From the NCBI RefSeq assembly GCF_900090235.1, contig NZ_LT607750.1:6467501-6531500 (forward strand): a stretch of DNA of 64,000 nucleotides, in the 5' to 3' direction. Each line of letters starts with the position of its first letter. Within the stretch, counting starts at the first letter, position 1. Below, piece by piece: positions 1 through 64,000 of this stretch. The notes under the pieces were generated by a model. The model was not told the origin of the DNA. It searched no databases and was given only the letters and a program-made list of their open reading frames with translations. The DNA comes from Micromonospora echinaurantiaca. Lineage in GTDB: Bacteria > Actinomycetota > Actinomycetes > Mycobacteriales > Micromonosporaceae. Position numbers and translations under genes: made by a program.

Positions 1-50
1 ACTACAGTTCCGTTAGGTGCTGCTGCTGCCGACCTAGGGAAGGACCGGTC

Positions 51-1112
51 ATGGAATTTCGACGCCTGGGAGCGTCCGGCCTCACGGTGCCCGTGTTGAG
101 CTTCGGCGCCGGCACCTTTGGCGGTCGGGGGCCGTTGTTCGGAGCCTGGGGCACCACAGACGTGCCGGAGGCCCGGCGGCTGGTGGACATCTGCCTGGAC
201 GCCGGCGTCACGATGTTCGACACCGCCGATGTCTACTCCGACGGAGCCTCCGAGGAGGTGCTGGGTGCGGCGATCAAGGGGCGCCGGGACGGCCTCATCC
301 TCTCGACGAAGAGCGGCCTTCCGGTGGGCGACGGACCGAACGACGCCGGCTCCTCGCGGCTGCGGCTGATCCGAGCGTGTGAGGACGCGCTGCGTCGCCT
401 CGGCACCGACTACATCGATCTCTTTCAGCTGCACGCCTTCGACGCCGGCACGCCGATCGAGGAGGTGCTCTCGACGCTCGACGACCTCGTACGGGCCGGG
501 AAGATCCGCTATGTCGGCGTCTCCAACTTCGCCGGCTGGCAGTTGATGAAGTCCCTCGCCGTCGCCGAACGCTACGGCTACCCCCGCCACGTCGCCCACC
601 AGGTCTACTACTCCCTCGTCGGGCGCGACTACGAATGGGAACTGCTACCCCTCGGGCGCGACCAGGGGGTCGGCGCCGTGGTCTGGAGCCCGCTCGGCTG
701 GGGCCGGCTCACCGGCAAGGTACGCCGAGGCGCGCCGCTGCCGGCGCAGAGTCGCCTGCACCAGACCGCCGACTACGGCCCGCCGGTCCCCGACGAGCTG
801 CTCTACCGGGTGGTCGATGTCCTCGACGAGATCGCGGCGGAGACCGGCAGGGCCGTACCGCAGATCGCCCTCAACTGGTTGCTGCGGCGCCCGACCGTGT
901 CGTCCGTTGTCGTCGGCGCCCGGAACGAGGCCCAGCTGCGCCAGAATCTCGGCGCCGTTGGTTGGTCGCTCAGCGACGAGCAGGTGGCACGGCTCGACGC
1001 GGCGAGCGCCACGACGCCGCCCTACCCGTACTTCCCGTACCACCGACAGGAGGGGTTCGCTCGCGTCAACCCGCCGGCGGTCCCCGCCGCGGTCCACGCC
1101 GGTCGGGGTTGA
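51..1112 (+). CDS. Aldo/keto reductase family oxidoreductase
   Basis: 353-residue cytosolic NAD(P)H-dependent aldo/keto reductase, expected to reduce a carbonyl to an alcohol; the substrate is unknown. The AKR tetrad is visible: Asp57 and Tyr62 in FDTADVYSDG, Lys87 in LILSTKSG and His128 in DYIDLFQLH. The SNFAGWQL and APLG-like (WSPLGWGRLTGK) blocks of the barrel and the C-terminal VVVGARNEAQL cofactor loop are present. The ATG is preceded by a GGGAAGGA ribosome-binding site. The gene is complete and stands alone; the next operon starts after a promoter region with operators. Family assignment is firm, substrate is not. Confidence 0.93.
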   Translation: MEFRRLGASGLTVPVLSFGAGTFGGRGPLFGAWGTTDVPEARRLVDICLDAGVTMFDTADVYSDGASEEVLGAAIKGRRDGLILSTKSGLPVGDGPNDAGSSRLRLIRACEDALRRLGTDYIDLFQLHAFDAGTPIEEVLSTLDDLVRAGKIRYVGVSNFAGWQLMKSLAVAERYGYPRHVAHQVYYSLVGRDYEWELLPLGRDQGVGAVVWSPLGWGRLTGKVRRGAPLPAQSRLHQTADYGPPVPDELLYRVVDVLDEIAAETGRAVPQIALNWLLRRPTVSSVVVGARNEAQLRQNLGAVGWSLSDEQVARLDAASATTPPYPYFPYHRQEGFARVNPPAVPAAVHAGRG

Positions 1113-1198
1113 CCCGGGAACGACGACGGCCCCTCGGCTCCGCGGGCGTGCCGCGCCGGGTGCCGCCCCGGCGCTGGCCGCCCGACGGGCGCCAAACA

Positions 1199-1259
1199 TG
1201 CAACCGAAGGTTGCACGTCGGGAGGTGGTTGGGTAGGTTAGACGCAACCAAAGGTTGCG
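1199..1259 (+). promoter_or_regulatory. Promoter with two ArsR-type operator palindromes
   Basis: Two palindromes of the form GCAACC-N3-GGTTGC lie before the SRPBCC-ArsR-SRPBCC operon: TGCAACC-GAA-GGTTGCA at 1199-1215 and CGCAACC-AAA-GGTTGCG at 1243-1259. Their centres are 44 bp apart, about four helical turns. A TAGGTT -10-like hexamer (1234-1239) lies between them, so the second palindrome would cover the transcription start. The arms are exact in both copies. The natural ligand is the ArsR-type regulator encoded by the second gene of the operon (inference). Confidence 0.7.
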
Positions 1260-1273
1260 AAAGGGTGGTACGC

Positions 1274-1732
1274 ATGGAGTACGGATCGATCGAGCGCGAC
1301 ATCCAGGTCGACGCCTCGCCCGAGGTGGTCTTCGAGGTGATCAGTCGGCCCGAGCACATGCGGGAGTGGTGGCCCGACGACGCGCGGTTCGAGTCGGTCG
1401 CCGGCGCACCCGGCGAGCTCGTCTGGCGCGACGCGGAGACCGGCGAGACGACGACCATCGCCCTCGCCGTCGTCGAGGTCGATCCACCGAAGCGGTTCTC
1501 GTTCCGGTGGTGCTACTCAGCGCCGGACCGGGCCGGGAACTCGCTGTTCGTCACCTTCGACCTGGTCCCCACCGGCGGGGGCACCCGGGTCCGGATGACG
1601 GAGACCGGTTTCCGGGAGATGGGCTGGGAGATCGCCCAGCTCGAGGCGCAGTACCGCGACCACGAGAGCGGTTGGGACCACTACCTCCCCGCGCTCGGCG
1701 CGTACGTGGCGCGGCTGGTCGCCACCGCATGA
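1274..1732 (+). CDS. SRPBCC (AHSA1-like) domain protein
   Basis: 152-residue single-domain protein of the START/Bet v1-like SRPBCC superfamily, AHSA1 branch: IQVDASPEVVFEVISRPEHMREWWPDDARFE at the N terminus, then FSFRWCYS and TETGFREMGW, ending in a helix with GWDHYLPALGAYV. These proteins form a hydrophobic cavity for small ligands; the function here is unknown. The ATG at 1274 was chosen because the longer in-frame extension has no family match and would overlap the operators. First gene of a three-gene operon; the stop overlaps the next start (ATGA). Repression by the downstream ArsR-type protein is likely. Confidence 0.88.
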   Translation: MEYGSIERDIQVDASPEVVFEVISRPEHMREWWPDDARFESVAGAPGELVWRDAETGETTTIALAVVEVDPPKRFSFRWCYSAPDRAGNSLFVTFDLVPTGGGTRVRMTETGFREMGWEIAQLEAQYRDHESGWDHYLPALGAYVARLVATA

Positions 1733-2079
1733 GCACGGCGATCGACGACGAGCTGTGGTCGGCGGTCGGCGACCCCATCCGGCGTACGATGATCGATCTT
1801 CTGCTCGCCGGAGGGCCGGGAACGGCCACGTCACTGAGCGAGCGGCTGCCCGTCACCCGCCAGGCCGTCTCGAAGCACCTGGCCGTCCTGGACCGGGTCG
1901 GCCTGGTGCACGGCACGCCGGCCGGTCGGGAGCGCCGCTACCAGGTCGATGAGGCGCAGCTCGCCCGAGCTGTCGCCCAGTTGTCGGCGGTGGGCGCCAC
2001 CTGGGACGCCCGACTCCGCCGGATCAAGCGGATCGCCGAGGCGATCGAACGCAACCGCGACAACAACCGAGGAGACTGA
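1729..2079 (+). CDS. ArsR-family winged-helix transcriptional regulator
   Basis: 116-residue ArsR/SmtB-type repressor. The winged helix spans roughly residues 8-85, with LWSAVGDPIRRTMIDLLL as helix 1-2, LPVTRQAVSKHLAVLDRVGLV as the recognition helix-turn-helix and GRERRYQVDEAQL as the wing. No CxC metal motif is present, so this belongs to the non-metal branch often paired with SRPBCC proteins. It overlaps the upstream SRPBCC gene by 4 bp and is followed 1 bp later by a second SRPBCC gene. It most likely binds the two GCAACC-N3-GGTTGC palindromes upstream and controls its own operon. Confidence 0.9.
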   Translation: MSTAIDDELWSAVGDPIRRTMIDLLLAGGPGTATSLSERLPVTRQAVSKHLAVLDRVGLVHGTPAGRERRYQVDEAQLARAVAQLSAVGATWDARLRRIKRIAEAIERNRDNNRGD

Positions 2080-2080
2080 G

Positions 2081-2524
2081 ATGGTCGACATCCTGCACCG
2101 GGTCGGCGTCGTCGCGCCGCTCGACGACGTCTACCGGGCGGTGGCAACGCCGGAGGGCATCGCCGGCTGGTGGACGACGGACACCACGGGCAAGAGCGAG
2201 GTCGGCGGCCAGCTGGCGTTCCGGTTCGGCGACGTCGGCGGCTTCGACATGGAGGTCCTGGAGCTCGATCCCGCCGGCCACGTACGGTGGCGGGTCACCG
2301 ACGGGCCCGCGGAATGGGTCGGCACCGAGATCGACTGGCGCCTCGACCGGCGCGGCGAGTACACCATCGTCCAGTTCCGGCACGAGGGCTGGCGCGAGCC
2401 GGTCGAGTTCATGCACCACTGCAGCACCAAGTGGGCGACGTTCCTGCTCAGTCTCAAGGAGCTGGTGGAGACCGGGCGCGGCCGGCCGGCGCCGGACGAC
2501 GTCCGGATCAGCGACTGGCACTGA
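2081..2524 (+). CDS. SRPBCC (AHSA1-like) domain protein, second copy
   Basis: 147-residue SRPBCC/AHSA1 protein with VGVVAPLDDVYRAVATPEGIAGWW at the N terminus and HHCSTKWATFLLSLKELVETG in the C-terminal helix, a common ending of the SRPBCC proteins that travel with ArsR regulators. It starts one base after the ArsR stop, with a GGAGACTGAG ribosome-binding site inside the end of that gene, so translation is probably coupled. It is only distantly similar to the SRPBCC protein at 1274, so the pair is not a recent duplication. Ligand unknown. Confidence 0.88.
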   Translation: MVDILHRVGVVAPLDDVYRAVATPEGIAGWWTTDTTGKSEVGGQLAFRFGDVGGFDMEVLELDPAGHVRWRVTDGPAEWVGTEIDWRLDRRGEYTIVQFRHEGWREPVEFMHHCSTKWATFLLSLKELVETGRGRPAPDDVRISDWH

Positions 2525-2532
2525 TCCCGGCG

Positions 2533-2574
2533 GCCGGACCCGGACCGACGCGCCGACGCCGGTCCGGGTCCGGC
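2533..2574 (+). terminator. Strong stem-loop after the SRPBCC operon
   Basis: A perfect 15-bp stem (2533-2547 with 2560-2574) encloses a 12-nt loop, 8 bp after the operon's last stop. The next gene is convergent, so it can act in both directions. No T-tract follows, as is usual in high-GC actinobacteria. Confidence 0.7.
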
Positions 2575-2615
2575 ACCCGCTCAGCGACAGCGGCAGAACC
2601 GGGTCCGGCACCCAC

Positions 2616-2990
2616 TCAGAGGTAGAGGCAGAAGGGGTGGCCGGCGGGGTCGAGGTGCACCCGTACGTCGTCCTGGGGTTGGAAGTCCGCCAGGGTGGCC
2701 CCGGCGGCGACGGCGTGGGCGGAGGCCGCCTCCAGGTCGTCGACCTGGATGTCGAGGTGGATCATCATCTGCGGATCTCCCGGCCCGGCCGGCCACACCG
2801 GCCGTACGTAGTCCGACTCGGTCTGGAACGCCAGGCCGGCGCCGCCGCCCGGCGCGCGCAGCGTGACCCAGTCCGGTTCGTCCTCGTCCCGCGGCCACCC
2901 GAGCAGGCGTTCGTAGAACGCGGCCAGTTCCCGGGCGTCGGGCGAATCCAGCACGGTGGCGGTCAGCGTCAGCCGAGGTCGATCCTCCAT
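2616..2990 (-). CDS. VOC family (glyoxalase-like) protein
   Basis: 124-residue vicinal-oxygen-chelate protein with two beta-alpha-beta-beta-beta units: LTATVLDSPDARELAAFYERLLGW starts the first, and MMIHLDIQVDDLEAASAHAVAAGA starts the second, which ends HLDPAGHPFCLYL. The arrangement matches the actinobacterial CFBP/fosfomycin-type VOC subgroup without a defined substrate. Metal ligands are hard to assign; His in MIHLDIQ is a candidate. An in-frame ATG 12 bp further upstream (3002) is possible; 2990 is preceded by a modest GGACGG. It follows the FolD-like gene on the same strand. Confidence 0.82.
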   Translation of the reverse strand: MEDRPRLTLTATVLDSPDARELAAFYERLLGWPRDEDEPDWVTLRAPGGGAGLAFQTESDYVRPVWPAGPGDPQMMIHLDIQVDDLEAASAHAVAAGATLADFQPQDDVRVHLDPAGHPFCLYL

Positions 2991-3094
2991 ACCACCGTCC
3001 ATACCCAGGTGTCGGCGTGGGTCAAGCACGCGCGCCCCGACCGGCCTTCCGCCCCGGCCGGCCTTCCGCCCCCGGCCGGCCGGGGCGCCGCGGC

Positions 3095-3991
3095 TCAGGC
3101 GCGCCCGCTCAGCCGCTCGGCGGCGTCGACGGCGTTGCGGAAGAGCATCGCCACCGTGGTCGGGCCGACCCCGCCGACCCGGGGCGTGATCGCGCTGGCC
3201 ACCTCGGCGCACGACTCGTCGACGTCCGGCAGCAGCCGGCGGCCCTCGTAGCGGACGCCGGCCCCGATCACCACCGCGCCCGGCTTGACGTGCTCCGGCT
3301 GGATGATCCCGGGTACGCCGGCGGCGGCGACCAGGATGTCGGCGCGCCGGGTGTAGCGGTCCCAGTCCGGCACGCCGGTGTGCACGACGGTGACCGCCGC
3401 GTTGGCGGTGGGCCGCTTCTGCGCCAGCATGATCGACAGCGGCCGGCCGAGGGTCGCGCCCCGGCCCAGGATGACCACCTCACGCCCGGCGACCGGGATG
3501 TCGTAGTGGGCCAGCAGCGCCTCGATGCCGGCCGGCGTGCAGGGCAGCGGCCCGGGCAGCCCGAGCGCCAGCCGCCCGATGTTGAGCGGGTGCATCCCGT
3601 CGACGTCCTTGTCCGGGTCGACGCTCTGCAACGCCCGGTCGTAGTCGAGGTGGGCCGGGACCGGGTACTGCACGAGCAGCCCGTGCACCCCCGGGTCGGC
3701 GTTGTAGCCGGCGATCACCCGGTGCAGGTCCTCCTGCGTGGCGTCGGCCGGCAGGTGGGTGTGCGGCGACTCGAAGTTCAGCTCCGCCGCCTGGCGCTGC
3801 TTGATCCGGATGTAACCGGCGCTGGCGTCGTCGTCACCGACCAGTACGGTCGCGAGCGCCGGCACGACGCCCGCCCGGCGCAGCCGGGACACCCGGTCGG
3901 CCACCTCGGCGAAGACCTTGTCGGCGAGCGGCTTGCCGGACAGCAGCCGGGCGGTGTGCGGGATCACGGCGGTGTCGTCTGCGATGGGCAT
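3095..3991 (-). CDS. folD: FolD-like methylenetetrahydrofolate dehydrogenase/cyclohydrolase
   Basis: 298-residue protein of the bifunctional FolD family, which interconverts 5,10-methylene-, methenyl- and 10-formyl-tetrahydrofolate in the cytosol. Visible signatures are AGYIRIKQRQAAE with the catalytic Lys (residue 64), GLLVQYPVP with Gln108, PDKDVDGMHPLNIG with Asp131, and the cofactor-side ITPRVGGVGPTTVAML. Several positions differ from typical FolD: VQYPVP for VQLPLP, GRGATLGRP for GRSxxVGxP, and RVGGVGP for the usual PGGVGP. A GGGGGAGCC ribosome-binding site fixes the start at 3991; upstream in-frame starts lack one. It may be a second, diverged FolD of this genome. Confidence 0.88.
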   Translation of the reverse strand: MPIADDTAVIPHTARLLSGKPLADKVFAEVADRVSRLRRAGVVPALATVLVGDDDASAGYIRIKQRQAAELNFESPHTHLPADATQEDLHRVIAGYNADPGVHGLLVQYPVPAHLDYDRALQSVDPDKDVDGMHPLNIGRLALGLPGPLPCTPAGIEALLAHYDIPVAGREVVILGRGATLGRPLSIMLAQKRPTANAAVTVVHTGVPDWDRYTRRADILVAAAGVPGIIQPEHVKPGAVVIGAGVRYEGRRLLPDVDESCAEVASAITPRVGGVGPTTVAMLFRNAVDAAERLSGRA

Positions 3992-4229
3992 GGCTCCCCC
4001 AACGTGGGTGCCCAGGCGGTCGACTCCCACGGCGAGCTCCCCGATGGTTGGTGCCATCCCCGTGCCGCCAGTCGCGTTCCCACCCAGCTTGCCCCATCCG
4101 GCGTCGGCGGCGCCAGGCGACCCCGGGCGCCGCCGGCACCGTCGCCGGAAAAAATCTTGGCCGGTACGGTCCGGAACCGGGCCACCCGTTCGTCACCCTG
4201 GTGAGAATCACCGACCAGGGAGAGCCGAG

Positions 4230-4571
4230 ATGAAGTACATGATGTTCGTCTGCAGCGACACCGAGCCGGACGCCGACCGGGAGAACTGGCCCGACATCGA
4301 GGCGTGGGTGGCCGAGAACGACGCCCGTGGCCGCCGGCTGACCGGCGACGTGCTGGCCGAGACGACGGCGGCCACCACGGTCCGGGTGCGCAACGGCGAG
4401 CTGCTGGTGTCCGACGGTCCGTTCACCGAGACCAAGGAGGTGATCGTGGGCTTCGACCTGCTGGAGTGCGCCGACCTGGACGAGGCGATCGAGGTGGCCC
4501 GGACCCATCCGATGGCCCGGGCCGGCCGGATCGAGCTGCGCCCCTTCGCCGATCTGGCCCCGGGTGACTGA
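4230..4571 (+). CDS. DGPF (YCII-related) domain protein
   Basis: 113-residue YCII/DGPF-domain protein: MKYMMFVCSDTE at the start, the signature SDGPFTETKEVIVGF in the middle and DEAIEVARTHP before the end. The family fold is a ferredoxin-like barrel of unknown catalytic role. It overlaps the start of the following sigma factor gene by 8 bp, a pairing that is characteristic of the ECF42 sigma group, whose regulon usually consists of such DGPF genes. Start has AGGGAGAGCCGAG upstream. Confidence 0.93.
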   Translation: MKYMMFVCSDTEPDADRENWPDIEAWVAENDARGRRLTGDVLAETTAATTVRVRNGELLVSDGPFTETKEVIVGFDLLECADLDEAIEVARTHPMARAGRIELRPFADLAPGD

Positions 4572-5817
4572 CCCACCGGCGGCCGCGACGGCGGACGCCG
4601 TCGCGGCCGCCTGCGCCGACTCGTACGCCCGGATCGTCGCCGCGCTGATCCGGGTGACCGGGGACTGGACGCTGGCCGAGGACTGCGCCCAGGAGGCGCT
4701 GGCGCTCGCCCTCGAACGGTGGCCCGGCGACGGCGTGCCGGCCAACCCGGGTGGCTGGCTGATGACGGTGGCCCGCAACCGCGCGCTGGACGTGCTGCGC
4801 CGGGCCTCCGTCGAACGCCGCAAGCTGCACGAGCTGGCGCTGCTCACGCTGGCCGGCCCGGAACCCGCCGGGGAGGCACCGGCCGGCCCGGACCTCGCGA
4901 CCGGGGAGGAGATCGTGGACGACCGGCTGCGGCTCGTCTTCACCTGCTGCCATCCGGCGCTGTCGCTGGACGCCCGGGTGGCGCTGACGCTGCGCGTCGT
5001 CTGCGGCGTGCCGACCGCCGACATCGCGCGCGCCCTGCTGGTCAGCGAGTCGACGATGACCCGGCGGCTGACCCGGGCGAAGACCCGGATCACCACCGCC
5101 GGCATCCCCTACCGGGTGCCGACCGGCCCGATGCTCGCCGAGCGGCTGCCCGGCGTACTCGCGGTGCTCTACCTGCTCTTCACCAGGGGCTACGACGCCG
5201 ACGGCGAGCCCGCGTTCGCCGACGAGGCGATCCGGCTGGCCCGCCTGCTCGTCCGGCTCATGCCCGACCAGCCGGAGGTCGCCGCGCTGCTCGCGCTCTT
5301 CCTGTTGCAGCACTCCCGCCGGGACGCCCGGCGCGACGCCGACGGCAACCTGCTCACGCTCGACCGGCAGGACCGCACCCGCTGGGACCGCGCGGCGATC
5401 GCCGAGGCCGTCGACCTCCTGGCCCGGGTGCGCCCGGCCGGCCCGTACGCCCTCCAGGCCCGGATCGCCGCGTGCCACGCCACCGCCGCCTCCGCCGCGG
5501 CCACCGACTGGCCGGCCATCGCCCGGGCGTACGACGACCTCGCCCGGATCCAGCCGTCACCGGTGATCGGGCTGAACCGCGCGGTGGCGCACGGCTTCGC
5601 GCACGGGCCGGCGGCCGGGCTGGCGCTGCTGGCCGAGGCCCGGGCCGGCGGGGCGCTGGACGGCTACCCGCCGGCCGTGGCGGCCGAGGCCGAGCTGACC
5701 GCCCGCCAGGGGGACCGTGAGCGGGCGGCGGCGCTGTTCCGGCGGGCCGCCGCGATGTGCCGGGCGGGTTCCGAGCGGCGCGCCCTGCTGGACCGCGCCG
5801 CCGACCTGTCGACCTGA
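4564..5817 (+). CDS. ECF42-type RNA polymerase sigma factor with C-terminal TPR region
   Basis: 417-residue sigma factor. Sigma region 2 spans about residues 20-85 (DWTLAEDCAQEALALALERWP, GWLMTVARNRALDVLRR), a DDRLRLVFTCCHPAL block at 119-133 marks this family, and region 4 spans about 135-175 (VPTADIARALLVSESTMTRRL). The rest is a DUF6596/TPR-like helical extension, which replaces an anti-sigma factor in ECF42 proteins. GTG start, overlapping the DGPF gene, so the two are translationally coupled. The regulated promoters are not identifiable here. Convergent with the AAC(3)-like gene. Confidence 0.93.
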   Translation: MTDPPAAATADAVAAACADSYARIVAALIRVTGDWTLAEDCAQEALALALERWPGDGVPANPGGWLMTVARNRALDVLRRASVERRKLHELALLTLAGPEPAGEAPAGPDLATGEEIVDDRLRLVFTCCHPALSLDARVALTLRVVCGVPTADIARALLVSESTMTRRLTRAKTRITTAGIPYRVPTGPMLAERLPGVLAVLYLLFTRGYDADGEPAFADEAIRLARLLVRLMPDQPEVAALLALFLLQHSRRDARRDADGNLLTLDRQDRTRWDRAAIAEAVDLLARVRPAGPYALQARIAACHATAASAAATDWPAIARAYDDLARIQPSPVIGLNRAVAHGFAHGPAAGLALLAEARAGGALDGYPPAVAAEAELTARQGDRERAAALFRRAAAMCRAGSERRALLDRAADLST

Positions 5818-5847
5818 ACCGCCGCCGACCGGATCAGGTGCCCGCCG

Positions 5848-6624
5848 TCAGTGCCGGTGCGCGGCCATCCAGGCGGTGGCGTGGTCGACCAGGGCGGGCT
5901 GCGGCATCAGCCGGGCGGTCGCCCCGCCGACCCGGCCGGTCGTCGCCTGCCCGGTGGCGTCGAAGTCGGCGCCCAGGCGGTCGAAGTCGCTCTCGTCGGT
6001 CACCACGTCGACCCAGGTGGCCCACCGGCTGGTCCCGTCCGGCTGCCGCAGGGACGACCCGGTCGCCGCGCGCGGCGGCGCGGCCTGCCGGTACTCGGCG
6101 AGGTGCAGGGAGGTGTTCGAGTCGTACCCGCAGCCGAGCAGCAGCACCTTGCCGGCCAGCCGGTACACCGCGCCGAGCGGCGAGCGCTCGCCCAGCGCGT
6201 CGTCCAGCGGGTGCCCGGCCACCACCTCCACCGCGTGCCGGCCGAGGGCGGCGAAGGAGACCTGCGGGTGGTCGCTGCGCAGCGCCCCCGGCCAGGTGCG
6301 GACCGTCTCGGCCAGGACTCCCATGTACCGGCTGGGCGTGCGCGCCGGGTCGAAGCCGGGCGTCCGCTCCCGGATCACCGGCCACCACGCCTCCGGTACG
6401 GGCGGGTGCCGCCAGCCGGCCGGGTCGGTGTTGTCCGGCGTGTGGGTCGGCACGACCAGGGTTCCGTCGGGGCCGACGGCGGCCAGCAGCGCCTGCACGA
6501 CCGCCTGGGTGCCACCGGCGACGAACCCGAGACTCCGGTAGGACGAGTGCACCAGCACCACGTCACCGGCGGCGAGGCCGAGGGCGCGCAGGTCCGACGC
6601 GAGGCTGTCCACGGTGTGCGGCAT
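5848..6624 (-). CDS. Aminoglycoside N(3)-acetyltransferase family protein
   Basis: 258-residue AAC(3)-family (antibiotic_NAT) enzyme: VVLVHSSYRSLGFVAGG (residues 23-39), GTLVVPTHT, PSRYMGVLAETVRTWPGALRSDHPQVSFAALG and GKVLLLGCGYDSNTSLHLAEY are the conserved blocks of acetyl-CoA-dependent AAC(3) proteins. Family members acetylate aminoglycosides at N3, but many chromosomal actinobacterial homologues have no shown resistance role. The start is ambiguous: GTG at 6636 adds four residues, and neither site has a good ribosome-binding sequence. Confidence 0.88.
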   Translation of the reverse strand: MPHTVDSLASDLRALGLAAGDVVLVHSSYRSLGFVAGGTQAVVQALLAAVGPDGTLVVPTHTPDNTDPAGWRHPPVPEAWWPVIRERTPGFDPARTPSRYMGVLAETVRTWPGALRSDHPQVSFAALGRHAVEVVAGHPLDDALGERSPLGAVYRLAGKVLLLGCGYDSNTSLHLAEYRQAAPPRAATGSSLRQPDGTSRWATWVDVVTDESDFDRLGADFDATGQATTGRVGGATARLMPQPALVDHATAWMAAHRH

Positions 6625-6686
6625 CGACTGGTCCACGCGGCGCAGCGTACGAGGCGGAGGTGCCGCCGCCCACCGGTTTCCGGCGG

Positions 6687-7790
6687 TCAGCCCGCCGCGG
6701 CGGTGGGCAGCGGGTCGGCAGCGCGGCGCGGCAGGGCGGCCAGCGCCAGCCCGAGCAGCGCGCAGAGCGTGCCGGCCACGAAGAACATCGCGAGCGCGGG
6801 TTGCCCGAGCCATTCCCACAGCGGGTGCCAGCTCGGGTGCGGCTCGTCGAGGTGGTGGCCGAACAGGTGCGGAACGGTCAGCAGGACCGGTGACCACCAC
6901 AGGAACATGCTCACCGCGAACAGGACGGTGACCGCGTTGCGGGCCGGGTGCGCGGCCTCGGTGCGCCGGCTCGCCCACCCGAAGAGCAGCCAACCGATGC
7001 CGGCGCCGAGCAGGCCACCGAGCAGGCCGGCGGGCAGCACCGCGGGCGGGGCGGCCCGGTTCAGGCTCACCATCAGGTAGCTGCTCACCCCCTGGGGCGG
7101 CGAGGTGATCGTCACCCGCAGCACGGTGTCTCCCCGACGGGCCAGGACGGTGGTCTCGGTGTACCGCACGACCGAGGCGCACCACTTGTCGGTGCAGCCG
7201 GAGTCCCCGGTGACCATCGGCTCGGACAACTGCCAGCCGGCCTGCCGGAGCCGCCGCTCGGTGTCGGCGACCGTCCGCTCGGCCGGCGCGGGCGGCGCGC
7301 CGGCCGCGGTGAGCACCGTCTCGCCCAGTTGGTACTCGCCGCCGTCCGGGAAGAGCACCTGGTCGAGGTTACGAAGCCGCAGCGGCTGGCTGTAGAAGGT
7401 GAACAGGGCCGTAGCGGGCTCGACGTCGCCGAGCCGGTGACCGGGGAACACGTCGGCGAAGAGCGCGGCGGCCTCGGCGCGGTCCGGCTGCGGGCGGGAG
7501 GTCTCCCAGGCGACCCGGGTGGCGGCGGCCGCGGTGAACAGCCCGCAGATGACGGCCGCGAGGGTCGCCCAGGCACCCACCGTACGGCTGGCCGGGCGGC
7601 CGAGCCGGCAGCGCAGCCCGTGCCGGAGCAGATCGACCGCCTCCCGCAGGGTCGGTCGGGTGCGGCCGGGCGGTGCGGCGTCCAGCAGCACGCCGACCAT
7701 CTCCTCGCCCCGGGCGCGGCGGTAGGCGCGCGGGTGGCAGCAGAGCAGCCGCCGGTAGCGGCGGGCGAGTGGATCGCCGGTCGGCGGCAT
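6687..7790 (-). CDS. Membrane protein paired with a PadR regulator
   Basis: 367-residue membrane protein of unknown function. The N terminus (RRYRRLLCCHPRAYRRARGEEMVGVLLD) is a recurrent cytosolic motif of actinobacterial membrane proteins co-transcribed with PadR repressors. One membrane segment is near residues 70-90; an extracytoplasmic region of about 150 residues follows and contains a CTDKWC cysteine pair that could form a disulfide; three more membrane segments lie in the last 120 residues. It starts 26 bp after the PadR stop and is probably in the same operon. No recognised catalytic motif. Confidence 0.8.
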   Translation of the reverse strand: MPPTGDPLARRYRRLLCCHPRAYRRARGEEMVGVLLDAAPPGRTRPTLREAVDLLRHGLRCRLGRPASRTVGAWATLAAVICGLFTAAAATRVAWETSRPQPDRAEAAALFADVFPGHRLGDVEPATALFTFYSQPLRLRNLDQVLFPDGGEYQLGETVLTAAGAPPAPAERTVADTERRLRQAGWQLSEPMVTGDSGCTDKWCASVVRYTETTVLARRGDTVLRVTITSPPQGVSSYLMVSLNRAAPPAVLPAGLLGGLLGAGIGWLLFGWASRRTEAAHPARNAVTVLFAVSMFLWWSPVLLTVPHLFGHHLDEPHPSWHPLWEWLGQPALAMFFVAGTLCALLGLALAALPRRAADPLPTAAAG

Positions 7791-7816
7791 GGCCGTCCCT
7801 TCGAAGGTGGCGCGGG

Positions 7817-8158
7817 TCAGGCGGTACGCGGGCGGAGCGGGCGTAGCCGGGCCTCGGCGGCGGTGGTGAGCTGGCGCAGCCGGGCGGTCTCGGCGTCGAG
7901 GGCGGTGACGCCGTCCGGGGTCAGCCGGTAGTAGCGGCGTAGCCGCCCGTCGACGGTCTCCTCGCGGTCGGGGGCGACCAGCCCCTGCGCGCTGAGCCGG
8001 TCGAGGGCGGCGTAGAGGGTGCCGGGCAGCAGCGTGACGCGTTGCTCGGAGAGGGCGGCGACCTCCTGGATGATGCCGTAGCCGTGCCGCGGGCCGGCGG
8101 CGAGCGCGGTGAGGATGAGGAACGTCGGCTCGCGCATCGGGGTCACGCGGGTCAACAT
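7817..8158 (-). CDS. PadR family transcriptional regulator
   Basis: 113-residue PadR-type repressor: MREPTFLILTALAAGPRHGYGIIQEV is the canonical N-terminal winged-helix block, followed by TLLPGTLYAALDRLSAQGLV and the wing GRLRRYYRLTPDGVTAL, with a short C-terminal dimerisation helix. Either ATG 8158 or 8137 (directly before MREPTF) could be the start; neither has a clear ribosome-binding site. It is divergent from the flavin-dependent oxidoreductase gene and heads an operon with the membrane protein at 6687. It probably represses one or both sides of the intergenic region. Confidence 0.9.
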   Translation of the reverse strand: MLTRVTPMREPTFLILTALAAGPRHGYGIIQEVAALSEQRVTLLPGTLYAALDRLSAQGLVAPDREETVDGRLRRYYRLTPDGVTALDAETARLRQLTTAAEARLRPLRPRTA

Positions 8159-8237
8159 ATTCAGATCATTGATACATGGCAAGGCCGGCAGCCCGACCCG
8201 GCGGTTTCCGTCGGTGCCGGTGGTTAGGCTGCTGATC

Positions 8238-9119
8238 ATGCGGATTGGCATCGTGATCCTTCCCGACCAGCGCTGGTCCGAGTCGCAGCGCCGCTGGCGG
8301 CAGGCGGACGAGTGGGGCTTCGACCACGCCTGGACGTACGACCACCTGGGCTGGCGGGACCTGGTCGACGGGCCGTGGTTCGACTCGATGGCCACGCTGA
8401 CCGCCGCCGCGACGGTGACCTCCCGGATCCGCCTCGGCACGCTGGTCGCCTCGCCGAACTTCCGGCACCCGGCCGCGTTCGCCCGGCAGGTGACCGCGCT
8501 CGACGACGTCTGCGGTGGCCGGTTGCTGCTCGGCCTCGGCGCCGGCGGCATCGGCTTCGACGCCGCCGTGCTCGGCGGCGAGACGCTGCCGCCGCGGCAG
8601 CGGGTGGACCGGTTCGGCGAGTTCACCGAGCTGCTGGACCTCGTCCTGCGTGAGGACGGGACGACCTGGCGGGGTGACTGGTTCGCCGCGGTGGACGCCC
8701 GGAACAACCCCGGCTGCGTCCAGCTGCCCCGGGTGCCGTTCGTGGTGGCGGCGAACGGGCCCCGCTCGATGAAGCTGGTGGCCCGGTTCGGCCAGGGGTG
8801 GGTCACCACCGGCTCCGGCGGCGACGACCTGGACAGCTGGTGGGACGGGGTCGGCGAGCTGTGCGCCCGGCTGGACAAGACGCTGGCCGCCGCCGGGCGC
8901 GACCCGGTCACCCTGGACCGCTACCTCTCGCTCGACTCGGCGCCGGAGTTCTCGCTGCGCAGCGCCCAGTTCTTCGCCGACCAGGTCGAGCGCGCCGCCG
9001 CGCTCGGCTTCACCGACGTGGTGACCCACTGGCCCCGGGCCAGCAGCTGGTACGCCGGCGACGAGGAGGTGCTGGTGGACGTGGCCACCCGGCTGCTGCC
9101 CGAGCTGCGCCGCGGCTGA
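8238..9119 (+). CDS. LLM-class flavin-dependent oxidoreductase
   Basis: 293-residue luciferase-like monooxygenase-family enzyme (F420 or FMN dependent TIM barrel). Blocks include DEWGFDHAWTYDHLGW, TSRIRLGTLVASPNFRHPAAFARQVTALDDVCGGRLLLGLGAGG and PFVVAANGPRSMKLVARFGQGWVT. The start is ATG 8238; there is no ribosome-binding site, but a TAGGCT -10-like hexamer ends 7 nt before it, suggesting a leaderless transcript. Divergent from padR. Actinobacterial members often use F420; the substrate cannot be inferred. Confidence 0.9.
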   Translation: MRIGIVILPDQRWSESQRRWRQADEWGFDHAWTYDHLGWRDLVDGPWFDSMATLTAAATVTSRIRLGTLVASPNFRHPAAFARQVTALDDVCGGRLLLGLGAGGIGFDAAVLGGETLPPRQRVDRFGEFTELLDLVLREDGTTWRGDWFAAVDARNNPGCVQLPRVPFVVAANGPRSMKLVARFGQGWVTTGSGGDDLDSWWDGVGELCARLDKTLAAAGRDPVTLDRYLSLDSAPEFSLRSAQFFADQVERAAALGFTDVVTHWPRASSWYAGDEEVLVDVATRLLPELRRG

Positions 9120-9159
9120 CCGGTCCGCCCGCTGCCCCGACCTGCGGCGGTTCCGGCGG

Positions 9160-9591
9160 CTACGGTCCGAGGTCGCCGGTGGCCACGCCGCCCTCGCCGG
9201 CGGACACCAGCCGGAAGCGGATGCAGACGATGTCGGTGTCGTCGGTGACCGGGGTGCCGACCCGGTCCCAGTAGGCCGCGTGCCCGGCCCGCCACTCCTC
9301 GATCGACCGGTCGCCCTCCCCCTCCGAGCGGGCGAAGTCCCAGGACACCTCGGCGAACGGGACCACCTCGACGCCGGTCACCTCGACGACGCCGGCCAGC
9401 GCGTCCGCGTCGTCGACGAGGACCAGCCGCTCACCGACCTGCTCCAGCTCCTCGCCCTCCTCGGCGTACTCGGTGAGCAGGCCGGCGGTGGCGGTCTTCA
9501 CCCCGGCCAGCACCAACGTGTTCAGCCGCGTCCGCAGCTCGCCGGGAGTGCCGAGGGCGAGCGTGCGCAGTCCACCGATCCGAGGCCACAT
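9160..9591 (-). CDS. ASCH domain protein
   Basis: 143-residue protein with an ASCH (PUA-like) fold: GTPGELRTRLNTLVLAGVKTATAGLL at the N terminus (the G-x-K-x-x-T/S motif GVKTATA), then VGERLVLVDDADALAGVVEVTGVEVVPFAEVSWDFARSEGEGDRSIEEWRAGHAAYW. ASCH proteins bind or process RNA or nucleosides; some hydrolyse N4-acetylcytidine. The Lys and the acidic residues (SEGEGDRSIEEW) typical of that subgroup are present. Monocistronic, divergent from the hydrolase at 9695. Confidence 0.85.
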   Translation of the reverse strand: MWPRIGGLRTLALGTPGELRTRLNTLVLAGVKTATAGLLTEYAEEGEELEQVGERLVLVDDADALAGVVEVTGVEVVPFAEVSWDFARSEGEGDRSIEEWRAGHAAYWDRVGTPVTDDTDIVCIRFRLVSAGEGGVATGDLGP

Positions 9592-9694
9592 CCTGCCGAG
9601 GCTACGCCCGGGACGGTCGGGGGTCGCCAGATTTGTCGCCCACGGACGGACGGTCCGGCGATACGGTGGGCGGATCGACGATCAGGAGGCAGCC

Positions 9695-10225
9695 ATGGCG
9701 GACCGGCGTGCGGTGCTCATCCCTGGCCGAGGCTATGACACCCGGTTCCCGCTCTTCCTCTACCTTGGTGAGGCGCTGCGCCGCGCCGGCTTCGCCCTGC
9801 ACGCCATCTCCTGGCAGGTGCCCGAGAGCCTCGGGTCGGACCGGGACGGGGCGGGCTCGGCCGCCGACTGGGTGACCGGGCAGGTCGCCCCGACCCTCAC
9901 CGGGCGGATGGAACTGCTGGTCGGCAAGTCCCTCGGTACGCTGGCCGCGCCGCTCGCCGCCGACCGGGGGCTGCCCGCCGTCTGGCTCACCCCGCTGCTG
10001 CACATGGCACCGGTGGTCGACGCGCTGGACCGCGCCACCGCACCGTTCCTGCTGATCGGGGGCACCGCCGACCCGTCCTGGGACGGCGCGGTCGCCCGCC
10101 GGCTCACCCCACACGTGGTGGAGATCGACCAGGCCGACCACGCGCTGATGGTCCCGGGTCCGCTGGCCCGCTCCGCCGAGGCGCTCGGCCGGGTCTGCAC
10201 GGCGGTGGAGGAGTTCGTCCGCTGA
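9695..10225 (+). CDS. Small alpha/beta hydrolase family protein
   Basis: 176-residue protein with the alpha/beta-hydrolase core: AVLIPGRGYDTRFPLFLYLGEALRRAGF, nucleophile elbow LLVGKSLGTLAA (Ser in GKSLG), acid-side FLLIGGTADPSWD and a late His in IDQADHALMVPG. It is short and lacks a cap domain, as in the dienelactone hydrolase/KANL3-like group. A clear AGGAGG (9684-9689) precedes the ATG. Substrate unknown. Confidence 0.82.
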   Translation: MADRRAVLIPGRGYDTRFPLFLYLGEALRRAGFALHAISWQVPESLGSDRDGAGSAADWVTGQVAPTLTGRMELLVGKSLGTLAAPLAADRGLPAVWLTPLLHMAPVVDALDRATAPFLLIGGTADPSWDGAVARRLTPHVVEIDQADHALMVPGPLARSAEALGRVCTAVEEFVR

Positions 10226-10295
10226 GCCGGCCGGCCGCCCGGTGCCGCGCCCACTCCCCGCGGCTGCGGGCAGCGACGTGGCCCCGCCCGGCCGT

Positions 10296-10856
10296 TCAAG
10301 CGTGCAGCGCGTCGGCGGTCACCAGGCCCCGGATCCGTAGCTCGACGGCGAGCTCCGGGGCGCAGTCGAGGACCACGGTGGCGGTGCCGACCGGTTCGGC
10401 CCCCCGGGCGGCGCAGATCTCGTAGATCGCGCGCACCTGTGCCGCGGTGGCCACCCAGTCGTCCACCACCAGCACCCGGTCGGTCCGGTCCAGGGCGTGG
10501 TCCCGCACGGCCAGGTCCACCCGCCGGCCGCGGAAGTCCGGCGGGCTCTGCGCCCAGGTCAGCGGCCCGGCCGGCAGGCGACCGTCGCCCGGCTTGTGCG
10601 CCGGCACGAAACCCACCCCGAGCGCGGTCGCGGCGAGCGGACCGAGCAGGAAACCGGTGACCGCCGGGGAGACGACCACGGTGGGCCGGGCCGCCCGGAA
10701 CGGCTCCACCAGGGCCGGACCCAGGCGGGTGAGCACATCCGGATCCCGCCACCAGCCGGAGACGTCGCTGACCAGGTGGCTGGCGCCGGGACCGGGGTCG
10801 ATCCAGCGGAACAACGCGGCCAGACGTTCGCTCAGCTCAGCGGGCATGTCACCCAT
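10296..10856 (-). CDS. Phosphoribosyltransferase family protein
   Basis: 186-residue type I phosphoribosyltransferase fold. The PRPP-binding loop is DRVLVVDDWVATAAQV, a variant of VLVVDDvlaTGGT in which the two loop glycines are Ala-Ala, and the PVVSPAVTGFLLGPLAATALGVGFVPAHKPG block resembles the adenine phosphoribosyltransferase hood and substrate region. The degenerate PRPP loop makes salvage activity uncertain; a regulatory or orphan role is possible. Convergent with the hydrolase gene. Confidence 0.78.
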   Translation of the reverse strand: MGDMPAELSERLAALFRWIDPGPGASHLVSDVSGWWRDPDVLTRLGPALVEPFRAARPTVVVSPAVTGFLLGPLAATALGVGFVPAHKPGDGRLPAGPLTWAQSPPDFRGRRVDLAVRDHALDRTDRVLVVDDWVATAAQVRAIYEICAARGAEPVGTATVVLDCAPELAVELRIRGLVTADALHA

Positions 10857-10996
10857 CCTGCGGGATCGGCGCGAACCCCGGCGGGGCAGGCGAGCACCGG
10901 GCGGTCACGGGCGGTCACCGGGCCGGGCGGCCCACCTCGGGTCGGATGATCGGCCACACGTATGACCGCAATTCCGGGCATACCACAATGATCACG

Positions 10997-11027
10997 TTGA
11001 CTTCGGAAGTACTTCTCTCGTTACGGT
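10997..11027 (+). promoter_or_regulatory. Candidate promoter of the RlpA-like gene
   Basis: TTGACT (10997-11002) and TACGGT (11022-11027) are separated by 19 bp. A perfect 5-bp-arm palindrome ACTTC-G-GAAGT (11000-11010) sits between the two boxes and could be an operator. A ribosome-binding AAAGGA follows at 11052. Confidence 0.4.
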
Positions 11028-11066
11028 CCGAGCCGGTTTGTTCAGATCGCGAAAGGACCGGTTCCG

Positions 11067-11684
11067 GTGGCTGGTAGGCACCACGTCCGTACCCGCAGGT
11101 TCTCCTCGCCGGCCGGGATCGCGGCCGCCGCGGCGCTCGGCGTCGCGCTCGCCGTCGGCGGCACCGTGGGCGCCGTGCAGCTCACCGCCGGCTCGGAGCC
11201 GGCGCGGCCGGTCGCCGTCGACCTCTCGCCGGCCACGCCCGGCAGCGCCGCACCCAGCCCGTCGAGCCCGAGCCCGTCGCCGAGCGTGACCGCGAGCCCC
11301 GCGGCCACCCGGTCGCCGCAGGCGCCGTCGCGGAGCAAGCCCCGCACCGCCAGCCCGAAGCCGACCGCGACGGCGAAGAAGACCGCCACCACCAAGGTGG
11401 TGGAGAGCGGCTCGTGCGGCGCCTCCTTCTACTCCGACGGCCAGCTGACCGCCAACGGCGAGAACTTCAACCCGGACGCGCTGACCGCCGCGCACAAGAC
11501 GCTGCCGTTCAACACCCGGGTCCGGGTGACCAACCCGGACAACGGCAAGTCGGTGACCGTACGGATCAACGACCGGGGCCCGTTCATCGAGGGCCGCTGC
11601 ATCGACCTGTCCCGGGCCGCGTTCGCCGAGATCGCGTCGCTCGACCTCGGGCACGTGGACGTGCGCTACGAGGTGCTCGGCTGA
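11067..11684 (+). CDS. RlpA-like secreted cell-wall protein (double-psi beta-barrel)
   Basis: 205-residue exported protein. An Arg-rich N terminus and a hydrophobic stretch (residues 15-40, [23 protein letters not shown]) form a signal peptide or anchor. A Ser/Pro/Thr-rich linker spans about 50-110. The C-terminal RlpA/DPBB domain is [44 protein letters not shown] through [21 protein letters not shown]. RlpA proteins cleave or bind glycan strands denuded of peptides; activity here is not certain and there is no SPOR domain. GTG start with AAAGGA upstream. Confidence 0.87.
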
Positions 11685-11784
11685 GCCCGTGCCGGACGGC
11701 GATCGGCCCGGCGGCGGGGGCCGCGCGGTCAGAACCTCCTCAGTCGACGGGCCAGGTCCATTCAACCGTTCACGTCCATCAGGC

Positions 11785-12912
11785 ATGCTGTCCCTCGTAC
11801 GTACGCAACCCTTCCAGTCGGGCCGCGGCCCGCTGAGCCCCGGATCCCGCGCCGGTCTCGGCGCGGCCCTCGCCCTGCTCGCGATCGTGTCCTCGGTCGA
11901 GCTGGCCGACGGGCGGCCGGCCCACTACATCGCACTCATGGTGGCCGCGCCCTTCCTGGCCGCCGCGCTGGCGTCCTGGCGGGTGGTGCTGGGCGTCGGC
12001 GTCGTGGCCACTGCGATCGGCGCTACGTTCGCCCTCTGTGACTGGTCGATCTCCCTGGTCAACGGGGTGAACGTGGCCGGCATCGCGCTCGGCACCGGCA
12101 TCGCGGCCGCTGTCGCCGCGGTGCGGCAGCGACAGGCCGAGCAGATCGCCGAGCTGTCCAAGCTGGCGGCGGTGGCCCAGCAGGCGGTGCTGCGCCCGCT
12201 CGGCCCGCAGGTCGGCACGCTCTCCGTCGCCGGCCGGTACATCTCGTCCACCGCCACCGCCGAGATCGGCGGCGACCTGTACGAGGCGATCGACACCCCG
12301 TACGGGGTCCGCATGATCATCGGCGACGTACGGGGCAAGGGGCTGGAGGCGGTCCGGCTGGCCAGCATCGTGCTGGGTTCCTACCGGCACGTCGCGTACG
12401 AGCGGGCCGACCTGCGCGCCGTGGTGGCCGACCTGGACCGGGCGGTGGCCCGCAGCGTCGGCGACGAGGACTTCGTCACCGCGGCGCTGGTCGAGGAGCG
12501 GGGCGGGACGCTCACCATCGTCAACTGCGGCCACCCGCCGCCGCTGCTGCTGCGCCGGGGCGCGGTGATCCCGCTGGAACCGCCGGCGCCCGCCCCGCCG
12601 CTGGGCTTCATGCCGGTGGTCCGGCCCCGGGTCGAGCGGCTGGAGCCGGGCGACCGGCTGCTGCTCTTCACCGACGGGCTCGGCGAGGCCCGGCGGGACG
12701 GGGAGTTCTTCCCCACCGCCGACCGGGCCTGGCGGCTGCTCGGCCACGGCACCGTCGCCGACGGGCTGGCCTCGCTGGAGACCGCGCTGGTGGAGTGGGT
12801 GCACGGCCGGCTCGACGACGACATCGCCCTGGTGCTGATGGAGTACACCGGCTCCCGGGGCGGCTCGGACACGCCCGTCCCCAGCTGGGAGGTCGGCGCC
12901 GCCGAGAGCTGA
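11785..12912 (+). CDS. Membrane-anchored SpoIIE-type (PP2C) serine phosphatase
   Basis: 375-residue protein with about four N-terminal membrane segments (residues 20-120), a short coiled coil (RQRQAEQIAELSKLAAVAQQAVLRP) and a C-terminal SpoIIE/PP2C phosphatase domain. Metal-binding positions are intact: IGGDLYEA, MIIGDVRGKGLEA, LLLFTDGLGEARR and DDDIALVLM. Such enzymes dephosphorylate anti-anti-sigma factors in stress or development pathways; no partner switch genes are nearby. The ATG at 11785 gives the family-typical length; an in-frame GTG at 11689 is less likely. Confidence 0.9.
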   Translation: MLSLVRTQPFQSGRGPLSPGSRAGLGAALALLAIVSSVELADGRPAHYIALMVAAPFLAAALASWRVVLGVGVVATAIGATFALCDWSISLVNGVNVAGIALGTGIAAAVAAVRQRQAEQIAELSKLAAVAQQAVLRPLGPQVGTLSVAGRYISSTATAEIGGDLYEAIDTPYGVRMIIGDVRGKGLEAVRLASIVLGSYRHVAYERADLRAVVADLDRAVARSVGDEDFVTAALVEERGGTLTIVNCGHPPPLLLRRGAVIPLEPPAPAPPLGFMPVVRPRVERLEPGDRLLLFTDGLGEARRDGEFFPTADRAWRLLGHGTVADGLASLETALVEWVHGRLDDDIALVLMEYTGSRGGSDTPVPSWEVGAAES

Positions 12913-13007
12913 GCGCGACGGCCGCCGGCACGGCGTACCGGGCCGGAAGGACAGCTGAACCGCAGGTGTGTAATCGCTGTCACTTCCGGAATCGGGTTGT
13001 CGGTACC

Positions 13008-13046
13008 TACCCGTGAGTAATACAGTCTGGGTTACTGATCGGTAAC
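13008..13046 (+). promoter_or_regulatory. Tandem candidate operators before the acyl-CoA dehydrogenase
   Basis: GTTACTGATCGGTAAC at 13031-13046 is palindromic in 7 of 8 base pairs. The core TAC-N6-GTAA is repeated 25 bp upstream (13008-13020). Both lie in the leader or promoter of the FadE5-like gene, with a TAATAC -10-like sequence overlapping at 13018. A TetR-type fatty acid regulator is the natural candidate (inference); none is encoded next to it. Confidence 0.5.
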
Positions 13047-13073
13047 ACCTGTCCGGAAGCGGGGCCAGCGAGC

Positions 13074-14930
13074 ATGACCCACTACAAGAGCAACCTTCGG
13101 GACCTCGAGTTCAACCTCTTCGAGGTCTTCGGGGCGGACCGGGCGTTCGGCCAGGAGCCGTACTCGGATCTCGACGTCGACACCGCGCGCAGCATCCTCG
13201 CCGAGGTCGACCGCCTCGCTCGCGAGGACCTGGCCGCCAGCTACTCGGACAGCGACCGCAACCCGCCGGTCTTCGACCCGGCCACGCACACCGCGCCGCT
13301 GCCGGAGTCGTTCAAGAAGTCGTACCAGGCGTTCATGGAGTCCGAGTTCTGGCGCCTCGACCTGCCGCCGGAGCTGGACGGCACCAACGCCCCGCGGGCC
13401 CTGTGGTGGGCGCTCGCCGAGCTGGTCCTCGGCTCGAACGCCCCGGTCTGGATGTACGCCTCCGGCCCGTCCTTCGCGCACGTGCTGCACGTCGAGGGCA
13501 CCGAGCGGCAGAAGAAGTGGGCCAAGCTCTTCATCGACAAGCAGTGGGGCTCCACCATGGTGCTCACCGAGCCGGACGCCGGCTCGGACGTCGGCGCCGG
13601 CCGCACCCGCGCCATCCCGCAGCCGGACGGCTCGTGGCACATCGAGGGCGTCAAGCGCTTCATCACCTCGGGCGAGCACGACCTGACCGACAACATCGTC
13701 CACTACGTGCTGGCCCGGCCGGTCGGCGTGGAGGGCGTGGGCGGCCCGGGCACCAAGGGTCTGTCCCTGTTCGTCGTGCCGAAGTACCACTTCGACGAGG
13801 AGACCGGCGAGCTGGGCGAGCGCAACGGCGTCTTCGCCACCAACGTCGAGCACAAGATGGGCATCAAGGTCTCGAACACCTGCGAGATGACCTTCGGTGA
13901 GCACGGCGTGCCGGCCAAGGGCTGGCTGCTGGGCGACAAGCACGACGGCATCCGGCAGATGTTCATGATCATCGAGTACGCCCGGATGATGGTCGGCACC
14001 AAGGCGATCGCCACCCTCTCCACCGGCTACCTGAACGCCCTCGAGTACGCGAAGAGCCGCGTGCAGGGCGCCGACCTGATCCAGCAGGCCGACAAGACCG
14101 CGCCCCGGGTGACCATCACCCACCACCCGGACGTGCGCCGCTCGCTGCTGCTGCAGAAGTCGTACGCCGAGGGTCTGCGCGCCCTCGTCCTCTACACCGC
14201 GTCCTGGCAGGACAAGGTCGCCATCGCCGAGGCGGCCGGCGACGAGAAGGCGACCAAGCTCGCCAAGCGGGTCAACGACCTGCTGCTGCCGCTGGTCAAG
14301 GGCGTCGGCTCGGAGCGGGCGTACGAGCTGCTCGGCCACGAGGCGCTGCAGACCTTCGGCGGTTCCGGCTTCCTGCAGGACTACCCGCTGGAGCAGTACG
14401 TCCGGGACGCCAAGATCGACACCCTGTACGAGGGCACCACGGCGATCCAGAGCCTCGACCTGATCTTCCGGAAGATCGTCCGGGACAACGGCAAGGCCCT
14501 GATGGCGGTGGCCGCCGAGATCCAGGAGTTCATCACCACCGAGGGCGGCAACGGCCAGCTCAAGGAGGAGCGCCAGGCGCTCGGCAAGGCGCTCGCCGAG
14601 GTGCAGAACATCCTCGGCGTGATGACCGGCTGGCTCGGCGAGGCGCAGGGCGGTGACACCCGGGCCCTCTACAAGGTCGGCCTGAGCAGCCGCCGGTTCC
14701 TGCTGGCGATCGGCGACCTGGTGGTCGGCTGGCTGCTCCAGCGGCAGGCCGACGTGGCGCTGAGCGCCCTGAACGGCGAGGTGTCCGCCGCCGACAAGGC
14801 GTTCTACACCGGCAAGGTGGCCGCCGCCCGGTTCTTCGCCCGCGAGGTGCTGCCCCGCATCGGCGCCGACCGCCGGATCATCGAGGGCACCGACCTGGAC
14901 GTCATGGACCTCCCGGAGGAGGCCTTCTGA
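13074..14930 (+). CDS. FadE5-like acyl-CoA dehydrogenase
   Basis: 618-residue acyl-CoA dehydrogenase of the long, FadE5-like class: an N-terminal extension, the helical domain, the FAD/substrate barrel ([37 protein letters not shown]), and the C-terminal helical domain with the catalytic glutamate in [19 protein letters not shown], followed by a 140-residue tail. It would carry out the first, FAD-linked step of fatty acid beta-oxidation in the cytosol. It stands alone, preceded by candidate operators and followed by a strong terminator, so it is regulated as a single gene. High codon bias suggests strong expression. Confidence 0.95.
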
Positions 14931-14993
14931 GTCACGCCGTACCGCGCCCCGGCGCGGCGGCGAAGCCGGGGTGACCCGGCACCGGCCCGGCAC

Positions 14994-15027
14994 CGACGGC
15001 CGGCGGGCAGCAGCCCGCCGGCCGTCG
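14994..15027 (+). terminator. Terminator of the acyl-CoA dehydrogenase gene
   Basis: A perfect 15-bp stem (14994-15008 with 15013-15027) with an AGCA tetraloop, 63 bp after the stop. Typical actinobacterial terminator without a T-tract. Confidence 0.78.
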
Positions 15028-15230
15028 GCGTGTCTCCGGGCCGGGTGTCGGTCCGTGTCCCTGCCGTCCGGATCGCCCCGGGGTCGGCCATACCGGGTGC
15101 GACGGCGCTCGGGTGGGAAGTCGCGGGATTTGCCGGTGCCGGCCGGGTAGCCCGTCGGTGTGGCGGGTAACCCTCGCGCGACGAACGTCAGAGCACGCCC
15201 AGAGCCACCGCACGGGGGAGTGCAGCGCAC

Positions 15231-15500
15231 ATGGGCATTGGTAGCGGGATCTTTCTCATCGCCATCGGCGCGATCCTGACCTTCGCCATCCGGGCCAACG
15301 TCTGGTGGATCGACCTGCGCGCCGTCGGCTGGGTCTTCATCCTGGCCGGGCTGGCCGTACTGCTCACCACGCTCTGGTTCTGGCAGGACCGGCGCAAGCG
15401 GGCGCGGACGCTCATCGTGGAGGAGAACCGGCTGTCCCATCCGACCGCGATGATGCCGCCCCCACCGGACCCGCCGCCGCCGACCGCACCGCCCTCGTGA
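15231..15500 (+). CDS. DUF6458 family small membrane protein, copy 1
   Basis: 89-residue protein with two membrane segments: MGIGSGIFLIAIGAILTFAI (residues 1-20) and AVGWVFILAGLAVLLTTLWFW (about 31-51), then an Arg-rich stretch and a Pro-rich tail (PPPPDPPPPTAPPS). The conserved MGIG(S/G)xIFLIAxGAI start defines DUF6458. Function unknown; the family is widespread in actinobacteria. A paralogue lies about 770 bp downstream on the same strand, on the other side of the SixA-like gene. Confidence 0.85.
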   Translation: MGIGSGIFLIAIGAILTFAIRANVWWIDLRAVGWVFILAGLAVLLTTLWFWQDRRKRARTLIVEENRLSHPTAMMPPPPDPPPPTAPPS

Positions 15501-15557
15501 GCCGGCCGCCGACGGCCTGAGGGCCGCCTCCGGAGCGCCGCGTCCACCAGCGGCACC

Positions 15558-15591
15558 CGAGCCACCCGCCGAGCACCGGGCGGGTGGCTCG
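15558..15591. terminator. Bidirectional stem-loop between convergent genes
   Basis: A 13-bp perfect stem (15558-15570 with 15579-15591) and an 8-nt loop between the DUF6458 stop (15500) and the SixA-like stop (15615). Confidence 0.72.
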
Positions 15592-15614
15592 ACCACGTCC
15601 ACCCGCGCACAGGC

Positions 15615-16151
15615 TCAGCCGCGGGCGGTGTGCCGGTCGGTGATCTCGGCCCGTCCGCGGCCCAGTTCCGCCCAGGTCACCCCGGTGCGGTGCACCACCA
15701 CGTCGCTGGTGCGCAGGCCGTCCTGGTCCGCCCGCTCCGGGTCGAGCAGCGCGGAGAAGAGCGAGATGCCCGGGTTGTGGGCGACCAGCAGCACCGTCCG
15801 GGCGGCCGGGTCGACCCGCCGGACCAGCGCCAGCAGGTCCTCCGGCTGCGCCTCGTAGGCGTCGGCCTCGTAGTGCACCGCCGGCGCGGGGCCCGCCGGG
15901 CCGCCCTCCGGCGGCGTACCGGTCATGCCCATCGCCACCCGGTGCCAGGTCTGCCGGGTGCGCCGGGAGGCCGAGCAGATCACCACGTCGGGCAGCAGCT
16001 CGTGCCGGGCCAGCCAGGCGCCGGCCGCCGCGGCGTCGGCCGCCCCGCGTACGGACAGGCCCCGATCGACGTCCGGCCCGTCGTCGGGCGGCTCGGCCTT
16101 GGAGTGCCGGAGCAACACCAGCGTCCGTTCCTCGGCGTACGCGTCCGTCAT
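15615..16151 (-). CDS. SixA-like histidine phosphatase
   Basis: 178-residue phosphoglycerate-mutase-fold phosphatase. The catalytic motif is LLRHSKAE near residue 13 (RHS in place of RHG, as in SixA), with Arg in SASRRTRQTW and the second His in TVLLVAHNPGISLFSALL. SixA proteins remove phosphate from phosphohistidine; the partner here is unknown. It is flanked on both sides by DUF6458 genes on the opposite strand. Confidence 0.9.
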   Translation of the reverse strand: MTDAYAEERTLVLLRHSKAEPPDDGPDVDRGLSVRGAADAAAAGAWLARHELLPDVVICSASRRTRQTWHRVAMGMTGTPPEGGPAGPAPAVHYEADAYEAQPEDLLALVRRVDPAARTVLLVAHNPGISLFSALLDPERADQDGLRTSDVVVHRTGVTWAELGRGRAEITDRHTARG

Positions 16152-16266
16152 GTCCTCAGCTTGCCCGATTGGCGATCACAGCGCCGGGGTAAGTCGATGG
16201 ATGCCGCAACCTCACCGATGGCCGCGGCGGAGGTAAACGCCAGCTGACAGCCGAGGAGGCGCCGAG

Positions 16267-16554
16267 ATGGGCATTGGTGGCAGTATCTTCCTGATCGCAC
16301 TGGGTGCGATCTTCGCGTTCGCCGTGCAGGCGGATCTGGGCTGGCTCGACCTGAGCGTCGTCGGCTGGGTGCTGATGCTCGCCGGGGTCGCCGGTCTGCT
16401 CGTCACCCTCTACTTCTGGAACTCCCGGCGGCGCACGGTGGTCGCCACCCCCGCCCGGGGCGACCGGGTGGTCGCCGAGCGGGTGGTGCCGGTGCAGGAC
16501 GACCGGGTCGTGCAGGAGTACCGCGAGGTGCGCCGCCCGGGCCGCACGGTCTGA
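16267..16554 (+). CDS. DUF6458 family small membrane protein, copy 2
   Basis: 95-residue two-segment membrane protein starting MGIGGSIFLIALGAIFAFAV, with VVGWVLMLAGVAGLLVTLYFW as the second segment and a charged tail (DRVVAERVVPVQDDRVVQEYREVRR) that differs from the Pro-rich tail of copy 1. The membrane halves of the two copies are clearly paralogous while the cytosolic tails have diverged completely. A GAGGAGGCGCCGAG ribosome-binding region precedes the ATG. Confidence 0.85.
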   Translation: MGIGGSIFLIALGAIFAFAVQADLGWLDLSVVGWVLMLAGVAGLLVTLYFWNSRRRTVVATPARGDRVVAERVVPVQDDRVVQEYREVRRPGRTV

Positions 16555-16569
16555 CGCCATCGCCTGCTT

Positions 16570-16601
16570 CCGGGGGCTCCGCGACGTCGCGGAGCCCCCG
16601 G
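16570..16601. terminator. 32-bp perfect palindrome, bidirectional terminator
   Basis: Positions 16570-16585 and 16586-16601 are exact reverse complements, giving a hairpin with a minimal loop. It sits between the convergent DUF6458 (stop 16554) and PAQR (stop 16612) genes and probably terminates both. Confidence 0.75.
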
Positions 16602-16611
16602 CGCGCGTCCG

Positions 16612-17289
16612 TCAGGCGAAGAGCGCGAAGTAGATGGCGATGTGGTGGCAGATCGCGGCGACCAGCGTGCAGGCGTGGAAGAACTCGTGGTGGCCGAAGA
16701 CGGTGGGCCACGGATTGGGCCGGCGGAGCGCGTAGAAGATGGCGCCGACGCTGTAGATGGCGCCACCGACGATCAGCAGCACCAGCGCGGCCACCCCGCC
16801 GGAGTGCAGGATGTCCGGCAGCATCGCGACCGACACCCAGCCGAGGGCCAGGTAGAGCGGCGCGGAGACCCAGCGGGGGGCGTGCGGCCAGACCAGCTTG
16901 AGCGCCACTCCGGCCAGCGCACCGCCCCAGACCACCGACAGCATGACCACCGCCGGCCGGAAGTCCAGCAGCAGGACGCAGAACGGCGTGTAGGTGCCGG
17001 CGATGAACACGAAGATCATCGAGTGGTCCAGCCGGCGCATGATCTGGTAGCCGCGCTCCGACCACACCCGACGGTGGTAGAGGGCGCTGGTGCCGAAGAG
17101 GCCGCAGACCGTCAGGCTGTAGACCACGCAGCTGACCAGCGGCGCCCAGCCGGGCCGGGTGGCGGCGATCGAGCAGAGCACGATCCCGCAGACGAGGGCG
17201 ACGAAGAAGGCGTACGTGTGCAGCCAGCCGCGCATCCGGGGTTTACCGATGTCGACCGGCTTGAGTCGAAGCGGGGCGGAGGTCGTCAC
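16612..17289 (-). CDS. PAQR family membrane protein (hemolysin III/TrhA type)
   Basis: 226-residue seven-helix membrane protein of the hemolysin III branch of PAQR. The predicted metal-site motifs are present: SALYHRRVWS after the second helix, RLDHSMIFVFIAGTYTPF in the third, and HHEFFHACTLVAAICHH in the last. Bacterial members affect membrane fluidity and fatty acid homeostasis; toxicity is not implied. Start GTG 17289 (VTTSAPL); a TTG at 17295 is possible. No ribosome-binding site, and a TAACCT hexamer ends 7 nt before the GTG, so the mRNA is probably leaderless. Confidence 0.88.
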   Translation of the reverse strand: MTTSAPLRLKPVDIGKPRMRGWLHTYAFFVALVCGIVLCSIAATRPGWAPLVSCVVYSLTVCGLFGTSALYHRRVWSERGYQIMRRLDHSMIFVFIAGTYTPFCVLLLDFRPAVVMLSVVWGGALAGVALKLVWPHAPRWVSAPLYLALGWVSVAMLPDILHSGGVAALVLLIVGGAIYSVGAIFYALRRPNPWPTVFGHHEFFHACTLVAAICHHIAIYFALFA

Positions 17290-17295
17290 GCCCAA

Positions 17296-17318
17296 TAGGT
17301 TACGGCACCGTAGGTTAC
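17296..17318 (-). promoter_or_regulatory. PAQR promoter with duplicated TAACCTA box and palindrome
   Basis: On the minus strand GTAACCTA occurs twice (17318-17311 and 17303-17296), 15 bp apart, and the copies frame a TACGG-TG-CCGTA palindrome (17301-17312). The copy nearer the gene fits a -10 box of a leaderless promoter; the other fits an operator half or upstream element. Confidence 0.45.
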
Positions 17319-17400
17319 TTGTTGGTAGTGCAACCGGTCACTCCCGCCGCGGGACCTCCGACCCTCCCGCCCGGCCAGCCGGATCGGCGAGGATGGCCGG

Positions 17401-18045
17401 ATGCGGATCCGACCCGTCGGGGCGCACGCCCTGCTGCTCGACTGCGCCGAACCGGAAGCCCACCCCGCGCCCGCGCCGGACGTCGCGGAGCTGGTCGAGG
17501 CGTGGCGGGCCGAGCTGTGGCACCGTCGGGAACGCGGTGAGCTGGACGCCGCCGAGATCGTGCCGGCGGCCACCACCGTCCTGCTCGACGGCGTGCCGGA
17601 CCCGGCGGCCACCGCCGCCCGGATCGCCGGCTGGACCCCGCGACCGCCCGCCACCACGGCCGCCGCCGCGACGGTCCAGATTCCGGTGACGTACGACGGG
17701 GAGGACCTGCCCGCCGTCGCCGGCCACTGGGGCGTGGACGTGCCGACGGTGGTCCGGCGGCTGCGCCAGACCCGGTTCCGGGTGGCCTTCTGCGGCTTCG
17801 CGCCCGGTTTCGCGTACCTGACCGGGCTGCCGGCCGGGCTGGCCGTGCCCCGGCTGCCCAGTCCGCGCCCCCGGGTGCCGGCCGGCTCGGTCGCCCTGGC
17901 CGGCCCGTACGCCGGCATCTACCCGAGCGCCTCACCGGGCGGCTGGCTGCTGGTCGGGCGCACCGGGACGACCCTCTTCGACGTGCACGCCGACCCGCCC
18001 GCCCGGCTCACCCCCGGCACCGAGGTACGCCTGGTGGCCGCGTGA
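17401..18045 (+). CDS. pxpB: 5-oxoprolinase subunit PxpB
   Basis: 214-residue KipI/allophanate hydrolase subunit 1-type protein. The PxpB half-site blocks are VTYDGEDLPAVAGHWGVDVPTVVRR, RVAFCGFAPGFAYLTGLP, and PRPRVPAGSVALAGPYAGIYPSASPGGWLLVGRT. With PxpC and PxpA it forms the ATP-dependent enzyme that opens 5-oxoproline (pyroglutamate) to glutamate. It overlaps pxpC by 4 bp (GTGA). ATG with GAGGA upstream. Confidence 0.93.
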   Translation: MRIRPVGAHALLLDCAEPEAHPAPAPDVAELVEAWRAELWHRRERGELDAAEIVPAATTVLLDGVPDPAATAARIAGWTPRPPATTAAAATVQIPVTYDGEDLPAVAGHWGVDVPTVVRRLRQTRFRVAFCGFAPGFAYLTGLPAGLAVPRLPSPRPRVPAGSVALAGPYAGIYPSASPGGWLLVGRTGTTLFDVHADPPARLTPGTEVRLVAA

Positions 18046-18902
18046 CGGCGGCGACCGTCGAGGTGCTTCGGGCCGGCGCGCTCACCACCGTCCAGGACCT
18101 GGGCCGGCCCGGCTGGGCACACCTCGGCGTACCCCGCTCCGGCGCGCTCGACCCGGCCGCGCTGCGGCTGGCCAACCGGCTGGTCGGCAACCCCGAGGCG
18201 GCGGCCGGCCTGGAGATCACCCTGACCGGCTGCGAGCTGCGATTCTCCCGGGCCGCCCCGGTCGCGGTGACCGGCGCCGGCACCACCGTCCGGGTCGACG
18301 ACCGCCCCGGCGACGTGGGTCGGCCGCTGTCCCTGCCCGCGGGCGCGGTGCTGCGGATCGGCCCACCCCCCGACGGGCTGCGCAACTGGCTCGCGGTCGG
18401 CGGCGGCATCGCCGTCGAGCCGGTGCTCGGCAGCCGGTCCACCGACACCCTCTCCGGGCTCGGCCCGGCACCACTGCGCGACGGCGACCGGCTGCCACTG
18501 GGCACGCCGTCCGGGCCGCCCGCCCCGGTGGACCTGACCGTCGGCGCGCCCGCCCCGGCCGAGCTGCGCCTGGCCCTGCGGCTCGGGCCCCGGCACGACT
18601 GGTTCACCCCGGACGCGCTGGACCGGCTGCTCGGCACGGCGTACGCGGTGAGCCCGCTGAGCAACCGGGTCGGCGCGCGCCTCACCGGCGCGCCGCTACC
18701 CCGCGCGGTGGCCCGGGAACTGCCCAGCGAAGGGCTGGTGCTCGGCGCGGTGCAGGTGCCGGCGGACGGCCAGCCACTGGTCTTCCTCGCCGACCATCCG
18801 ACCACCGGCGGCTACCCGGTCGTCGGGGTGGTGGCCGACGTGACCCCGCTCGCGCAGGCCCGGCCAGGCACTACGGTGAGGTTTCATGGACCTCAACGCT
18901 GA
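18042..18902 (+). CDS. pxpC: 5-oxoprolinase subunit PxpC
   Basis: 286-residue biotin-dependent carboxyltransferase-like (KipA/PxpC) protein. VLRAGALTTVQDLGRPGWAHLGVPRSGALDPAALRLANRLVGN is the family hallmark, and FLADHPTTGGYPVVGVV marks the C terminus. Second subunit of the 5-oxoprolinase complex. GTG start inside the pxpB stop codon and an end that overlaps pxpA by 17 bp point to a single translationally coupled transcript. Confidence 0.93.
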   Translation: MTAATVEVLRAGALTTVQDLGRPGWAHLGVPRSGALDPAALRLANRLVGNPEAAAGLEITLTGCELRFSRAAPVAVTGAGTTVRVDDRPGDVGRPLSLPAGAVLRIGPPPDGLRNWLAVGGGIAVEPVLGSRSTDTLSGLGPAPLRDGDRLPLGTPSGPPAPVDLTVGAPAPAELRLALRLGPRHDWFTPDALDRLLGTAYAVSPLSNRVGARLTGAPLPRAVARELPSEGLVLGAVQVPADGQPLVFLADHPTTGGYPVVGVVADVTPLAQARPGTTVRFHGPQR

Positions 18903-19638
18903 CCTCGGCGAGGGTTTCGGCATCTGGCGGCTCGGTGACGACGACGCGCTGCTGAACCTGGTCACCTCCGCCAACGTCGCCTGCGGCTTCCACGGTGGTG
19001 ACCCGCCCACCATGCGCCGGGTCTGCGCCGCCGCCGTCCAGCGGGGCGTCGCGATCGGCGCTCAGGTCGGCTACCGGGACCTCGCCGGGTTCGGCCGCCG
19101 GCACATCGGGTACGCCTTCGCCGAGCTGCGCGACGAGATCATCTACCAGCTCGGCGCGTTGGACGCGTTCTGCCGGGTGTTCCGCGGCCGGGTGCGCTAC
19201 CTGAAACCGCACGGCGCGCTCTACCACGCCGCGGCCCGCGACGAGTCCCAGGCCGCGGCGGTGGTCGCCGCCGTCGGCGAGTACGACCACGAGCTGCCGG
19301 TGCTCTGCGCGCCCGGCTCGATGCTCGCCCAGCTCGCGGTCGGCGCCGGCCTGCGGGTGGTGGCGGAGGGCTTCGCCGACCGGGGCTACCTGCCCAACGG
19401 GCAACTGGTGCCGCGCACCGCGTTCGGCGCGCTGGTCACCGACCCGGAGGAGGTGGCCGCCCGGGCCGTCCGGATGGCCACCGAGCGGACCGTGGTGGCC
19501 GTCGACGGCAGCGTGATCCCGTGCCCGGTGGAGTCGATCTGCCTGCACGGCGACAGCCCCGGCGCGGTGGCCGCCGCCGAGCTGGTCCGCGCCGCCCTGA
19601 TCGACGCCGGCGTCACGCCCACGCCGTTCGCCCGGTAG
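18886..19638 (+). CDS. pxpA: 5-oxoprolinase subunit PxpA (LamB/YcsF)
   Basis: 250-residue LamB/YcsF-family protein: MDLNADLGEGFGIW at the start, TSANVACGFHGGDPPTMRR, RYLKPHGALYHAAARD and VVAVDGSVIPCPVESICLHGDSPGAV. Third subunit of 5-oxoprolinase. The complete pxpBCA set in this order indicates recycling of 5-oxoproline formed from glutamine or glutamyl peptides. Ends 15 bp before the convergent thioredoxin-NHL gene. Confidence 0.94.
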   Translation: MDLNADLGEGFGIWRLGDDDALLNLVTSANVACGFHGGDPPTMRRVCAAAVQRGVAIGAQVGYRDLAGFGRRHIGYAFAELRDEIIYQLGALDAFCRVFRGRVRYLKPHGALYHAAARDESQAAAVVAAVGEYDHELPVLCAPGSMLAQLAVGAGLRVVAEGFADRGYLPNGQLVPRTAFGALVTDPEEVAARAVRMATERTVVAVDGSVIPCPVESICLHGDSPGAVAAAELVRAALIDAGVTPTPFAR

Positions 19639-19653
19639 CCGGCGCGGACCCCC

Positions 19654-21486
19654 TCAGGCGTCCAGCCCGCGCAGCACCAGCGGCAACCGCGCCGCGCCGC
19701 CGTCGACCACCCGCACCGGCACGCCCCAGTCCTGCCGGGTCAGGTGGCAGGCCGCGTGCTCGACGTCGGCGTCGCAGGTCGCCGCCTGCGCGGTCACCTG
19801 GAGCACGCCTTCGGTGACGTCGCCGTTGACCACCAGCCGGCGGGACAGTTCGGTGCCGGTGCCCGCCCCCTCGACGAGCAGCTCCGGCGGGGACGCGGAG
19901 ACCACCAGCCGGGTGGACGGCCCGTACGTCTCGTCCAGCTTCTGCCCCGGCGCCGGGGTGAAGATGACGTCCAGCGACAGCTCGCCGGCCGCGACGTCGA
20001 TCGGCTTCCGCTCGGCGCGGTGCCGGGGCCCGTCCACGGTGCTCGCCCCGGCGGCGGAGAGCGCACCCGGGGCCAACCGGGTGAGCCGGTGCGCCGCGGA
20101 CTCCACCACCAGCACCTCGCCCGCCGGAGTGAGCACCAGGTCGCTCGGCTCGCCCAGCCCGTCGGCGACCGTGGAGACCTGGTCGCCCGCCGGGTCGTAG
20201 CGGCGCACCGCGCCGTTGTAGGTGTCGGCGATCAGCACCGAGCCGTCCGGCAGCGCGCAGACCCCGAGCGGGTGCTGGAGCAGCGCCGAGGCGGCCGGCC
20301 CGTCGACATGGCCGAAGTCGAAGAGGCCCTGCCCGACGGCGGTGCCCATGACGCCGTCCTCGACGTACCGGATGGCGCTGGTCTCGCTGTCTGCCACCCA
20401 GAGCCGGGCGCCGTCGGCGGAGACCGACAGGCCGGAGGGCTGGGCCATCCAGGCGTCGGCCAGCGGTCCGTCGCGCAGCGCCTCGACCGTGGTGCCGGCG
20501 TACATGCCGGCGGTCCGCTTCACCGGGTCGAACCACCAGAGCTGGTGGATCCCGGCCATGGCGATGACCACCTTGTCGTCGTACCAGGCCAGATCCCATG
20601 GAGAGGAGAGGTCGACGGCCAGCGCGTCGTGGGCGTGGTCGTCGACGGTGGAGCGCCACTGCCGGCCGGAGCCGGCCACGGTGACCACCTCGCCGGTGGC
20701 CAGGCGTACGCCGCGCAGCAGGTGGTTGACGGTGTCCGCGACGACCAGGTCGTAGCCGGCCACCTCGGCGACGTGCGCGGGCAGCAGGCAGAGCCCCTGC
20801 GGCTCGGAGAACCCGGCCGCCTCGGCCGGACCGTCGGCCCGGCCCCGGCTGCCCGAGCCGATCCGACGGACCAGCGTCTCGCCGTCCGGCGCCAGCTCGG
20901 CCAGCGAGTGCCGGGCCGAGTCCGACACCAGCAGGTTGCCGTTCTCCAGCAGCACGGCCTTGCCGGGGAAGCGCAGCGTGGTCTCCGGCTCGGCCGGCGG
21001 CACGTACGGGCCGTCACCGCGGTGCAGCGTGCCCTTGGCCTCGTGGGTGGCGATCAGCTCGTCGATCAGCCGGGCCAGCCCCTCGGCGTGCCCCTCGCCG
21101 GCCATGGTGGCCACCACGTAGCCCTCCGGGTCGATCACCGACAGGGTCGGCCAGGCGCGGGCCGCGTACTGCTGCCACATGTCGAGCTCGGGGTCGTCGA
21201 GCACCGGGTGGTGCACCCCGTACCGCTCGACCGCCGCGGCGAGCGCGTCCGCGTCCTTCTCGTGCTCGAACTTCGGCGAGTGCACGCCGATCACCACGAG
21301 CACGTCGCCGTACTTCTCCTCCAGCGGGCGCAGCTCGTCGAGTACGTGCAGGCAGTTGATGCAGCAGAAGGTCCAGAAATCGGCGATTACGATCTTGCCG
21401 CGCAGGTCGGCGAGCTTCAGCTCCCGACCGCCGGTGTTCAGCCAGCCGCGACCGCGCAGCTCCGGTGCCCGTACTCGTGCGCTCAT
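19654..21486 (-). CDS. Thioredoxin-like/NHL-repeat (NHLRC2-like) protein
   Basis: 610-residue cytosolic protein. Residues 10-165 are a TlpA/thioredoxin-like domain with a CCINC site (CxxC = Cys42-Cys45) in FWTFCCINCLHVLDEL. Residues about 180-480 carry NHL repeats of a beta-propeller (LLVSDSARHSLAEL, LVVADTVNHLLRGV, LWVADSETSAIRYV, VLIADTYNGAVRRY). The last 120 residues form a beta-sandwich-like tail. The same order is found in animal NHLRC2. No signal peptide. Probably a thiol-redox protein with a substrate-binding propeller; its partner is unknown. Confidence 0.88.
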   Translation of the reverse strand: MSARVRAPELRGRGWLNTGGRELKLADLRGKIVIADFWTFCCINCLHVLDELRPLEEKYGDVLVVIGVHSPKFEHEKDADALAAAVERYGVHHPVLDDPELDMWQQYAARAWPTLSVIDPEGYVVATMAGEGHAEGLARLIDELIATHEAKGTLHRGDGPYVPPAEPETTLRFPGKAVLLENGNLLVSDSARHSLAELAPDGETLVRRIGSGSRGRADGPAEAAGFSEPQGLCLLPAHVAEVAGYDLVVADTVNHLLRGVRLATGEVVTVAGSGRQWRSTVDDHAHDALAVDLSSPWDLAWYDDKVVIAMAGIHQLWWFDPVKRTAGMYAGTTVEALRDGPLADAWMAQPSGLSVSADGARLWVADSETSAIRYVEDGVMGTAVGQGLFDFGHVDGPAASALLQHPLGVCALPDGSVLIADTYNGAVRRYDPAGDQVSTVADGLGEPSDLVLTPAGEVLVVESAAHRLTRLAPGALSAAGASTVDGPRHRAERKPIDVAAGELSLDVIFTPAPGQKLDETYGPSTRLVVSASPPELLVEGAGTGTELSRRLVVNGDVTEGVLQVTAQAATCDADVEHAACHLTRQDWGVPVRVVDGGAARLPLVLRGLDA

Positions 21487-21590
21487 GCCGCCAGTCTGCC
21501 GGACGGCACCCGTCGTTCCGGCCGGTACCCCGGCGCGGGTTCCGTCACATCCGCCCGGGACCGTCGGGTCGCGTTCGGGCCCGGAAACGG

Positions 21591-21623
21591 CGGCGGGGCT
21601 ACGGTCACCCCGTGGCCCCGCCG
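21591..21623 (-). terminator. Terminator of the Pro/Gln/Trp-rich gene
   Basis: A 14-bp stem with one G-T pair (21591-21604 with 21610-21623) and a TCACC loop, 15 bp past the stop of the minus-strand gene at 21638. Confidence 0.7.
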
Positions 21624-21637
21624 GTCGTCTCGTACGG

Positions 21638-24289
21638 CTACTGCCCGGCGGGCTTCAGGCAGAGCACCCGGTTGGCACCGTCGCCGGCGAGCCGCACGTG
21701 CGGCTGGGCCGGGTCGGCGCACTTCTCCGGCGCGTCCACCTTGGAGACGATGGTGAACGCGCCGGCCTCGGCGCAGTCCGCGGCGGCCGCGCCGTCACCG
21801 GACTTCTTGACGCAGGTGCCGACCGCCGGGTCGAAGGCCGGCGTCTCGGAGCCGCCGACCTTGCCGAGCAGCATCAGCAGACCCAGCGGCACGGCCAGGA
21901 TCAGCACGGCGGCGACCAGCACCGCGGCGAGCACCCGGCCGTTGCGCACCTTGGGGGTGGGCGCCTCGGTCTTCGGTTCCGCCTCCGGCTTGAATGCGTC
22001 GAACCGGTTCTGCTCGGCCGGGGCCTGGTCCCAGGACGGGCCGGCCGGCGGCTGCGCCGGCGGCGGGAACGACGGCGGGAAGCCGCCGCCCGGGGCCGGG
22101 TCGGCCGTCGGGGCGGGACCGTAACCGGGCACGGCCGCGCCCACCGGCGCACCGCCACCGGCGCCGGGGCCGCCGAAGTGGTCCGCCGGGCCGCCGAACT
22201 GGTCGGCCGGACGGTCGCCGGCGTGCGGCCGGACCCCGTTCACCGGCCGGTTCTGCGGCGGCGCGTCGACGAAGGAGGGCACCCCGGGCGGGAACGCCGG
22301 CGGCGGCGCGGGCGAGGCCGGCGCGACCGGGGCGGCCCCGGCGAAGCCGTTCGGCCCGGCGGGCGCGCGGTCGTCGAAGCCGTTCGGGCCCCCTGCCGCC
22401 CGGTCGTCGAAGCCGTTCGGCCCAACCGGCGGCCGGTCGTCGAAGCGCGGCTCCGGCGTCGGGTCGAACCGCGGCGGCGGGGCGTGTTCGGGGCGGACCG
22501 CCTCCTGCTCGGCCGGCCCCGGCTCGTCCACCGGCTCCTGGCGGGCCGGCCGCCCGTACACCCGCGGCTGCGGCGCGGGCGTGCCGGCCGGTCGCAGCGC
22601 CTCGTCGGCGGGGGGCATCACCCGGCTGGCCAGCGGCACTGCGGCGCTCGCCGAGACGCTGCCGGCGGCGGGCTCGGCGGCCTCCGGAGAAGTACGCGGG
22701 GCGGGCACCACCGGACCGGCCGGGGACTGCGGCTCCTCGTGCCGCGATCCGGCCGGCGCCCAGCCCGCCTGTTCCCGCTCGTACGCCAGCGCGCCGGCCT
22801 CGCGGGCGGACTGCTCGGCGTACGCCGGCTGCTCCGGCGCGAACTGGGCGGGCGGGGTGTAGTCGGCCGGCGGCGCGGCGGCCAGGCTGGCGCCCGGCAC
22901 CCGCTGCTCCTGCGGGGGCAGCGGCACCGCGTTGGCCGGCGAGATGCCGGGCCCGGGGGCGGGCTGGTAGATCGGTGCCTGCTCGGCCCGGTCGGCCTCC
23001 CGGTCGGTGCCGGACGGCTGGGCATCGGCGCGGCCCCACGCCTCGGCGGCATCCCAGGGCTCGACGTCGGGCAGGCTGGGCGTCCGCGAGGGCAGGTCGT
23101 TGTCGAGGGCTGGACGGTCGGTGCCGGTCCGCTGCGGCGGCTGCCCGGCGGCGACCGGCGACCAGACCGGCGGTCCGCCGTCGCCGGGCACGGACGCGGT
23201 GGCCCGGGCGGGTGGCGTGGCGGCCGGCTCGGCCGGCGTCCAGCCGTTCTCGTCAGGCCGGTCGACCGGCTGCGGCGCGGCGGCGGCACCCCAGGCGCCG
23301 GGCTCGTCGCGGGCCGGTGCCGGGTCATCGGCCGATCCGCCCCAGGCGCCGCCGGGGCGCTGCTCGGCGGGGGCCTCCCACCCGCCCGGGGACCGGTCCT
23401 CCGACGCGGCCCAGTCCGGCTGCCGCGGCTGGTCGTCCTGGCCGGCGGCCGCCCAGCCGCCGGAGCGGGCCGGGTCGTCCTGCTGCGGCGCGGCGGCCCA
23501 GTCGGGTTGGCGCGGCTGGTCGTCCTGCTGTCCGCCGGCCCAACCGCCGGACTGCTCCGGGCGCTCGTCGTGCCAACCGCCCGAGGCGGCCGGCTCCTCC
23601 TGGCCACCCCAGGCCGGCGCGGCCTGGGGCACCTGGGCGGCGCCCCGGGCGGCCGGCGGCTCGGCCGGCGCCCAGGCGGGCTGCTCGTCCTGCTGCGCGC
23701 CGGCCCAGCCGCCGGAGCGGGCCGGGTCGTCCTGCTGCGGCGCGGCGGCCCAGTCGGGCTGGCGGGGCTGCTCGTCCTGCGGGGCCGGGTCGTTGTGCCA
23801 GCCGCCGGACTGCGCCGGGTCCTGGCCGCCGCCGTTCTGCGCGGGCCAGGCGTCGGGGGCGGCGGACGGCACCTGGGCGGCGCCCCGGGCGGCGGGCTGC
23901 TGCGCCCAGGCCGGGGCCGACTGCTCGCCCGACGCCCAGCCGGGCTGCTCGGCGGATCCGCCGGCGGCCCACGGCTGCTGGCCGGGCTGCTCACCCTGGG
24001 CGAGCCAGGCGGGCTGCGCGTCGCCGGGCGGGTTCCAGGCGCCCGGTTCGCCCGCCTGCGGCGGCTGGGCGGCGCCCCGGTGCGGTGGCTGGTCCTGGGA
24101 CGCGGCCCAGGCCGGTGCGGGTGGGCCCGGCTGCGCGGGGGGCGGTGGTGCCCAGCCCAGATCGGGCGTGGTCACGCCGCAGCCGGTCTGCTGCTGCGCC
24201 GGCCGGTCGCCGTACGGCGCCGGTCCGCCGGCGCCCGGCGACACCTCGTCCGGCTGCTGGCCGGGGTGGTGCGGGCCCTCGGACGTCAT
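21638..24289 (-). CDS. Giant Pro/Gln/Trp-rich protein with C-terminal membrane anchor and LppU-like domain
   Basis: 883 residues. The first 750 are a low-complexity cytosolic region rich in Pro, Ala, Gln, Gly and Trp, with an imperfect repeat whose core is QPDWAAAPQQDDPARSGGW (two near-exact copies about 250 bp apart) and several shorter variants (QSGGWA, ARGAAQVP). A hydrophobic segment (VLAAVLVAAVLILAVPLGLLMLL) lies about 100 residues from the end. The exported tail has four Cys (GTCVKK, ADCAEA, EKCADP, VLCLKP), resembling the LppU/SCO3897 C-terminal domain. Strong GGAGGAGG precedes ATG 24289. Function unknown; a disordered scaffold at the membrane is likely. Confidence 0.82.
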   Translation of the reverse strand: MTSEGPHHPGQQPDEVSPGAGGPAPYGDRPAQQQTGCGVTTPDLGWAPPPPAQPGPPAPAWAASQDQPPHRGAAQPPQAGEPGAWNPPGDAQPAWLAQGEQPGQQPWAAGGSAEQPGWASGEQSAPAWAQQPAARGAAQVPSAAPDAWPAQNGGGQDPAQSGGWHNDPAPQDEQPRQPDWAAAPQQDDPARSGGWAGAQQDEQPAWAPAEPPAARGAAQVPQAAPAWGGQEEPAASGGWHDERPEQSGGWAGGQQDDQPRQPDWAAAPQQDDPARSGGWAAAGQDDQPRQPDWAASEDRSPGGWEAPAEQRPGGAWGGSADDPAPARDEPGAWGAAAAPQPVDRPDENGWTPAEPAATPPARATASVPGDGGPPVWSPVAAGQPPQRTGTDRPALDNDLPSRTPSLPDVEPWDAAEAWGRADAQPSGTDREADRAEQAPIYQPAPGPGISPANAVPLPPQEQRVPGASLAAAPPADYTPPAQFAPEQPAYAEQSAREAGALAYEREQAGWAPAGSRHEEPQSPAGPVVPAPRTSPEAAEPAAGSVSASAAVPLASRVMPPADEALRPAGTPAPQPRVYGRPARQEPVDEPGPAEQEAVRPEHAPPPRFDPTPEPRFDDRPPVGPNGFDDRAAGGPNGFDDRAPAGPNGFAGAAPVAPASPAPPPAFPPGVPSFVDAPPQNRPVNGVRPHAGDRPADQFGGPADHFGGPGAGGGAPVGAAVPGYGPAPTADPAPGGGFPPSFPPPAQPPAGPSWDQAPAEQNRFDAFKPEAEPKTEAPTPKVRNGRVLAAVLVAAVLILAVPLGLLMLLGKVGGSETPAFDPAVGTCVKKSGDGAAAADCAEAGAFTIVSKVDAPEKCADPAQPHVRLAGDGANRVLCLKPAGQ

Positions 24290-24570
24290 GCGTGCGCCTC
24301 CTCCATCACATGTCGGCCGCCGGTGCCGATCGGTCTGCTCGGCAGGGCTGCCGGCGTCGCCGGCGGTACCGGCCGTGCCGGCTCCCCGCACCGTATCCGG
24401 TGGCGGCCCGGGGGCGCCCGGGGAGCACTCGGTCGTCACTCCGCGTCGCCGGATGGTGTCGAGCAGCTTCTATCGGCCCGACCCGGTCCGGGTCGGCGGG
24501 CGACGACCGAGCCCCACCGTACCGGGCGCTGCGGCGAGGTGGAATCCCGGTGCCGAGGGCTGTGAAACGC

Positions 24571-24605
24571 CGACGACCCGCCCGGGTGGACCGGGCGGGT
24601 CGTCG
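24571..24605 (-). terminator. Terminator of the 45-residue protein gene
   Basis: A perfect 15-bp stem (24571-24585 with 24591-24605) and a 5-nt loop, 31 bp past the stop of the small minus-strand gene. Confidence 0.78.
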
Positions 24606-24636
24606 ATCTGGAGGAGGTGAGGAAAGTTGTGGAGCG

Positions 24637-24774
24637 TCAGCTCATGTGACGCTGGGCGATGGCGAGGATCTCGTCGCGGACCGCGGGCGAGTTGGCCGAG
24701 CGCAGCGCGTGCTCGATGGCACGGGCGCGGCGGTTGGCGTCGCGGCGGTTCCGGATTCGCTCGATCATGCTCAT
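24637..24774 (-). CDS. Conserved-type 45-residue basic helical protein
   Basis: A 46-codon frame: it starts MSMIERIRNRRDANRRARAI, continues EHALRSANSPAVRDEILAIA and ends QRHMS. It has a very strong ribosome-binding site (AGGAGGAGA, 7 nt upstream of the ATG) and its own terminator, so it is a real gene despite its size. The peptide is strongly basic in its first half and should form one or two amphipathic helices. I recognise the style of small actinobacterial proteins of this kind but no function. Nucleic acid binding is possible (inference). Confidence 0.8.
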   Translation of the reverse strand: MSMIERIRNRRDANRRARAIEHALRSANSPAVRDEILAIAQRHMS

Positions 24775-24932
24775 GGTGGTGTCTCCTCCTGGCTATTCGG
24801 TTGTCAGCCCGTCGATGTCTCTATTGAACCGCAGAACGCGGCCAACTTCCATCGATTATTAGGTGAGCTCGGACACCCGCCGAACAATCAAAGGTGAGAG
24901 GGCCATCTCGCCGACGTTTCTCGTCCTCCAAT

Positions 24933-24982
24933 GGCAACGGCCGGTGTGCCGGGCGTTCACCCCTGGCACACCGGCCGTTGCC
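24933..24982 (-). terminator. Terminator of the 2-oxoacid dehydrogenase operon
   Basis: An 18-bp perfect stem (24933-24950 with 24965-24982) and a 14-nt loop, 13 bp after the E2 stop codon on the minus strand. Confidence 0.8.
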
Positions 24983-24995
24983 GGGTGTCGAGCCG

Positions 24996-26474
24996 TCAGG
25001 TCCAGGCGAGCAGCGCCGCCTCCGGGTCGCTGAGGAAGTCCCCGATGTCGCGCAGGAACTTCGAGCCCAGCTCGCCGTCGATGATCCGGTGGTCGAAGGA
25101 GAGCCCCAGCGTGGTGACCTGGCGCGGGCGGACCTTGCCCTTGTGCACCCAGGGCATCTCGCGGACCGCGCCGAAGGCCAGGATCGCCGACTCGCCCGGC
25201 GGCAGGATCGGCGTGCCGGTGTCCACCCCGAACACCCCGACGTTGGTGATGGTCAGGGTGCCGCCGGACATGTCGGCCGGCGAGGTGCGGCCGGCCTTCG
25301 CCGTCTGCACCAGGTCGGTCAGCGCGTCCGCCAGCTCCCGCAGCGACAGCCGGCCGGCGTCCTTGATGTTCGGCACGATCAGCCCGCGTTCGGTGGCCGC
25401 CGCGATGCCCAGGTTGACGTACTCCTTGACCACGATCTCGTCGCCCGACCAGGTGGAGTTCACCATCGGGTGCCGCTTGACCGCCAGCAGCACCGCCTTG
25501 GCCACCAGCAGCAGCGGCGAGACGCGTACGTCCCGCCACTCCCGCCGGTCGCGCAGCCGGTCCAGGGCCTTCATCGCCCGGGTCATGTCGACGGTCAGGA
25601 ACTCGGTCACGTGCGGCGCGGTGAACGCCGACCGGATCATGTTCTCGGCGGTGAGCTTGCGTACCCCCTTGACCGGGATGCGCTGCTCGCGGTCCGCGCC
25701 GAAGCTCGGGGCCGAGGTGGCCGGCCGCGTCGCCGCGACCGGCTCGGCCGCCGCCGTGGCGCCGGCCGCCGCCCGCTGCACGTCCTCCCGGGTGATCGAG
25801 CCCAGCGGGCCCGAGCCGGTCAGCGTGGCGAGGTCGACGCCCAGGTCCTTGGCGAGCTTGCGCACCGGCGGCTTGGCCAGCACCAGCCCACCGGTGCCGG
25901 GGTGGCCGTTGCGGCCGGCGGCCGGGGCGGCCTCGACCGGCGGGACCACGGTCGGCGCCGCCGGTGCGGCGGGTGCCGCGGCGGCCGCGGCCGGCCGGGC
26001 CTGCGCCGGGACGTCACCCTTGCGCGGGCGGCGCTTCGCCGCGGTGGTACGCGGGCCGTAGCCGACCAGCACGGCGGTACGGCCGCCCGGGGCGGGACCG
26101 CCGATCAGACCCGGCTCGACCATGCCCTCGGCGGGCGCCACCTCGACCGCGGCCAGCGAGGCCGCCGACGGGGTGGGCAGGTCGTCGCCGCCGGCGGTGC
26201 TGGACGGCGTCTCGACCGGCCCGGCGCCCGGGTCGGTGTCGATCGCGATGATCGGGGTGCCGACCTCCACCGTGGTGCCCTCCGGGTGGAAGATCGCCTG
26301 CACCCGGCCGGCCCACTTCGCCGGGATCTCGACGGCGGCCTTCGCCGTCTCCACCTCGACGATCGGCTGGTTCAGCTCGATGGTGTCGCCCTCCGCGACC
26401 AACCAGCTGAGGATCTCGCCCTCGGTGAGACCCTCGCCCAGGTCGGGCAGGTTGAACTCCTTGATCCGGGACAT
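24996..26474 (-). CDS. bkdC: 2-oxoacid dehydrogenase complex E2 (dihydrolipoamide acyltransferase)
   Basis: 492 residues. An N-terminal lipoyl domain (residues about 4-80) carries the lipoylated Lys in VEVETAKAAVEIPAKWAG. A Pro/Ala linker follows, then a peripheral-subunit-binding domain (KPPVRKLAKDLGVDLATLTGSGPLGSITREDVQ) and the catalytic acyltransferase domain with GLSFDHRIIDGELGSKFL (active-site His and Asp). Gene order E1 alpha-E1 beta-E2 with no E3 indicates a branched-chain 2-oxoacid dehydrogenase, which supplies branched acyl-CoA starters. It begins 5 bp after the E1 beta stop. Confidence 0.92.
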   Translation of the reverse strand: MSRIKEFNLPDLGEGLTEGEILSWLVAEGDTIELNQPIVEVETAKAAVEIPAKWAGRVQAIFHPEGTTVEVGTPIIAIDTDPGAGPVETPSSTAGGDDLPTPSAASLAAVEVAPAEGMVEPGLIGGPAPGGRTAVLVGYGPRTTAAKRRPRKGDVPAQARPAAAAAAPAAPAAPTVVPPVEAAPAAGRNGHPGTGGLVLAKPPVRKLAKDLGVDLATLTGSGPLGSITREDVQRAAAGATAAAEPVAATRPATSAPSFGADREQRIPVKGVRKLTAENMIRSAFTAPHVTEFLTVDMTRAMKALDRLRDRREWRDVRVSPLLLVAKAVLLAVKRHPMVNSTWSGDEIVVKEYVNLGIAAATERGLIVPNIKDAGRLSLRELADALTDLVQTAKAGRTSPADMSGGTLTITNVGVFGVDTGTPILPPGESAILAFGAVREMPWVHKGKVRPRQVTTLGLSFDHRIIDGELGSKFLRDIGDFLSDPEAALLAWT

Positions 26475-26479
26475 GCCGA

Positions 26480-27469
26480 TCACCAGCCGTAGGTGCGGTC
26501 GACGGCGTCGAGCACCCGGTCGAGGTCGGGCAGGTACTCCTCCTCCACCCGGGCGGCCGGGTAGGGGGTGTCGAAGCCGGTCACCCGCAGCACCGGGGAC
26601 TCCAGGGAGTAGAAGCACTCCTCGGTGATCCGGGCCGCGAGCTCCGCGCCGAGGCCGACGTTGGAGGGCGCCTCGTGCACCACCACGGCCCGGCCGGTGC
26701 GCTTCACCGACTCGTACACCACGCCGAGGTCCAGCGGGGAGAGCGTGCGCAGGTCGATGACTTCCAGCTCCCGGCCGTCCTCGGCGGCGGCGGTCGCCGC
26801 GTCCAGGCAGGTCCGCACCATCGGCCCGTACGCCAGCAGGGTGACGTCGGTGCCCGGTCGGGCGACCCGGGAGGCGTGCAGCGGGTACGCGTCTGCCAGC
26901 GGCGCGTCCACCTCCACCGGACCCTTCTCCCAGTAGCGCCGCTTCGGCTCCAGGAAGATGATCGGGTCGTCCGAGGCGATGGCCTGCTGGATCATCACGT
27001 ACGCGTCCTGCGGGTTGGCGCAGGAGACGACCTTCAGGCCGGCGGTGTGCGCGAAGTACGCCTCGGGCGACTCCGAGTGGTGCTCCACCGCGCCGATGCC
27101 GCCGCCGAACGGGATCCGGATCACCATCGGGATCTTCAGCTTGCCGCGCGAGCGGTAGTGCATCTTCGCCACCTGCGACACGATCTGGTCGTACGCGGGG
27201 TAGACGAAGCCGTCGAACTGGATCTCGCAGACCGGCCGGTAACCGCGGATGGCGAGGCCGATCGCGGTGCCGATGATGCCGGACTCGGCGAGCGGGGTGT
27301 CGATCACCCGCTGGTCGCCGAAGTCCTTCTGCAGCCCGTCGGTGATCCGGAAGACGCCGCCGAGCTTGCCGACGTCCTCGCCCATGATGACGACCTTCGG
27401 GTCGTTCTCCAGGGCGCGGCGCAGGCCGACGTTGAGGGCCTTGCCGAGGGTGAGCGTCTCCGTGGCCAT
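26480..27469 (-). CDS. bkdB: 2-oxoacid dehydrogenase E1 component, beta subunit
   Basis: 329-residue transketolase-like beta subunit: VVIMGEDVGKLGGVFRITDGL, IDTPLAESGIIGTAIGLAIRGYRPVCEIQFDGFVYPAYDQI, RIPFGGGIGAVEHHSESPEAYFAHTAGLKVV and EVIDLRTLSPLD are all characteristic. It completes the thiamine-diphosphate site with the alpha subunit. The ATG overlaps the alpha-subunit stop (ATGA), so the two subunits are translated in equal amounts. Confidence 0.95.
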   Translation of the reverse strand: MATETLTLGKALNVGLRRALENDPKVVIMGEDVGKLGGVFRITDGLQKDFGDQRVIDTPLAESGIIGTAIGLAIRGYRPVCEIQFDGFVYPAYDQIVSQVAKMHYRSRGKLKIPMVIRIPFGGGIGAVEHHSESPEAYFAHTAGLKVVSCANPQDAYVMIQQAIASDDPIIFLEPKRRYWEKGPVEVDAPLADAYPLHASRVARPGTDVTLLAYGPMVRTCLDAATAAAEDGRELEVIDLRTLSPLDLGVVYESVKRTGRAVVVHEAPSNVGLGAELAARITEECFYSLESPVLRVTGFDTPYPAARVEEEYLPDLDRVLDAVDRTYGW

Positions 27470-28653
27470 CAGTGCGCGCTCCCCTCGAACGACTCCAGGT
27501 ACCTGCTGAACTGCTCACGCTGCTGGTCGACCAGCGGCGACCCGTTGGGGTAGACGTGGTCGAACAGGGTGGTCGGCTCCGGGTTGGGCATGGCCAGCAC
27601 CCGCTCGCGCAGGTGCACCGACTCGCGGCGGGCCTGCTCGTCGACCTCGGCGAAGAAGTCCGCGTCGGCCAGCTGCTGCTTGGTCAGGAACGCCTTCATC
27701 CGGGCGATCGGGTCCTTGGCCTGCCAGGCCTCGACCTCGCTGGCGATCCGGTACCGGGTCGGGTCGTCGGAGGTGGTGTGCGCGCCCATCCGGTAGGTGT
27801 ACGCCTCGATCAGGCTCGGGCCCTGCCCGTGCCGGGCGTTGTCCAGCGCGTGCCGGGTGACCGCGTAGGTGGCCAGCACGTCGTTGCCGTCCACCCGGAT
27901 GCCCGGGAAGCCGAAGCCGGCGGCCCGCTGGTAGAGCGGGATCCGGGTCTGCCGCTCCAGCGGCTCGGAGATCGCGTACTGGTTGTTCTGGCAGAAGAAG
28001 ACCATCGGCGCGTTGAACACGCCGGCCCAGACGAACGCCTCGTTCACGTCGCCCTGGCTGGTGGCGCCGTCGCCGAAGTAGGCGATGACCGCCTCGCCGT
28101 CGTCGGTGCCGGTCTTGCCGTCCATGGCGATGCCCATGGCGTACCCGGTCGCGTGCAGGGTCTGCGCCCCGATCACGATCGTGTACATGTTGAACTTGAA
28201 CTCGTTCGGGTCCCAGCCGCCCTGGTCGACGCCGCGGAACAGGCCGAGCGGCATGATCGGGTCGATGCCCCGGCAGTAGAGCACGCCGTGCTCGCGGTAG
28301 GTCGGGAAGGCCATGTCCTGCGTACGCAGCGCCCGGCCGGAGCCGACCTGGGCCGCCTCCTGACCCAGCAGGCTCGCCCAGATGCCCAGCTCACCCTGCC
28401 GCTGCAGGGCGGTGGCCTCGGCGTCCAGCTTGCGTACCAGCACCAGGTCCCGGTAGAGGCCGCGGTACTCCTCGTCGGTGAAGTCGACGCGGTACTCGGT
28501 GCCGTCCGGCCCGGTCACGCTCTCGATCCGCTCGCCCTCGGGGGTGAGCAGCTGCACCAGTTCCGGGTCGCCGGCCTTGCCGGCCCCGGCCTTCTTCGAC
28601 CGGGGTGCGGCCCGCCGGCCGCGGGTGGTGACCCCGGGGTCGCCCTTTGCCAT
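27469..28653 (-). CDS. bkdA: 2-oxoacid dehydrogenase E1 component, alpha subunit
   Basis: 394 residues. The thiamine-diphosphate motif GDGATSQGD...NNQYAIS is present (IAYFGDGATSQGDVNEAFVWAGVFNAP), along with the phosphorylation-loop region YRMGAHTTSDDPTRYR typical of branched-chain-type E1 alpha. Decarboxylates branched 2-oxoacids and passes the acyl group to E2. The ATG at 28653 has AGGGAGAG upstream; an in-frame extension to 28707 is Arg-rich and not family-like. First gene of the operon; the promoter must lie in the 530-bp divergent region upstream. Confidence 0.94.
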   Translation of the reverse strand: MAKGDPGVTTRGRRAAPRSKKAGAGKAGDPELVQLLTPEGERIESVTGPDGTEYRVDFTDEEYRGLYRDLVLVRKLDAEATALQRQGELGIWASLLGQEAAQVGSGRALRTQDMAFPTYREHGVLYCRGIDPIMPLGLFRGVDQGGWDPNEFKFNMYTIVIGAQTLHATGYAMGIAMDGKTGTDDGEAVIAYFGDGATSQGDVNEAFVWAGVFNAPMVFFCQNNQYAISEPLERQTRIPLYQRAAGFGFPGIRVDGNDVLATYAVTRHALDNARHGQGPSLIEAYTYRMGAHTTSDDPTRYRIASEVEAWQAKDPIARMKAFLTKQQLADADFFAEVDEQARRESVHLRERVLAMPNPEPTTLFDHVYPNGSPLVDQQREQFSRYLESFEGSAH

Positions 28654-29183
28654 CCGTCTCTCCCTGTCATGTCTGCGTCGGCACCGGGGGGTCACCCGGC
28701 CGCGCAACTCGTGCGCCTGTCCGGCTGGTGCCGGACCGGTTCCTGGCGGCCGCGCCTAGCCCCGGTGGGGGTTGCCGCGCGGCGTGAGCCGGATTCAGGC
28801 CGAACCCGGTTCGGGGAGCGCCGGCGCCGTGCCGCGCCTGCCGCGAGGGTGCGCGGAGGTCGCGGCTGCGTTGCCGTCGTGGTCCATATTCGCATCAAGG
28901 GTGAGGCGGCCCACAGTACGCCCGCCCCGCACCCCGGTTGCCGCCCAGTTCGTTACACAGATCGCCCGGTGTCGCATCGATCGCCGCCCGACCGATCCGG
29001 CGATGGTTCGTCACCGTTCGGCCAGATACGCGTGGCGACACGCGGTAACGGGTTGGCTGACGCACCGTCACTGGGCCACCCTGGTCCGGGCGGATCGCCA
29101 CCGATCGAGTGGTTTGCCGCTTCCCGGGTGGGCGCGACCCGTCCGGTCTCTCCGGTGGACCGAACGACGACGAGGAGTGTGCG
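28654..29183. other. 530-bp divergent intergenic region
   Basis: It separates the bkd operon from the Pro-rich membrane protein gene and must hold both promoters. I see no convincing gene. A perfect palindrome CCGAACC-C-GGTTCGG (28800-28814) and a 7-bp inverted repeat ATCGCCG/CGGCGAT (28980-28986 and 28998-29004) are candidate regulator sites. An AT-richer patch near 28880-28900 may mark the bkd promoter on the minus strand. Confidence 0.5.
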
Positions 29184-30047
29184 GTGTCCGAGCCAGCTGA
29201 GGGACCAGGCGCTCCGCTGCTCGGCCGGCACCGCTCGGCCGGCGGCTACCGCCGGGTGGTCGGCGCGCACCGCGCGGCGGGCTCGGCGGCCCCGTCGCGG
29301 GGCTACCTGTTCACGGTCGCCCTGCTGGCCGGCACCGCGTCGATGCCGATCCTGGCCGCGATCAGCACCGGGTCGGCCACCGTCGGCAGCACCGCGCTGC
29401 CGGACACCAGCACCCCGTTCATCCCGACGCCGTCGGTGGGGCCGGTGGTGATCCCACTGCCGGTGACCAGCCAGCCGGCGGCCACCCCGCCCGGCACGCC
29501 GTCCGACGGCCCGGCGAACACCGCTCCGTGGCGGCCGGCCGGGCGCCCGCCCGGTCCGGCCGGGTTCGCGGCCGACCCGGCGCCGGCCCGGACTCCGCCG
29601 CCCGCGCGCCCGCGACCCTCCGGCGGTACGACGGCCCCACCGCCCCGGCCGACCCCGTCGCCGTCACCGTCGCCCACCGGCTCGCCGGGCGGTGGCACCT
29701 CGCCGTCCCCGTCGCCCTCGCCGGAGACCAGCACCACCGTGCCGCCCAGCCCGACCGGCAGCCCGCCCGCGTCGCCCGACGACGCGACCCCGTCCCCCGA
29801 CGGCACCACCGGGGCGACGCCGGCCCCCGAGGTGGTCACCCCGACCAGGGCCGGCGGGCCCACTCCGACGTCTACCGGTTCGCCGGTACCGGCACCGCGT
29901 CCGGCCGGCGGCGCGCCGGCTCCGGGCGCGGGGCGCACGCCGGCGCCGCGGACCGGTCCGCCGGTCACCGAGCCGGCCGCTCCGGTCCCCGCACCGCGGA
30001 CCTCGCCGACCCCGGCGACGGGTACGGTGCCGGCCACCGGCAGGTGA
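29184..30047 (+). CDS. Pro/Ser/Thr-rich membrane-associated protein
   Basis: 287 residues: a short cytosolic start, one hydrophobic segment (residues about 40-65, YLFTVALLAGTASMPILAAIS), then more than 200 residues of Pro/Ser/Thr/Gly-rich extracytoplasmic sequence (PSPSPSPTGSPGG, PSPSPSPETSTTVPP) without cysteines. This looks like an extended wall-spanning or glycosylated stalk. GTG start with GAGGAG (29172-29177). It overlaps the next gene by 4 bp (GTGA), so a functional link to the PAP2-like membrane protein is likely. No function recognised. Confidence 0.75.
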   Translation: MSEPAEGPGAPLLGRHRSAGGYRRVVGAHRAAGSAAPSRGYLFTVALLAGTASMPILAAISTGSATVGSTALPDTSTPFIPTPSVGPVVIPLPVTSQPAATPPGTPSDGPANTAPWRPAGRPPGPAGFAADPAPARTPPPARPRPSGGTTAPPPRPTPSPSPSPTGSPGGGTSPSPSPSPETSTTVPPSPTGSPPASPDDATPSPDGTTGATPAPEVVTPTRAGGPTPTSTGSPVPAPRPAGGAPAPGAGRTPAPRTGPPVTEPAAPVPAPRTSPTPATGTVPATGR

Positions 30048-30664
30048 GTCGGGAGGTCCCGCCGGCCGACGCCGACCGGCCCGGCCCGGGTGCGCGGCTG
30101 GCCCGGATCGTCACCGAGGTGACCGCGCCCGCGGTGCTGGTCAGCGTGCTGACCATCGCCATCGGCTGGCACAGCAGCCAGGGGGCCGGGCGCGGCCTGG
30201 CCTGGGGGCTGCTCGCCACGCTCTTCGTCACCGGCATCCCGTTCGCGTACATCCTCGGCGGGGTGCGCCGGGGCCGGCTCACCGACCACCACGTGGGCGT
30301 CCGCGAACAGCGGCGGGTTCCGCTGCTCTTCGGCCTCTGCTCGGTGGCCGCCGGGCTGGCCCTGCTCGCGGCGCTCGGCGCGCCCCGCCCGGTGCTGGCG
30401 TTGGCCGCCGCCGGGGTGCTCGGCCTGGTGGTCGCGGTGGGCGTGAGCCACTGGTGGAAGCTGTCCATCCACGCGGCGGTGGCCGCCGGCACGGTGGTGG
30501 TGCTGGTGCTGACGTTCGGCGCCCGGCTGCTGGTCACCGCGCCGCTGCTCGCCCTGGTCGGCTGGTCCCGGGTGCGGCTGGGCGACCACACGGTGGCCCA
30601 GGTGCTGGCCGGTGGCGGGCTCGGTGGGCTGATCGCGGGCGTCGTCTTCGCCACCCTCCGCTGA
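30044..30664 (+). CDS. PAP2-like phosphatase family membrane protein
   Basis: 206-residue protein with about six membrane helices. The reduced PAP2 motifs SHWWKLSIHAAVAAG and GWSRVRLGDHTVAQVLAGG occupy the places of the SGH and SRxxxxxHxxxD phosphatase motifs; the first Ser-His and the Arg-His pair remain, the final Asp is Gln. Activity on a lipid phosphate is therefore uncertain. GTG start within the upstream stop codon; translationally coupled. Confidence 0.78.
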   Translation: MSREVPPADADRPGPGARLARIVTEVTAPAVLVSVLTIAIGWHSSQGAGRGLAWGLLATLFVTGIPFAYILGGVRRGRLTDHHVGVREQRRVPLLFGLCSVAAGLALLAALGAPRPVLALAAAGVLGLVVAVGVSHWWKLSIHAAVAAGTVVVLVLTFGARLLVTAPLLALVGWSRVRLGDHTVAQVLAGGGLGGLIAGVVFATLR

Positions 30665-30672
30665 GCCGGCGC

Positions 30673-30692
30673 GACCCGGGGCTGCCCGGGTC
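30673..30692. terminator. Stem-loop between convergent genes
   Basis: An 8-bp perfect stem (GACCCGGG with CCCGGGTC) and a GCTG loop, 8 bp past the PAP2-like stop, facing the convergent Nudix regulator gene. Confidence 0.55.
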
Positions 30693-30754
30693 ACCGCCGT
30701 CCATTCCGGACCGGCGTGCGCCGAGTCCGACCGCGCCGGAATCACACCCCCTAC

Positions 30755-31438
30755 TCAGGACGGCCGCAGCATCGGCGGATGCAGCAGGGTGGCGGCACCG
30801 CGCCGGAACAGCTGCGCCGGCCGGCCCCGTTCGCCCGCTGTGGAGCGGCCCACCGGCTCCACGAACCCCGGCGTGCCGGTCACCTTACGGTGAAAGTTGC
30901 GTGGGTCCAGCCGGGTGCCCCAGACCGTCTCGTAGACCGCCCGCAGTTGCGCCACGGTGAACTCGGGCGGGCAGAACGCCGCTGCCAGCGGGGTGTACTC
31001 CAGCTTCGCCCGGGCCCGCTCCACTCCGTCGGCGAGGATCCGGTCGTGGTCGAAGGCGAGCTGCCCGGGGGTCAGCCGGGCGACCGGAAGCCAGTCCGCC
31101 GAGGCCGCGTCGGTGCCGGCGACCGGGCTGCCGAGATCGGGCAGGAGCGCCAGCCAGGCCACCGTGACCACCCGGCCGCGCGGGTCCCGGTCCGGCCGGC
31201 CGTACGTGCCGAGCTGCTCCAGGTGGCCGGCGGGCTCCGCGAGGCCGGTCTCCTCGGTCAGCTCGCGAACGGCGGCCGTCGGTAGGTCCTCGTCGACGTG
31301 GACGAAGCCGCCGGGTAGCGCCCAGCGCCCCCGGTACGGCTCGATCCCGCGCCGGACCAGCAGCACGTTCAGCTCGTCGGCCCGGACGGTGAGTACCACC
31401 AGGTCGACGGTCACCGCGAAGGGCGGGTACTCGGCCAT
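30755..31438 (-). CDS. NrtR-type Nudix-domain regulator/hydrolase
   Basis: 227 residues. Residues 5-150 are a Nudix domain with a complete Nudix box at 43-65 (GGFVHVDEDLPTAAVRELTEETGL), so hydrolysis of an ADP-ribose-like substrate is possible. Residues about 155-225 are the winged helix typical of NrtR (KLEYTPLAAAFCPPEFTVAQLRAVYETVWG, RNFHRKVTG). NrtR proteins repress NAD metabolism genes and respond to ADP-ribose. It is divergent from the SPFH and NAD-kinase-like genes, with a 15-bp palindrome in between. Start ATG 31438; an ATG at 31450 is possible. Confidence 0.88.
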   Translation of the reverse strand: MAEYPPFAVTVDLVVLTVRADELNVLLVRRGIEPYRGRWALPGGFVHVDEDLPTAAVRELTEETGLAEPAGHLEQLGTYGRPDRDPRGRVVTVAWLALLPDLGSPVAGTDAASADWLPVARLTPGQLAFDHDRILADGVERARAKLEYTPLAAAFCPPEFTVAQLRAVYETVWGTRLDPRNFHRKVTGTPGFVEPVGRSTAGERGRPAQLFRRGAATLLHPPMLRPS

Positions 31439-31477
31439 CTTTATCACCACCTTGACGAGAATCTAGCAGAGCGTTTA

Positions 31478-31492
31478 TCGTCGTGACGACGA
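31478..31492. promoter_or_regulatory. Palindromic candidate operator of the Nudix regulator
   Basis: TCGTCGT-G-ACGACGA is a perfect 15-bp palindrome; the flanks TTTA and AAAA extend the symmetry by three more base pairs. It lies 20 bp before the SPFH start and 40 bp before the divergent Nudix start, ideally placed for a repressor that controls both. Confidence 0.65.
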
Positions 31493-31511
31493 AAAAGCGA
31501 GAGAGGTGGGG

Positions 31512-32576
31512 ATGATGGCCGACGTGACGAGGCGGTTGCACCTGCGCCACCTGCGCGGGACGCCGACCAGTTGGGTGCGGTGGCAGGTGGGCGGGCGGGT
31601 GCGCCGGGAGGGCACCGGGCTCTCCTTCTGGTACCGGCCGCTGCGGGCGGTGCTCAGCGAGGTGCCGGTGGACGACCGGGAGCTGCCGCTGCTCTTCCAC
31701 GCCCGCACCGGCGACTTCGCTGACATCACCGTGCAGGCCACGGTGACATACCGGGTGGCCGACCCGGCGCTCGCCGCCGCCCGGCTCGACTTCTCGGTCG
31801 ACCCGCGCACCGGCCGGGCCCGGTCCCGCCCGCTCGACCAGGTGGCCACCCTCCTCGCCGAGCTGGCCCAGCAGCCCGCGCTCGACCTGCTGGCCCGGGT
31901 GCCGCTGGCCGAGGCGCTCACCACCATCGCGCCGGTGCGGGAGGCGGTCTCGGCGGCCCTGGCCGACGAGCCCCGGCTCGCCGACGTCGGCGTGGCGGTG
32001 GTCAGTGCCCGGGTGGTGGCCATCCGGCCCGAGCCGGAGCTGGAGCGCGCGTTGCAGACGCCGACCCGGGAGGCGGTGCAGGTCGACGCCGACCGGGCCA
32101 CCTACGCCCGGCGCGCCCAAGCGGTCGAGCAGGAACGCTCGATCGCCGAGAACGAGCTGCAGAACAAGATCGAGCTGGCCCGGCGGGAGCAGCAGCTGGT
32201 CGAGCAGCACGGCGCGAACTCCCGGCGCCGGGTCGAGCTGGACGCCGCCGCCGAACTCGCCGCCGCGCAGGGCAAGGCCGAGCGGGAGAAGGTCGCCAAC
32301 GCGGCGGCCGCCGAACGGGCCCGGGTGCTGGCCGGCGCCGAGGCGGAGAAGGAGCGGACGCTGGCCGCCGCCCGGGCCGACGGGATGCGCGCGGTCGGGC
32401 ACGCCGAGGCCGAGGCGGAGGCGGCGAAGCTGGCCGCGTACGCCGAACTGCCGCCGGAGGTGCTGCGGGCCCTGACGGTCCGGGACCTGGCCGGGCAGCT
32501 GCCGCAGATCGGGCAGCTCACGGTCACCCCCGACCTGGTGTCCGACCTGCTGGCCCGGCTGACCCCGGCCCGATGA
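31512..32576 (+). CDS. SPFH/band-7 domain protein with long coiled coil
   Basis: 354-residue protein. The SPFH domain spans about residues 20-185 (GTGLSFWYRPLRAVLSEVPVDDRELPLLF, ITVQATVTYRVADPALAA, VAVVSARVVAIRPEPELERAL) and is followed by a coiled coil rich in Ala/Glu/Arg (AEREKVANAAAAERARVLAGAEAEKERTLAAARADG). It has no obvious N-terminal membrane segment, unlike stomatins and flotillins, so it may assemble in the cytosol or at the membrane periphery. GAGAGGTGGGG precedes the ATG; ATG 31515 is an equal alternative. Likely co-transcribed with the NAD-kinase-like gene. Confidence 0.88.
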   Translation: MMADVTRRLHLRHLRGTPTSWVRWQVGGRVRREGTGLSFWYRPLRAVLSEVPVDDRELPLLFHARTGDFADITVQATVTYRVADPALAAARLDFSVDPRTGRARSRPLDQVATLLAELAQQPALDLLARVPLAEALTTIAPVREAVSAALADEPRLADVGVAVVSARVVAIRPEPELERALQTPTREAVQVDADRATYARRAQAVEQERSIAENELQNKIELARREQQLVEQHGANSRRRVELDAAAELAAAQGKAEREKVANAAAAERARVLAGAEAEKERTLAAARADGMRAVGHAEAEAEAAKLAAYAELPPEVLRALTVRDLAGQLPQIGQLTVTPDLVSDLLARLTPAR

Positions 32577-32685
32577 GCGGCGGGACGAGCCGCCGCACGG
32601 CGGCGATCGGGCCCGGCCCGGCGTGCCGGCCGGCCCGGGCGGCGGGCCGGCGCGGCGGGGCCGGGCCGGCCCCGGAGTGGCTCCG

Positions 32686-33645
32686 ATGAGCGGCCGGGCG
32701 ACCGTCGGCCGGGTGGGCGGCGGTCCCGGCGCCGGGGCGGGCACGCTCGCGCCCCGGGTGGTGGTGGTGAGCCGGCGCAGCGAGCTGGACGAGCTGCTGG
32801 CCCGGCACGGCACCCGGGCCGCGGCGGCCTGGTACCTGCGGGAGCGTGGTCGGGACCTGGCCGAGGTGGTGGACCGGCACGAGGCGCTCCAGGCCGCGCT
32901 GACCACCGTCGGGGCGGCCGTGCCGGCGGACTGGCGGCGTGGCGCGGTGGACCGCGCCGACCTGCCCCGGTTCCTCTTCGGACCGGAGGACGTGGTGGTG
33001 GCGGTCGGTCCGGACGGCCTGGTGGCCAACGTCGCCAAGTACCTGTCGGGGCAGCCGGTGATCGGAGTGGACCCCGAACCGGGGCGCAACGCCGGGGTGC
33101 TGGTCCGGCACCGGGCCGGGTCGCTCGCCGCCCTGCTGCCGGCGGTGGTGGCGGGCGCGGCCCGGACCATGGCCCGGACCATGGTCCGGGCCAGCCTCGA
33201 CGACGGCCAGGAGCTGGTCGGCCTCAACGAGGTCTACGTCGGACACGCCTCCCACCAGTCCGCCCGCTACCTGCTCTCGGTCTGCGAGAGCGGGCGGACC
33301 CGGCGGGAGCGGCACTCCTCCTCCGGGGTGGTGGTCGGCAGCGGTACGGGGGCGACCGGCTGGTGTGCGTCCATCGCGCGCGACCGTCCGGGTGCGCCGC
33401 CGCCGCCCGCCCCGGAGGAGGCCGCGCTCGGCTGGTTCGTCCGGGAGGCGTGGCCGTCCCCGGTCACCGGGGTCGACCTCACCGCCGGCCGGCTCGCCGC
33501 GAACGACCGGCTGGACCTGGTCGCCGAGTCCGACGGGCTGGTGGCCTTCGCCGACGGCCTGGAGACCGACCGCCTCACCCTCGACTGGGGCCAGCGCCTC
33601 ACGGTCTCGATCGCCCCCACCCACCTCACCCTCGTCTCCCCCTGA
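32686..33645 (+). CDS. NAD-kinase-like (ATP-NAD kinase fold) protein
   Basis: 319 residues. It keeps the layout of ATP-NAD kinases with altered motifs: VVVAVGPDGLVANVAKYL (107-120) for the GGDG motif, with the catalytic-position Asp110 retained; LNEVYVGH (180-187) for the NE motif; SGVVVGSGTGATGW (213-226) for the TPTGSTAY motif; and a beta-rich C terminus. It may phosphorylate NAD or a related compound, or may only bind it. Its place next to a NrtR-type Nudix regulator supports a pyridine-nucleotide link. Hydrophilic N terminus; no signal peptide. Confidence 0.75.
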   Translation: MSGRATVGRVGGGPGAGAGTLAPRVVVVSRRSELDELLARHGTRAAAAWYLRERGRDLAEVVDRHEALQAALTTVGAAVPADWRRGAVDRADLPRFLFGPEDVVVAVGPDGLVANVAKYLSGQPVIGVDPEPGRNAGVLVRHRAGSLAALLPAVVAGAARTMARTMVRASLDDGQELVGLNEVYVGHASHQSARYLLSVCESGRTRRERHSSSGVVVGSGTGATGWCASIARDRPGAPPPPAPEEAALGWFVREAWPSPVTGVDLTAGRLAANDRLDLVAESDGLVAFADGLETDRLTLDWGQRLTVSIAPTHLTLVSP

Positions 33646-33668
33646 CCGCCCCACCGCGGTCCCGCGCG

Positions 33669-33729
33669 GTTGATCATGAGGTTGGCGGCGGTGTCGATCT
33701 CCTCAGCTGCCGCCAACCTCATGATCAAC
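33669..33729. repeat. Dispersed stem-loop element, copy 1
   Basis: Perfect 21-bp inverted repeat (33669-33689 with 33709-33729) with a 19-nt loop. The outer arm begins GTTGATCATG. A second member with the same arm start, a GCGGC inner end, a 19-nt loop and a conserved GATCTC at the same loop position lies at 51906-51965. Here it separates two convergent genes and may act as a bidirectional terminator. It is far longer and more AT-rich than the ordinary terminators of the window. Confidence 0.85.
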
Positions 33730-33765
33730 GGGCATGGTGGGGTGGGGGCGGGTGGGGAAGGACGG

Positions 33766-34992
33766 TCAGGCGCCGTCGTCGGCCAGGCGGTGGCGGTTGG
33801 CTTCGATCCAGGCGTCCAGGGCGGCCGGGTCGTCCGGGTCGACGCCGTCGGCCATCAGCTGGGCGACCGCGGCGGTGGCCGGGCTGCGCCGCTCGCCGGT
33901 GCTGTAGAGCCGGGCGAACTCCGGCACCATCTCCTCGATCGCGGTGTCGGTCTGCGTCGCGGCCGGTCCGGGCAGCCCGCGCTGGCGGGCGGCGTACGCG
34001 GCCCAGGCGCGCAGCACCCGGGGCAGCATCGCGGCGTCGTCCATGTCCAGTACGGCCCGCCGGTGCACCCAGTCCAGCAGGAACAGCCCGGCCACCGCCG
34101 GACTCCAGCGCAGCGGGTCGGCGTCCGGGAAGCTCGCCGCGTGGTCCAGCAGCAGACTCAGGCAGAAGTGCAGGGACGCCAGCTCCGGGCCGTCGACGCT
34201 GTCCAGGCCGAACCGGGCCGCCTCGGGCGAGGCGAGGAACCGCCGCACCAGCTCCGTACGCTCGGCCGCGGAGAGCGGCTCGACGGAGTCCGGGTCGGCG
34301 GGCGGGACCGCGCCGTGCGGCAGCAGCGCCAGCCGCGCGCCGACCAGCGCCCGGTCGGTGGCCAGCGAGCCCTCACCCGGCAGCTCGCCGAGGTCGTCGG
34401 TGATCGCCAGGTGCCGGCTCACCTCGCCGTGCATCCGGGCCGGGTCCTCCTCGCGGAACCAGGTCAGCTCGTCGCCGGCGCACATCTGCCGGACCTGCTC
34501 CAGGATCCGCTCGGCCGGCCCGCCGACGAAGACGTCCTTGGTGATCCCGATGTTGTGGTCGACCAGGGCGACCAGCGCGTGCTCCGGGCCGCCGGCCGCG
34601 TCGTCGTAGGCGAACGTGGCGAGGTAGGAGGTCTGGTCGCCGTAGACGTCGCCGTACGCCCAGCTGCCGGTGAGGTGCACCTTGCCGAGCTGGCCGGACC
34701 AGGCCGGCGCGGTGGCGCCGGGGCGGACCCGGGCGGCGCCCTCGGCGTCGGGCACCAGGGCGGCGAAGACGGAGCGGATGGTGGTGGCCGCGGCCGTGCG
34801 GCGGCGGGAGGTGGCGGCCAGGAAGCCGGCCACGAAGTCCCGCACCGCGGCGCTGCGGTCGGTCTCGGCGACCGCGTAGACGCTGCCGAGCAGCGCGGCA
34901 CCGAGCATCTCGGCGTCGAGGGCGGTGTCCAGCCTGGTCACGTCGCGTGCGGCCTGGAGCACCGCGTCGTAGGGGGTCTGGGGCGTGGCCAT
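33766..34992 (-). CDS. Conserved hypothetical protein, 408 residues
   Basis: No family recognised. It is a soluble, acidic, mostly helical protein (MATPQTPYDAVLQAARDVTRLDTALDAEMLGAALLGSVYAVAETD). A central part GSWAYGDVYGDQTSYLATFAYDDAAGGPEHALVALVDHNIGITKDVFVG looks like a compact beta region, followed by helical segments and a polar C terminus. Low-complexity sequence and membrane segments are absent, and the codon usage is that of a normal gene. It stands alone between the stem-loop element and the GTPase pair. Confidence 0.75.
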   Translation of the reverse strand: MATPQTPYDAVLQAARDVTRLDTALDAEMLGAALLGSVYAVAETDRSAAVRDFVAGFLAATSRRRTAAATTIRSVFAALVPDAEGAARVRPGATAPAWSGQLGKVHLTGSWAYGDVYGDQTSYLATFAYDDAAGGPEHALVALVDHNIGITKDVFVGGPAERILEQVRQMCAGDELTWFREEDPARMHGEVSRHLAITDDLGELPGEGSLATDRALVGARLALLPHGAVPPADPDSVEPLSAAERTELVRRFLASPEAARFGLDSVDGPELASLHFCLSLLLDHAASFPDADPLRWSPAVAGLFLLDWVHRRAVLDMDDAAMLPRVLRAWAAYAARQRGLPGPAATQTDTAIEEMVPEFARLYSTGERRSPATAAVAQLMADGVDPDDPAALDAWIEANRHRLADDGA

Positions 34993-35162
34993 GTATCGAC
35001 CCTACGCCGCCGGGCCGTCCCGGTCAGCGGTAGCGAGCCGAGCGATTCACCCGCCCGCCGGGCGCCCGGCCACCCCCGCCGGGCCCCGGACGACCATCCG
35101 CCGGGCTCCCCGGTGACCCGCGCGCCCGGGCTGCGCGGTCATCCGCGCGCCGGGCCTCGCGG

Positions 35163-36845
35163 TCATCCGCGGGTGGCCGACCGGAGTGCCTCGCGGGCCT
35201 TGGCGTACGAGCCGAGCACGACCCGCACCGGCGCGAGGACGTACGTCTCGCCGACCGTCGCCACCGCGGCGGTCAGCCGCTGCTCGGCCCGCCCCCGGGC
35301 GCGCCGGGCGGCCAGCCGGACGACCGGCCGGGTCAGCGCGGCCACCAGCAGCCCGGCCAGCAGCCCGCCGAGCAGCAGCAGGGTCGGCAGCGGCACCACC
35401 CCGACGGTGGGGTTGTCCAGCGCGGGCAGGCCGAGTGCGCGCAGTGCGTAGCCCAGCGCGAGCCAGCCCAGGCCGACCAGCGCGGTCAGGGTGAGCAGCC
35501 ACTGGAGGCCGCCCACCAGCCGCCACCAGACCGGCCGCCGTTCCATGCCCAGGTCGGTGCCGGCCACCGCCCGGTCCAGCGCGTCCGGCAGGTCGCCGCG
35601 GCGGGACCGCGCGGCGGCGGCCACCGCGGTCTGCCAGACCGCCGGCAGGTCGGCCCCGGTGCCCTCGGCCACCGACCGGATGGCCAGCCCGAGCGCGGAC
35701 CGCTGGGCCGCGGTCGGGTCGGGCACCGAGGTGGCGGCCACCAGGCTCTCCGCCGGATCGTCCCCGGCGGCGGCGCCGGCCAGGTGCAGCCGGCGCAGCG
35801 GGTCGGGGCGCAGCCGCCGCCAGCCCCGCACCACCGGCCAGCCGGTGGCCGCGCCGGCCCGGTGGCGGTACGCCAGCTCGACCGCCTCGGCCACCGCCGG
35901 CACCCCGGCCGCGCCGGCCAGCGCCCGGTTCAGCTCGCGGACCACCGCGGCGTCCGGCCCGGCGGACGGCTGGTCCCGGCCGACCAGGTCGGCCAGCCCG
36001 GCGACCACGCCGTCCACGTCGCCGGCCAGCCGGCGCAGCGCGGCCTGCCGTTCGGTCACGGTGCGCTCCAGCGCCTCCCGCAGCCCGGCGATGCCGGCCT
36101 GCTCGGTGGCCGTGGTGGCCAGCAGCGGTACGCCGGCGAGCTGATCGGCGTCGAGCAGCCGGCGCAGGTCGGCCAGCACCCGGGGCAGTTCGGCCGGGGG
36201 CAGCCGGTCGGCCTGGTTGAGCACGACCAGGGTGACGTCCCGGTGCCGGTGGAACTCGCGCAGGTAGCTGCTGTGGATCACCCGGTCCGCGTACTTCTGC
36301 GGGTCGACCACCCAGATCACCAGGTCGACCAGGCCGAGCAGCCGGTCCACCTCCAGCCGGTGGGTGCGCTGCACGGAGTCGAAGTCGGGCAGGTCGAGCA
36401 GGATCAGCCCGTGCAGGGCCGACTCGTCGTCACCGTCCAGCGCGCTCTCCCGGACGAACCGGTGCCGGGGCAGCACGCCGATCCAGTCGAGCAGCCGGCT
36501 GCCGCCGTCCAGCGGCCCCCACACGCAGGCGTGCGTGACCCCGGTGGTGGGGCGGCGTACCCCGACCGGCGACAGCTCCAGCCGGGCCAGCGCGTTGAAC
36601 AGGCTGGACTTGCCGCTGCCGGTGGCACCGGCGAGGGCCACCACGGTGTGGTCGCGGGAGAGCGAGAGCCGGGTGCCGGCCCGCTCGACCAGGGTGTGCG
36701 CGGCGACCAGCTGCGTGTCCGGCAGGTGACCGTCGACCAGGTCGAGGAACCGGCGGATCGCCTCCAACCGGGCGACCAGGTCGTCCGCGTCCACCCGCTG
36801 GTCACCGCGGAACGCCTCCCGCATCCGCCCCACGATGTTGTTCAC
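35163..36845 (-). CDS. Dynamin-like/YfjP-type GTPase, second of a tandem pair
   Basis: 560 residues. The G domain occupies about residues 40-250: P-loop ALAGATGSGKSSLFNAL, switch RRPTTGVTHACVWG, Walker B-type LILLDLPDFDS, and VVLNQADRLP as the NKxD-like motif. A helical region follows, then two membrane helices near residues 430-500 (WLLTLTALVGLGWLALGYAL, LPTLLLLGGLLAGLLVAAL). GTG start 52 bp after the partner's stop. The pair resembles streptomycete DynA/DynB, which stabilise sporulation septa; that link is an inference. Confidence 0.87.
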   Translation of the reverse strand: MNNIVGRMREAFRGDQRVDADDLVARLEAIRRFLDLVDGHLPDTQLVAAHTLVERAGTRLSLSRDHTVVALAGATGSGKSSLFNALARLELSPVGVRRPTTGVTHACVWGPLDGGSRLLDWIGVLPRHRFVRESALDGDDESALHGLILLDLPDFDSVQRTHRLEVDRLLGLVDLVIWVVDPQKYADRVIHSSYLREFHRHRDVTLVVLNQADRLPPAELPRVLADLRRLLDADQLAGVPLLATTATEQAGIAGLREALERTVTERQAALRRLAGDVDGVVAGLADLVGRDQPSAGPDAAVVRELNRALAGAAGVPAVAEAVELAYRHRAGAATGWPVVRGWRRLRPDPLRRLHLAGAAAGDDPAESLVAATSVPDPTAAQRSALGLAIRSVAEGTGADLPAVWQTAVAAAARSRRGDLPDALDRAVAGTDLGMERRPVWWRLVGGLQWLLTLTALVGLGWLALGYALRALGLPALDNPTVGVVPLPTLLLLGGLLAGLLVAALTRPVVRLAARRARGRAEQRLTAAVATVGETYVLAPVRVVLGSYAKAREALRSATRG

Positions 36846-36897
36846 CGGAGTCCCTCTCCGTTCGCGGCGGCCGGGCGCGCAGGCTCACTCCGCGCGT

Positions 36898-38739
36898 TCA
36901 CGAGAGTCCCTCTTCCCCGGCCGGGAGGGTGGCGCCGGTGGCCTCGGCGAAGCCGCTCCGGTGCCGGGCGGCCTCCACCCGGCCGGCGGCCCGGCGCAGC
37001 TCGGCGGCGGTGTCGGCGGCCGGCCGGGCCTGCTCGGTGCGGGTGAGGAAGCGAGCGGCCTCGTCGTCCAGCAGCGCCCGCACCCGGTCCAGCAGGTCGG
37101 CCCGGGCCTTGTTGGCGAGCGTACGCACGGCCTGGTCGCCGAAGATCGCCTGGAGCACGGCCTGCGCGGCGACGGTGGTGCCGGCGCCGGTGGCCACCTC
37201 CAGCCCGGTCGGGATGAACGCGGTCGAGGCGAACACCGCGATCATCACGGCCAGCCCGGTGGCGTTCACCGCGTAGGCCGCCGTGCGGGCCACGAACCGC
37301 TTGTCGCCGCCCTCCGCCCGGACCAGCTCCAGCACCCCGCGCTGCCAGTCGCGGACCATCCGCTCGGCGCGCTCGGGGAGGTCGTCGGCGGGGTGCGCGA
37401 GCGCCGGTTCGAGCAGCGCCGCCCCCGCCGGGTGCGCCTTCCACCCGGTGTAGGCGTTCTCGGCCGCCTCGGCGGCGACCCCGCGCAGCAGGGTGACCAG
37501 CTGCGACTCGATCGCGGTCCGCAGCTCGGCGGCCGGGGCGGGGCGCCCGGTCACGGCGGCCACCACCCGGTCGCGCAGCCGGCCGATCCGCGCCTCCAGG
37601 GTGCGGAAGAACTCGCCGGTGCCGACGAACTCCTGCCAGCGGGCGAGCACCTCGCCGCGGAGCAGCCGACCGTCGCGCAGCCCCTGCTCGACCGTCCGGT
37701 GCGCCCCCCGGTACGCGGCCCGGACCCGTTCGTCGAGCGCGTCCGCGGCGGCCAACTGCTCCTCGGCGGCCTCGGCGAGCCCTTCGACGGTGGGGTGCAG
37801 CGAGGCGAGTGCCCCGTCCAGGGTCTGCCGGACCACGGCGGCCCGGGCGTCCGCGTCGGCGGCGAGCCGGGCGAACCAGCCGGCCAGCGGCGCGGTGACC
37901 CGGTCGGGCAGCAGCCCCTGGCCGTCGACCCAGGTTTCCGGCAGCACGAAGAGCGGCGCCGCGCCGAGATCCTGCGCGGCGAGCATCTCGGACAGGTGGG
38001 CGGCGACCTCGTCGGCCGCCTCCGGTGGCACCCGGTCGAGCACCATGGCGATCACCGCGCCCCGGGACCGGGCGCTGCGCAGCAGTTCCCAGGGGACCGC
38101 GTCGGCGTAGCGGGCGGCGGTGGTGACGAAGAGCCAGAGGTCGGCGGCGGCCAGCAGCTGACCGGCCAGGGCCCGGTTGGCGTCGACCACCGAGTCGATG
38201 TCGGGCGCGTCGAGGAAGGCCAGCCCGGCCGGGAGCGCGGGGGCGGTGACCAGGTGCAGGGTGCGCGGGTCCTCGCTGGGCTCGTTGGTGCGGGTGAGGC
38301 CGGGCAGCAGCTCGCCCTGGCGGAACCAGGCGGCGTCGGCCGGGTTGCAGACCAGCACCGGGGAGCGGGTGGTCGGCCGGAGCACGCCGGCGGCGCTCAC
38401 CCGGGCCTGCACCAGGCTGTTGACCAGGGTCGACTTGCCCGCGCCGGTGGAGCCGCCGACCACCACGAGCAGCGGCGCGTCCAGCCGGGCGAGCCGCGGG
38501 ATGAGGTAGTCGTCGAGCTGGTCGGTGAGGGCGGCGCCGGTACGCCGGGCCGGCTCGGCCGAGGGCAGGACGAGCGGGAACCGGGCCGCCCCGATCGCGG
38601 CCCGCAGGCCGGCGAGCGCCGCGGGCAGGCTGTCGTCCCCGGTGGTGGCGGGCGGGTCCTCCCCGGCGTCCGTGGAGCCGGTGCGGGCTGCGACGGCGGG
38701 CGCGCCGGACTGGGTGGCGGGATCGCCGTGCGTCGTCAC
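36898..38739 (-). CDS. Dynamin-like GTPase, first of a tandem pair
   Basis: 613 residues. P-loop VVVGGSTGAGKSTLVNSLV, switch region RPTTRSPVLVCNP, G3-like FLDAPDIDSVVDAN and AMVLDRVPPEA in the G4 position, then a long helical stalk and a membrane-embedded hairpin near residues 465-510 (YAVNATGLAVMIAVFASTAFIPTGLEVATGAG). The stalk-membrane hairpin order is that of bacterial dynamins. Start GTG 38739 (VTTHGDP); an in-frame TTG at 38775 is weaker. It is divergent from dnaK. Confidence 0.87.
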   Translation of the reverse strand: MTTHGDPATQSGAPAVAARTGSTDAGEDPPATTGDDSLPAALAGLRAAIGAARFPLVLPSAEPARRTGAALTDQLDDYLIPRLARLDAPLLVVVGGSTGAGKSTLVNSLVQARVSAAGVLRPTTRSPVLVCNPADAAWFRQGELLPGLTRTNEPSEDPRTLHLVTAPALPAGLAFLDAPDIDSVVDANRALAGQLLAAADLWLFVTTAARYADAVPWELLRSARSRGAVIAMVLDRVPPEAADEVAAHLSEMLAAQDLGAAPLFVLPETWVDGQGLLPDRVTAPLAGWFARLAADADARAAVVRQTLDGALASLHPTVEGLAEAAEEQLAAADALDERVRAAYRGAHRTVEQGLRDGRLLRGEVLARWQEFVGTGEFFRTLEARIGRLRDRVVAAVTGRPAPAAELRTAIESQLVTLLRGVAAEAAENAYTGWKAHPAGAALLEPALAHPADDLPERAERMVRDWQRGVLELVRAEGGDKRFVARTAAYAVNATGLAVMIAVFASTAFIPTGLEVATGAGTTVAAQAVLQAIFGDQAVRTLANKARADLLDRVRALLDDEAARFLTRTEQARPAADTAAELRRAAGRVEAARHRSGFAEATGATLPAGEEGLS

Positions 38740-38796
38740 CGCTAAAGCGTGCCCGACCAATGCAAGGGAAGACAACTGATGAGTAGCTGTGTCGGA

Positions 38797-38817
38797 CTTG
38801 CGTCAGCCAGACTCAAC
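38797..38817 (+). promoter_or_regulatory. Second, imperfect HspR (HAIR) site before dnaK
   Basis: CTTGCGT-N7-ACTCAAC matches the HAIR consensus CTTGAGT-N7-ACTCAAG apart from one base in the left arm and the final base. It lies 54 bp upstream of the main site, before the TTGACG -35 box. Confidence 0.55.
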
Positions 38818-38823
38818 CTCGAC

Positions 38824-38869
38824 TTGACGATCGCCGGCCGCGTGGCACTATTGAGTCAAGTTCACTCAA
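38824..38869 (+). promoter_or_regulatory. dnaK promoter with overlapping HAIR (HspR) operator
   Basis: TTGACG (38824-38829), a 16-bp spacer and CACTAT (38846-38851) fit a housekeeping promoter. TTGAGT-N7-ACTCAA (38851-38869) is an exact-core HAIR inverted repeat covering the start point, so HspR would block initiation when bound. Confidence 0.85.
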
Positions 38870-38958
38870 CTTGTGGTGGGGTCCGGCAGCGGGCACCCGC
38901 CGGACAGTTCAGCGGGCGGCCCGTCACCTGCTCAACGTAACGAAGCGAGGAAGCGAAG

Positions 38959-40824
<1,866 letters not shown>

Positions 40825-40872
40825 CCTTGCCCCTCGCCAGCCGAACTCCACGCACAGGGATGAGGTAGCCGT

Positions 40873-41643
40873 ATGACGGAGAAGCCACGAGCCGCCGACC
40901 CGGGCGCCACCGGGTCGGCGCCGGGTGGCTCCGCGCCCGCCGAGCCGACCGAGAAGGCCGCTGGCGGGAAGCCGCGGGTCGTCATCCGCAACAACCGCAA
41001 GATCAGCGAGACGGTCGAGCCGGAGGCGGCCGCCGCCGACGCCGGGACCGACGTCCCGGCCGAGGGGCTGGTCGAGGAGGCCGAGGTCGTCGTCGACGAG
41101 ATCGAGGTCGAGGCCACGCCCGCCGAGGGTTCGGCGCCGGGCGGTCCGCCGGTGGTGGACGCGCCGGCCGAGCCGGCGGAGGGCGGCGCCGGCACCGGCA
41201 CCCCGCTCGCGGCCGAACTGGAGGCGCTCCGCGCCGACCTGGACGAGCGGACCCGGGACCTGCAGCGGGTGACGGCGGAGTACGCCAACTACCGCAAGCG
41301 GGTGGACCGCGACCGGGGCCTGGTCACCGAGCAGGCCACCGGGGCGGTGCTCGCCGCGTTGCTGCCGATCCTCGACGACCTGGACCGGGCCCGCGAGCAC
41401 GGCGACCTGGTCGGGCCGTTCGGCTCGGTGGCCGAGCAGCTCACCACGGCGCTCGGCAAGTTCGGGCTGACCGCGTTCGGCGAGCAGGGCGACCCGTTCG
41501 ACCCGACCCGGCACGAGGCGGTGGCGCACCAGACCTCGGCCGACGTCACCGAGCCGACCTGTGTGCAGATCATGCGACGCGGCTACCAGATCGGCGAGCG
41601 GCTGCTACGGCCGGCGCTGGTCGGGGTCGCCGACCCGGAATAG
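40873..41643 (+). CDS. grpE: Nucleotide exchange factor GrpE
   Basis: 256 residues. The first 100 are a disordered acidic/Pro-Ala region longer than in most GrpE proteins. A coiled coil follows (LEALRADLDERTRDLQRVTAEYANYRKRVDRDR) and the C-terminal beta domain ends with DPTRHEAVAHQTSADVTEPTCVQIMRRGYQIGERLLRPALVGVADPE. Releases ADP from DnaK. It lies 48 bp after dnaK. Confidence 0.96.
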   Translation: MTEKPRAADPGATGSAPGGSAPAEPTEKAAGGKPRVVIRNNRKISETVEPEAAAADAGTDVPAEGLVEEAEVVVDEIEVEATPAEGSAPGGPPVVDAPAEPAEGGAGTGTPLAAELEALRADLDERTRDLQRVTAEYANYRKRVDRDRGLVTEQATGAVLAALLPILDDLDRAREHGDLVGPFGSVAEQLTTALGKFGLTAFGEQGDPFDPTRHEAVAHQTSADVTEPTCVQIMRRGYQIGERLLRPALVGVADPE

Positions 41644-41729
41644 ATGCGAACGAGTGACCGGACCGCCCCGCCCGCCGGCGTACGACGGGCGGGGCGTCCG
41701 GGCCAAGTGGGCCGGGAGGGGGTGGACCG

Positions 41730-42908
41730 GTGAGTTCCAAGGACTGGATCGAGAAGGACTACTACGCCGAACTGGGCGTGACGAAGGCCGCCTCCGCAGA
41801 CGAGATCAAGAAGGCGTACCGCAAGCTGGCCCGGGAGTCGCACCCGGACCACAACCCGGGTGACCCGAAGGCGGAGGAGCGGTTCAAGGCCGTCTCCGAG
41901 GCGTACGCGGTGCTCGGCGACGAGGCCAAGCGCCGGGAGTACGACGAGATGCGCTCGCTGTTCGGCTCGGGCGCGTTCCGGCGGGGCGCCCGCGGCGCCG
42001 GCCAGCCCGGCGGGATGCCGTTCGACGTCTCCGACCTGTTCGGCGGCGCGGCCGGCGGGGGTGACCGGCGCTTCGGCGGCGCCGGCTTCCAGGACCTGTT
42101 CAGTTCGATCTTCTCGGGTGGCGGGGGCGGGACGGCGCCCCGGGGACCGGCCCGGGGACGGGACGTCGAGGCCGAGGTCGCGCTCGACTTCGGCGACGCC
42201 GTACGCGGAGTGACGCTGCCGCTGACGCTGCGCGCGCCCGGGGTCTGCGACACCTGCCACGGCAGCGGGGCCAAGCCCGGCACCCAGCCGCGCACCTGCC
42301 CGGTGTGCCAGGGCGCCGGCGTGACCACCCGCAACCAGGGGTCGTTCAGCTTCTCCGAGCCGTGCCGCAACTGCCAGGGCGTGGGCACGATCGTCGAGGA
42401 GAAGTGCCCGGAGTGCCAGGGCACCGGCGGGGTCACCAAGACCCGCACGCTCAACGTCCGGTTCCCGGCCGGGGTCGCCGACGGCCAGCGGATCCGGCTG
42501 GCCGGGCGGGGTGAGCCGGGCGAGCGCGGCGGTCCGGCCGGCGACCTGTTCGTCCACGTGAAGGTCCGCCCGGACGAGCTGTTCGGGCGTGCCGGCGACG
42601 ACCTGACGCTGACCGTGCCGATCACGTTCGCGGAGGCGGTGCTCGGCACCGATCTGCGGGTACCCACGCTCGACGGCGCGGTGACCCTGCGGGTGCCGCC
42701 GGGCACCCCGAGCGGCCGGATCCTGCGGGCGCGGGGCAAGGGTGTGGTACGTCGCGACGGGCGCGCTGGCGACCTGCTGGTGACGCTCGACGTGGTGGTG
42801 CCCGCCGGAGTGTCCGACGAGGCGCGGGCGGCGCTCGAGACCTTCGCCGCGCAGACCCCGCCGGCCGCTCGGGAACATCTCGACGCGCGAGTGCGTCGGT
42901 TCAGTTAG
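41730..42908 (+). CDS. dnaJ: Chaperone DnaJ (type I Hsp40)
   Basis: 392 residues. J domain at residues 8-75 with the HPD motif (RKLARESHPDHNPGD), a Gly/Phe-rich linker, and a zinc-binding domain with four CxxCxGxG repeats (CDTCHGSG, CPVCQGAG, CRNCQGVG, CPECQGTG), followed by the client-binding C-terminal domains. GTG start after GGGAGGGGG. Stimulates DnaK ATPase. It is in the hspR-linked operon, so it is the heat-shock-regulated DnaJ; a second DnaJ elsewhere is usual. Confidence 0.97.
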   Translation: MSSKDWIEKDYYAELGVTKAASADEIKKAYRKLARESHPDHNPGDPKAEERFKAVSEAYAVLGDEAKRREYDEMRSLFGSGAFRRGARGAGQPGGMPFDVSDLFGGAAGGGDRRFGGAGFQDLFSSIFSGGGGGTAPRGPARGRDVEAEVALDFGDAVRGVTLPLTLRAPGVCDTCHGSGAKPGTQPRTCPVCQGAGVTTRNQGSFSFSEPCRNCQGVGTIVEEKCPECQGTGGVTKTRTLNVRFPAGVADGQRIRLAGRGEPGERGGPAGDLFVHVKVRPDELFGRAGDDLTLTVPITFAEAVLGTDLRVPTLDGAVTLRVPPGTPSGRILRARGKGVVRRDGRAGDLLVTLDVVVPAGVSDEARAALETFAAQTPPAAREHLDARVRRFS

Positions 42909-42940
42909 CCGGTGGTGGAGTGCACGCGGAGGTGAGTGGC

Positions 42941-43381
42941 ATGTCGGGCGAGTTCGTCGGCTCGGACGACCCTGCCTACGAGGCCAAGGTGCTGATGATC
43001 TCGGTGGCCGCGCGGATGGCGGGGATGCACCCGCAGACGCTGCGCCAGTACGACCGGTTGGGCCTGGTGCAGGCCGGCCGGGCGGCGGGCGGCGGGCGCC
43101 GGTACAGCGTCCGGGACGTGGTGCTGCTGCGCGAGGTGCAGCGGCTCAGCCAGGACGACGGCATCAACCTGGCCGGGGTCAAGCGGATCATCGGCCTGGA
43201 GCGGCTGCTGGAGCAGGCCCAGCAGCGGGTGGCCGAGCTGGAGGCGGAGCTCGACGCCGCGTACCGCCGGATCGCCGAGCTGGAGTCGCTGGCCCGCTTT
43301 CCGGGCCGAGACCTCGTGCCCACCAACCGCACCACCACCGCCCTGGTGGTCTGGCGACCCCGCCGGGGGCCCGAACGCTGA
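42941..43381 (+). CDS. hspR: Heat-shock repressor HspR (MerR family)
   Basis: 146 residues. MerR-type DNA-binding domain at about 22-90 (MISVAARMAGMHPQTLRQYDRLGLVQAGRAAGGGRRYSVRDVVLLREVQRL), then GINLAGVKRIIGLE and a coiled coil (ARQ-rich ELEAELDAAYRRIAELE). It binds HAIR sites before dnaK (38797, 38851) and clpB (49215). The ATG at 42941 was preferred over a GTG at 42920 because GGAGGTGA lies directly upstream of it. Confidence 0.96.
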   Translation: MSGEFVGSDDPAYEAKVLMISVAARMAGMHPQTLRQYDRLGLVQAGRAAGGGRRYSVRDVVLLREVQRLSQDDGINLAGVKRIIGLERLLEQAQQRVAELEAELDAAYRRIAELESLARFPGRDLVPTNRTTTALVVWRPRRGPER

Positions 43382-43406
43382 CCACCGCTGACCCGGAAGC
43401 CGCTGC

Positions 43407-43452
43407 GCCGGCCCGGTCCGCTCGCCGGAATCCCGGCGCGGGCCGGGCCGGC
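43407..43452 (+). terminator. Stem-loop after the dnaK operon
   Basis: A 10-bp perfect stem (43407-43416 with 43443-43452) with a 26-nt interior that can itself pair, followed by TTCGTTAT. It lies 26 bp after hspR. Confidence 0.55.
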
Positions 43453-43468
43453 TTCGTTATGGTGCCAA

Positions 43469-43496
43469 TAGGTCCTATCCGCTTAATCCGGACCTA
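43469..43496 (+). promoter_or_regulatory. Inverted repeat before the MT0933-like gene
   Basis: TAGGTCC (43469-43475) and GGACCTA (43490-43496) are exact complements with a 14-bp AT-richer spacer holding TTAATC. Probably an operator or promoter of the small gene at 43524. Confidence 0.4.
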
Positions 43497-43523
43497 ACCT
43501 ACTGACCCGGTGAGGGGGAGCAG

Positions 43524-43706
43524 GTGGCGGAGCCAGCGAAGAAGGTGGCGGAGCAGGCGGAGCAGCGACTCGACAAGGTGGCCGAGACGGTCCGGGAGAA
43601 GTTCGACGAGATCCTCGACGGCCGGTTCACCGACCAGGTCGACCACGGTGTCGACAAGGGGCGGACCGACACTCGCCCCCGGAAGCAGGGCGGTCCGGTT
43701 CGCTGA
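43524..43706 (+). CDS. MT0933-like (Rv0909-type) small antitoxin-family protein
   Basis: 60 residues, highly charged and helical: AEQAEQRLDKVAETVREKFDEI then LDGRFTDQVDHGVDKGR, the family's typical ending. GTG start with GAGGGGGAGCAG upstream. The family is called antitoxin from mycobacterial data, but no toxin gene is adjacent, so this is better read as an orphan small protein. Its 3' end runs into a terminator hairpin and the tandem repeat. Confidence 0.72.
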   Translation: MAEPAKKVAEQAEQRLDKVAETVREKFDEILDGRFTDQVDHGVDKGRTDTRPRKQGGPVR

Positions 43707-43726
43707 CGACCGGTACGCCGACGTGC

Positions 43727-43755
43727 GGGCCGGGACCCACGGGGGGTCCCGGCCC
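43727..43755 (+). terminator. Terminator hairpin at the head of the tandem repeat
   Basis: An 11-bp perfect stem (43727-43737 with 43745-43755) and a 7-nt loop, 20 bp after the MT0933-like stop. The right arm is the beginning of the first 60-bp repeat unit. Confidence 0.7.
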
Positions 43756-43945
43756 GTTCGCCGTCGCGAGGTGTGGGCCGGGACGCCGCGATCCTCAGGG
43801 CGGGGGTCCCGGCCCGTTCGCCGTCGCGAGGTGTGGGCCGGGACGCCGCGATCCTCAGGGCGGGGGTCCCGGCCCGTTCGCCGTCGCGAGGTGTGGGCCG
43901 GGACGCGGCGATCCTCAGGGCGGGGGTCCCGGCCCGTTCGCCGTC
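43742..43945 (+). repeat. 60-bp tandem repeat (minisatellite), 3.4 copies
   Basis: Exact 60-bp period: units 43742-43801, 43802-43861, 43862-43921, and a partial unit to 43945. Units one and two are identical and unit three differs at one base (GCCGCG to GCGGCG). Each unit contains a 10-bp inverted repeat GTCCCGGCCC/GGGCCGGGAC, so transcripts can form a chain of hairpins. No protein is encoded. Low divergence implies recent or continuing expansion. Confidence 0.92.
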
Positions 43946-44037
43946 ATGAACCACTCGGTGTGCGGCGAACAGGGGTGTCCGGCGGCGCGGTTGGCGCGAG
44001 ATCCCGCAAACGGAGTCGATCAGCGAGGGGTGCCAGC

Positions 44038-44469
44038 TCAGCCGATGCGGCGGTTCTCCCGGACCAGGCCGCCCTCGCACCAGTCGCGGTAGACGAAGAG
44101 GTCCGGCCGGGCCAGCAGCACCCGGCTGTTGTGCGCCCAGGTGCGCATCAGCTCGTCGCCGTCCCGCTCGGCCTGCTCGACCAGCTTGCGGAAGCGCCGC
44201 TTCGGGTGGGCCCGGAAGTTCGTCCGGATGCCGTCGGCGGCGTAGATGTAGAGGCAGTGCAGCGCGAACCGTCGCGCCGGGCAGGCCGGGTCCATGGCCA
44301 GGTCGAACAGGGTCATCACCAGCCGGTCGCCGGAGACCAGCAGATCCCAGTCGGGGGGCATGGAGGACAACGGAACGGAGTCGGGATGGTAGGCCCACGC
44401 CCGCAGCTCCGCCGGGGACGGGTCGACCGGGTTTGCGAACCCGTGGAACGTCGACTCCTGCACGCTCAC
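44038..44469 (-). CDS. Conserved hypothetical protein, 143 residues
   Basis: No family recognised. Soluble protein with VDPSPAELRAWAYHPDSVPL near the start, a helical DRLVMTLFDLAMDPACPARRFALHCLYIYAADGIRTNF centre and a basic RAHPKRRFRKLVEQAERDGDELMRTWAHNSRVLL region. GTG 44469 has GGAAGG upstream and is preferred to longer in-frame starts. It stands alone between the tandem repeat and khtU. Confidence 0.75.
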   Translation of the reverse strand: MSVQESTFHGFANPVDPSPAELRAWAYHPDSVPLSSMPPDWDLLVSGDRLVMTLFDLAMDPACPARRFALHCLYIYAADGIRTNFRAHPKRRFRKLVEQAERDGDELMRTWAHNSRVLLARPDLFVYRDWCEGGLVRENRRIG

Positions 44470-44646
44470 CGGCCAACCTTCCGCTCTCGCCCGAGGGAGC
44501 ACGCTCCCGCGAACCCTGGCTGCTGGGGCGACACGGTAACGCGCCACCGGCGACCGGCGGTAGACCCTGGCGGCAGCAATTCGGCAACCGTTGGCCCGGC
44601 CGGGTCGACCGTACGGTCGACCCGGCCGTCCAGGCTGATGTGCAGG

Positions 44647-45852
44647 TCAGTCCGGCACGGGTGCTGGCTGGGCCCGCTGCGCCGCGCCGCGCTGGCGCAC
44701 CCAGCGCTTGAACCACGCGAGGTCGGGCAGCCGGGCCAGCATCGGCCCGGTCACCACGGTGATCAGGACGTACGCCGTGGCGAGCGCCGCCAGCTTCGGC
44801 TCGACGCTGCCGGCGGCCACCGCGAGCCCCGCGATGACGATGGAGAACTCACCGCGCGGCACCAGGGCCAGGCCGGCCCGCCAACGACCGGGTTCGGCGA
44901 TGCCGACCCGGCGCGCGGCCAGGTAGCCGGTGAGCGTCTTCGTCGCCATGGTGACGATGGCCAGCCCGAGCGCCGGCAGCAGCACCGGTGGGATGTCCCG
45001 CGGGTCGGTGACCAGCCCGAAGAAGACGAAGAAGACCGCGGCGAAGAGGTCCCGCAGCGGGGTGAGCAGCTCGGTCGCGTGGTGCGCCACCGGCCCGGAG
45101 AGCGCGATGCCGACCAGGAACGCGCCGACCGCCGCCGAGACCTGGAGCTTGGCCGCCACACCGGCCACCAGCAGCGTCATGCCGAGCACACCGAGCAGCA
45201 GCGCCTCGGGGTCCTTGGCCGACATGAAGGTGGAGATGGCGTTGCCGTAGCGGATGGCGACCACCAGCACCAGCAGCACCGTGCCGACCGCGACGGCGAG
45301 CGCGATGCCGCCACCCAGCAGGCCGGTGCCGGCCAGTACGGCGGTGACCAGGGGCAGGTAGAGCGCCATGGCCAGGTCCTCGATCACCAGGACCGACAGG
45401 ATCACCGGGGTCTCCCGGTTACCGAGCCGGCCCAGGTCGCCGAGGACCTTCGCGATCACACCGGACGAGGAGACCCAGGTTATGCCGGCGAGCACCAGCG
45501 CGGCCACCCAGTCCCAGCCCAGCAGCAGCGCGAACGCCGCGCCGGGCAACGCGTTGAGCAGGCCGTCGATCAGGCCGGCCGGCGCCGCGGACCGCAGGTT
45601 GCCGACGAGTTCGTTGGCCGAGTACTCCAGGCCGAGCATCACCAGCAGCAGGATCACGCCGATCTCGGCGCCGACGGCGAAGAACTCCTCGCTGGCGTTG
45701 AGCGGTAGCAGGCCGCCGTGCCCGAAGGCGAGCCCGGCGAGCAGGTACAGGGGGATTGGCGAGAGGCCGATCCGGCGGCTCAGCCGGCCGAGCAGGCCCA
45801 GCAGGAAGAGCAGCGCGCCGACCTCGACGAGCAGTGTTGTGGTCTCGTGCAT
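44647..45852 (-). CDS. khtU: Potassium/proton antiporter KhtU-type (CPA2 family)
   Basis: 401 residues and about 12 membrane helices: a CPA2 (KefB-like) exchanger core. IGVILLLVMLGLEYS, GITWVSSSGVIAKVLGDLGRLGNRETP, SVLVIEDLAMALYLPLV and ALVPRGEFSIVIAGLAV include the conserved GLE, EDL and RGEF positions of the transport path. Mediates cation efflux in exchange for protons at the plasma membrane. It follows the regulatory subunit khtT by 7 bp. Confidence 0.92.
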   Translation of the reverse strand: MHETTTLLVEVGALLFLLGLLGRLSRRIGLSPIPLYLLAGLAFGHGGLLPLNASEEFFAVGAEIGVILLLVMLGLEYSANELVGNLRSAAPAGLIDGLLNALPGAAFALLLGWDWVAALVLAGITWVSSSGVIAKVLGDLGRLGNRETPVILSVLVIEDLAMALYLPLVTAVLAGTGLLGGGIALAVAVGTVLLVLVVAIRYGNAISTFMSAKDPEALLLGVLGMTLLVAGVAAKLQVSAAVGAFLVGIALSGPVAHHATELLTPLRDLFAAVFFVFFGLVTDPRDIPPVLLPALGLAIVTMATKTLTGYLAARRVGIAEPGRWRAGLALVPRGEFSIVIAGLAVAAGSVEPKLAALATAYVLITVVTGPMLARLPDLAWFKRWVRQRGAAQRAQPAPVPD

Positions 45853-45859
45853 CCGCGCC

Positions 45860-46360
45860 TCAGCCGTCCGGGTCGCTGTCGGCGAGGATGGCGGTCACCC
45901 CGTCGAGACCCTTGCGGGTACCGACCACGACCACCACGTCGCCAGCGGCGAAGCGGAAGGACGGCTCCGGCGAGACGATGACCTCGCCGTGACGCAGCAC
46001 CGCCACGATCGAGGCACCGGTGCGGGTGCGCGTCTGAGTGTCGGCCAGCTTCCGGTTCACGTACTTCGAACCGGCCGGAATGGCGATCTGCTCGGTGAGC
46101 AGCCCGGCGGCCTGCTCGCGCAGCCCGGAGAGCTGGCCGAGCATCAGCGACGCACCGAGGATGTCGGCGAGCGCCTCCGCCTCGTCGTCGGTCAGCGGGA
46201 TGTCATGCTGACACGAGTCGGGATCGTCCGGGTCGTACAGGACGAGATCACGACGGCCATTACGGTGGGAGACCACGCCGAGCCGGCGGCCGGACTCCGT
46301 CAACAGATCGTGACGGACCCCGATGCCCGGGAGGGCGGTCTGTTCGACACGTACACGCAC
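45860..46360 (-). CDS. khtT: Regulatory subunit KhtT (TrkA-C domain)
   Basis: 166 residues: an N-terminal KhtT-type region (VRVEQTALPGIGVRHDLLTESGRRLGVVSHRNGRRDL) with an acidic stretch, then an RCK_C/TrkA-C domain (SKYVNRKLADTQTRTRTGASIVAVLRHGEVIVSPEPSFRFAAGDVVVVVGTRKGL). In known pairs it is the soluble gate of KhtU, responding to c-di-AMP or pH. GTG start. First gene of the khtTU operon. Confidence 0.92.
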   Translation of the reverse strand: MRVRVEQTALPGIGVRHDLLTESGRRLGVVSHRNGRRDLVLYDPDDPDSCQHDIPLTDDEAEALADILGASLMLGQLSGLREQAAGLLTEQIAIPAGSKYVNRKLADTQTRTRTGASIVAVLRHGEVIVSPEPSFRFAAGDVVVVVGTRKGLDGVTAILADSDPDG

Positions 46361-46439
46361 ATCGACAAGGCTACCGCTCGCTGACAGCCGTAGATCTTGG
46401 TACGAAATGGCCCCTCCAGGGGCACTTTGTCACCAACTC

Positions 46440-46670
46440 CTACCGATGTTCCGGGCGGGGAGTGACGTAGGTGCCCTTGCCCTGGTGGCCTTCGATCAGC
46501 CCTTCCGCCTGAAGGATCAGCAGGGCGGAACGGACCGGCTCGGCCGAAACCCCGTACTGGGCGATCATCTCGCGCAGTGACGGCAACTTGTCGCCCGGCG
46601 CGTACTCGCCTGAGCTGATCTTGTCGCGGATGTCCTGTGCGATGCGCTGACGGTCGGATACTCGGGGCAT
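46440..46670 (-). CDS. Small GntR-family regulator (DNA-binding domain only)
   Basis: 76 residues: a GntR winged helix with RQRIAQDIRDKISSGEYAPGDKLPSLREMIAQYGVSAEPVRSALLILQAEGLIEGHQGKGTYV and almost nothing after it. No effector domain is present, as in the short GntR proteins found in actinobacterial mobile or regulatory modules. CAGGAG precedes the ATG at 46670. It is divergent from the small gene at 46964. The open frame continues upstream to 46910, but the start at 46670 has the ribosome-binding site. Confidence 0.87.
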   Translation of the reverse strand: MPRVSDRQRIAQDIRDKISSGEYAPGDKLPSLREMIAQYGVSAEPVRSALLILQAEGLIEGHQGKGTYVTPRPEHR

Positions 46671-46757
46671 GGGCGGCAACTCCTGGTAGGCCCCAAGATC
46701 TTCCCACGCCTGTGCGCCCCAGCCAACACTTGTTGTGCCGAGCTTGGTACTCATTGT

Positions 46758-46778
46758 CTTTGCATGCTTTGCATTGTA
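46758..46778 (-). promoter_or_regulatory. GntR-gene promoter with ATGCAAAG direct repeats
   Basis: On the minus strand TACAAT (46778-46773) is a near-consensus -10 box, followed by two ATGCAAAG repeats (46774-46767 and 46765-46758) with a 9-bp period at the expected transcription start. The region is clearly less GC-rich than its surroundings. Autoregulation by the GntR protein is plausible. Confidence 0.45.
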
Positions 46779-46940
46779 TGTTGACTTCCACGGATGCGGT
46801 CGGCGGAAGTCCTGGTAGGCAACCGGCTCCGAGTACGGCATTCGTCGTTCCACTGGCACGGCCGGCCGCTCCCCGGCGCCCGGCCGTGCCAGTGCCTGGA
46901 CGCCCGACATCCGCCCACCACCCTCCTCAGAAGGACGACG

Positions 46941-46967
46941 ATGACTGATCGCATTGGCCCGCGATGA
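46941..46967 (+). CDS. Eight-codon leader frame coupled to the next gene
   Basis: ATG at 46941 begins MTDRIGPR, and its stop (TGA 46965-46967) overlaps the start of the following gene as ATGA. A ribosome-binding AGAAGGACGACG lies before this short frame, whereas the downstream gene has none. It therefore probably serves to load ribosomes for the downstream gene by termination-reinitiation. Confidence 0.5.
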   Translation: MTDRIGPR

Positions 46968-47215
46968 GTGGGCGGTACGTGATCCATCTGCCGGTGACCG
47001 CGCCTGATCTGGCGCGGGCCAAGATGCTCGGCCGGACCGCCGGCCGCGCGCTGGCCTTCCTCGCCCACGTCGAGCCCGGTGGCATCACCGTCTCCGCCGA
47101 GGACAACCAGGGCGTACGGCACTGGGTGTTCTGTGACCGCCGGCTCGACGGGGGCCGTCGGTGCGTGCTGCGGGCCGACCATGAGACGCCCTGCACGCCA
47201 CGGCTGCCCCGCTGA
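46964..47215 (+). CDS. Small hypothetical protein, 83 residues
   Basis: No family recognised. MSGRYVIHLPVTAPDLARAK starts a compact alpha/beta protein; HWVFCDRRLDGGRRCVLRADHETPC contains three Cys and one His (C-x10-C-x5-H-x4-C) that could bind a metal ion. No own ribosome-binding site; its ATG overlaps the stop of an 8-codon leader frame. It is divergent from the small GntR gene, a pairing that suggests a regulatory module. Confidence 0.7.
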   Translation: MSGRYVIHLPVTAPDLARAKMLGRTAGRALAFLAHVEPGGITVSAEDNQGVRHWVFCDRRLDGGRRCVLRADHETPCTPRLPR

Positions 47216-47282
47216 CGACGCCGGACGCGACCGCGGCGTCCTTCGTGATGTCGTAGCCGACTCAGCTCCACAGCGCGGCAGT

Positions 47283-47312
47283 GCCCGCCCCGGCGGGAAA
47301 GCCGGGGCGGGC
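47283..47312. terminator. Stem-loop between convergent genes
   Basis: A 12-bp perfect stem (47283-47294 with 47301-47312) and a GGGAAA loop, between the small gene (stop 47215) and the epoxide hydrolase (stop 47329). Confidence 0.75.
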
Positions 47313-47328
47313 AGGAGAGCACGAGCAG

Positions 47329-48465
47329 TCAGGTCAGGCTGGCGAAGAAGGCGCGGATGTCGCCGACCAGCACGTCGGTCGCCTCGTGGGCGGCGTAGTG
47401 GCCGCCGACCTCGCCGCGCCCGTCGACGTCCGCCTCGTACGCCGTCCAGCGCACGATGTTGGCGTGGTCGCGCTCGGCGAAGCGGCGGATCGACTGGAAG
47501 TCGCCGGGGAACATGGCCAGCGCGGTCGGCACAGTGGTCGGCCCCTCGGGCTGCTCACCGGCGTGCGCGTCCTCCCAGTAGAACCGGATGGCCGAGCCGG
47601 CGGTGCCGGTGAACCAGTAGAGCGCCACGTTGGCCACGACGAACTCGTCGTCCAGGCTCTCGTCGAACAGTTGGGCGTTCCAGGCAAGCAGCCCGACCGG
47701 TGAGTCGGCCAACGCGAACGCCAGGGTCTGCGGCTGCTGGCTGTGCACCTGGTTGAAGGAGAACTTGTTCTCGTAGAACCACTGGAGGTGCTTGAGCGCC
47801 GCCTGGTCGGCCGCGGACAGGTCGGCGAACTCGGCCGGGTCGCCGGACGGGAACGAGAAGAGCTGGGTGACGTGCACGCCGAGCACGTGCTCCGGGTCGA
47901 TCCGGCCCAGCTCGGGCGAGATGAGCGAGCCGCCGTCGTTGCCGACCGCGCCGTACCGCTCGTACCCCAGCCGGCTCATCAGCTCGGCCCAGGCGCGGGC
48001 GGTGCGGTAGCGGTTCCAGCCGGCCTCGCCGGTCGGGCCGGACCACCCGAAGCCCGGAATCGACGGGATGACCAGGTGGAACGCCGGCGCCGCCGGGTCG
48101 GTGGGCTCGGTCAGCGGGGCGATTACGTCCAGGTACTCCAGCACCGAGCCGGGCCAGCCGTGGGTGAGCACCAGCGGGGTGGCGTCCGGCCGGGAGGACC
48201 GGACGTGCAGGAAGTGCACCCGCTGGCCGTCGATCTCGGTGACGAACTGCGGGTGGGCGTTCAGCCGGGCCTCGACGGCCCGCCAGTCGAACGTCTCCAA
48301 CCAGTAGGTGGCCAGGCCCCGGACCCGGTCGGTGGTCATCCCGTACGCGCCGCCGACGCCGGGCAGCTCGCCGGGCCAGATGGTCCGGCGCAGCCGGTCG
48401 GCCAGGTCGTCCAGGGCGGCCTGCGGGATCTCGACGCGGAACGGGCGGATGGCGGTGCCGGTCAT
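47329..48465 (-). CDS. Epoxide hydrolase family protein
   Basis: 378 residues with an N-terminal EHN domain (IRPFRVEIPQAALDDLADRLRRTIWPGELPGVGGAYGMTTDRVRGLATYWLETFDWRAVEARLNAHPQF) and an alpha/beta-hydrolase core: oxyanion HGWPGS, nucleophile Asp in YGAVGNDGGS (in place of the Ser elbow) and a C-terminal GGHYAAHEATDVLVGDIRAFF holding the catalytic His. Hydrolyses epoxides to diols, or a related substrate. AGGAGCAGCC precedes the ATG. Divergent from a TetR gene, with operators between. Confidence 0.92.
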   Translation of the reverse strand: MTGTAIRPFRVEIPQAALDDLADRLRRTIWPGELPGVGGAYGMTTDRVRGLATYWLETFDWRAVEARLNAHPQFVTEIDGQRVHFLHVRSSRPDATPLVLTHGWPGSVLEYLDVIAPLTEPTDPAAPAFHLVIPSIPGFGWSGPTGEAGWNRYRTARAWAELMSRLGYERYGAVGNDGGSLISPELGRIDPEHVLGVHVTQLFSFPSGDPAEFADLSAADQAALKHLQWFYENKFSFNQVHSQQPQTLAFALADSPVGLLAWNAQLFDESLDDEFVVANVALYWFTGTAGSAIRFYWEDAHAGEQPEGPTTVPTALAMFPGDFQSIRRFAERDHANIVRWTAYEADVDGRGEVGGHYAAHEATDVLVGDIRAFFASLT

Positions 48466-48479
48466 GGCTGCTCCTTCAG

Positions 48480-48500
48480 AACGGAATGTTTCGTTCCGTT
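48480..48500. promoter_or_regulatory. TetR operator 1 (epoxide hydrolase side)
   Basis: AACGGAA-N7-TTCCGTT, perfect 7-bp arms. It lies 15 bp before the epoxide hydrolase start, over the expected transcription start of that gene (a TACGTT -10-like box is on the minus strand at 48508-48503). Confidence 0.65.
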
Positions 48501-48515
48501 CCAACGTAGCAGATC

Positions 48516-48530
48516 GGAACGATCCGTTCC
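48516..48530. promoter_or_regulatory. TetR operator 2 (regulator side)
   Basis: GGAACG-ATC-CGTTCC, perfect 6-bp arms. It lies directly before TAATCT (48536-48541), which ends 6 nt before the tetR ATG, so binding would block the tetR promoter between its -35 and -10 positions. Confidence 0.65.
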
Positions 48531-48547
48531 ACTGCTAATCTCGATCC

Positions 48548-49195
48548 ATGCCGAACCCGACCGGAAACGCCGCCGCGCCGCTGGCCGGCCGCCGCGCCCA
48601 GGCTGCCCGCAACGACGCGGTGATCCTGGAAGCGGCGCGCGCCGTCTTCCTCGACGACCCGAAGGCGCCGATCGCCGCCGTCGCCGACCGCGCCGGCGTC
48701 GGCATCAGCGCCCTCTATCGCCGGTACGCGGGCAAGGAGGACCTGCTCCGCCGGCTCTGCCACGACGGGCTGCGCCGGTACGTCGCCGAGGCCGAGGCGG
48801 CGCTCGCCGACCCGGACGGCTGGCGGGGGTTCGCCGGCTTCCTGGAGCGCGTGGTCGACGCCGACGTGCACTCGCTCACCGTCCACCTGGCCGGCACCTT
48901 CACCCCGACCGAGGAGATGGGCCGGGACGCGCAGCGCGCCAACGAGCTGACCGTGACGCTGGTCGAACGGGCCCACGCCACCGGCCGGTTGCGGCCCGAC
49001 GTGGTGACCCAGGACGTCGGGCTGTTGCTGGAGGGTTGCGCCGCGCTGCGCGTACCCGATCAGGAGCGGACCCGGCAGTTGCGCCGGCGCCACCTGGCGG
49101 TGCTGCTGGCCGGCCTGGCCGTGACCGACCCCCCGCTGCCCGGCCCGCCGCCGGCGGCGGGCGAGTTCGCCTGGCGCTGGCGCCGCCCCGAGTGA
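48548..49195 (+). CDS. TetR family transcriptional regulator
   Basis: 215 residues. TetR N-terminal helix-turn-helix (NDAVILEAARAVFLDDPKAPIAAVADRAGVGISALYRRYAGKEDLLRRL) and a ligand domain of the SbtR-like C-terminal kind (GLLLEGCAALRVPDQERTRQLRRRHLAVLLAGL). It is divergent from the epoxide hydrolase and is expected to repress both genes through the GGAACG-type palindromes. TAATCT 6 nt before the ATG suggests a leaderless transcript. Confidence 0.92.
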   Translation: MPNPTGNAAAPLAGRRAQAARNDAVILEAARAVFLDDPKAPIAAVADRAGVGISALYRRYAGKEDLLRRLCHDGLRRYVAEAEAALADPDGWRGFAGFLERVVDADVHSLTVHLAGTFTPTEEMGRDAQRANELTVTLVERAHATGRLRPDVVTQDVGLLLEGCAALRVPDQERTRQLRRRHLAVLLAGLAVTDPPLPGPPPAAGEFAWRWRRPE

Positions 49196-49214
49196 CTCAG
49201 CTCACACTGTCAGG

Positions 49215-49235
49215 GTTGAGCGGAATAGGCTCAAC
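49215..49235 (+). promoter_or_regulatory. HAIR (HspR) operator of clpB
   Basis: GTTGAGC-N7-GCTCAAC, perfect 7-bp arms, matching the HAIR pattern TTGAG-N9-CTCAA. A TAGGCT -10-like sequence (49226-49231) overlaps it. It links clpB to HspR encoded 6 kb upstream. Confidence 0.82.
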
Positions 49236-49280
49236 TCTGGTTGTGTCCTTTCCAGTGGACACGCCGATCCGGGGGAGCCC

Positions 49281-51872
<2,592 letters not shown>

Positions 51873-51905
51873 CCCCCCTCCCTCCTCCCTCCCGGCCCCG
51901 TTCAC

Positions 51906-51965
51906 GTTGATCATGGGGTTAGCGGCGAGTTTGATCTCGATCACTGCCGCTACCCCATGATCAAC
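51906..51965. repeat. Dispersed stem-loop element, copy 2
   Basis: Left arm 51906-51926 and right arm 51946-51965 pair over 20 bp with a single bulged T; the loop is 19 nt. It shares with the 33.7-kb copy the GTTGATCATG arm start, the GCGGC inner end and GATCTC at the same loop position. It lies 33 bp after clpB and 44 bp before a co-directional small gene, so it may terminate clpB. Confidence 0.83.
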
Positions 51966-52009
51966 ACCGTGGGAGGGGTGAGGCTGGCGCGTCGGGGAAA
52001 GGTGGGGGC

Positions 52010-52393
52010 ATGTTCGGGATGGGGAAGAAGGACTGGGAGCGGGAGCTCGAGGCGGCGATCGGGGAACTCGCGGGGGCGGACACTGTCGCGTTCGGCGGGG
52101 TGGGGATCGCGGGCACGCTGCTGCCGGCGACCGAGGCGTACCGGCGGGTGGAGGCGGCGCTGGCCGAGCACCCCGAGCAGGTACGCGAACACCTCGACCG
52201 GCTGCTCGCCGAGGGCTCGCCGGCCGGCCGGGCGTACGCGGCGACGCTGCTGGCGCGCCTCGACCCGGCGGCCGGCCGGGCGGCCTGGTCGGCGCTGGCC
52301 GAGGACCCGGGCGAGTTCACCACGTTCAGCGGCTGCGTGATGGGCCGCGCCACGCTGCGCGAGTACGCCACGGAGCGACTCGCCGAAGCATGA
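52010..52393 (+). CDS. Hypothetical helical protein, 127 residues
   Basis: No family name assigned. Cytosolic, helical, HEAT-like feel: RVEAALAEHPEQVREHLDRLLAEGSPAGRAYAATLLARLDPAAGRAAWSALAEDPGEFTTFSGC. The paired helix pattern RAYAATLLARLDPAAGRAAWSAL supports one or two ARM/HEAT-type units. GGGAAAGGTGGGGGC precedes the ATG. It stands alone between clpB and the DUF4178 operon. Confidence 0.72.
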   Translation: MFGMGKKDWERELEAAIGELAGADTVAFGGVGIAGTLLPATEAYRRVEAALAEHPEQVREHLDRLLAEGSPAGRAYAATLLARLDPAAGRAAWSALAEDPGEFTTFSGCVMGRATLREYATERLAEA

Positions 52394-52678
52394 TCGATTC
52401 GCCGGTCCCGGGCTGCCCGATCGGGCCTGCCGGGACCGGCCGCGCAGCCGTACGTTGCCTGCCATGAGCCCGCCCACCGGCACCCCGGACCGCCGAGCCG
52501 CCCGCCGACCGGCTCGCGGACCGGACCGCCGAGCGGCCCGCCGAGCGGCCCGGCGACCGCGCAGGCCGCCGCCGGTCCGGGGACGGCGGGTAGTCGGGCG
52601 GTCACCGGTGGGACATCCTCTGTGGCCAGGTGCGCGGGGTTGTTACCGTCTCCGCCGACGTACCTGGGGAGGTGCTCG
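52394..52678 (+). other. 285-bp region before the DUF4178 operon
   Basis: No convincing gene. Positions 52485-52560 contain short imperfect repeats of a CCGCCGAGCGGCCCG-like unit that open spurious Arg-rich frames. A -10-like TTACCG near 52643 and GGGGAGGTG before the GTG at 52679 mark the likely promoter and ribosome-binding site of the operon. Confidence 0.45.
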
Positions 52679-53305
52679 GTGAACGGGTCGGTGGCGTACC
52701 TGGCGGCGGCGGTGGGGTGCCTGGTCGGGGTGGCCGGAATCGTGGTCGCAGTGGTGGCGCTGCGCCGTGCCCGGTCCCGGCCGCAGGGCCGGCCGGCCCC
52801 GGGCGACCCGTTGCGCGACCGGGACGCCGACGCGCTGCGCGGCGACCCGCGCCGCCTGCAACCCGGCGACCTGGTGGAGATCCGGCAGGTGACGTACGCG
52901 GTCCGCGGCTCGATCCGGCTGGTCGAGGGCGGCTGGAGCTGGACCGAGCACCTGCTGGACGACGCCGCCGGCGTACGCCGCTGGCTCTCCGTGGAGGAGG
53001 ACCCGGAGCTGGAACTGGTGCTCTGGACCGCCGAGCCGGCCGCGACCATCACCCCGGGCGCCCCGACCATCGACTTCGCCGGCCGCCGCTACAGCTGGGA
53101 CGAGTCCGGGCAGGCCCGCTACACCGCCACCGGCACCACCGGCCTCGACCCGAACGGCACCATGCGCTACCACGACTACCAGGCCCCCGGCGGCGCCCGG
53201 CTCTCCTTCGAGGCGTACGGCGAGGCGGGCTGGGAGGTGGCCCGGGGCGAGGTGCTGCACCGGGCCGAGGTGATGATCTACCCGCAGGGCGGGACCGACC
53301 GGTGA
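52679..53305 (+). CDS. DUF4178 domain protein, membrane-anchored
   Basis: 208 residues: one N-terminal membrane helix (SVAYLAAAVGCLVGVAGIVVAVVAL) followed by a DUF4178 domain: LQPGDLVEIRQVTYAVRGSIRLVEGGWSWTEHLLDDAAGVRRWLSVEEDPELELVLW, then ITPGAPTIDFAGRRYSWDESGQARY and GARLSFEAYGEAGWEVARGEVLHRAEVMIYP. DUF4178 domains are beta-rich and recur in operons with DUF350 and spermidine synthase-like proteins. Function unknown. First gene of a tightly packed six-gene operon; its stop overlaps the next start (GTGA). Confidence 0.88.
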   Translation: MNGSVAYLAAAVGCLVGVAGIVVAVVALRRARSRPQGRPAPGDPLRDRDADALRGDPRRLQPGDLVEIRQVTYAVRGSIRLVEGGWSWTEHLLDDAAGVRRWLSVEEDPELELVLWTAEPAATITPGAPTIDFAGRRYSWDESGQARYTATGTTGLDPNGTMRYHDYQAPGGARLSFEAYGEAGWEVARGEVLHRAEVMIYPQGGTDR

Positions 53306-53808
53306 TCGTCACCCTGCACGCCCCGTACGTCGACACCAGCGCGGCCGACCTCAGCCTCGCCCTCGACGACGTCGAGCGGCCCGCGCTGCACGTGCTGGAC
53401 CTCGACCTGCCCGGCGCCGTCCGGCTGCGGCTGCGCCTGCTCGGCGCCTCGCACCAGGTGGTGCTGCGGGCACCCGGCGCGGCGCTGACCGAGACCGTGG
53501 CCTGCCTGCCCGGCCGGCCCCCCGAGCTGCCCGGAGCGCTGCACGACGAGCGGGCCGGCTACCGGTTCACCGCCACCGTGCTGCGCCCCGCGGGCAGCGG
53601 CCTGCGGGACCGGGTGGCCGCCCTCCGGGCCGACCTGGCCGACGACCCGTACGCGCTGGTGGGGGTGTTTCCCGGCGACGTCGACGCGGTCACCGCGCTG
53701 TCGGTGCGGCCCGACCCGCCGGACGGCACCCTCGGCTGGCGCACCTGGCACGCGTACCCCCAGACCAACGAGCTGGTCCTGACCGAAACGGTGGTGGCAC
53801 TGCGATGA
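53302..53808 (+). CDS. DUF2617 family protein
   Basis: 168-residue soluble beta-rich protein: VTLHAPYVDTSAADLSLALDDVERPALHVLDLDLPGAVRLRLRLLGASHQV at the start and GWRTWHAYPQTNELVLTETVVAL at the end, both DUF2617 hallmarks. No catalytic motif is evident. GTG start in the preceding stop, and its own stop overlaps the DUF4247 start (ATGA). Confidence 0.88.
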   Translation: MIVTLHAPYVDTSAADLSLALDDVERPALHVLDLDLPGAVRLRLRLLGASHQVVLRAPGAALTETVACLPGRPPELPGALHDERAGYRFTATVLRPAGSGLRDRVAALRADLADDPYALVGVFPGDVDAVTALSVRPDPPDGTLGWRTWHAYPQTNELVLTETVVALR

Positions 53809-54230
53809 CGTACCGACGCTGGTTCGTGGTGGGGGCGGTGTTCGCCGTCATCGGCGCGCTGGTCGCCGCGTTCGCCATCTTCTACGGCAATTTCTCGCCG
53901 CGCGGCTACGTGGAGGACCGGTACACCCGGGCGTCCAGCCGGGACATCGGCGCGGACGCGGTTGCGTACACGTCGCCCCGGTCGCCGAGCCAGGTGGCGA
54001 AGGAGGTCACCGACGCCTGGCAGCCGGCCGACCAGTACGTCGACGGCAGCGGCGTCTACCTGCGCTACGACGACGACTCGGTGGTCATCCTGCCGATCGC
54101 CACCGGCTCGGTGATCCTGCTCGAACGGCTGCGCACCGCCTACCCGCGCTACCACTCCACGGTCGGCAACCACTGGGGCTGGGGGCGCGGCAACACCGTC
54201 CGGGGCGGCGGCCCGGGCAGCGGCAAGTAA
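53805..54230 (+). CDS. DUF4247 domain protein
   Basis: 141 residues. An N-terminal membrane helix (WFVVGAVFAVIGALVAAFAIFYG) and an extracytoplasmic DUF4247 domain (VEDRYTRASSRDIGADAVAYTSPRSPSQVAKEVTDAWQPADQYVDGSGVYLRYDDDSVVILP) with a Gly/Trp-rich tail (GNHWGWGRGNTVRGGGPGSGK). Function unknown. Third gene of the operon. Confidence 0.88.
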   Translation: MTYRRWFVVGAVFAVIGALVAAFAIFYGNFSPRGYVEDRYTRASSRDIGADAVAYTSPRSPSQVAKEVTDAWQPADQYVDGSGVYLRYDDDSVVILPIATGSVILLERLRTAYPRYHSTVGNHWGWGRGNTVRGGGPGSGK

Positions 54231-54283
54231 CCCCGGCTTCTGCGTACCCGGCACGTCGATCCCCCTCAACCCTGGAGAACCCT

Positions 54284-54706
54284 GTGCAGACCCTCGTCAC
54301 CGATCTGCTGGTCACCCTCGCCTACGGGGTGGTCGGCGTCCTGCTGATGGGCATCGGCTACGTCCTGGTGGACGTCGCCACCCCCGGCAGGCTCAACGAG
54401 CTGATCTGGAACGAGCGCAACCGCAACGCCGCGCTGCTGCTCGCCTCGAACCTGGCCGGGGTGGGCATCATCGTGGTCGCCGCGATCGCCGCCAGCGAGG
54501 ACGACTTCGTGCTCGGTCTGGTCGGCGCGGCGGCGTACGGCGTCCTCGGCCTGGTCATCATGGCGGCGGCGTTCCTGCTGCTCGACGCGGCCACCCCGGG
54601 CCGGCTGGGCGAGCTGCTGGTCGACCCGGAGCCGCACCCGGCGGTCTGGGTCTCGGCCGTCGTCCACCTCGCCACCGGCGCGATCATCGCCGCCGCGATC
54701 AGCTGA
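54284..54706 (+). CDS. DUF350 (YjfL-type) membrane protein
   Basis: 140 residues and four membrane helices in two DUF350 repeats; each contains the D-x-x-T-P-G-R-L motif (LVDVATPGRLNELIWNERNRNAALLLASNL and LLDAATPGRLGELLVDPEPHPAVW). DUF350 proteins recur with spermidine synthase-like and PspA-type genes in envelope-stress operons. GTG start 53 bp after DUF4247. It ends on the start of the next gene. Confidence 0.9.
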   Translation: MQTLVTDLLVTLAYGVVGVLLMGIGYVLVDVATPGRLNELIWNERNRNAALLLASNLAGVGIIVVAAIAASEDDFVLGLVGAAAYGVLGLVIMAAAFLLLDAATPGRLGELLVDPEPHPAVWVSAVVHLATGAIIAAAIS

Positions 54707-55503
54707 TGGCCACCGCCAAGCGCACCCCGGCCACGGGCCGGAAGACCTCCAAGGCGGCCGTCTGGGTCACCTGGCTGAGCGTGGCCGTGGTGCTCGGCGG
54801 CTGCGTCGTCGCCGGGGTGCTCAACAACGACGGGGACACCGACGTGCCGGCCCCGGTCGGGCAGGAGCGCGACGACACCGTGGCGATCCTGAAGCGCTCC
54901 TCGGCCAGCCAGGGCGTCTGCTACGGCTGGGAGCTGACTGACTACTTCGGCTACGGCGACCCGGTGAGCGTCGGCTCCAACCTCGGCGACGGGGTGGCGG
55001 TGGCGGACAACCCGTCCTGCCCGCGCTGGCTGCAGGTGGGCGTCCGGGTCTACTACGCGTCGGAGAGCAGCGAGAGCGAGGACAACGCCTACGTCGACGT
55101 CACCGGCTCCGACGACTTCTCCGCGACGGAACTGCTGCGCATCGAGAACGGGCTGGACCGGCTCGGGGTCACCAGGGAGGTCTTCGTCGACGACCCGGGC
55201 TGGGCGGTCACCCGGGCCGCCGTGATGCTGCCGCTGCTCGCCGTCGAGGCGGGGGTGGCCCAGCCGGCCGCCACGCCGACCCCGGCCGCGGCGGCGCCGT
55301 CGCCGCTGCCCGACCCCGGCGGCGACCTGTGGCGGGACCGCTGGGGCTACCTGCTCGCCGCCGCCGGCCTGCTGCTGGTCACCGCGCTGCTGGTCACCGT
55401 CGGAGTCGTGCAGCGCCGCCGGCAGCGGGCGGAGCAGGCCACCGTGCCGGCGCAGCGCGCCGGAGGCAAGCGGGCCGCGGAGCGTACCCCGGAGAAGGCG
55501 TGA
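54706..55503 (+). CDS. Bitopic membrane protein with extracytoplasmic domain
   Basis: 265 residues: N-terminal membrane helix (AVWVTWLSVAVVLGGCVVAGVL), a soluble domain of about 150 residues (SSASQGVCYGWELTDYFGYGDPVSVGSNLGDGVAVADNPSCPRWLQVGVRVYYASES) with two Cys likely to form a disulfide, a Pro/Ala linker, and a second membrane helix near the end (WGYLLAAAGLLLVTALLVTVGVV). No family recognised. It shares start/stop overlaps with both neighbours, so it is an integral part of the operon. Confidence 0.78.
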   Translation: MATAKRTPATGRKTSKAAVWVTWLSVAVVLGGCVVAGVLNNDGDTDVPAPVGQERDDTVAILKRSSASQGVCYGWELTDYFGYGDPVSVGSNLGDGVAVADNPSCPRWLQVGVRVYYASESSESEDNAYVDVTGSDDFSATELLRIENGLDRLGVTREVFVDDPGWAVTRAAVMLPLLAVEAGVAQPAATPTPAAAAPSPLPDPGGDLWRDRWGYLLAAAGLLLVTALLVTVGVVQRRRQRAEQATVPAQRAGGKRAAERTPEKA

Positions 55504-57068
55504 CCGTCGACGCGCCGGAACGGCCGCGCTGGCGACTGGCCCGGGCGGCGGTGCTGCTCGCGGTCTTCGTCTGCGCGGCCTGCGGCCTGGTCTACGAGCT
55601 GGCCCTGGTCGCGCTCGGCAGCTACCTGATCGGCGACACGGTCGGCCAGGCGTCGATCGTGCTCGGCGTGATGGTCTTCGCGATGGGCGTCGGCGCGCTA
55701 GCCGCGAAGCCGTTGCAGTCCCGGGCGGCCGCCGCGTTCGCCGCCGTCGAGCTGGCGCTGGCGCTGCTCGGCGGTCTGTCGGTGCTCGGCCTCTACGCCG
55801 CCTTCGCCTGGCTCGACCTCTACGGGCCGGCGCTGGTCGGCACCGCCTTCGTGCTCGGGCTGCTGATCGGCGCGGAGATCCCGCTGCTGATGGTGCTGCT
55901 GCAACGGATCCGGGAGCAGGCCGCCGGCAGCGCGGTCGCCGACCTGTTCGCCGCCGACTACGTCGGCGCGCTGCTCGGCGGGCTGGCCTTCCCGTTCCTG
56001 CTGCTGCCGGCCTTCGGCCAGCTCAAGGGGGCGTTGGTGGTGGGCGTGGTGAACGCGGCCGCCGGCCTCGCGCTGGTCTGCACCGTCTTCCGCCGCGAGC
56101 TGAGCCGCCGGGCGCGGGTCGCGCTCGGCGCCGGCACCGCCGTGGTCGCCCTCTGCCTCGGGTACGCGTGGGTGACCGCGCACGACTTCGAGCTGACCGC
56201 CCGCCAGCAGCTCTACCGGGACCCGGTGGTGCACGCCGAGCGCAGCCGGTACCAGGAGATCGTGCTGACCCGCTCGGTCAGCGAACCCGGCCGCACCGGC
56301 ACCGACCTGCGGCTCTACCTCAACGGCGACCTCCAGTTCAGCTCGTCCGACGAGTACCGCTACCACGAGGCGCTGGTGCACCCGGTGCTGAACGGGCCGC
56401 GCGGCGAGGTGCTGGTGCTCGGCGCCGGCGACGGGCTCGCGGTCCGTGAGCTGCTGCGCTACCCGGACGTCCGGCGGATCACCGTGGTCGACCTGGACCC
56501 GGCGGTGGTGGCGCTGGCCCGCAGCGAGCCGCAGCTGCGCCGGCTCAACGGCGGGGCGCTCGACGACCCCCGGGTGCGGGTGCTGCACGCCGACGCGTTC
56601 ACCTGGCTGCGCAACGCCACGGACCGGTTCGACGCGGTGGTAGCGGACCTGCCCGACCCGGACGAGACGGCCACCGCCAAGCTCTACACGGTCGAGTTCT
56701 ACGCGCTGGTCCGCGCGGTGCTCGCTGACGGCGGCCGGCTGGTGGTGCAGTCCGGCTCGCCGTACTTCGCGCCCCGGTCGTACTGGTCGATCGAGGCGTC
56801 GCTACGCGAGGCGGGCTTCGCCACCACGCCGTACCACGTGGACGTGCCCTCCTTCGGCGACTGGGGTTTCCTGCTCGCCGCACCCGGCGCCGCCCCGCCC
56901 GCGCTGGCGCTGCCGGCCGACGCGCCGGCGCTGCGCTTCCTCGACGCGGCGACCCTGGCCGCGGCCGGGGCCTTCCCCGCCGACCGGCGCCGGCTGGACG
57001 TGCCGGCCTCCACCCTGCTGCACCCCAGGGTGCTGGAGTACGCCCGCGCGGAGTGGCGCGGCTACTGA
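55500..57068 (+). CDS. Membrane-bound polyamine aminopropyltransferase (spermidine synthase-like)
   Basis: 522 residues. Residues 10-230 hold about seven membrane helices; residues 245-510 are a spermidine synthase domain. Visible are YHEALVHP (288-295), the AdoMet-type loop LVLGAGDG (306-312), VVDLDPAVV (329-337), HADAF, VVADLPDPDE (380-389) with the catalytic-position Asp, and TTPYHVDVPSFGDWGFLLA, typical of the membrane-bound branch. It would transfer aminopropyl groups from decarboxylated AdoMet to an amine, possibly at the membrane. No AdoMet decarboxylase is in the window. GTG start overlapping the previous stop. Confidence 0.9.
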   Translation: MTVDAPERPRWRLARAAVLLAVFVCAACGLVYELALVALGSYLIGDTVGQASIVLGVMVFAMGVGALAAKPLQSRAAAAFAAVELALALLGGLSVLGLYAAFAWLDLYGPALVGTAFVLGLLIGAEIPLLMVLLQRIREQAAGSAVADLFAADYVGALLGGLAFPFLLLPAFGQLKGALVVGVVNAAAGLALVCTVFRRELSRRARVALGAGTAVVALCLGYAWVTAHDFELTARQQLYRDPVVHAERSRYQEIVLTRSVSEPGRTGTDLRLYLNGDLQFSSSDEYRYHEALVHPVLNGPRGEVLVLGAGDGLAVRELLRYPDVRRITVVDLDPAVVALARSEPQLRRLNGGALDDPRVRVLHADAFTWLRNATDRFDAVVADLPDPDETATAKLYTVEFYALVRAVLADGGRLVVQSGSPYFAPRSYWSIEASLREAGFATTPYHVDVPSFGDWGFLLAAPGAAPPALALPADAPALRFLDAATLAAAGAFPADRRRLDVPASTLLHPRVLEYARAEWRGY

Positions 57069-57082
57069 CCGTCCCGGCGGGT

Positions 57083-57112
57083 CCGGCCGCCGAGGCATGC
57101 CTCGTTGGCCGG
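57083..57112 (+). promoter_or_regulatory. Nested palindrome after the aminopropyltransferase gene
   Basis: A perfect 14-bp palindrome CGAGGCATGCCTCG (57091-57104) is framed by CCGGCC (57083) and GGCCGG (57107). It may be a terminator for the operon or an operator for the next gene; a TACGGT hexamer follows near 57120. Confidence 0.45.
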
Positions 57113-57152
57113 TTGTCGATACGGTGTGGGCGCGATCTAGGGAAGGAGAATC

Positions 57153-57986
57153 GTGGTCGACACCCAGAACCCGCCGGCCCGGTCACGGCCGGGCGTGGTG
57201 ACGATATCCAGCTACCTGCTGATCCTGTTCGCCGTGCTCCAGGTGATCAGCCTCATCATCTCGCTCGCCACGATCGGCACGGTGCGCGACGTGTTGGACG
57301 AGGCGTACAGCGGCACCTCGGCCAACGGCATGCAGAACGTCGCGGACTTCGCGTTCGCGGCGGGCATCGCCTCCAGCATCCTGTTCCTGCTGCTGTCGGT
57401 GGGCCTCGCGGTCCTGGCCCTGTTCAACAACCGGGGCAGCAACGGCTCGCGGATCGCCACCTGGATCCTCGGCGGCATCATGGTCTGCTGCACCGGCGGC
57501 AACCTGATCGGCGGTGTGACCGGCAGCTTCGGCGGGACCGGCGGGACCGACGGGGACGTGCCGAGCGGCGAGGAGATCCAGCGGATGCTGGACGACCGGC
57601 TGCCCGCGTGGGTCACCCCGGTCACCGTCCTGCTCGGGGTGATCTCGCTGCTCGCGCTGCTCGCCGCGCTGATCCTGCTGGCGCTGCCGAAGGCGAACGA
57701 GTTCTTCCGCAAGCCGAAGCAGGTGTGGGAGCCGCCGGTGCCCGGCGCGTCCTACCCCGGCTACCCGCAGGCGCCGGGCCAGCCCGGTTACCCGCAGACC
57801 CCGGGCCAGCCGGGCTACCCGGCCGCGCCGGGTTACCCGCCGGCGCCCGGCCAGCCGGGTGGCGCGGCCGAGCCGCCGTACCCGGGCGGCCCGCAGCAGC
57901 CGGGGAGTGCGCCCGGCGGCCCGGAGCAGCCGGGTGCGCAGCCCGGGTCGGACCGCCCCGGCCCGACCCTGCCGCCGGTGAGCTGA
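57153..57986 (+). CDS. Four-helix membrane protein with Pro/Gly/Tyr-rich tail
   Basis: 277 residues: four membrane helices (about residues 15-40, 68-92, 105-125, 153-178) and a cytosolic tail of repeated PGQPGYPxxPG units ending PGPTLPPVS. The fourth helix ends LLALPKANEFFRK, closely matching LLALPAANAWFRR in the next gene, so the two are paralogues. GTG start with GGGAAGGAGAATC. Function unknown; the tail resembles phase-separating or scaffold sequences. Confidence 0.78.
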   Translation: MVDTQNPPARSRPGVVTISSYLLILFAVLQVISLIISLATIGTVRDVLDEAYSGTSANGMQNVADFAFAAGIASSILFLLLSVGLAVLALFNNRGSNGSRIATWILGGIMVCCTGGNLIGGVTGSFGGTGGTDGDVPSGEEIQRMLDDRLPAWVTPVTVLLGVISLLALLAALILLALPKANEFFRKPKQVWEPPVPGASYPGYPQAPGQPGYPQTPGQPGYPAAPGYPPAPGQPGGAAEPPYPGGPQQPGSAPGGPEQPGAQPGSDRPGPTLPPVS

Positions 57987-58011
57987 GCGCCGGATAACGA
58001 CGACACCGACG

Positions 58012-58052
58012 GTCCCTCCGAGTAGGTTGCATCCGACGCCTACCGGAGGGAC
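58012..58052 (+). promoter_or_regulatory. Stem-loop sequestering the ribosome-binding site
   Basis: 58012-58026 pairs with 58039-58052 (14 bp, one bulged A, 12-nt loop). The 3' arm contains GGAGGG (58045-58050), the ribosome-binding site of the gene at 58058. A transcript from a TAACGA box (57994) would include the stem; one from TAGGTT (58023) would not. Translation control by structure is possible. Confidence 0.45.
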
Positions 58053-58057
58053 TCGTC

Positions 58058-58693
58058 GTGTCGTATCCCGATCAGGCCCCGACCCGTCGGCCGGCCGTGG
58101 TCGTGCTGGCCGCCGCGGTGCTGGCCGTGATGGCGGTCGCCGCGGTCGGGTACGCCGTGGCCGGCCTGCTCGCTCTCGGCGGCGCCGTCGCGGAGTTCCG
58201 GTCGGCCGCCGCCGGCACCTCGGCCCGACCCGACGAGATCGACGGCATGGTCACCCTGCTCCGGGTGTCCACCGTGCTCACCGCGGTGGTGAGCCTGCTG
58301 GGCGGGCTGCTCCTCGCCGGGCTGGCCCTCGGCCTGCTCGCCGGCCGCTCCGGCGCCCGGGTCGGCACCTGGGTGGTGAGCGGGCTGGGTCTGCTCTTCG
58401 GTTGCTGCGGGCTGGCGGTCCTGGTCGGGCAGCGGGCCGCCCCGCTGCGGCTGGGCGCCGACGAGCGGACCACCGCCGAGCTGCTGGCCCTGCTCGGCGA
58501 CGCCCAGCCGGGCTGGTGGCTGCCGGTCAACGCGGGGCTTTCCGTCGGCCAGGTGCTCGGCTACCTTGTGGTGGCCGCGCTGCTGGCCCTGCCGGCGGCG
58601 AACGCGTGGTTCCGCCGGCGCCCGCCGGTCGGGCCGACCGATCGGCACCAGCCGCCCGCGGCGCCCCTCGCGCCCCCGTACCCGCCCAGGTGA
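58058..58693 (+). CDS. Four-helix membrane protein, paralogue of the preceding one
   Basis: 211 residues with four membrane helices (about 14-40, 68-92, 103-126, 163-184) and a short Pro-rich tail (PPAAPLAPPYPPR). It has the same topology and the same fourth-helix end (LLALPAANAWFRRR) as the 277-residue protein upstream, but lacks the long PGQPGYP tail. GTG start after GGAGGGAC, which lies in a stem-loop. Function unknown. Confidence 0.78.
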   Translation: MSYPDQAPTRRPAVVVLAAAVLAVMAVAAVGYAVAGLLALGGAVAEFRSAAAGTSARPDEIDGMVTLLRVSTVLTAVVSLLGGLLLAGLALGLLAGRSGARVGTWVVSGLGLLFGCCGLAVLVGQRAAPLRLGADERTTAELLALLGDAQPGWWLPVNAGLSVGQVLGYLVVAALLALPAANAWFRRRPPVGPTDRHQPPAAPLAPPYPPR

Positions 58694-58698
58694 GGCCC

Positions 58699-59508
58699 GT
58701 GACCGTCGACCAGCCCGACACCGAGCGGCGGGCACTGATCACCGGAGGCACGGCCGGCATCGGCGCGGCCTTCGCCCGGCGGCTCGCCGCCGACGGCTGG
58801 CACCTGGTGCTGGTGGCCCGGGACGCCGACCGCCTCGCCGCGACGGCCGCGGAGCTGATTGGCCGGTACGGCCGGACGGTGGAGACCATCCCCGCCGACC
58901 TGTCCACCGACGACGGATGCGCCGCGGTGGAACGTCGGCTCGCCGCGGAGCCCCCGGTCGAGCTGCTGGTGAACAACGCCGGGATCAGCCTGAACACGCC
59001 GTTCCTGCGGTCGTCCGTCGAGGACGAGTCCCGGTTGCTCCGGCTCAACGTGCACGCGGTGATGCGACTGACCCTGGCCGCCCTCCGGCCGATGACCGAA
59101 CGCCGGCGCGGGGCAGTGATAAATGTCTCTTCCGTCGCCGGTTTCGGGGCCGTGATGCCGGGGTCGACGTACTCGGCCAGCAAGGCGTGGGTGACCAACT
59201 TCAGTGAGTCGGTGGGCCAGTCCGCCCGGCCGTTCGGGGTGCGGGTGATGGCGCTCTGCCCCGGCTACACCCGCACCGAGTTCCACGACCGGGCCGGCAT
59301 CAACATGTCGAAGACACCGGGGTGGATGTGGCTGCGGGCCGACGACGTGGTCGACGAGGCACTGCGTGACCTGCGGAAAGGCAAGCTGGTCAGCGTTCCG
59401 GCGTGGAAGTACAAGCTCGCCGTGGCGGGCCTGCGGCACGCACCGCGGCGGCTGCTCGAGGTGGTCTCCCGGGACACCCGGGGCCGGATCGGCCGCGAGC
59501 ACGGCTGA
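58699..59508 (+). CDS. Short-chain dehydrogenase/reductase
   Basis: 269 residues. Classical SDR: cofactor motif ALITGGTAGIGAAFARRLA (TGxxxGIG), LVNNAGIS (NNAG), VINVSSVAGFGAVMPGSTYSASKAWV with catalytic Ser, Tyr and Lys (YSASK), and CPGYTRTEFHDRAG. NAD(P)-dependent oxidoreductase of unknown substrate; the sequence resembles the DltE/YqjQ-like group. GTG start 5 bp after the membrane protein stop, so it may share its transcript. Confidence 0.92.
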   Translation: MTVDQPDTERRALITGGTAGIGAAFARRLAADGWHLVLVARDADRLAATAAELIGRYGRTVETIPADLSTDDGCAAVERRLAAEPPVELLVNNAGISLNTPFLRSSVEDESRLLRLNVHAVMRLTLAALRPMTERRRGAVINVSSVAGFGAVMPGSTYSASKAWVTNFSESVGQSARPFGVRVMALCPGYTRTEFHDRAGINMSKTPGWMWLRADDVVDEALRDLRKGKLVSVPAWKYKLAVAGLRHAPRRLLEVVSRDTRGRIGREHG

Positions 59509-59675
59509 CCCCGCCGGTCGCGGCCGCCCGGGCCCGCCGGTCGTCGGGCGTCCGGCCCCGTAACGCTCACGGTTGCTCAGCGTAGCCGGACATCGCCACC
59601 CATCTTTCGCCCGCAGGGTGGATCCAGGTAGGCCCCGCACACGGCTCACAGACTTCCGCAGTACGCTCTATCGCC

Positions 59676-60215
59676 ATGGGGGCCCACGACGACCTGCGTA
59701 AATTCATTACCGACCTGGCTGTGGTCCACGGACGGGTGGTGCTCTCCTCCGGGCGCGAGGCCGACTGGTACGTCGATCTGCGGCGCGTCACGCTCCATCA
59801 CCAGGCTGCGCCGTTGGTCGGCCGGGTGATGCGTGACCTCACCGCCGACTGGGCGTACGACGCGGTGGGTGGGCTGACTCTCGGCGCGGATCCGATCGCG
59901 CTGTCGATGCTGCACGCCGCGTCCGAAACTGATCGCCCGCTGGACGCCTTCGTGGTCCGTAAGGCGGGCAAGGCGCATGGGTTGCAGCGCCGGATTGAAG
60001 GTCCGGACGTGGCCGGGCGCCGGGTGTTGGCGGTGGAGGACACCTCCACCACCGGGGGAAGTGTGTTGACCGCCGTCGAGGCCCTTCGCGAGGTCGGGGC
60101 CGAGGTGGTGGGTGTGGCGGTTATTGTTGATCGAGGCGCCGGCGACGCGGTGCGAGCCGCCGGATTGCCGTATCGGGCGGCCTATACGTTGGCTGACCTC
60201 GGCCTTGTGGCGTAA
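59676..60215 (+). CDS. pyrE: Orotate phosphoribosyltransferase
   Basis: 179 residues. DLRKFITDLAVVHGRVVLSSGREADWYVDLRRVTLH is the OPRT N terminus, VVRKAGKAHGLQRRIEG carries the catalytic loop Lys/His residues, and GRRVLAVEDTSTTGGSVLTAVEALREVG is the PRPP loop. Converts orotate and PRPP to OMP in pyrimidine synthesis. No ribosome-binding site; TACGCT (59662-59667) ends 8 nt before the ATG, consistent with a leaderless mRNA. The gene uses more A/T at third positions than most neighbours, especially toward its end. Confidence 0.95.
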   Translation: MGAHDDLRKFITDLAVVHGRVVLSSGREADWYVDLRRVTLHHQAAPLVGRVMRDLTADWAYDAVGGLTLGADPIALSMLHAASETDRPLDAFVVRKAGKAHGLQRRIEGPDVAGRRVLAVEDTSTTGGSVLTAVEALREVGAEVVGVAVIVDRGAGDAVRAAGLPYRAAYTLADLGLVA

Positions 60216-60272
60216 AAGTCTGCCGATTCGGATCTGCTGATATGCAGGCGGATCGATGCTGCTGGTGGAAGG

Positions 60273-60650
60273 ATGGAATACGTGGGAACTGCGTTGGCTG
60301 AAATGACTATGCCTCAGATCTCGCCGCTTGCCGGCGAGCCGATCGAACGTGCCGATGCCGAGCGTCTCGCCGGGGTCCTCAAGGCCCTCGCCGACCCCGC
60401 CCGGTTGCGGCTGCTCAGCCTGATCCAGTCGGCGCCCGAGGGCGAGGCGTGCGTGTGCGATTTGACCGCGCCGCTCGGCCTCTCGCAGCCGACGGTCAGC
60501 CACCACCTGCGGATCCTCACCGAGGCCGGCCTGCTGGAGCGGGAGAAGCGTGGTGTGTGGGCGTACTACCGGCTGGTCCCGACCGCGATCGCCACGATCG
60601 CCGATCTGCTGACCCCGCCGCGCAAGCGGGCCACCAAGAAGGCTCGCTGA
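60273..60650 (+). CDS. ArsR/SmtB-family metal-responsive regulator
   Basis: 125 residues. Winged helix (RLAGVLKALADPARLRLLSLIQ, GLSQPTVSHHLRILTEAGLLEREKRGVWAYYRL) with the alpha-3 metal motif CVCDL (EACVCDLTAPLGLSQPTVSHH), the site that binds As(III) or soft metals. A Lys/Arg-rich tail (PPRKRATKKAR) is unusual. No arsenic genes are adjacent, so its target is elsewhere or its ligand differs. ATG 60273 is assumed; ATG at 60306 would remove 11 residues. Confidence 0.9.
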   Translation: MEYVGTALAEMTMPQISPLAGEPIERADAERLAGVLKALADPARLRLLSLIQSAPEGEACVCDLTAPLGLSQPTVSHHLRILTEAGLLEREKRGVWAYYRLVPTAIATIADLLTPPRKRATKKAR

Positions 60651-60661
60651 CCCGTTCCGAT

Positions 60662-60698
60662 CGTCCGGTGCCATCCCAGTTCGGGACGGCGCCGGACG
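60662..60698. terminator. Stem-loop between convergent arsR and dedA genes
   Basis: An 11-bp stem with one G-T pair (60662-60672 with 60688-60698), 11 bp after the arsR stop and 10 bp before the dedA stop. Confidence 0.55.
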
Positions 60699-60708
60699 GC
60701 CGGGCCGA

Positions 60709-61422
60709 TCAGTGCTTGCCGTAGTGCTCGCGGGTCTCCCGGATCGCCTCCTCGGCGGCGGCCCGCTCCTGCGGGGTGGTGCCACGCTTGGCCGCCATCC
60801 GCGCCCGGAGCAGCTCGACCACGATCGGGACCACCGAGATGCCGACGATGGCGATCAGGATCAGCTCGATGTTCGCCTTGACGAACGGGATCTGGCCGAG
60901 GAAGTAGCCGAGCACCGTCACGCCGGTGCCCCACAGGATCCCGCCGATCACGTTGTAGGTCACGAAGGTGCGGTAGTTCATCCGGCTCACCCCGGCCACG
61001 ATCGGGGTGAAGGTCCGCACGATCGGCACGAACCGGGCCAGCACGATGGAGCGGGCGCCGTACTTCTCGAAGAAGTCGTGCGCCTTGAGCACGTTCTCCT
61101 GCTTGAACAGCCGCGAGTTGGGGCGACGGAACAGCGCCGGGCCGACCTTGCGGCCGAACGCGTAGCCGACCTGGTCGCCGGCGATCGCGGCAATGGTGAT
61201 CAGCAGGCAGACCAGCCAGAGCGGCCAGGTGATGTACTGCCCGTCGGCGGTGAGCAGGCCCGCGGTGAACAGCAGCGAGTCGCCCGGCAGGAAGAAGCCG
61301 ATCAGCAGGCCCGACTCGGCGAAGACGATGACCAGGATGCCGAGCAGCCCGAACGTCGAGATCAACACCTCTGGATCGAGCCAGCTCGGCCCCAGGGCCA
61401 GGGTGGTGGTGGGCGTCGGCAC
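60709..61422 (-). CDS. DedA family (SNARE-associated/VTT) membrane protein
   Basis: 237 residues. DedA/VTT core: FAESGLLIGFFLPGDSLLFTAGLL (the F/GxxxPG motif), IAAIAGDQVGYAFGRKVGPALF, KYGARSIVLARFVPIVRTFTPIVAGVSRMNYRTF (Arg-rich amphipathic segment) and NVIGGILWGTGVTVLGYFLG. Acts in recycling of lipid carriers such as undecaprenyl phosphate. GTG 61422 has GGAGG seven bases upstream and is preferred to starts further out, which add a non-conserved stretch. The C-terminal tail is charged and cytosolic. Confidence 0.93.
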   Translation of the reverse strand: MPTPTTTLALGPSWLDPEVLISTFGLLGILVIVFAESGLLIGFFLPGDSLLFTAGLLTADGQYITWPLWLVCLLITIAAIAGDQVGYAFGRKVGPALFRRPNSRLFKQENVLKAHDFFEKYGARSIVLARFVPIVRTFTPIVAGVSRMNYRTFVTYNVIGGILWGTGVTVLGYFLGQIPFVKANIELILIAIVGISVVPIVVELLRARMAAKRGTTPQERAAAEEAIRETREHYGKH

Positions 61423-61528
61423 GAGCTGACCTCCGATGAATGCCGGTTCGGTGACGGAACGTCCGTAGTCTAGGTGGCCGCCCCACGCGGCGGTGCTCGA
61501 CGTCACACCGGCGCCCGGGCCGCCCTGC

Positions 61529-62314
61529 TCAGCGTGGCGCGACGACGAGCGTCTGCACCGCCCGGCCCACCGTGCCGGCGGTGTCGGCCAGCCGGCTCTC
61601 CGCGACGCCGGAACCGTGCGGCCCGATCGTGGTGGCCGAGTCGAGCAGCAGCCACTCGCCGCGGGGCGGCCGGTGCAGGGTCACCGTCAGGTCGACGTTC
61701 ACGAAGAGCCAGCGGGCCAGGTCCAGCCGGGCACTGACCCCGCTGCCCGAGTCGGCCACCAGCAGCGCCAGCTCCGCCGGGCGGACCGGCTCCGCGGGCA
61801 GCAGCGGGATCCGGGGCCGTACCCACACCCGGGCCGGACCCGGCTCGGCGAACGCGCCGGCGACGAAGCGCCATTGCATCGCCGCCAGGTAACCGGCGGC
61901 GTGCGCCGACGACCAGAACTCCGGCTCGGTGCCGGCGTCGGGCCCGGGCGCCGGCGGCGCGTCGTCGGGCGTCGCCGGTGTCGGCTCGGCCGGGGTGAGG
62001 ATGCGCCAGCCCCGGGCGTGCAGCACCTCCTGCCCGCCCGCCTCGGCGATCCCCTCCACCAGGGTGATCCGGCGACCGGCGCGCAGCGTCCGGACGCGCA
62101 GGCTCAGCTCCGCCACCGGAACCGGGCGCAGGATGTCCACCGACACCCGGGTGAGCGGCTGACCGTCGACCGGATCGTGGTCGGCGAGCGCCCGGGCGAG
62201 CAGCGCCGACGGCGGTCCGGCGTGCTGGGCGGCGGGATCCCACGGGCCGGCGGTCGCCGGGGTGGCCACGAACCGGTTCGCGCCGGCCGGCTCGTAGAAC
62301 GCCTCGTACGTCAT
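61529..62314 (-). CDS. Acyl-CoA thioesterase family (double hot-dog) protein
   Basis: 261 residues. Two hot-dog domains: AAQHAGPPSALLARALADHDPVDGQPLTRVSVDILRPVPVAELSLRVRTLRAGRRITLVEGIAEAGGQEVLHARGW, then PVRPAELALLVADSGSGVSARLDLARWLFVNVDLTVTLHRPPRGEWLLLDSATTIGPHGSGVAESRLAD. This is the TesB-like/thioesterase-family arrangement common in actinobacteria. It hydrolyses acyl-CoA of unknown chain. A Pro/Ala linker joins the halves. Monocistronic. Confidence 0.85.
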   Translation of the reverse strand: MTYEAFYEPAGANRFVATPATAGPWDPAAQHAGPPSALLARALADHDPVDGQPLTRVSVDILRPVPVAELSLRVRTLRAGRRITLVEGIAEAGGQEVLHARGWRILTPAEPTPATPDDAPPAPGPDAGTEPEFWSSAHAAGYLAAMQWRFVAGAFAEPGPARVWVRPRIPLLPAEPVRPAELALLVADSGSGVSARLDLARWLFVNVDLTVTLHRPPRGEWLLLDSATTIGPHGSGVAESRLADTAGTVGRAVQTLVVAPR

Positions 62315-62366
62315 GGTCGGCGACCATACCCGCCGGTACGCCCCGCCCGGGTGCCCCGCCGGCCGC

Positions 62367-64000
62367 CTACAGCCGCGGGTCGACCGGCTCCGACTCGCAG
62401 GCCAGGATCGCGAAGACCAGCTCGTGCCGCCGCCACAGCGGCGCACCGGCCACCAGGGCGTCCAGCGCCGCCAGCCCCAGGCCGTGCTCGCGCAGCGCCA
62501 GCCCCCGCTTGCGCCCCAGCGACCGGCCGCGCAGCGCGGCCAGCTGCTCCGGCTCGGTGTAGCCGGGGCCGTAGATGATCCGCAGGTACTCCCGGCCCCG
62601 GCACTTGATGCCCGGCTGGAGCAGCGAGCCCCGCTCGCTACGCGCGGCGAGCCCGGCGTACGGCTTGACCACCATGCCCTCGCCCCCGGCTGCGGTGAGC
62701 GCCAACCACCAGTCGGTGGCGTCGGCCACCGCGTCGGCGTCGGCCAGGTCCACCACCTGCCGCCGGGTCGGCGTGAAGAACTCCGGGTCGGCGGCGCAGA
62801 GCCGGTCGGCCAGCGCCAGGTGCCAGCCGTGGTCCCGGTCGGCGTAGCCGGCCTTCGCGCCGGCGAGCACCGCGAACGGGGCGAGGGTCACCCCGCGCAG
62901 CCCGTCGGTCGGCCCCACGTACGCCCGGTAGGCGGCCGAGTAGGCCAGCACCTCGTCCCGGCGGCGGGCCATCCGGTCGCGCAGCTCACCCACCGGCAGG
63001 CCCCGACCGGCGGCGGCGTCCAGGGCCGCCAGCGCCGCCGGCAGCGCTGCCCGGCCCGCCGCGCCGACCCCGGCGTACTGGTCGCGGATCAGCCCGCCCG
63101 CCTTGGCCGACCAGGGCAGCAGCTCGCAGTCGAGCAGCAGCCAGTCGGTCTCCAGCTCGGCCCAGAGGCCCGCCGCGGTCACCGCCGCGCGGACCCGGCC
63201 GAGCAGTTCGTCGTCCAGCGGCGCGCCGAAGAACGGCCGGCCGGTGCGGGTGTGCACCACCCCGCCGCCCGGCCCGAACGGGCCGGCGTCCGGCTCCCGG
63301 CAGACCAGCACCACCGCCCGCGAGCCCATGTGCTTCTCCTCGCAGACCACCCGGTCCACGCCGGCGGCCCGGTAGTCGGCGAACGCCTCCGCCGGGTGCT
63401 CCAGGAAGCCGTCCCGCTGCGAGGTCGAGCAGGGCGCCATCGTCGGCGGCAGCCAGGCCAGCCAGCGCGGGTCCACCGCGAACCGGCTCATCACCTCCAG
63501 CGCGGCGGCGGCGTTCTCCGCCGGCACCGTGAGCGAGCCGTACGGGTGCTCGACGTGCCGCCGGCCGACCACGTCGGTCAGCTCCAGCACCAGGTCGGGC
63601 CGGGCCGGAGCGGCGGTCAGCGGGCGGACCGGGGCGTACCACTCCCGCTCCGCCGGCACCGAGACCAGCTCCTTCTCCGGGTAGCGCAGCGCGGTGAGCC
63701 GGCCGCCGAACACGCAGCCGGTGTCGACGCAGATGGTGTTGTTCACCCACTCCGGCTCCGGGGTGGGCGTGTGCCCGTAGACCACCATGGCCGAGCCCCG
63801 GTAGTCGCGCGCCCACGGGTAGCGCACCGGCAGGCCGTACTCGTCGGTCTCGCCGGTGGTCTCGCCGAACAGCGCGAACGCCCGCACCCGCCCCGAGGCG
63901 CGGCCCTGGTACTCCTCCTTCAGCCCGGCGTGCGCCACCACCAGCCGGCCGCCGTCCAGCACGAAGTGGCTGACCAGGCCGTCGACGAAGGCCGCCACCT
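62367..64000 (-). CDS. pnkp: Polynucleotide kinase-phosphatase-ligase Pnkp, C-terminal part (runs off the edge)
   Basis: At least 544 residues are visible; the 5' end with the kinase domain lies beyond position 64000. The first visible part is the metallophosphatase domain (GGRLVVAHAGLK, AMVVYGHTPTPEPEWVNNTICVDTGCVFGG), and the rest is the adenylyltransferase domain with AMP-accepting Lys in CEEKHMGSRAVV, then DWLLLDCELLPWS, GEGMVVKPY and GIKCRGREYLRIIYGPGY. Bacterial Pnkp works with the methyltransferase Hen1 to heal and seal cleaved tRNA or other RNA. A hen1 gene is expected just outside the window. Confidence 0.9.
   Translation of the reverse strand, partial: VAAFVDGLVSHFVLDGGRLVVAHAGLKEEYQGRASGRVRAFALFGETTGETDEYGLPVRYPWARDYRGSAMVVYGHTPTPEPEWVNNTICVDTGCVFGGRLTALRYPEKELVSVPAEREWYAPVRPLTAAPARPDLVLELTDVVGRRHVEHPYGSLTVPAENAAAALEVMSRFAVDPRWLAWLPPTMAPCSTSQRDGFLEHPAEAFADYRAAGVDRVVCEEKHMGSRAVVLVCREPDAGPFGPGGGVVHTRTGRPFFGAPLDDELLGRVRAAVTAAGLWAELETDWLLLDCELLPWSAKAGGLIRDQYAGVGAAGRAALPAALAALDAAAGRGLPVGELRDRMARRRDEVLAYSAAYRAYVGPTDGLRGVTLAPFAVLAGAKAGYADRDHGWHLALADRLCAADPEFFTPTRRQVVDLADADAVADATDWWLALTAAGGEGMVVKPYAGLAARSERGSLLQPGIKCRGREYLRIIYGPGYTEPEQLAALRGRSLGRKRGLALREHGLGLAALDALVAGAPLWRRHELVFAILACESEPVDPRL

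What the first reader, a model, noticed from the sequence alone, without database searches (positions are those of the whole stretch)
52679..57068. Six-gene overlapped operon around a membrane aminopropyltransferase: DUF4178-DUF2617-DUF4247-DUF350-membrane protein-SpeE-like
All but one junction are 1- or 4-bp overlaps (53302/53305, 53805/53808, 54706, 55500/55503), so the six products are made together. Four families of unknown function and a novel disulfide-type membrane protein surround a spermidine synthase domain fused to seven membrane helices. DUF350, DUF4178 and spermidine synthase-like proteins recur together in bacterial envelope-stress gene neighbourhoods (known), but the usual ATP-grasp, PspA-like and AdoMet decarboxylase partners are absent here. 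This suggests a compact actinobacterial version that makes or attaches a polyamine at the membrane. The function is unproven.
Basis: partly seen in the sequence, partly recalled or inferred. Interest (0 to 1): 0.78.

Follow-up and report, generated by a model that had tools for sequence, protein, structure and literature searches.

The report
Operon with candidate missing SAM decarboxylase
This six-gene bacterial operon pairs a spermidine-synthase-like enzyme with a small protein of unknown function (DUF2617) that, among sampled relatives, is found almost only in genomes with no recognisable copy of the standard enzyme that makes such a synthase's donor molecule, so DUF2617 is likely the unidentified donor-making enzyme of mycobacteria and their relatives.

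Summary
The operon is real: six genes in the stated order, three 4-bp overlaps, one 1-bp overlap, one 53-bp gap, conserved in many Actinomycetota. This operon type (DUF4247/DUF2617 with DUF350) is already in print. The new result concerns DUF2617. The window's one-contig genome has no AdoMet decarboxylase (PF02675), the enzyme that makes decarboxylated AdoMet for spermidine synthases. In 298 genomes of the order, 93 carry the fused synthase: 74 have DUF2617 (73 without PF02675) and 19 lack it (18 with PF02675; the other is cut by a contig end). A prediction tested on named genomes held: PF02675 in 9 of 9 without DUF2617, 0 of 22 with it. In 14 of 15 fetched DUF2617-less operons the other core genes remain. 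In five Nocardia genomes the fused synthase is the only synthase found that could use AdoMetDC's product. I conclude that DUF2617 likely makes the same donor, which would fill the decarboxylase gap noted for mycobacteria in 2004. Weak points: few independent losses (at least three), no sequence membership in the AdoMetDC family, an inconclusive fold comparison, and no biochemistry. The acceptor is unknown.

The parts
52679..53305 (+). DUF4178 protein, 208 aa, one N-terminal helix
   Evidence: Pfam PF13785 E 2.9e-38; hydropathy; start codon GTG is one choice in a frame open from 52622
53302..53808 (+). DUF2617 protein, 168 aa, soluble; candidate donor-making enzyme (stand-in for AdoMet decarboxylase)
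   Evidence: Pfam PF10936 E 7.5e-50; either/or pattern with AdoMetDC
53449..53454 (+). Ser50-His51 of DUF2617 in the G-x-S-H motif; proposed pyruvoyl-forming serine (inferred)
   Evidence: motif in 188 of 188 sequences; unique match of the back-translated motif in the window; turn between two strands in the model
53491..53505 (+). E-T-V-A-C motif of DUF2617 (residues 64-68)
   Evidence: ETx-A-[CY] in 188 of 188, with Cys in 181 of 188
53746..53763 (+). W-H-A-Y-P-Q motif of DUF2617 (residues 149-154, His150)
   Evidence: H-x-Y-P in 188 of 188
53805..54230 (+). DUF4247 protein, 141 aa, one N-terminal helix
   Evidence: Pfam PF14042 E 1.4e-21; hydropathy
54284..54706 (+). DUF350 membrane protein, 140 aa, about four helices
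   Evidence: Pfam PF03994 E 4.8e-26; hydropathy
54706..55503 (+). P5, two-helix membrane protein, 265 aa; optional accessory
   Evidence: hydropathy; found in 13 of 80 named loci and 12 of 20 genome pieces, in two alternative places
55500..57068 (+). SpeE-like protein, 522 aa: seven predicted helices plus spermidine-synthase domain
   Evidence: NCBIfam NF002956 690 bits; hydropathy
56229..56909 (+). spermidine-synthase domain, residues 244-470
   Evidence: alignment with solved chains 7xif and 1uir; conserved active-site columns

Best explanation
The operon likely encodes a self-contained aminopropylation system: the DUF2617 protein would make the donor, decarboxylated AdoMet, in place of the classic AdoMet decarboxylase that was not found in this genome, and the predicted membrane-bound SpeE-like enzyme would transfer its aminopropyl group to an unknown, probably envelope-associated acceptor. 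Shown here: gene order; no PF02675 in the genome; the near-complete either/or pattern of DUF2617 and PF02675 among genomes with the fused synthase; DUF2617 missing from otherwise kept operons where PF02675 is present; and no group-specific difference in the synthase between the two kinds of genome. Inferred: that DUF2617 itself forms decarboxylated AdoMet. More speculative: that it does so through a self-made pyruvoyl group at conserved Ser50, with His150 as partner. DUF350, DUF4178, DUF4247 and P5 are inferred to form or regulate the membrane site.
For: No PF02675 in the genome. Class sample of 197 genomes: 45 with the fused synthase, 42 with DUF2617, all 42 among the 45; the three without DUF2617 all have PF02675. 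Prediction tested on 32 named genomes: PF02675 in 9 of 9 DUF2617-less complete operons, 0 of 22 with DUF2617; the one contig-cut locus had none. Order sample of 298 genomes: among 93 with the fused synthase, DUF2617 only 73, PF02675 only 18, both 1, neither 1. DUF2617 lies 0.5-2.0 kb upstream of the synthase in 74 of 74. 14 of 15 fetched DUF2617-less pieces keep DUF4178, DUF4247, DUF350 and SpeE; the fifteenth is contig-cut; G311 keeps them too. In five Nocardia genomes the fused synthase is the only PF01564 match and AdoMetDC stands alone. No column is 80% conserved for different residues in 27 DUF2617+ and 25 DUF2617- synthases. 25 of 80 named loci keep just the pair DUF2617-SpeE. PMC524486 (passages): M. 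tuberculosis lacks an AdoMetDC homologue, yet the activity was reported in M. bovis homogenates.
Against: DUF2617 has no PF02675 match, and profile similarity to AdoMetDC is marginal. The fold comparison is inconclusive. Independent losses are few: four state changes on the tree, one unsure (G460), sign test p 0.25. PF02675 also occurs in 46 of 205 order genomes without the fused synthase. G636 has an intact DUF2617 and no synthase match. G023 and G193 have both PF02675 and DUF2617. Among control genomes Lactococcus lactis has PF01564 with neither. The wording of PMC11237479 could mean that some DUF2617 operons elsewhere also hold AdoMetDC. No biochemistry.
Confidence: 0.6

Rival explanations
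1. DUF2617 does not make decarboxylated AdoMet but lets the fused synthase work without it, for example as a partner that makes it accept AdoMet itself (3-amino-3-carboxypropyl transfer) or another donor.
For: It gives the same either/or pattern and the same close gene pairing; DUF2617 is not in the AdoMetDC family.
Against: The synthase shows no group-specific column between genomes with and without DUF2617, so a changed donor is not expected; five Nocardia synthases appear to be fed by AdoMetDC.
Confidence: 0.15
2. The pattern is mostly shared descent: a few ancient lineages happened to lose DUF2617 and to have AdoMetDC, and DUF2617 has another role in the envelope.
For: At least three but only about four independent changes; PF02675 is widespread in one family with or without the fused synthase.
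Against: The changes that can be counted all go the opposite way in DUF2617 and AdoMetDC or tie, never the same way; the lost gene is DUF2617 while its neighbours stay; Actinophytocola (L042) keeps DUF2617 and has no PF02675.
Confidence: 0.2
3. The operon is an ordinary spermidine pathway: whatever makes the donor, the fused enzyme just makes free spermidine.
For: The synthase domain aligns with solved spermidine synthases and NCBIfam names the family polyamine aminopropyltransferase.
Against: Conserved membrane partners are not needed for a soluble product. From recall, Li et al. 2019 (not held) found that an MFS-fused synthase did not replace spermidine synthase in E. coli; PMC11237479 cites that paper for aminopropylation of other substrates.
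Confidence: 0.25

Closest known systems
DUF4247/DUF2617 variant of DUF350-polyamine operons (Ravi et al. 2024, PMC11237479; passages)
   Same: DUF350, DUF4247 and DUF2617 in one operon, DUF4178 and a 7TM-fused spermidine synthase in a related group; DUF2617 already called a predicted enzyme with conserved His, Asp and Glu.
   Different: Here no AdoMetDC in the genome; DUF2617 is given a specific proposed step; P5 is added; no PspA or ATP-grasp match among the proteins scanned.
AdoMet decarboxylase (SpeD; PF02675, TIGR03330)
   Different: No family match, marginal profile similarity, an additional all-beta first half in the model, activity untested.
Membrane-fused polyamine aminopropyltransferase (NF002956/PRK03612)
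   Same: Full-length match, 690 bits over a cut-off of 472.
   Different: No sequence difference found; substrate not shown here.

Membership tests
Membrane-fused polyamine aminopropyltransferase (NF002956/PRK03612) | Full-length model match over the curated cut-off | tested here: met
   689.9 bits, cut-off 472, residues 7-520
Membrane-fused polyamine aminopropyltransferase (NF002956/PRK03612) | Conserved synthase active-site residues | tested here: met
   Y288, E290, D311, D365, D383, D386, Y396, E399 in 52 of 52 rows; their roles are recalled
Membrane-fused polyamine aminopropyltransferase (NF002956/PRK03612) | Aminopropyl transfer activity | not testable with these tools
   needs biochemistry
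AdoMet decarboxylase (PF02675) for DUF2617 | Sequence match to the family model | tested here: not met
   PF02675 not among matches up to E 1 for DUF2617; profile comparison marginal, 1 of 150 scrambled controls scores higher
AdoMet decarboxylase (PF02675) for DUF2617 | AdoMetDC fold | tested here: inconclusive
AdoMet decarboxylase (PF02675) for DUF2617 | Internal serine that becomes pyruvoyl | tested here: inconclusive
   Ser50 invariant in 188 of 188; cleavage untested
AdoMet decarboxylase (PF02675) for DUF2617 | Decarboxylation of AdoMet | not testable with these tools
   only genome pattern
DUF350-polyamine operon group of Ravi et al. 2024 | DUF350 with DUF4178/DUF4247/DUF2617 and a polyamine enzyme in one operon | tested here: met
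DUF350-polyamine operon group of Ravi et al. 2024 | PspA/CesT dyad or ATP-grasp partner in the operon | tested here: not met
   no such match listed for the six proteins or four flanking ones (for ClpB only 25 of 50 rows were shown); the rest of the genome was not searched for them

The most novel reading that the evidence does not exclude
DUF2617 is a new, structurally distinct class of self-processing (pyruvoyl) AdoMet decarboxylase that stands in for SpeD in most actinobacteria with the membrane-fused synthase, and probably in haloarchaea; it is the unidentified AdoMet decarboxylase of mycobacteria and feeds an aminopropylation of the cell envelope.
Probability: 0.35. Interest if true: 0.85.

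Novelty: new variant of a known kind. Interest (0 to 1): 0.72.

Why it matters
A 2004 paper (PMC524486, passages) called the missing AdoMet decarboxylase of M. tuberculosis the most glaring omission in its methionine-regeneration pathway and noted decarboxylase activity in M. bovis homogenates with no enzyme identified. The genome pattern found here names one candidate gene family for that step and makes the question testable with one E. coli complementation. If true, it adds a further protein solution to a basic decarboxylation and explains how the actinobacteria that hold this synthase but no SpeD get their donor.

Tried and rejected
Rejected: that AdoMetDC was merely overlooked near the operon (whole-genome search negative; only the PF02675 family was searched, not the eukaryotic-type family). 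Rejected: that the synthase of DUF2617 genomes has a changed donor site (no group-specific column). Rejected as proof: sequence homology of DUF2617 to AdoMetDC. Led nowhere: DUF2617 profile against solved structures (one chance hit, E 0.26); Foldseek with the whole model and with the C-terminal half (no E <= 0.001; AdoMetDC entries are not among the rows shown, which does not exclude them); DUF2617 and one AdoMetDC locus in plasmids (no match); P5 relatives (every organism named in the 120 listed rows is Micromonospora, though profiles find P5 in other families). One search's gene order was distorted by stop-to-stop frame starts and was redone on frame ends. The Fisher value treats related genomes as independent and is not used as a probability. 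The class, order and named samples share genomes (G050 and G427 give the same AdoMetDC place, as do G691 and G428), so they are given separately and not added.
Full report
OBSERVATION. Pfam confirms DUF4178, DUF2617, DUF4247, DUF350 and Spermine_synth. The sixth protein matches NCBIfam PRK03612 over nearly its whole length, 690 bits over a cut-off of 472, and its C-terminal part aligns with solved aminopropyltransferases such as 7xif and 1uir. Hydropathy gives no helix for DUF2617, one for DUF4178 and DUF4247, about four for DUF350, two for P5 and seven for SpeE. The window lies in a genome of 7.2 Mb in one contig; P5 is 96% identical to a protein named Micromonospora echinaurantiaca.

CONSERVATION. 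A scan with the synthase gave 80 named loci, the best of 586 that matched. With profiles built from the window proteins, gene orders judged by frame ends are: DUF4178-DUF2617-DUF4247-DUF350-SpeE 18 loci (a nineteenth, L009, has a second DUF4178 downstream); with P5 before SpeE 7; with P5 between DUF4247 and DUF350 4; without DUF4247 8; the pair DUF2617-SpeE alone 25 (two of them on short contigs); and smaller classes. DUF2617 is in 68 of 80. Of the 12 without it, 3 are cut by their contig (L010, L043, L056) and 9 are Nocardia or Saccharopolyspora. P5 is in 13 of 80 named loci (one of them a fragment at a contig end) and in 12 of 20 fetched genome pieces: an optional accessory with two alternative places.

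THE MISSING DECARBOXYLASE. Spermidine synthase uses decarboxylated AdoMet, which AdoMet decarboxylase makes (PMC10407285, passages). The window's genome has no PF02675; the same search rang in 8 of 14 control genomes. I therefore compared whole genomes. In 197 genomes of the class, 46 matched the synthase at E <= 1e-20; in one (G382) the match is an ordinary synthase in one frame with AdoMetDC, which leaves 45 with the fused membrane form. DUF2617 is in 42 genomes, all among the 45. The three without it (G050, G235, G311) all have PF02675. Two of the 42 (G023, G193) have both. Their PF02675 stretches are identical and have Tyr where most have Cys, and the G193 copy is just under the NCBIfam AdoMetDC cut-off (74.1 against 75.65 bits), while the G311 copy (81.3) and a Nocardia copy (104.2) are over it.

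I wrote the either/or idea down and tested it on 32 named genomes: PF02675 in 9 of 9 with a complete operon lacking DUF2617, in 0 of 22 with DUF2617, and not in the one genome whose locus is cut (L043). A sample of 298 genomes of the order (tabulated) gave: fused synthase 93, DUF2617 76, PF02675 65. Among the 93: DUF2617 without PF02675 73; both 1 (G467); PF02675 without DUF2617 18; neither 1 (G536). G536's synthase lies at a contig end, so what is upstream is unknown. G467's PF02675 stretch lacks the S-H-x-S-x-H-T-x-P-E motif and matches no NCBIfam model. Of the 18, G460 is cut upstream of DUF350, so its lack of DUF2617 is unsure. Two genomes have DUF2617 without a synthase match: G657, where one short frame joins part of DUF2617 to the end of SpeE, a collapsed operon; and G636, an intact DUF2617 with no synthase in the 9 kb fetched, a true exception. 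In all 74 genomes with both genes, DUF2617 is 0.5-2.0 kb upstream of the synthase on the same strand. Among the 14 control genomes DUF2617 rings in Corynebacterium glutamicum and Haloferax volcanii only; both ring for PF01564 and neither for PF02675 (one of the 11 PF01564 rings is under the cut-off, which one is not told). Lactococcus lactis rings for PF01564 with neither DUF2617 nor PF02675 and does not fit; what its protein is was not looked at.

WHAT IS LOST. Of the 18 order genomes with PF02675 and no DUF2617, I fetched the operons of 15. Fourteen (L198-L211) keep DUF4178, DUF4247, DUF350 and SpeE, eleven of them with P5; the fifteenth (L197, G460) is contig-cut. G311 also keeps these four genes.

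WHO USES THE DONOR. In Nocardia rhamnosiphila, jinanensis, flavorosea and two carnea genomes the fused synthase is the only PF01564 match at E <= 0.001, while AdoMetDC stands alone with no synthase within about 1.5 kb. Its product has no other candidate user among PF01564 proteins, so the fused synthase most likely uses decarboxylated AdoMet. In two Saccharopolyspora and two other Nocardia genomes AdoMetDC is next to, or in one frame with, a second synthase. Across 52 synthases (27 with DUF2617, 25 without) no column is 80% conserved for different residues in the two groups; Y288, E290, D311, D365, D383, D386, Y396 and E399 are in all 52. The same donor is therefore expected in both groups, and in DUF2617 genomes without AdoMetDC no other source is known.

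INDEPENDENCE. On a synthase tree of 52 chosen rows (quick method) DUF2617 changes state four times (Nocardia; the family that includes Saccharopolyspora; G311; G460, unsure). Over 200 random pairings AdoMetDC never goes the same way and goes the opposite way in 2.7 of 3 pairs on average, but the sign test gives p 0.25. PF02675 is also in 46 of 205 genomes without the fused synthase. The argument rests on repeated coincidence and the removal of one gene, not on a phylogenetically corrected p-value.

LITERATURE. PMC11237479 (passages) already reports the DUF4247/DUF2617 variant and calls DUF2617 a predicted enzyme; its wording leaves open whether some of those operons also hold AdoMetDC. A search for DUF2617 found three papers: passages were read in two, which propose no AdoMet decarboxylase role, and the third (PMC9505326) was seen only in the listing. 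PMC524486 (passages) states that M. tuberculosis lacks an AdoMetDC homologue and that the activity was reported in M. bovis homogenates. PMC11841054 (passage) says that M. tuberculosis expresses speE, Rv2601. Li et al. 2019 on MFS-fused synthases is not held and is recalled.

MECHANISM. I commit to this: DUF2617 decarboxylates AdoMet in the cytosol, perhaps through a self-made pyruvoyl group at Ser50; the fused SpeE transfers the aminopropyl group to an envelope-associated acceptor; DUF350, DUF4178, DUF4247 and P5 form or regulate the membrane site. Only the genome pattern is shown; each chemical step is inferred. One point is unresolved: with seven helices and K+R-rich loops 69-76, 133-146 and 197-206, the positive-inside rule puts the synthase domain outside, which would need donor transport or means that the helix count is wrong.

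VERDICT. The operon is of a known kind. The proposal that DUF2617 stands in for AdoMet decarboxylase was not met in the papers found, and it is cheap to test.

Noticed in passing
window 55500-57068: Seven predicted helices and K+R-rich loops 69-76, 133-146 and 197-206 put the synthase domain on the outside by the positive-inside rule, at odds with a cytosolic donor.
   Followed up: partly
L218 (G657), 2812-4230: A Micromonospora operon collapsed by deletion: DUF4178 intact, then a 97-aa frame with part of DUF2617 joined to the end of SpeE.
   Followed up: partly
L217 (G636), 3841-4386: Intact DUF2617 with no SpeE in the 9 kb piece and no synthase match in that genome.
   Followed up: partly
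L009: Micromonospora noduli has a second DUF4178 downstream of the synthase, and no P5 was found in its operon.
   Followed up: no
G128, G358, G398: Each of these three genomes has two fused synthases and two DUF2617 genes.
   Followed up: no
L104, L105, L089: AdoMetDC and a second, shorter synthase lie in one open frame of 408-413 codons.
   Followed up: no
L214 4600-4911 (G467): A divergent PF02675-like protein without the S-H-x-S-x-H-T-x-P-E motif.
   Followed up: partly
G000:C1:956959-957366 (L006, L222): A second DUF350 gene in the window's own genome, away from this operon.
   Followed up: no
window 52010-52393, 57153-57986, 58058-58693: Flanking open frames without a Pfam match over cut-off, next to a ClpB-like gene at 49281-51872.
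   Followed up: no
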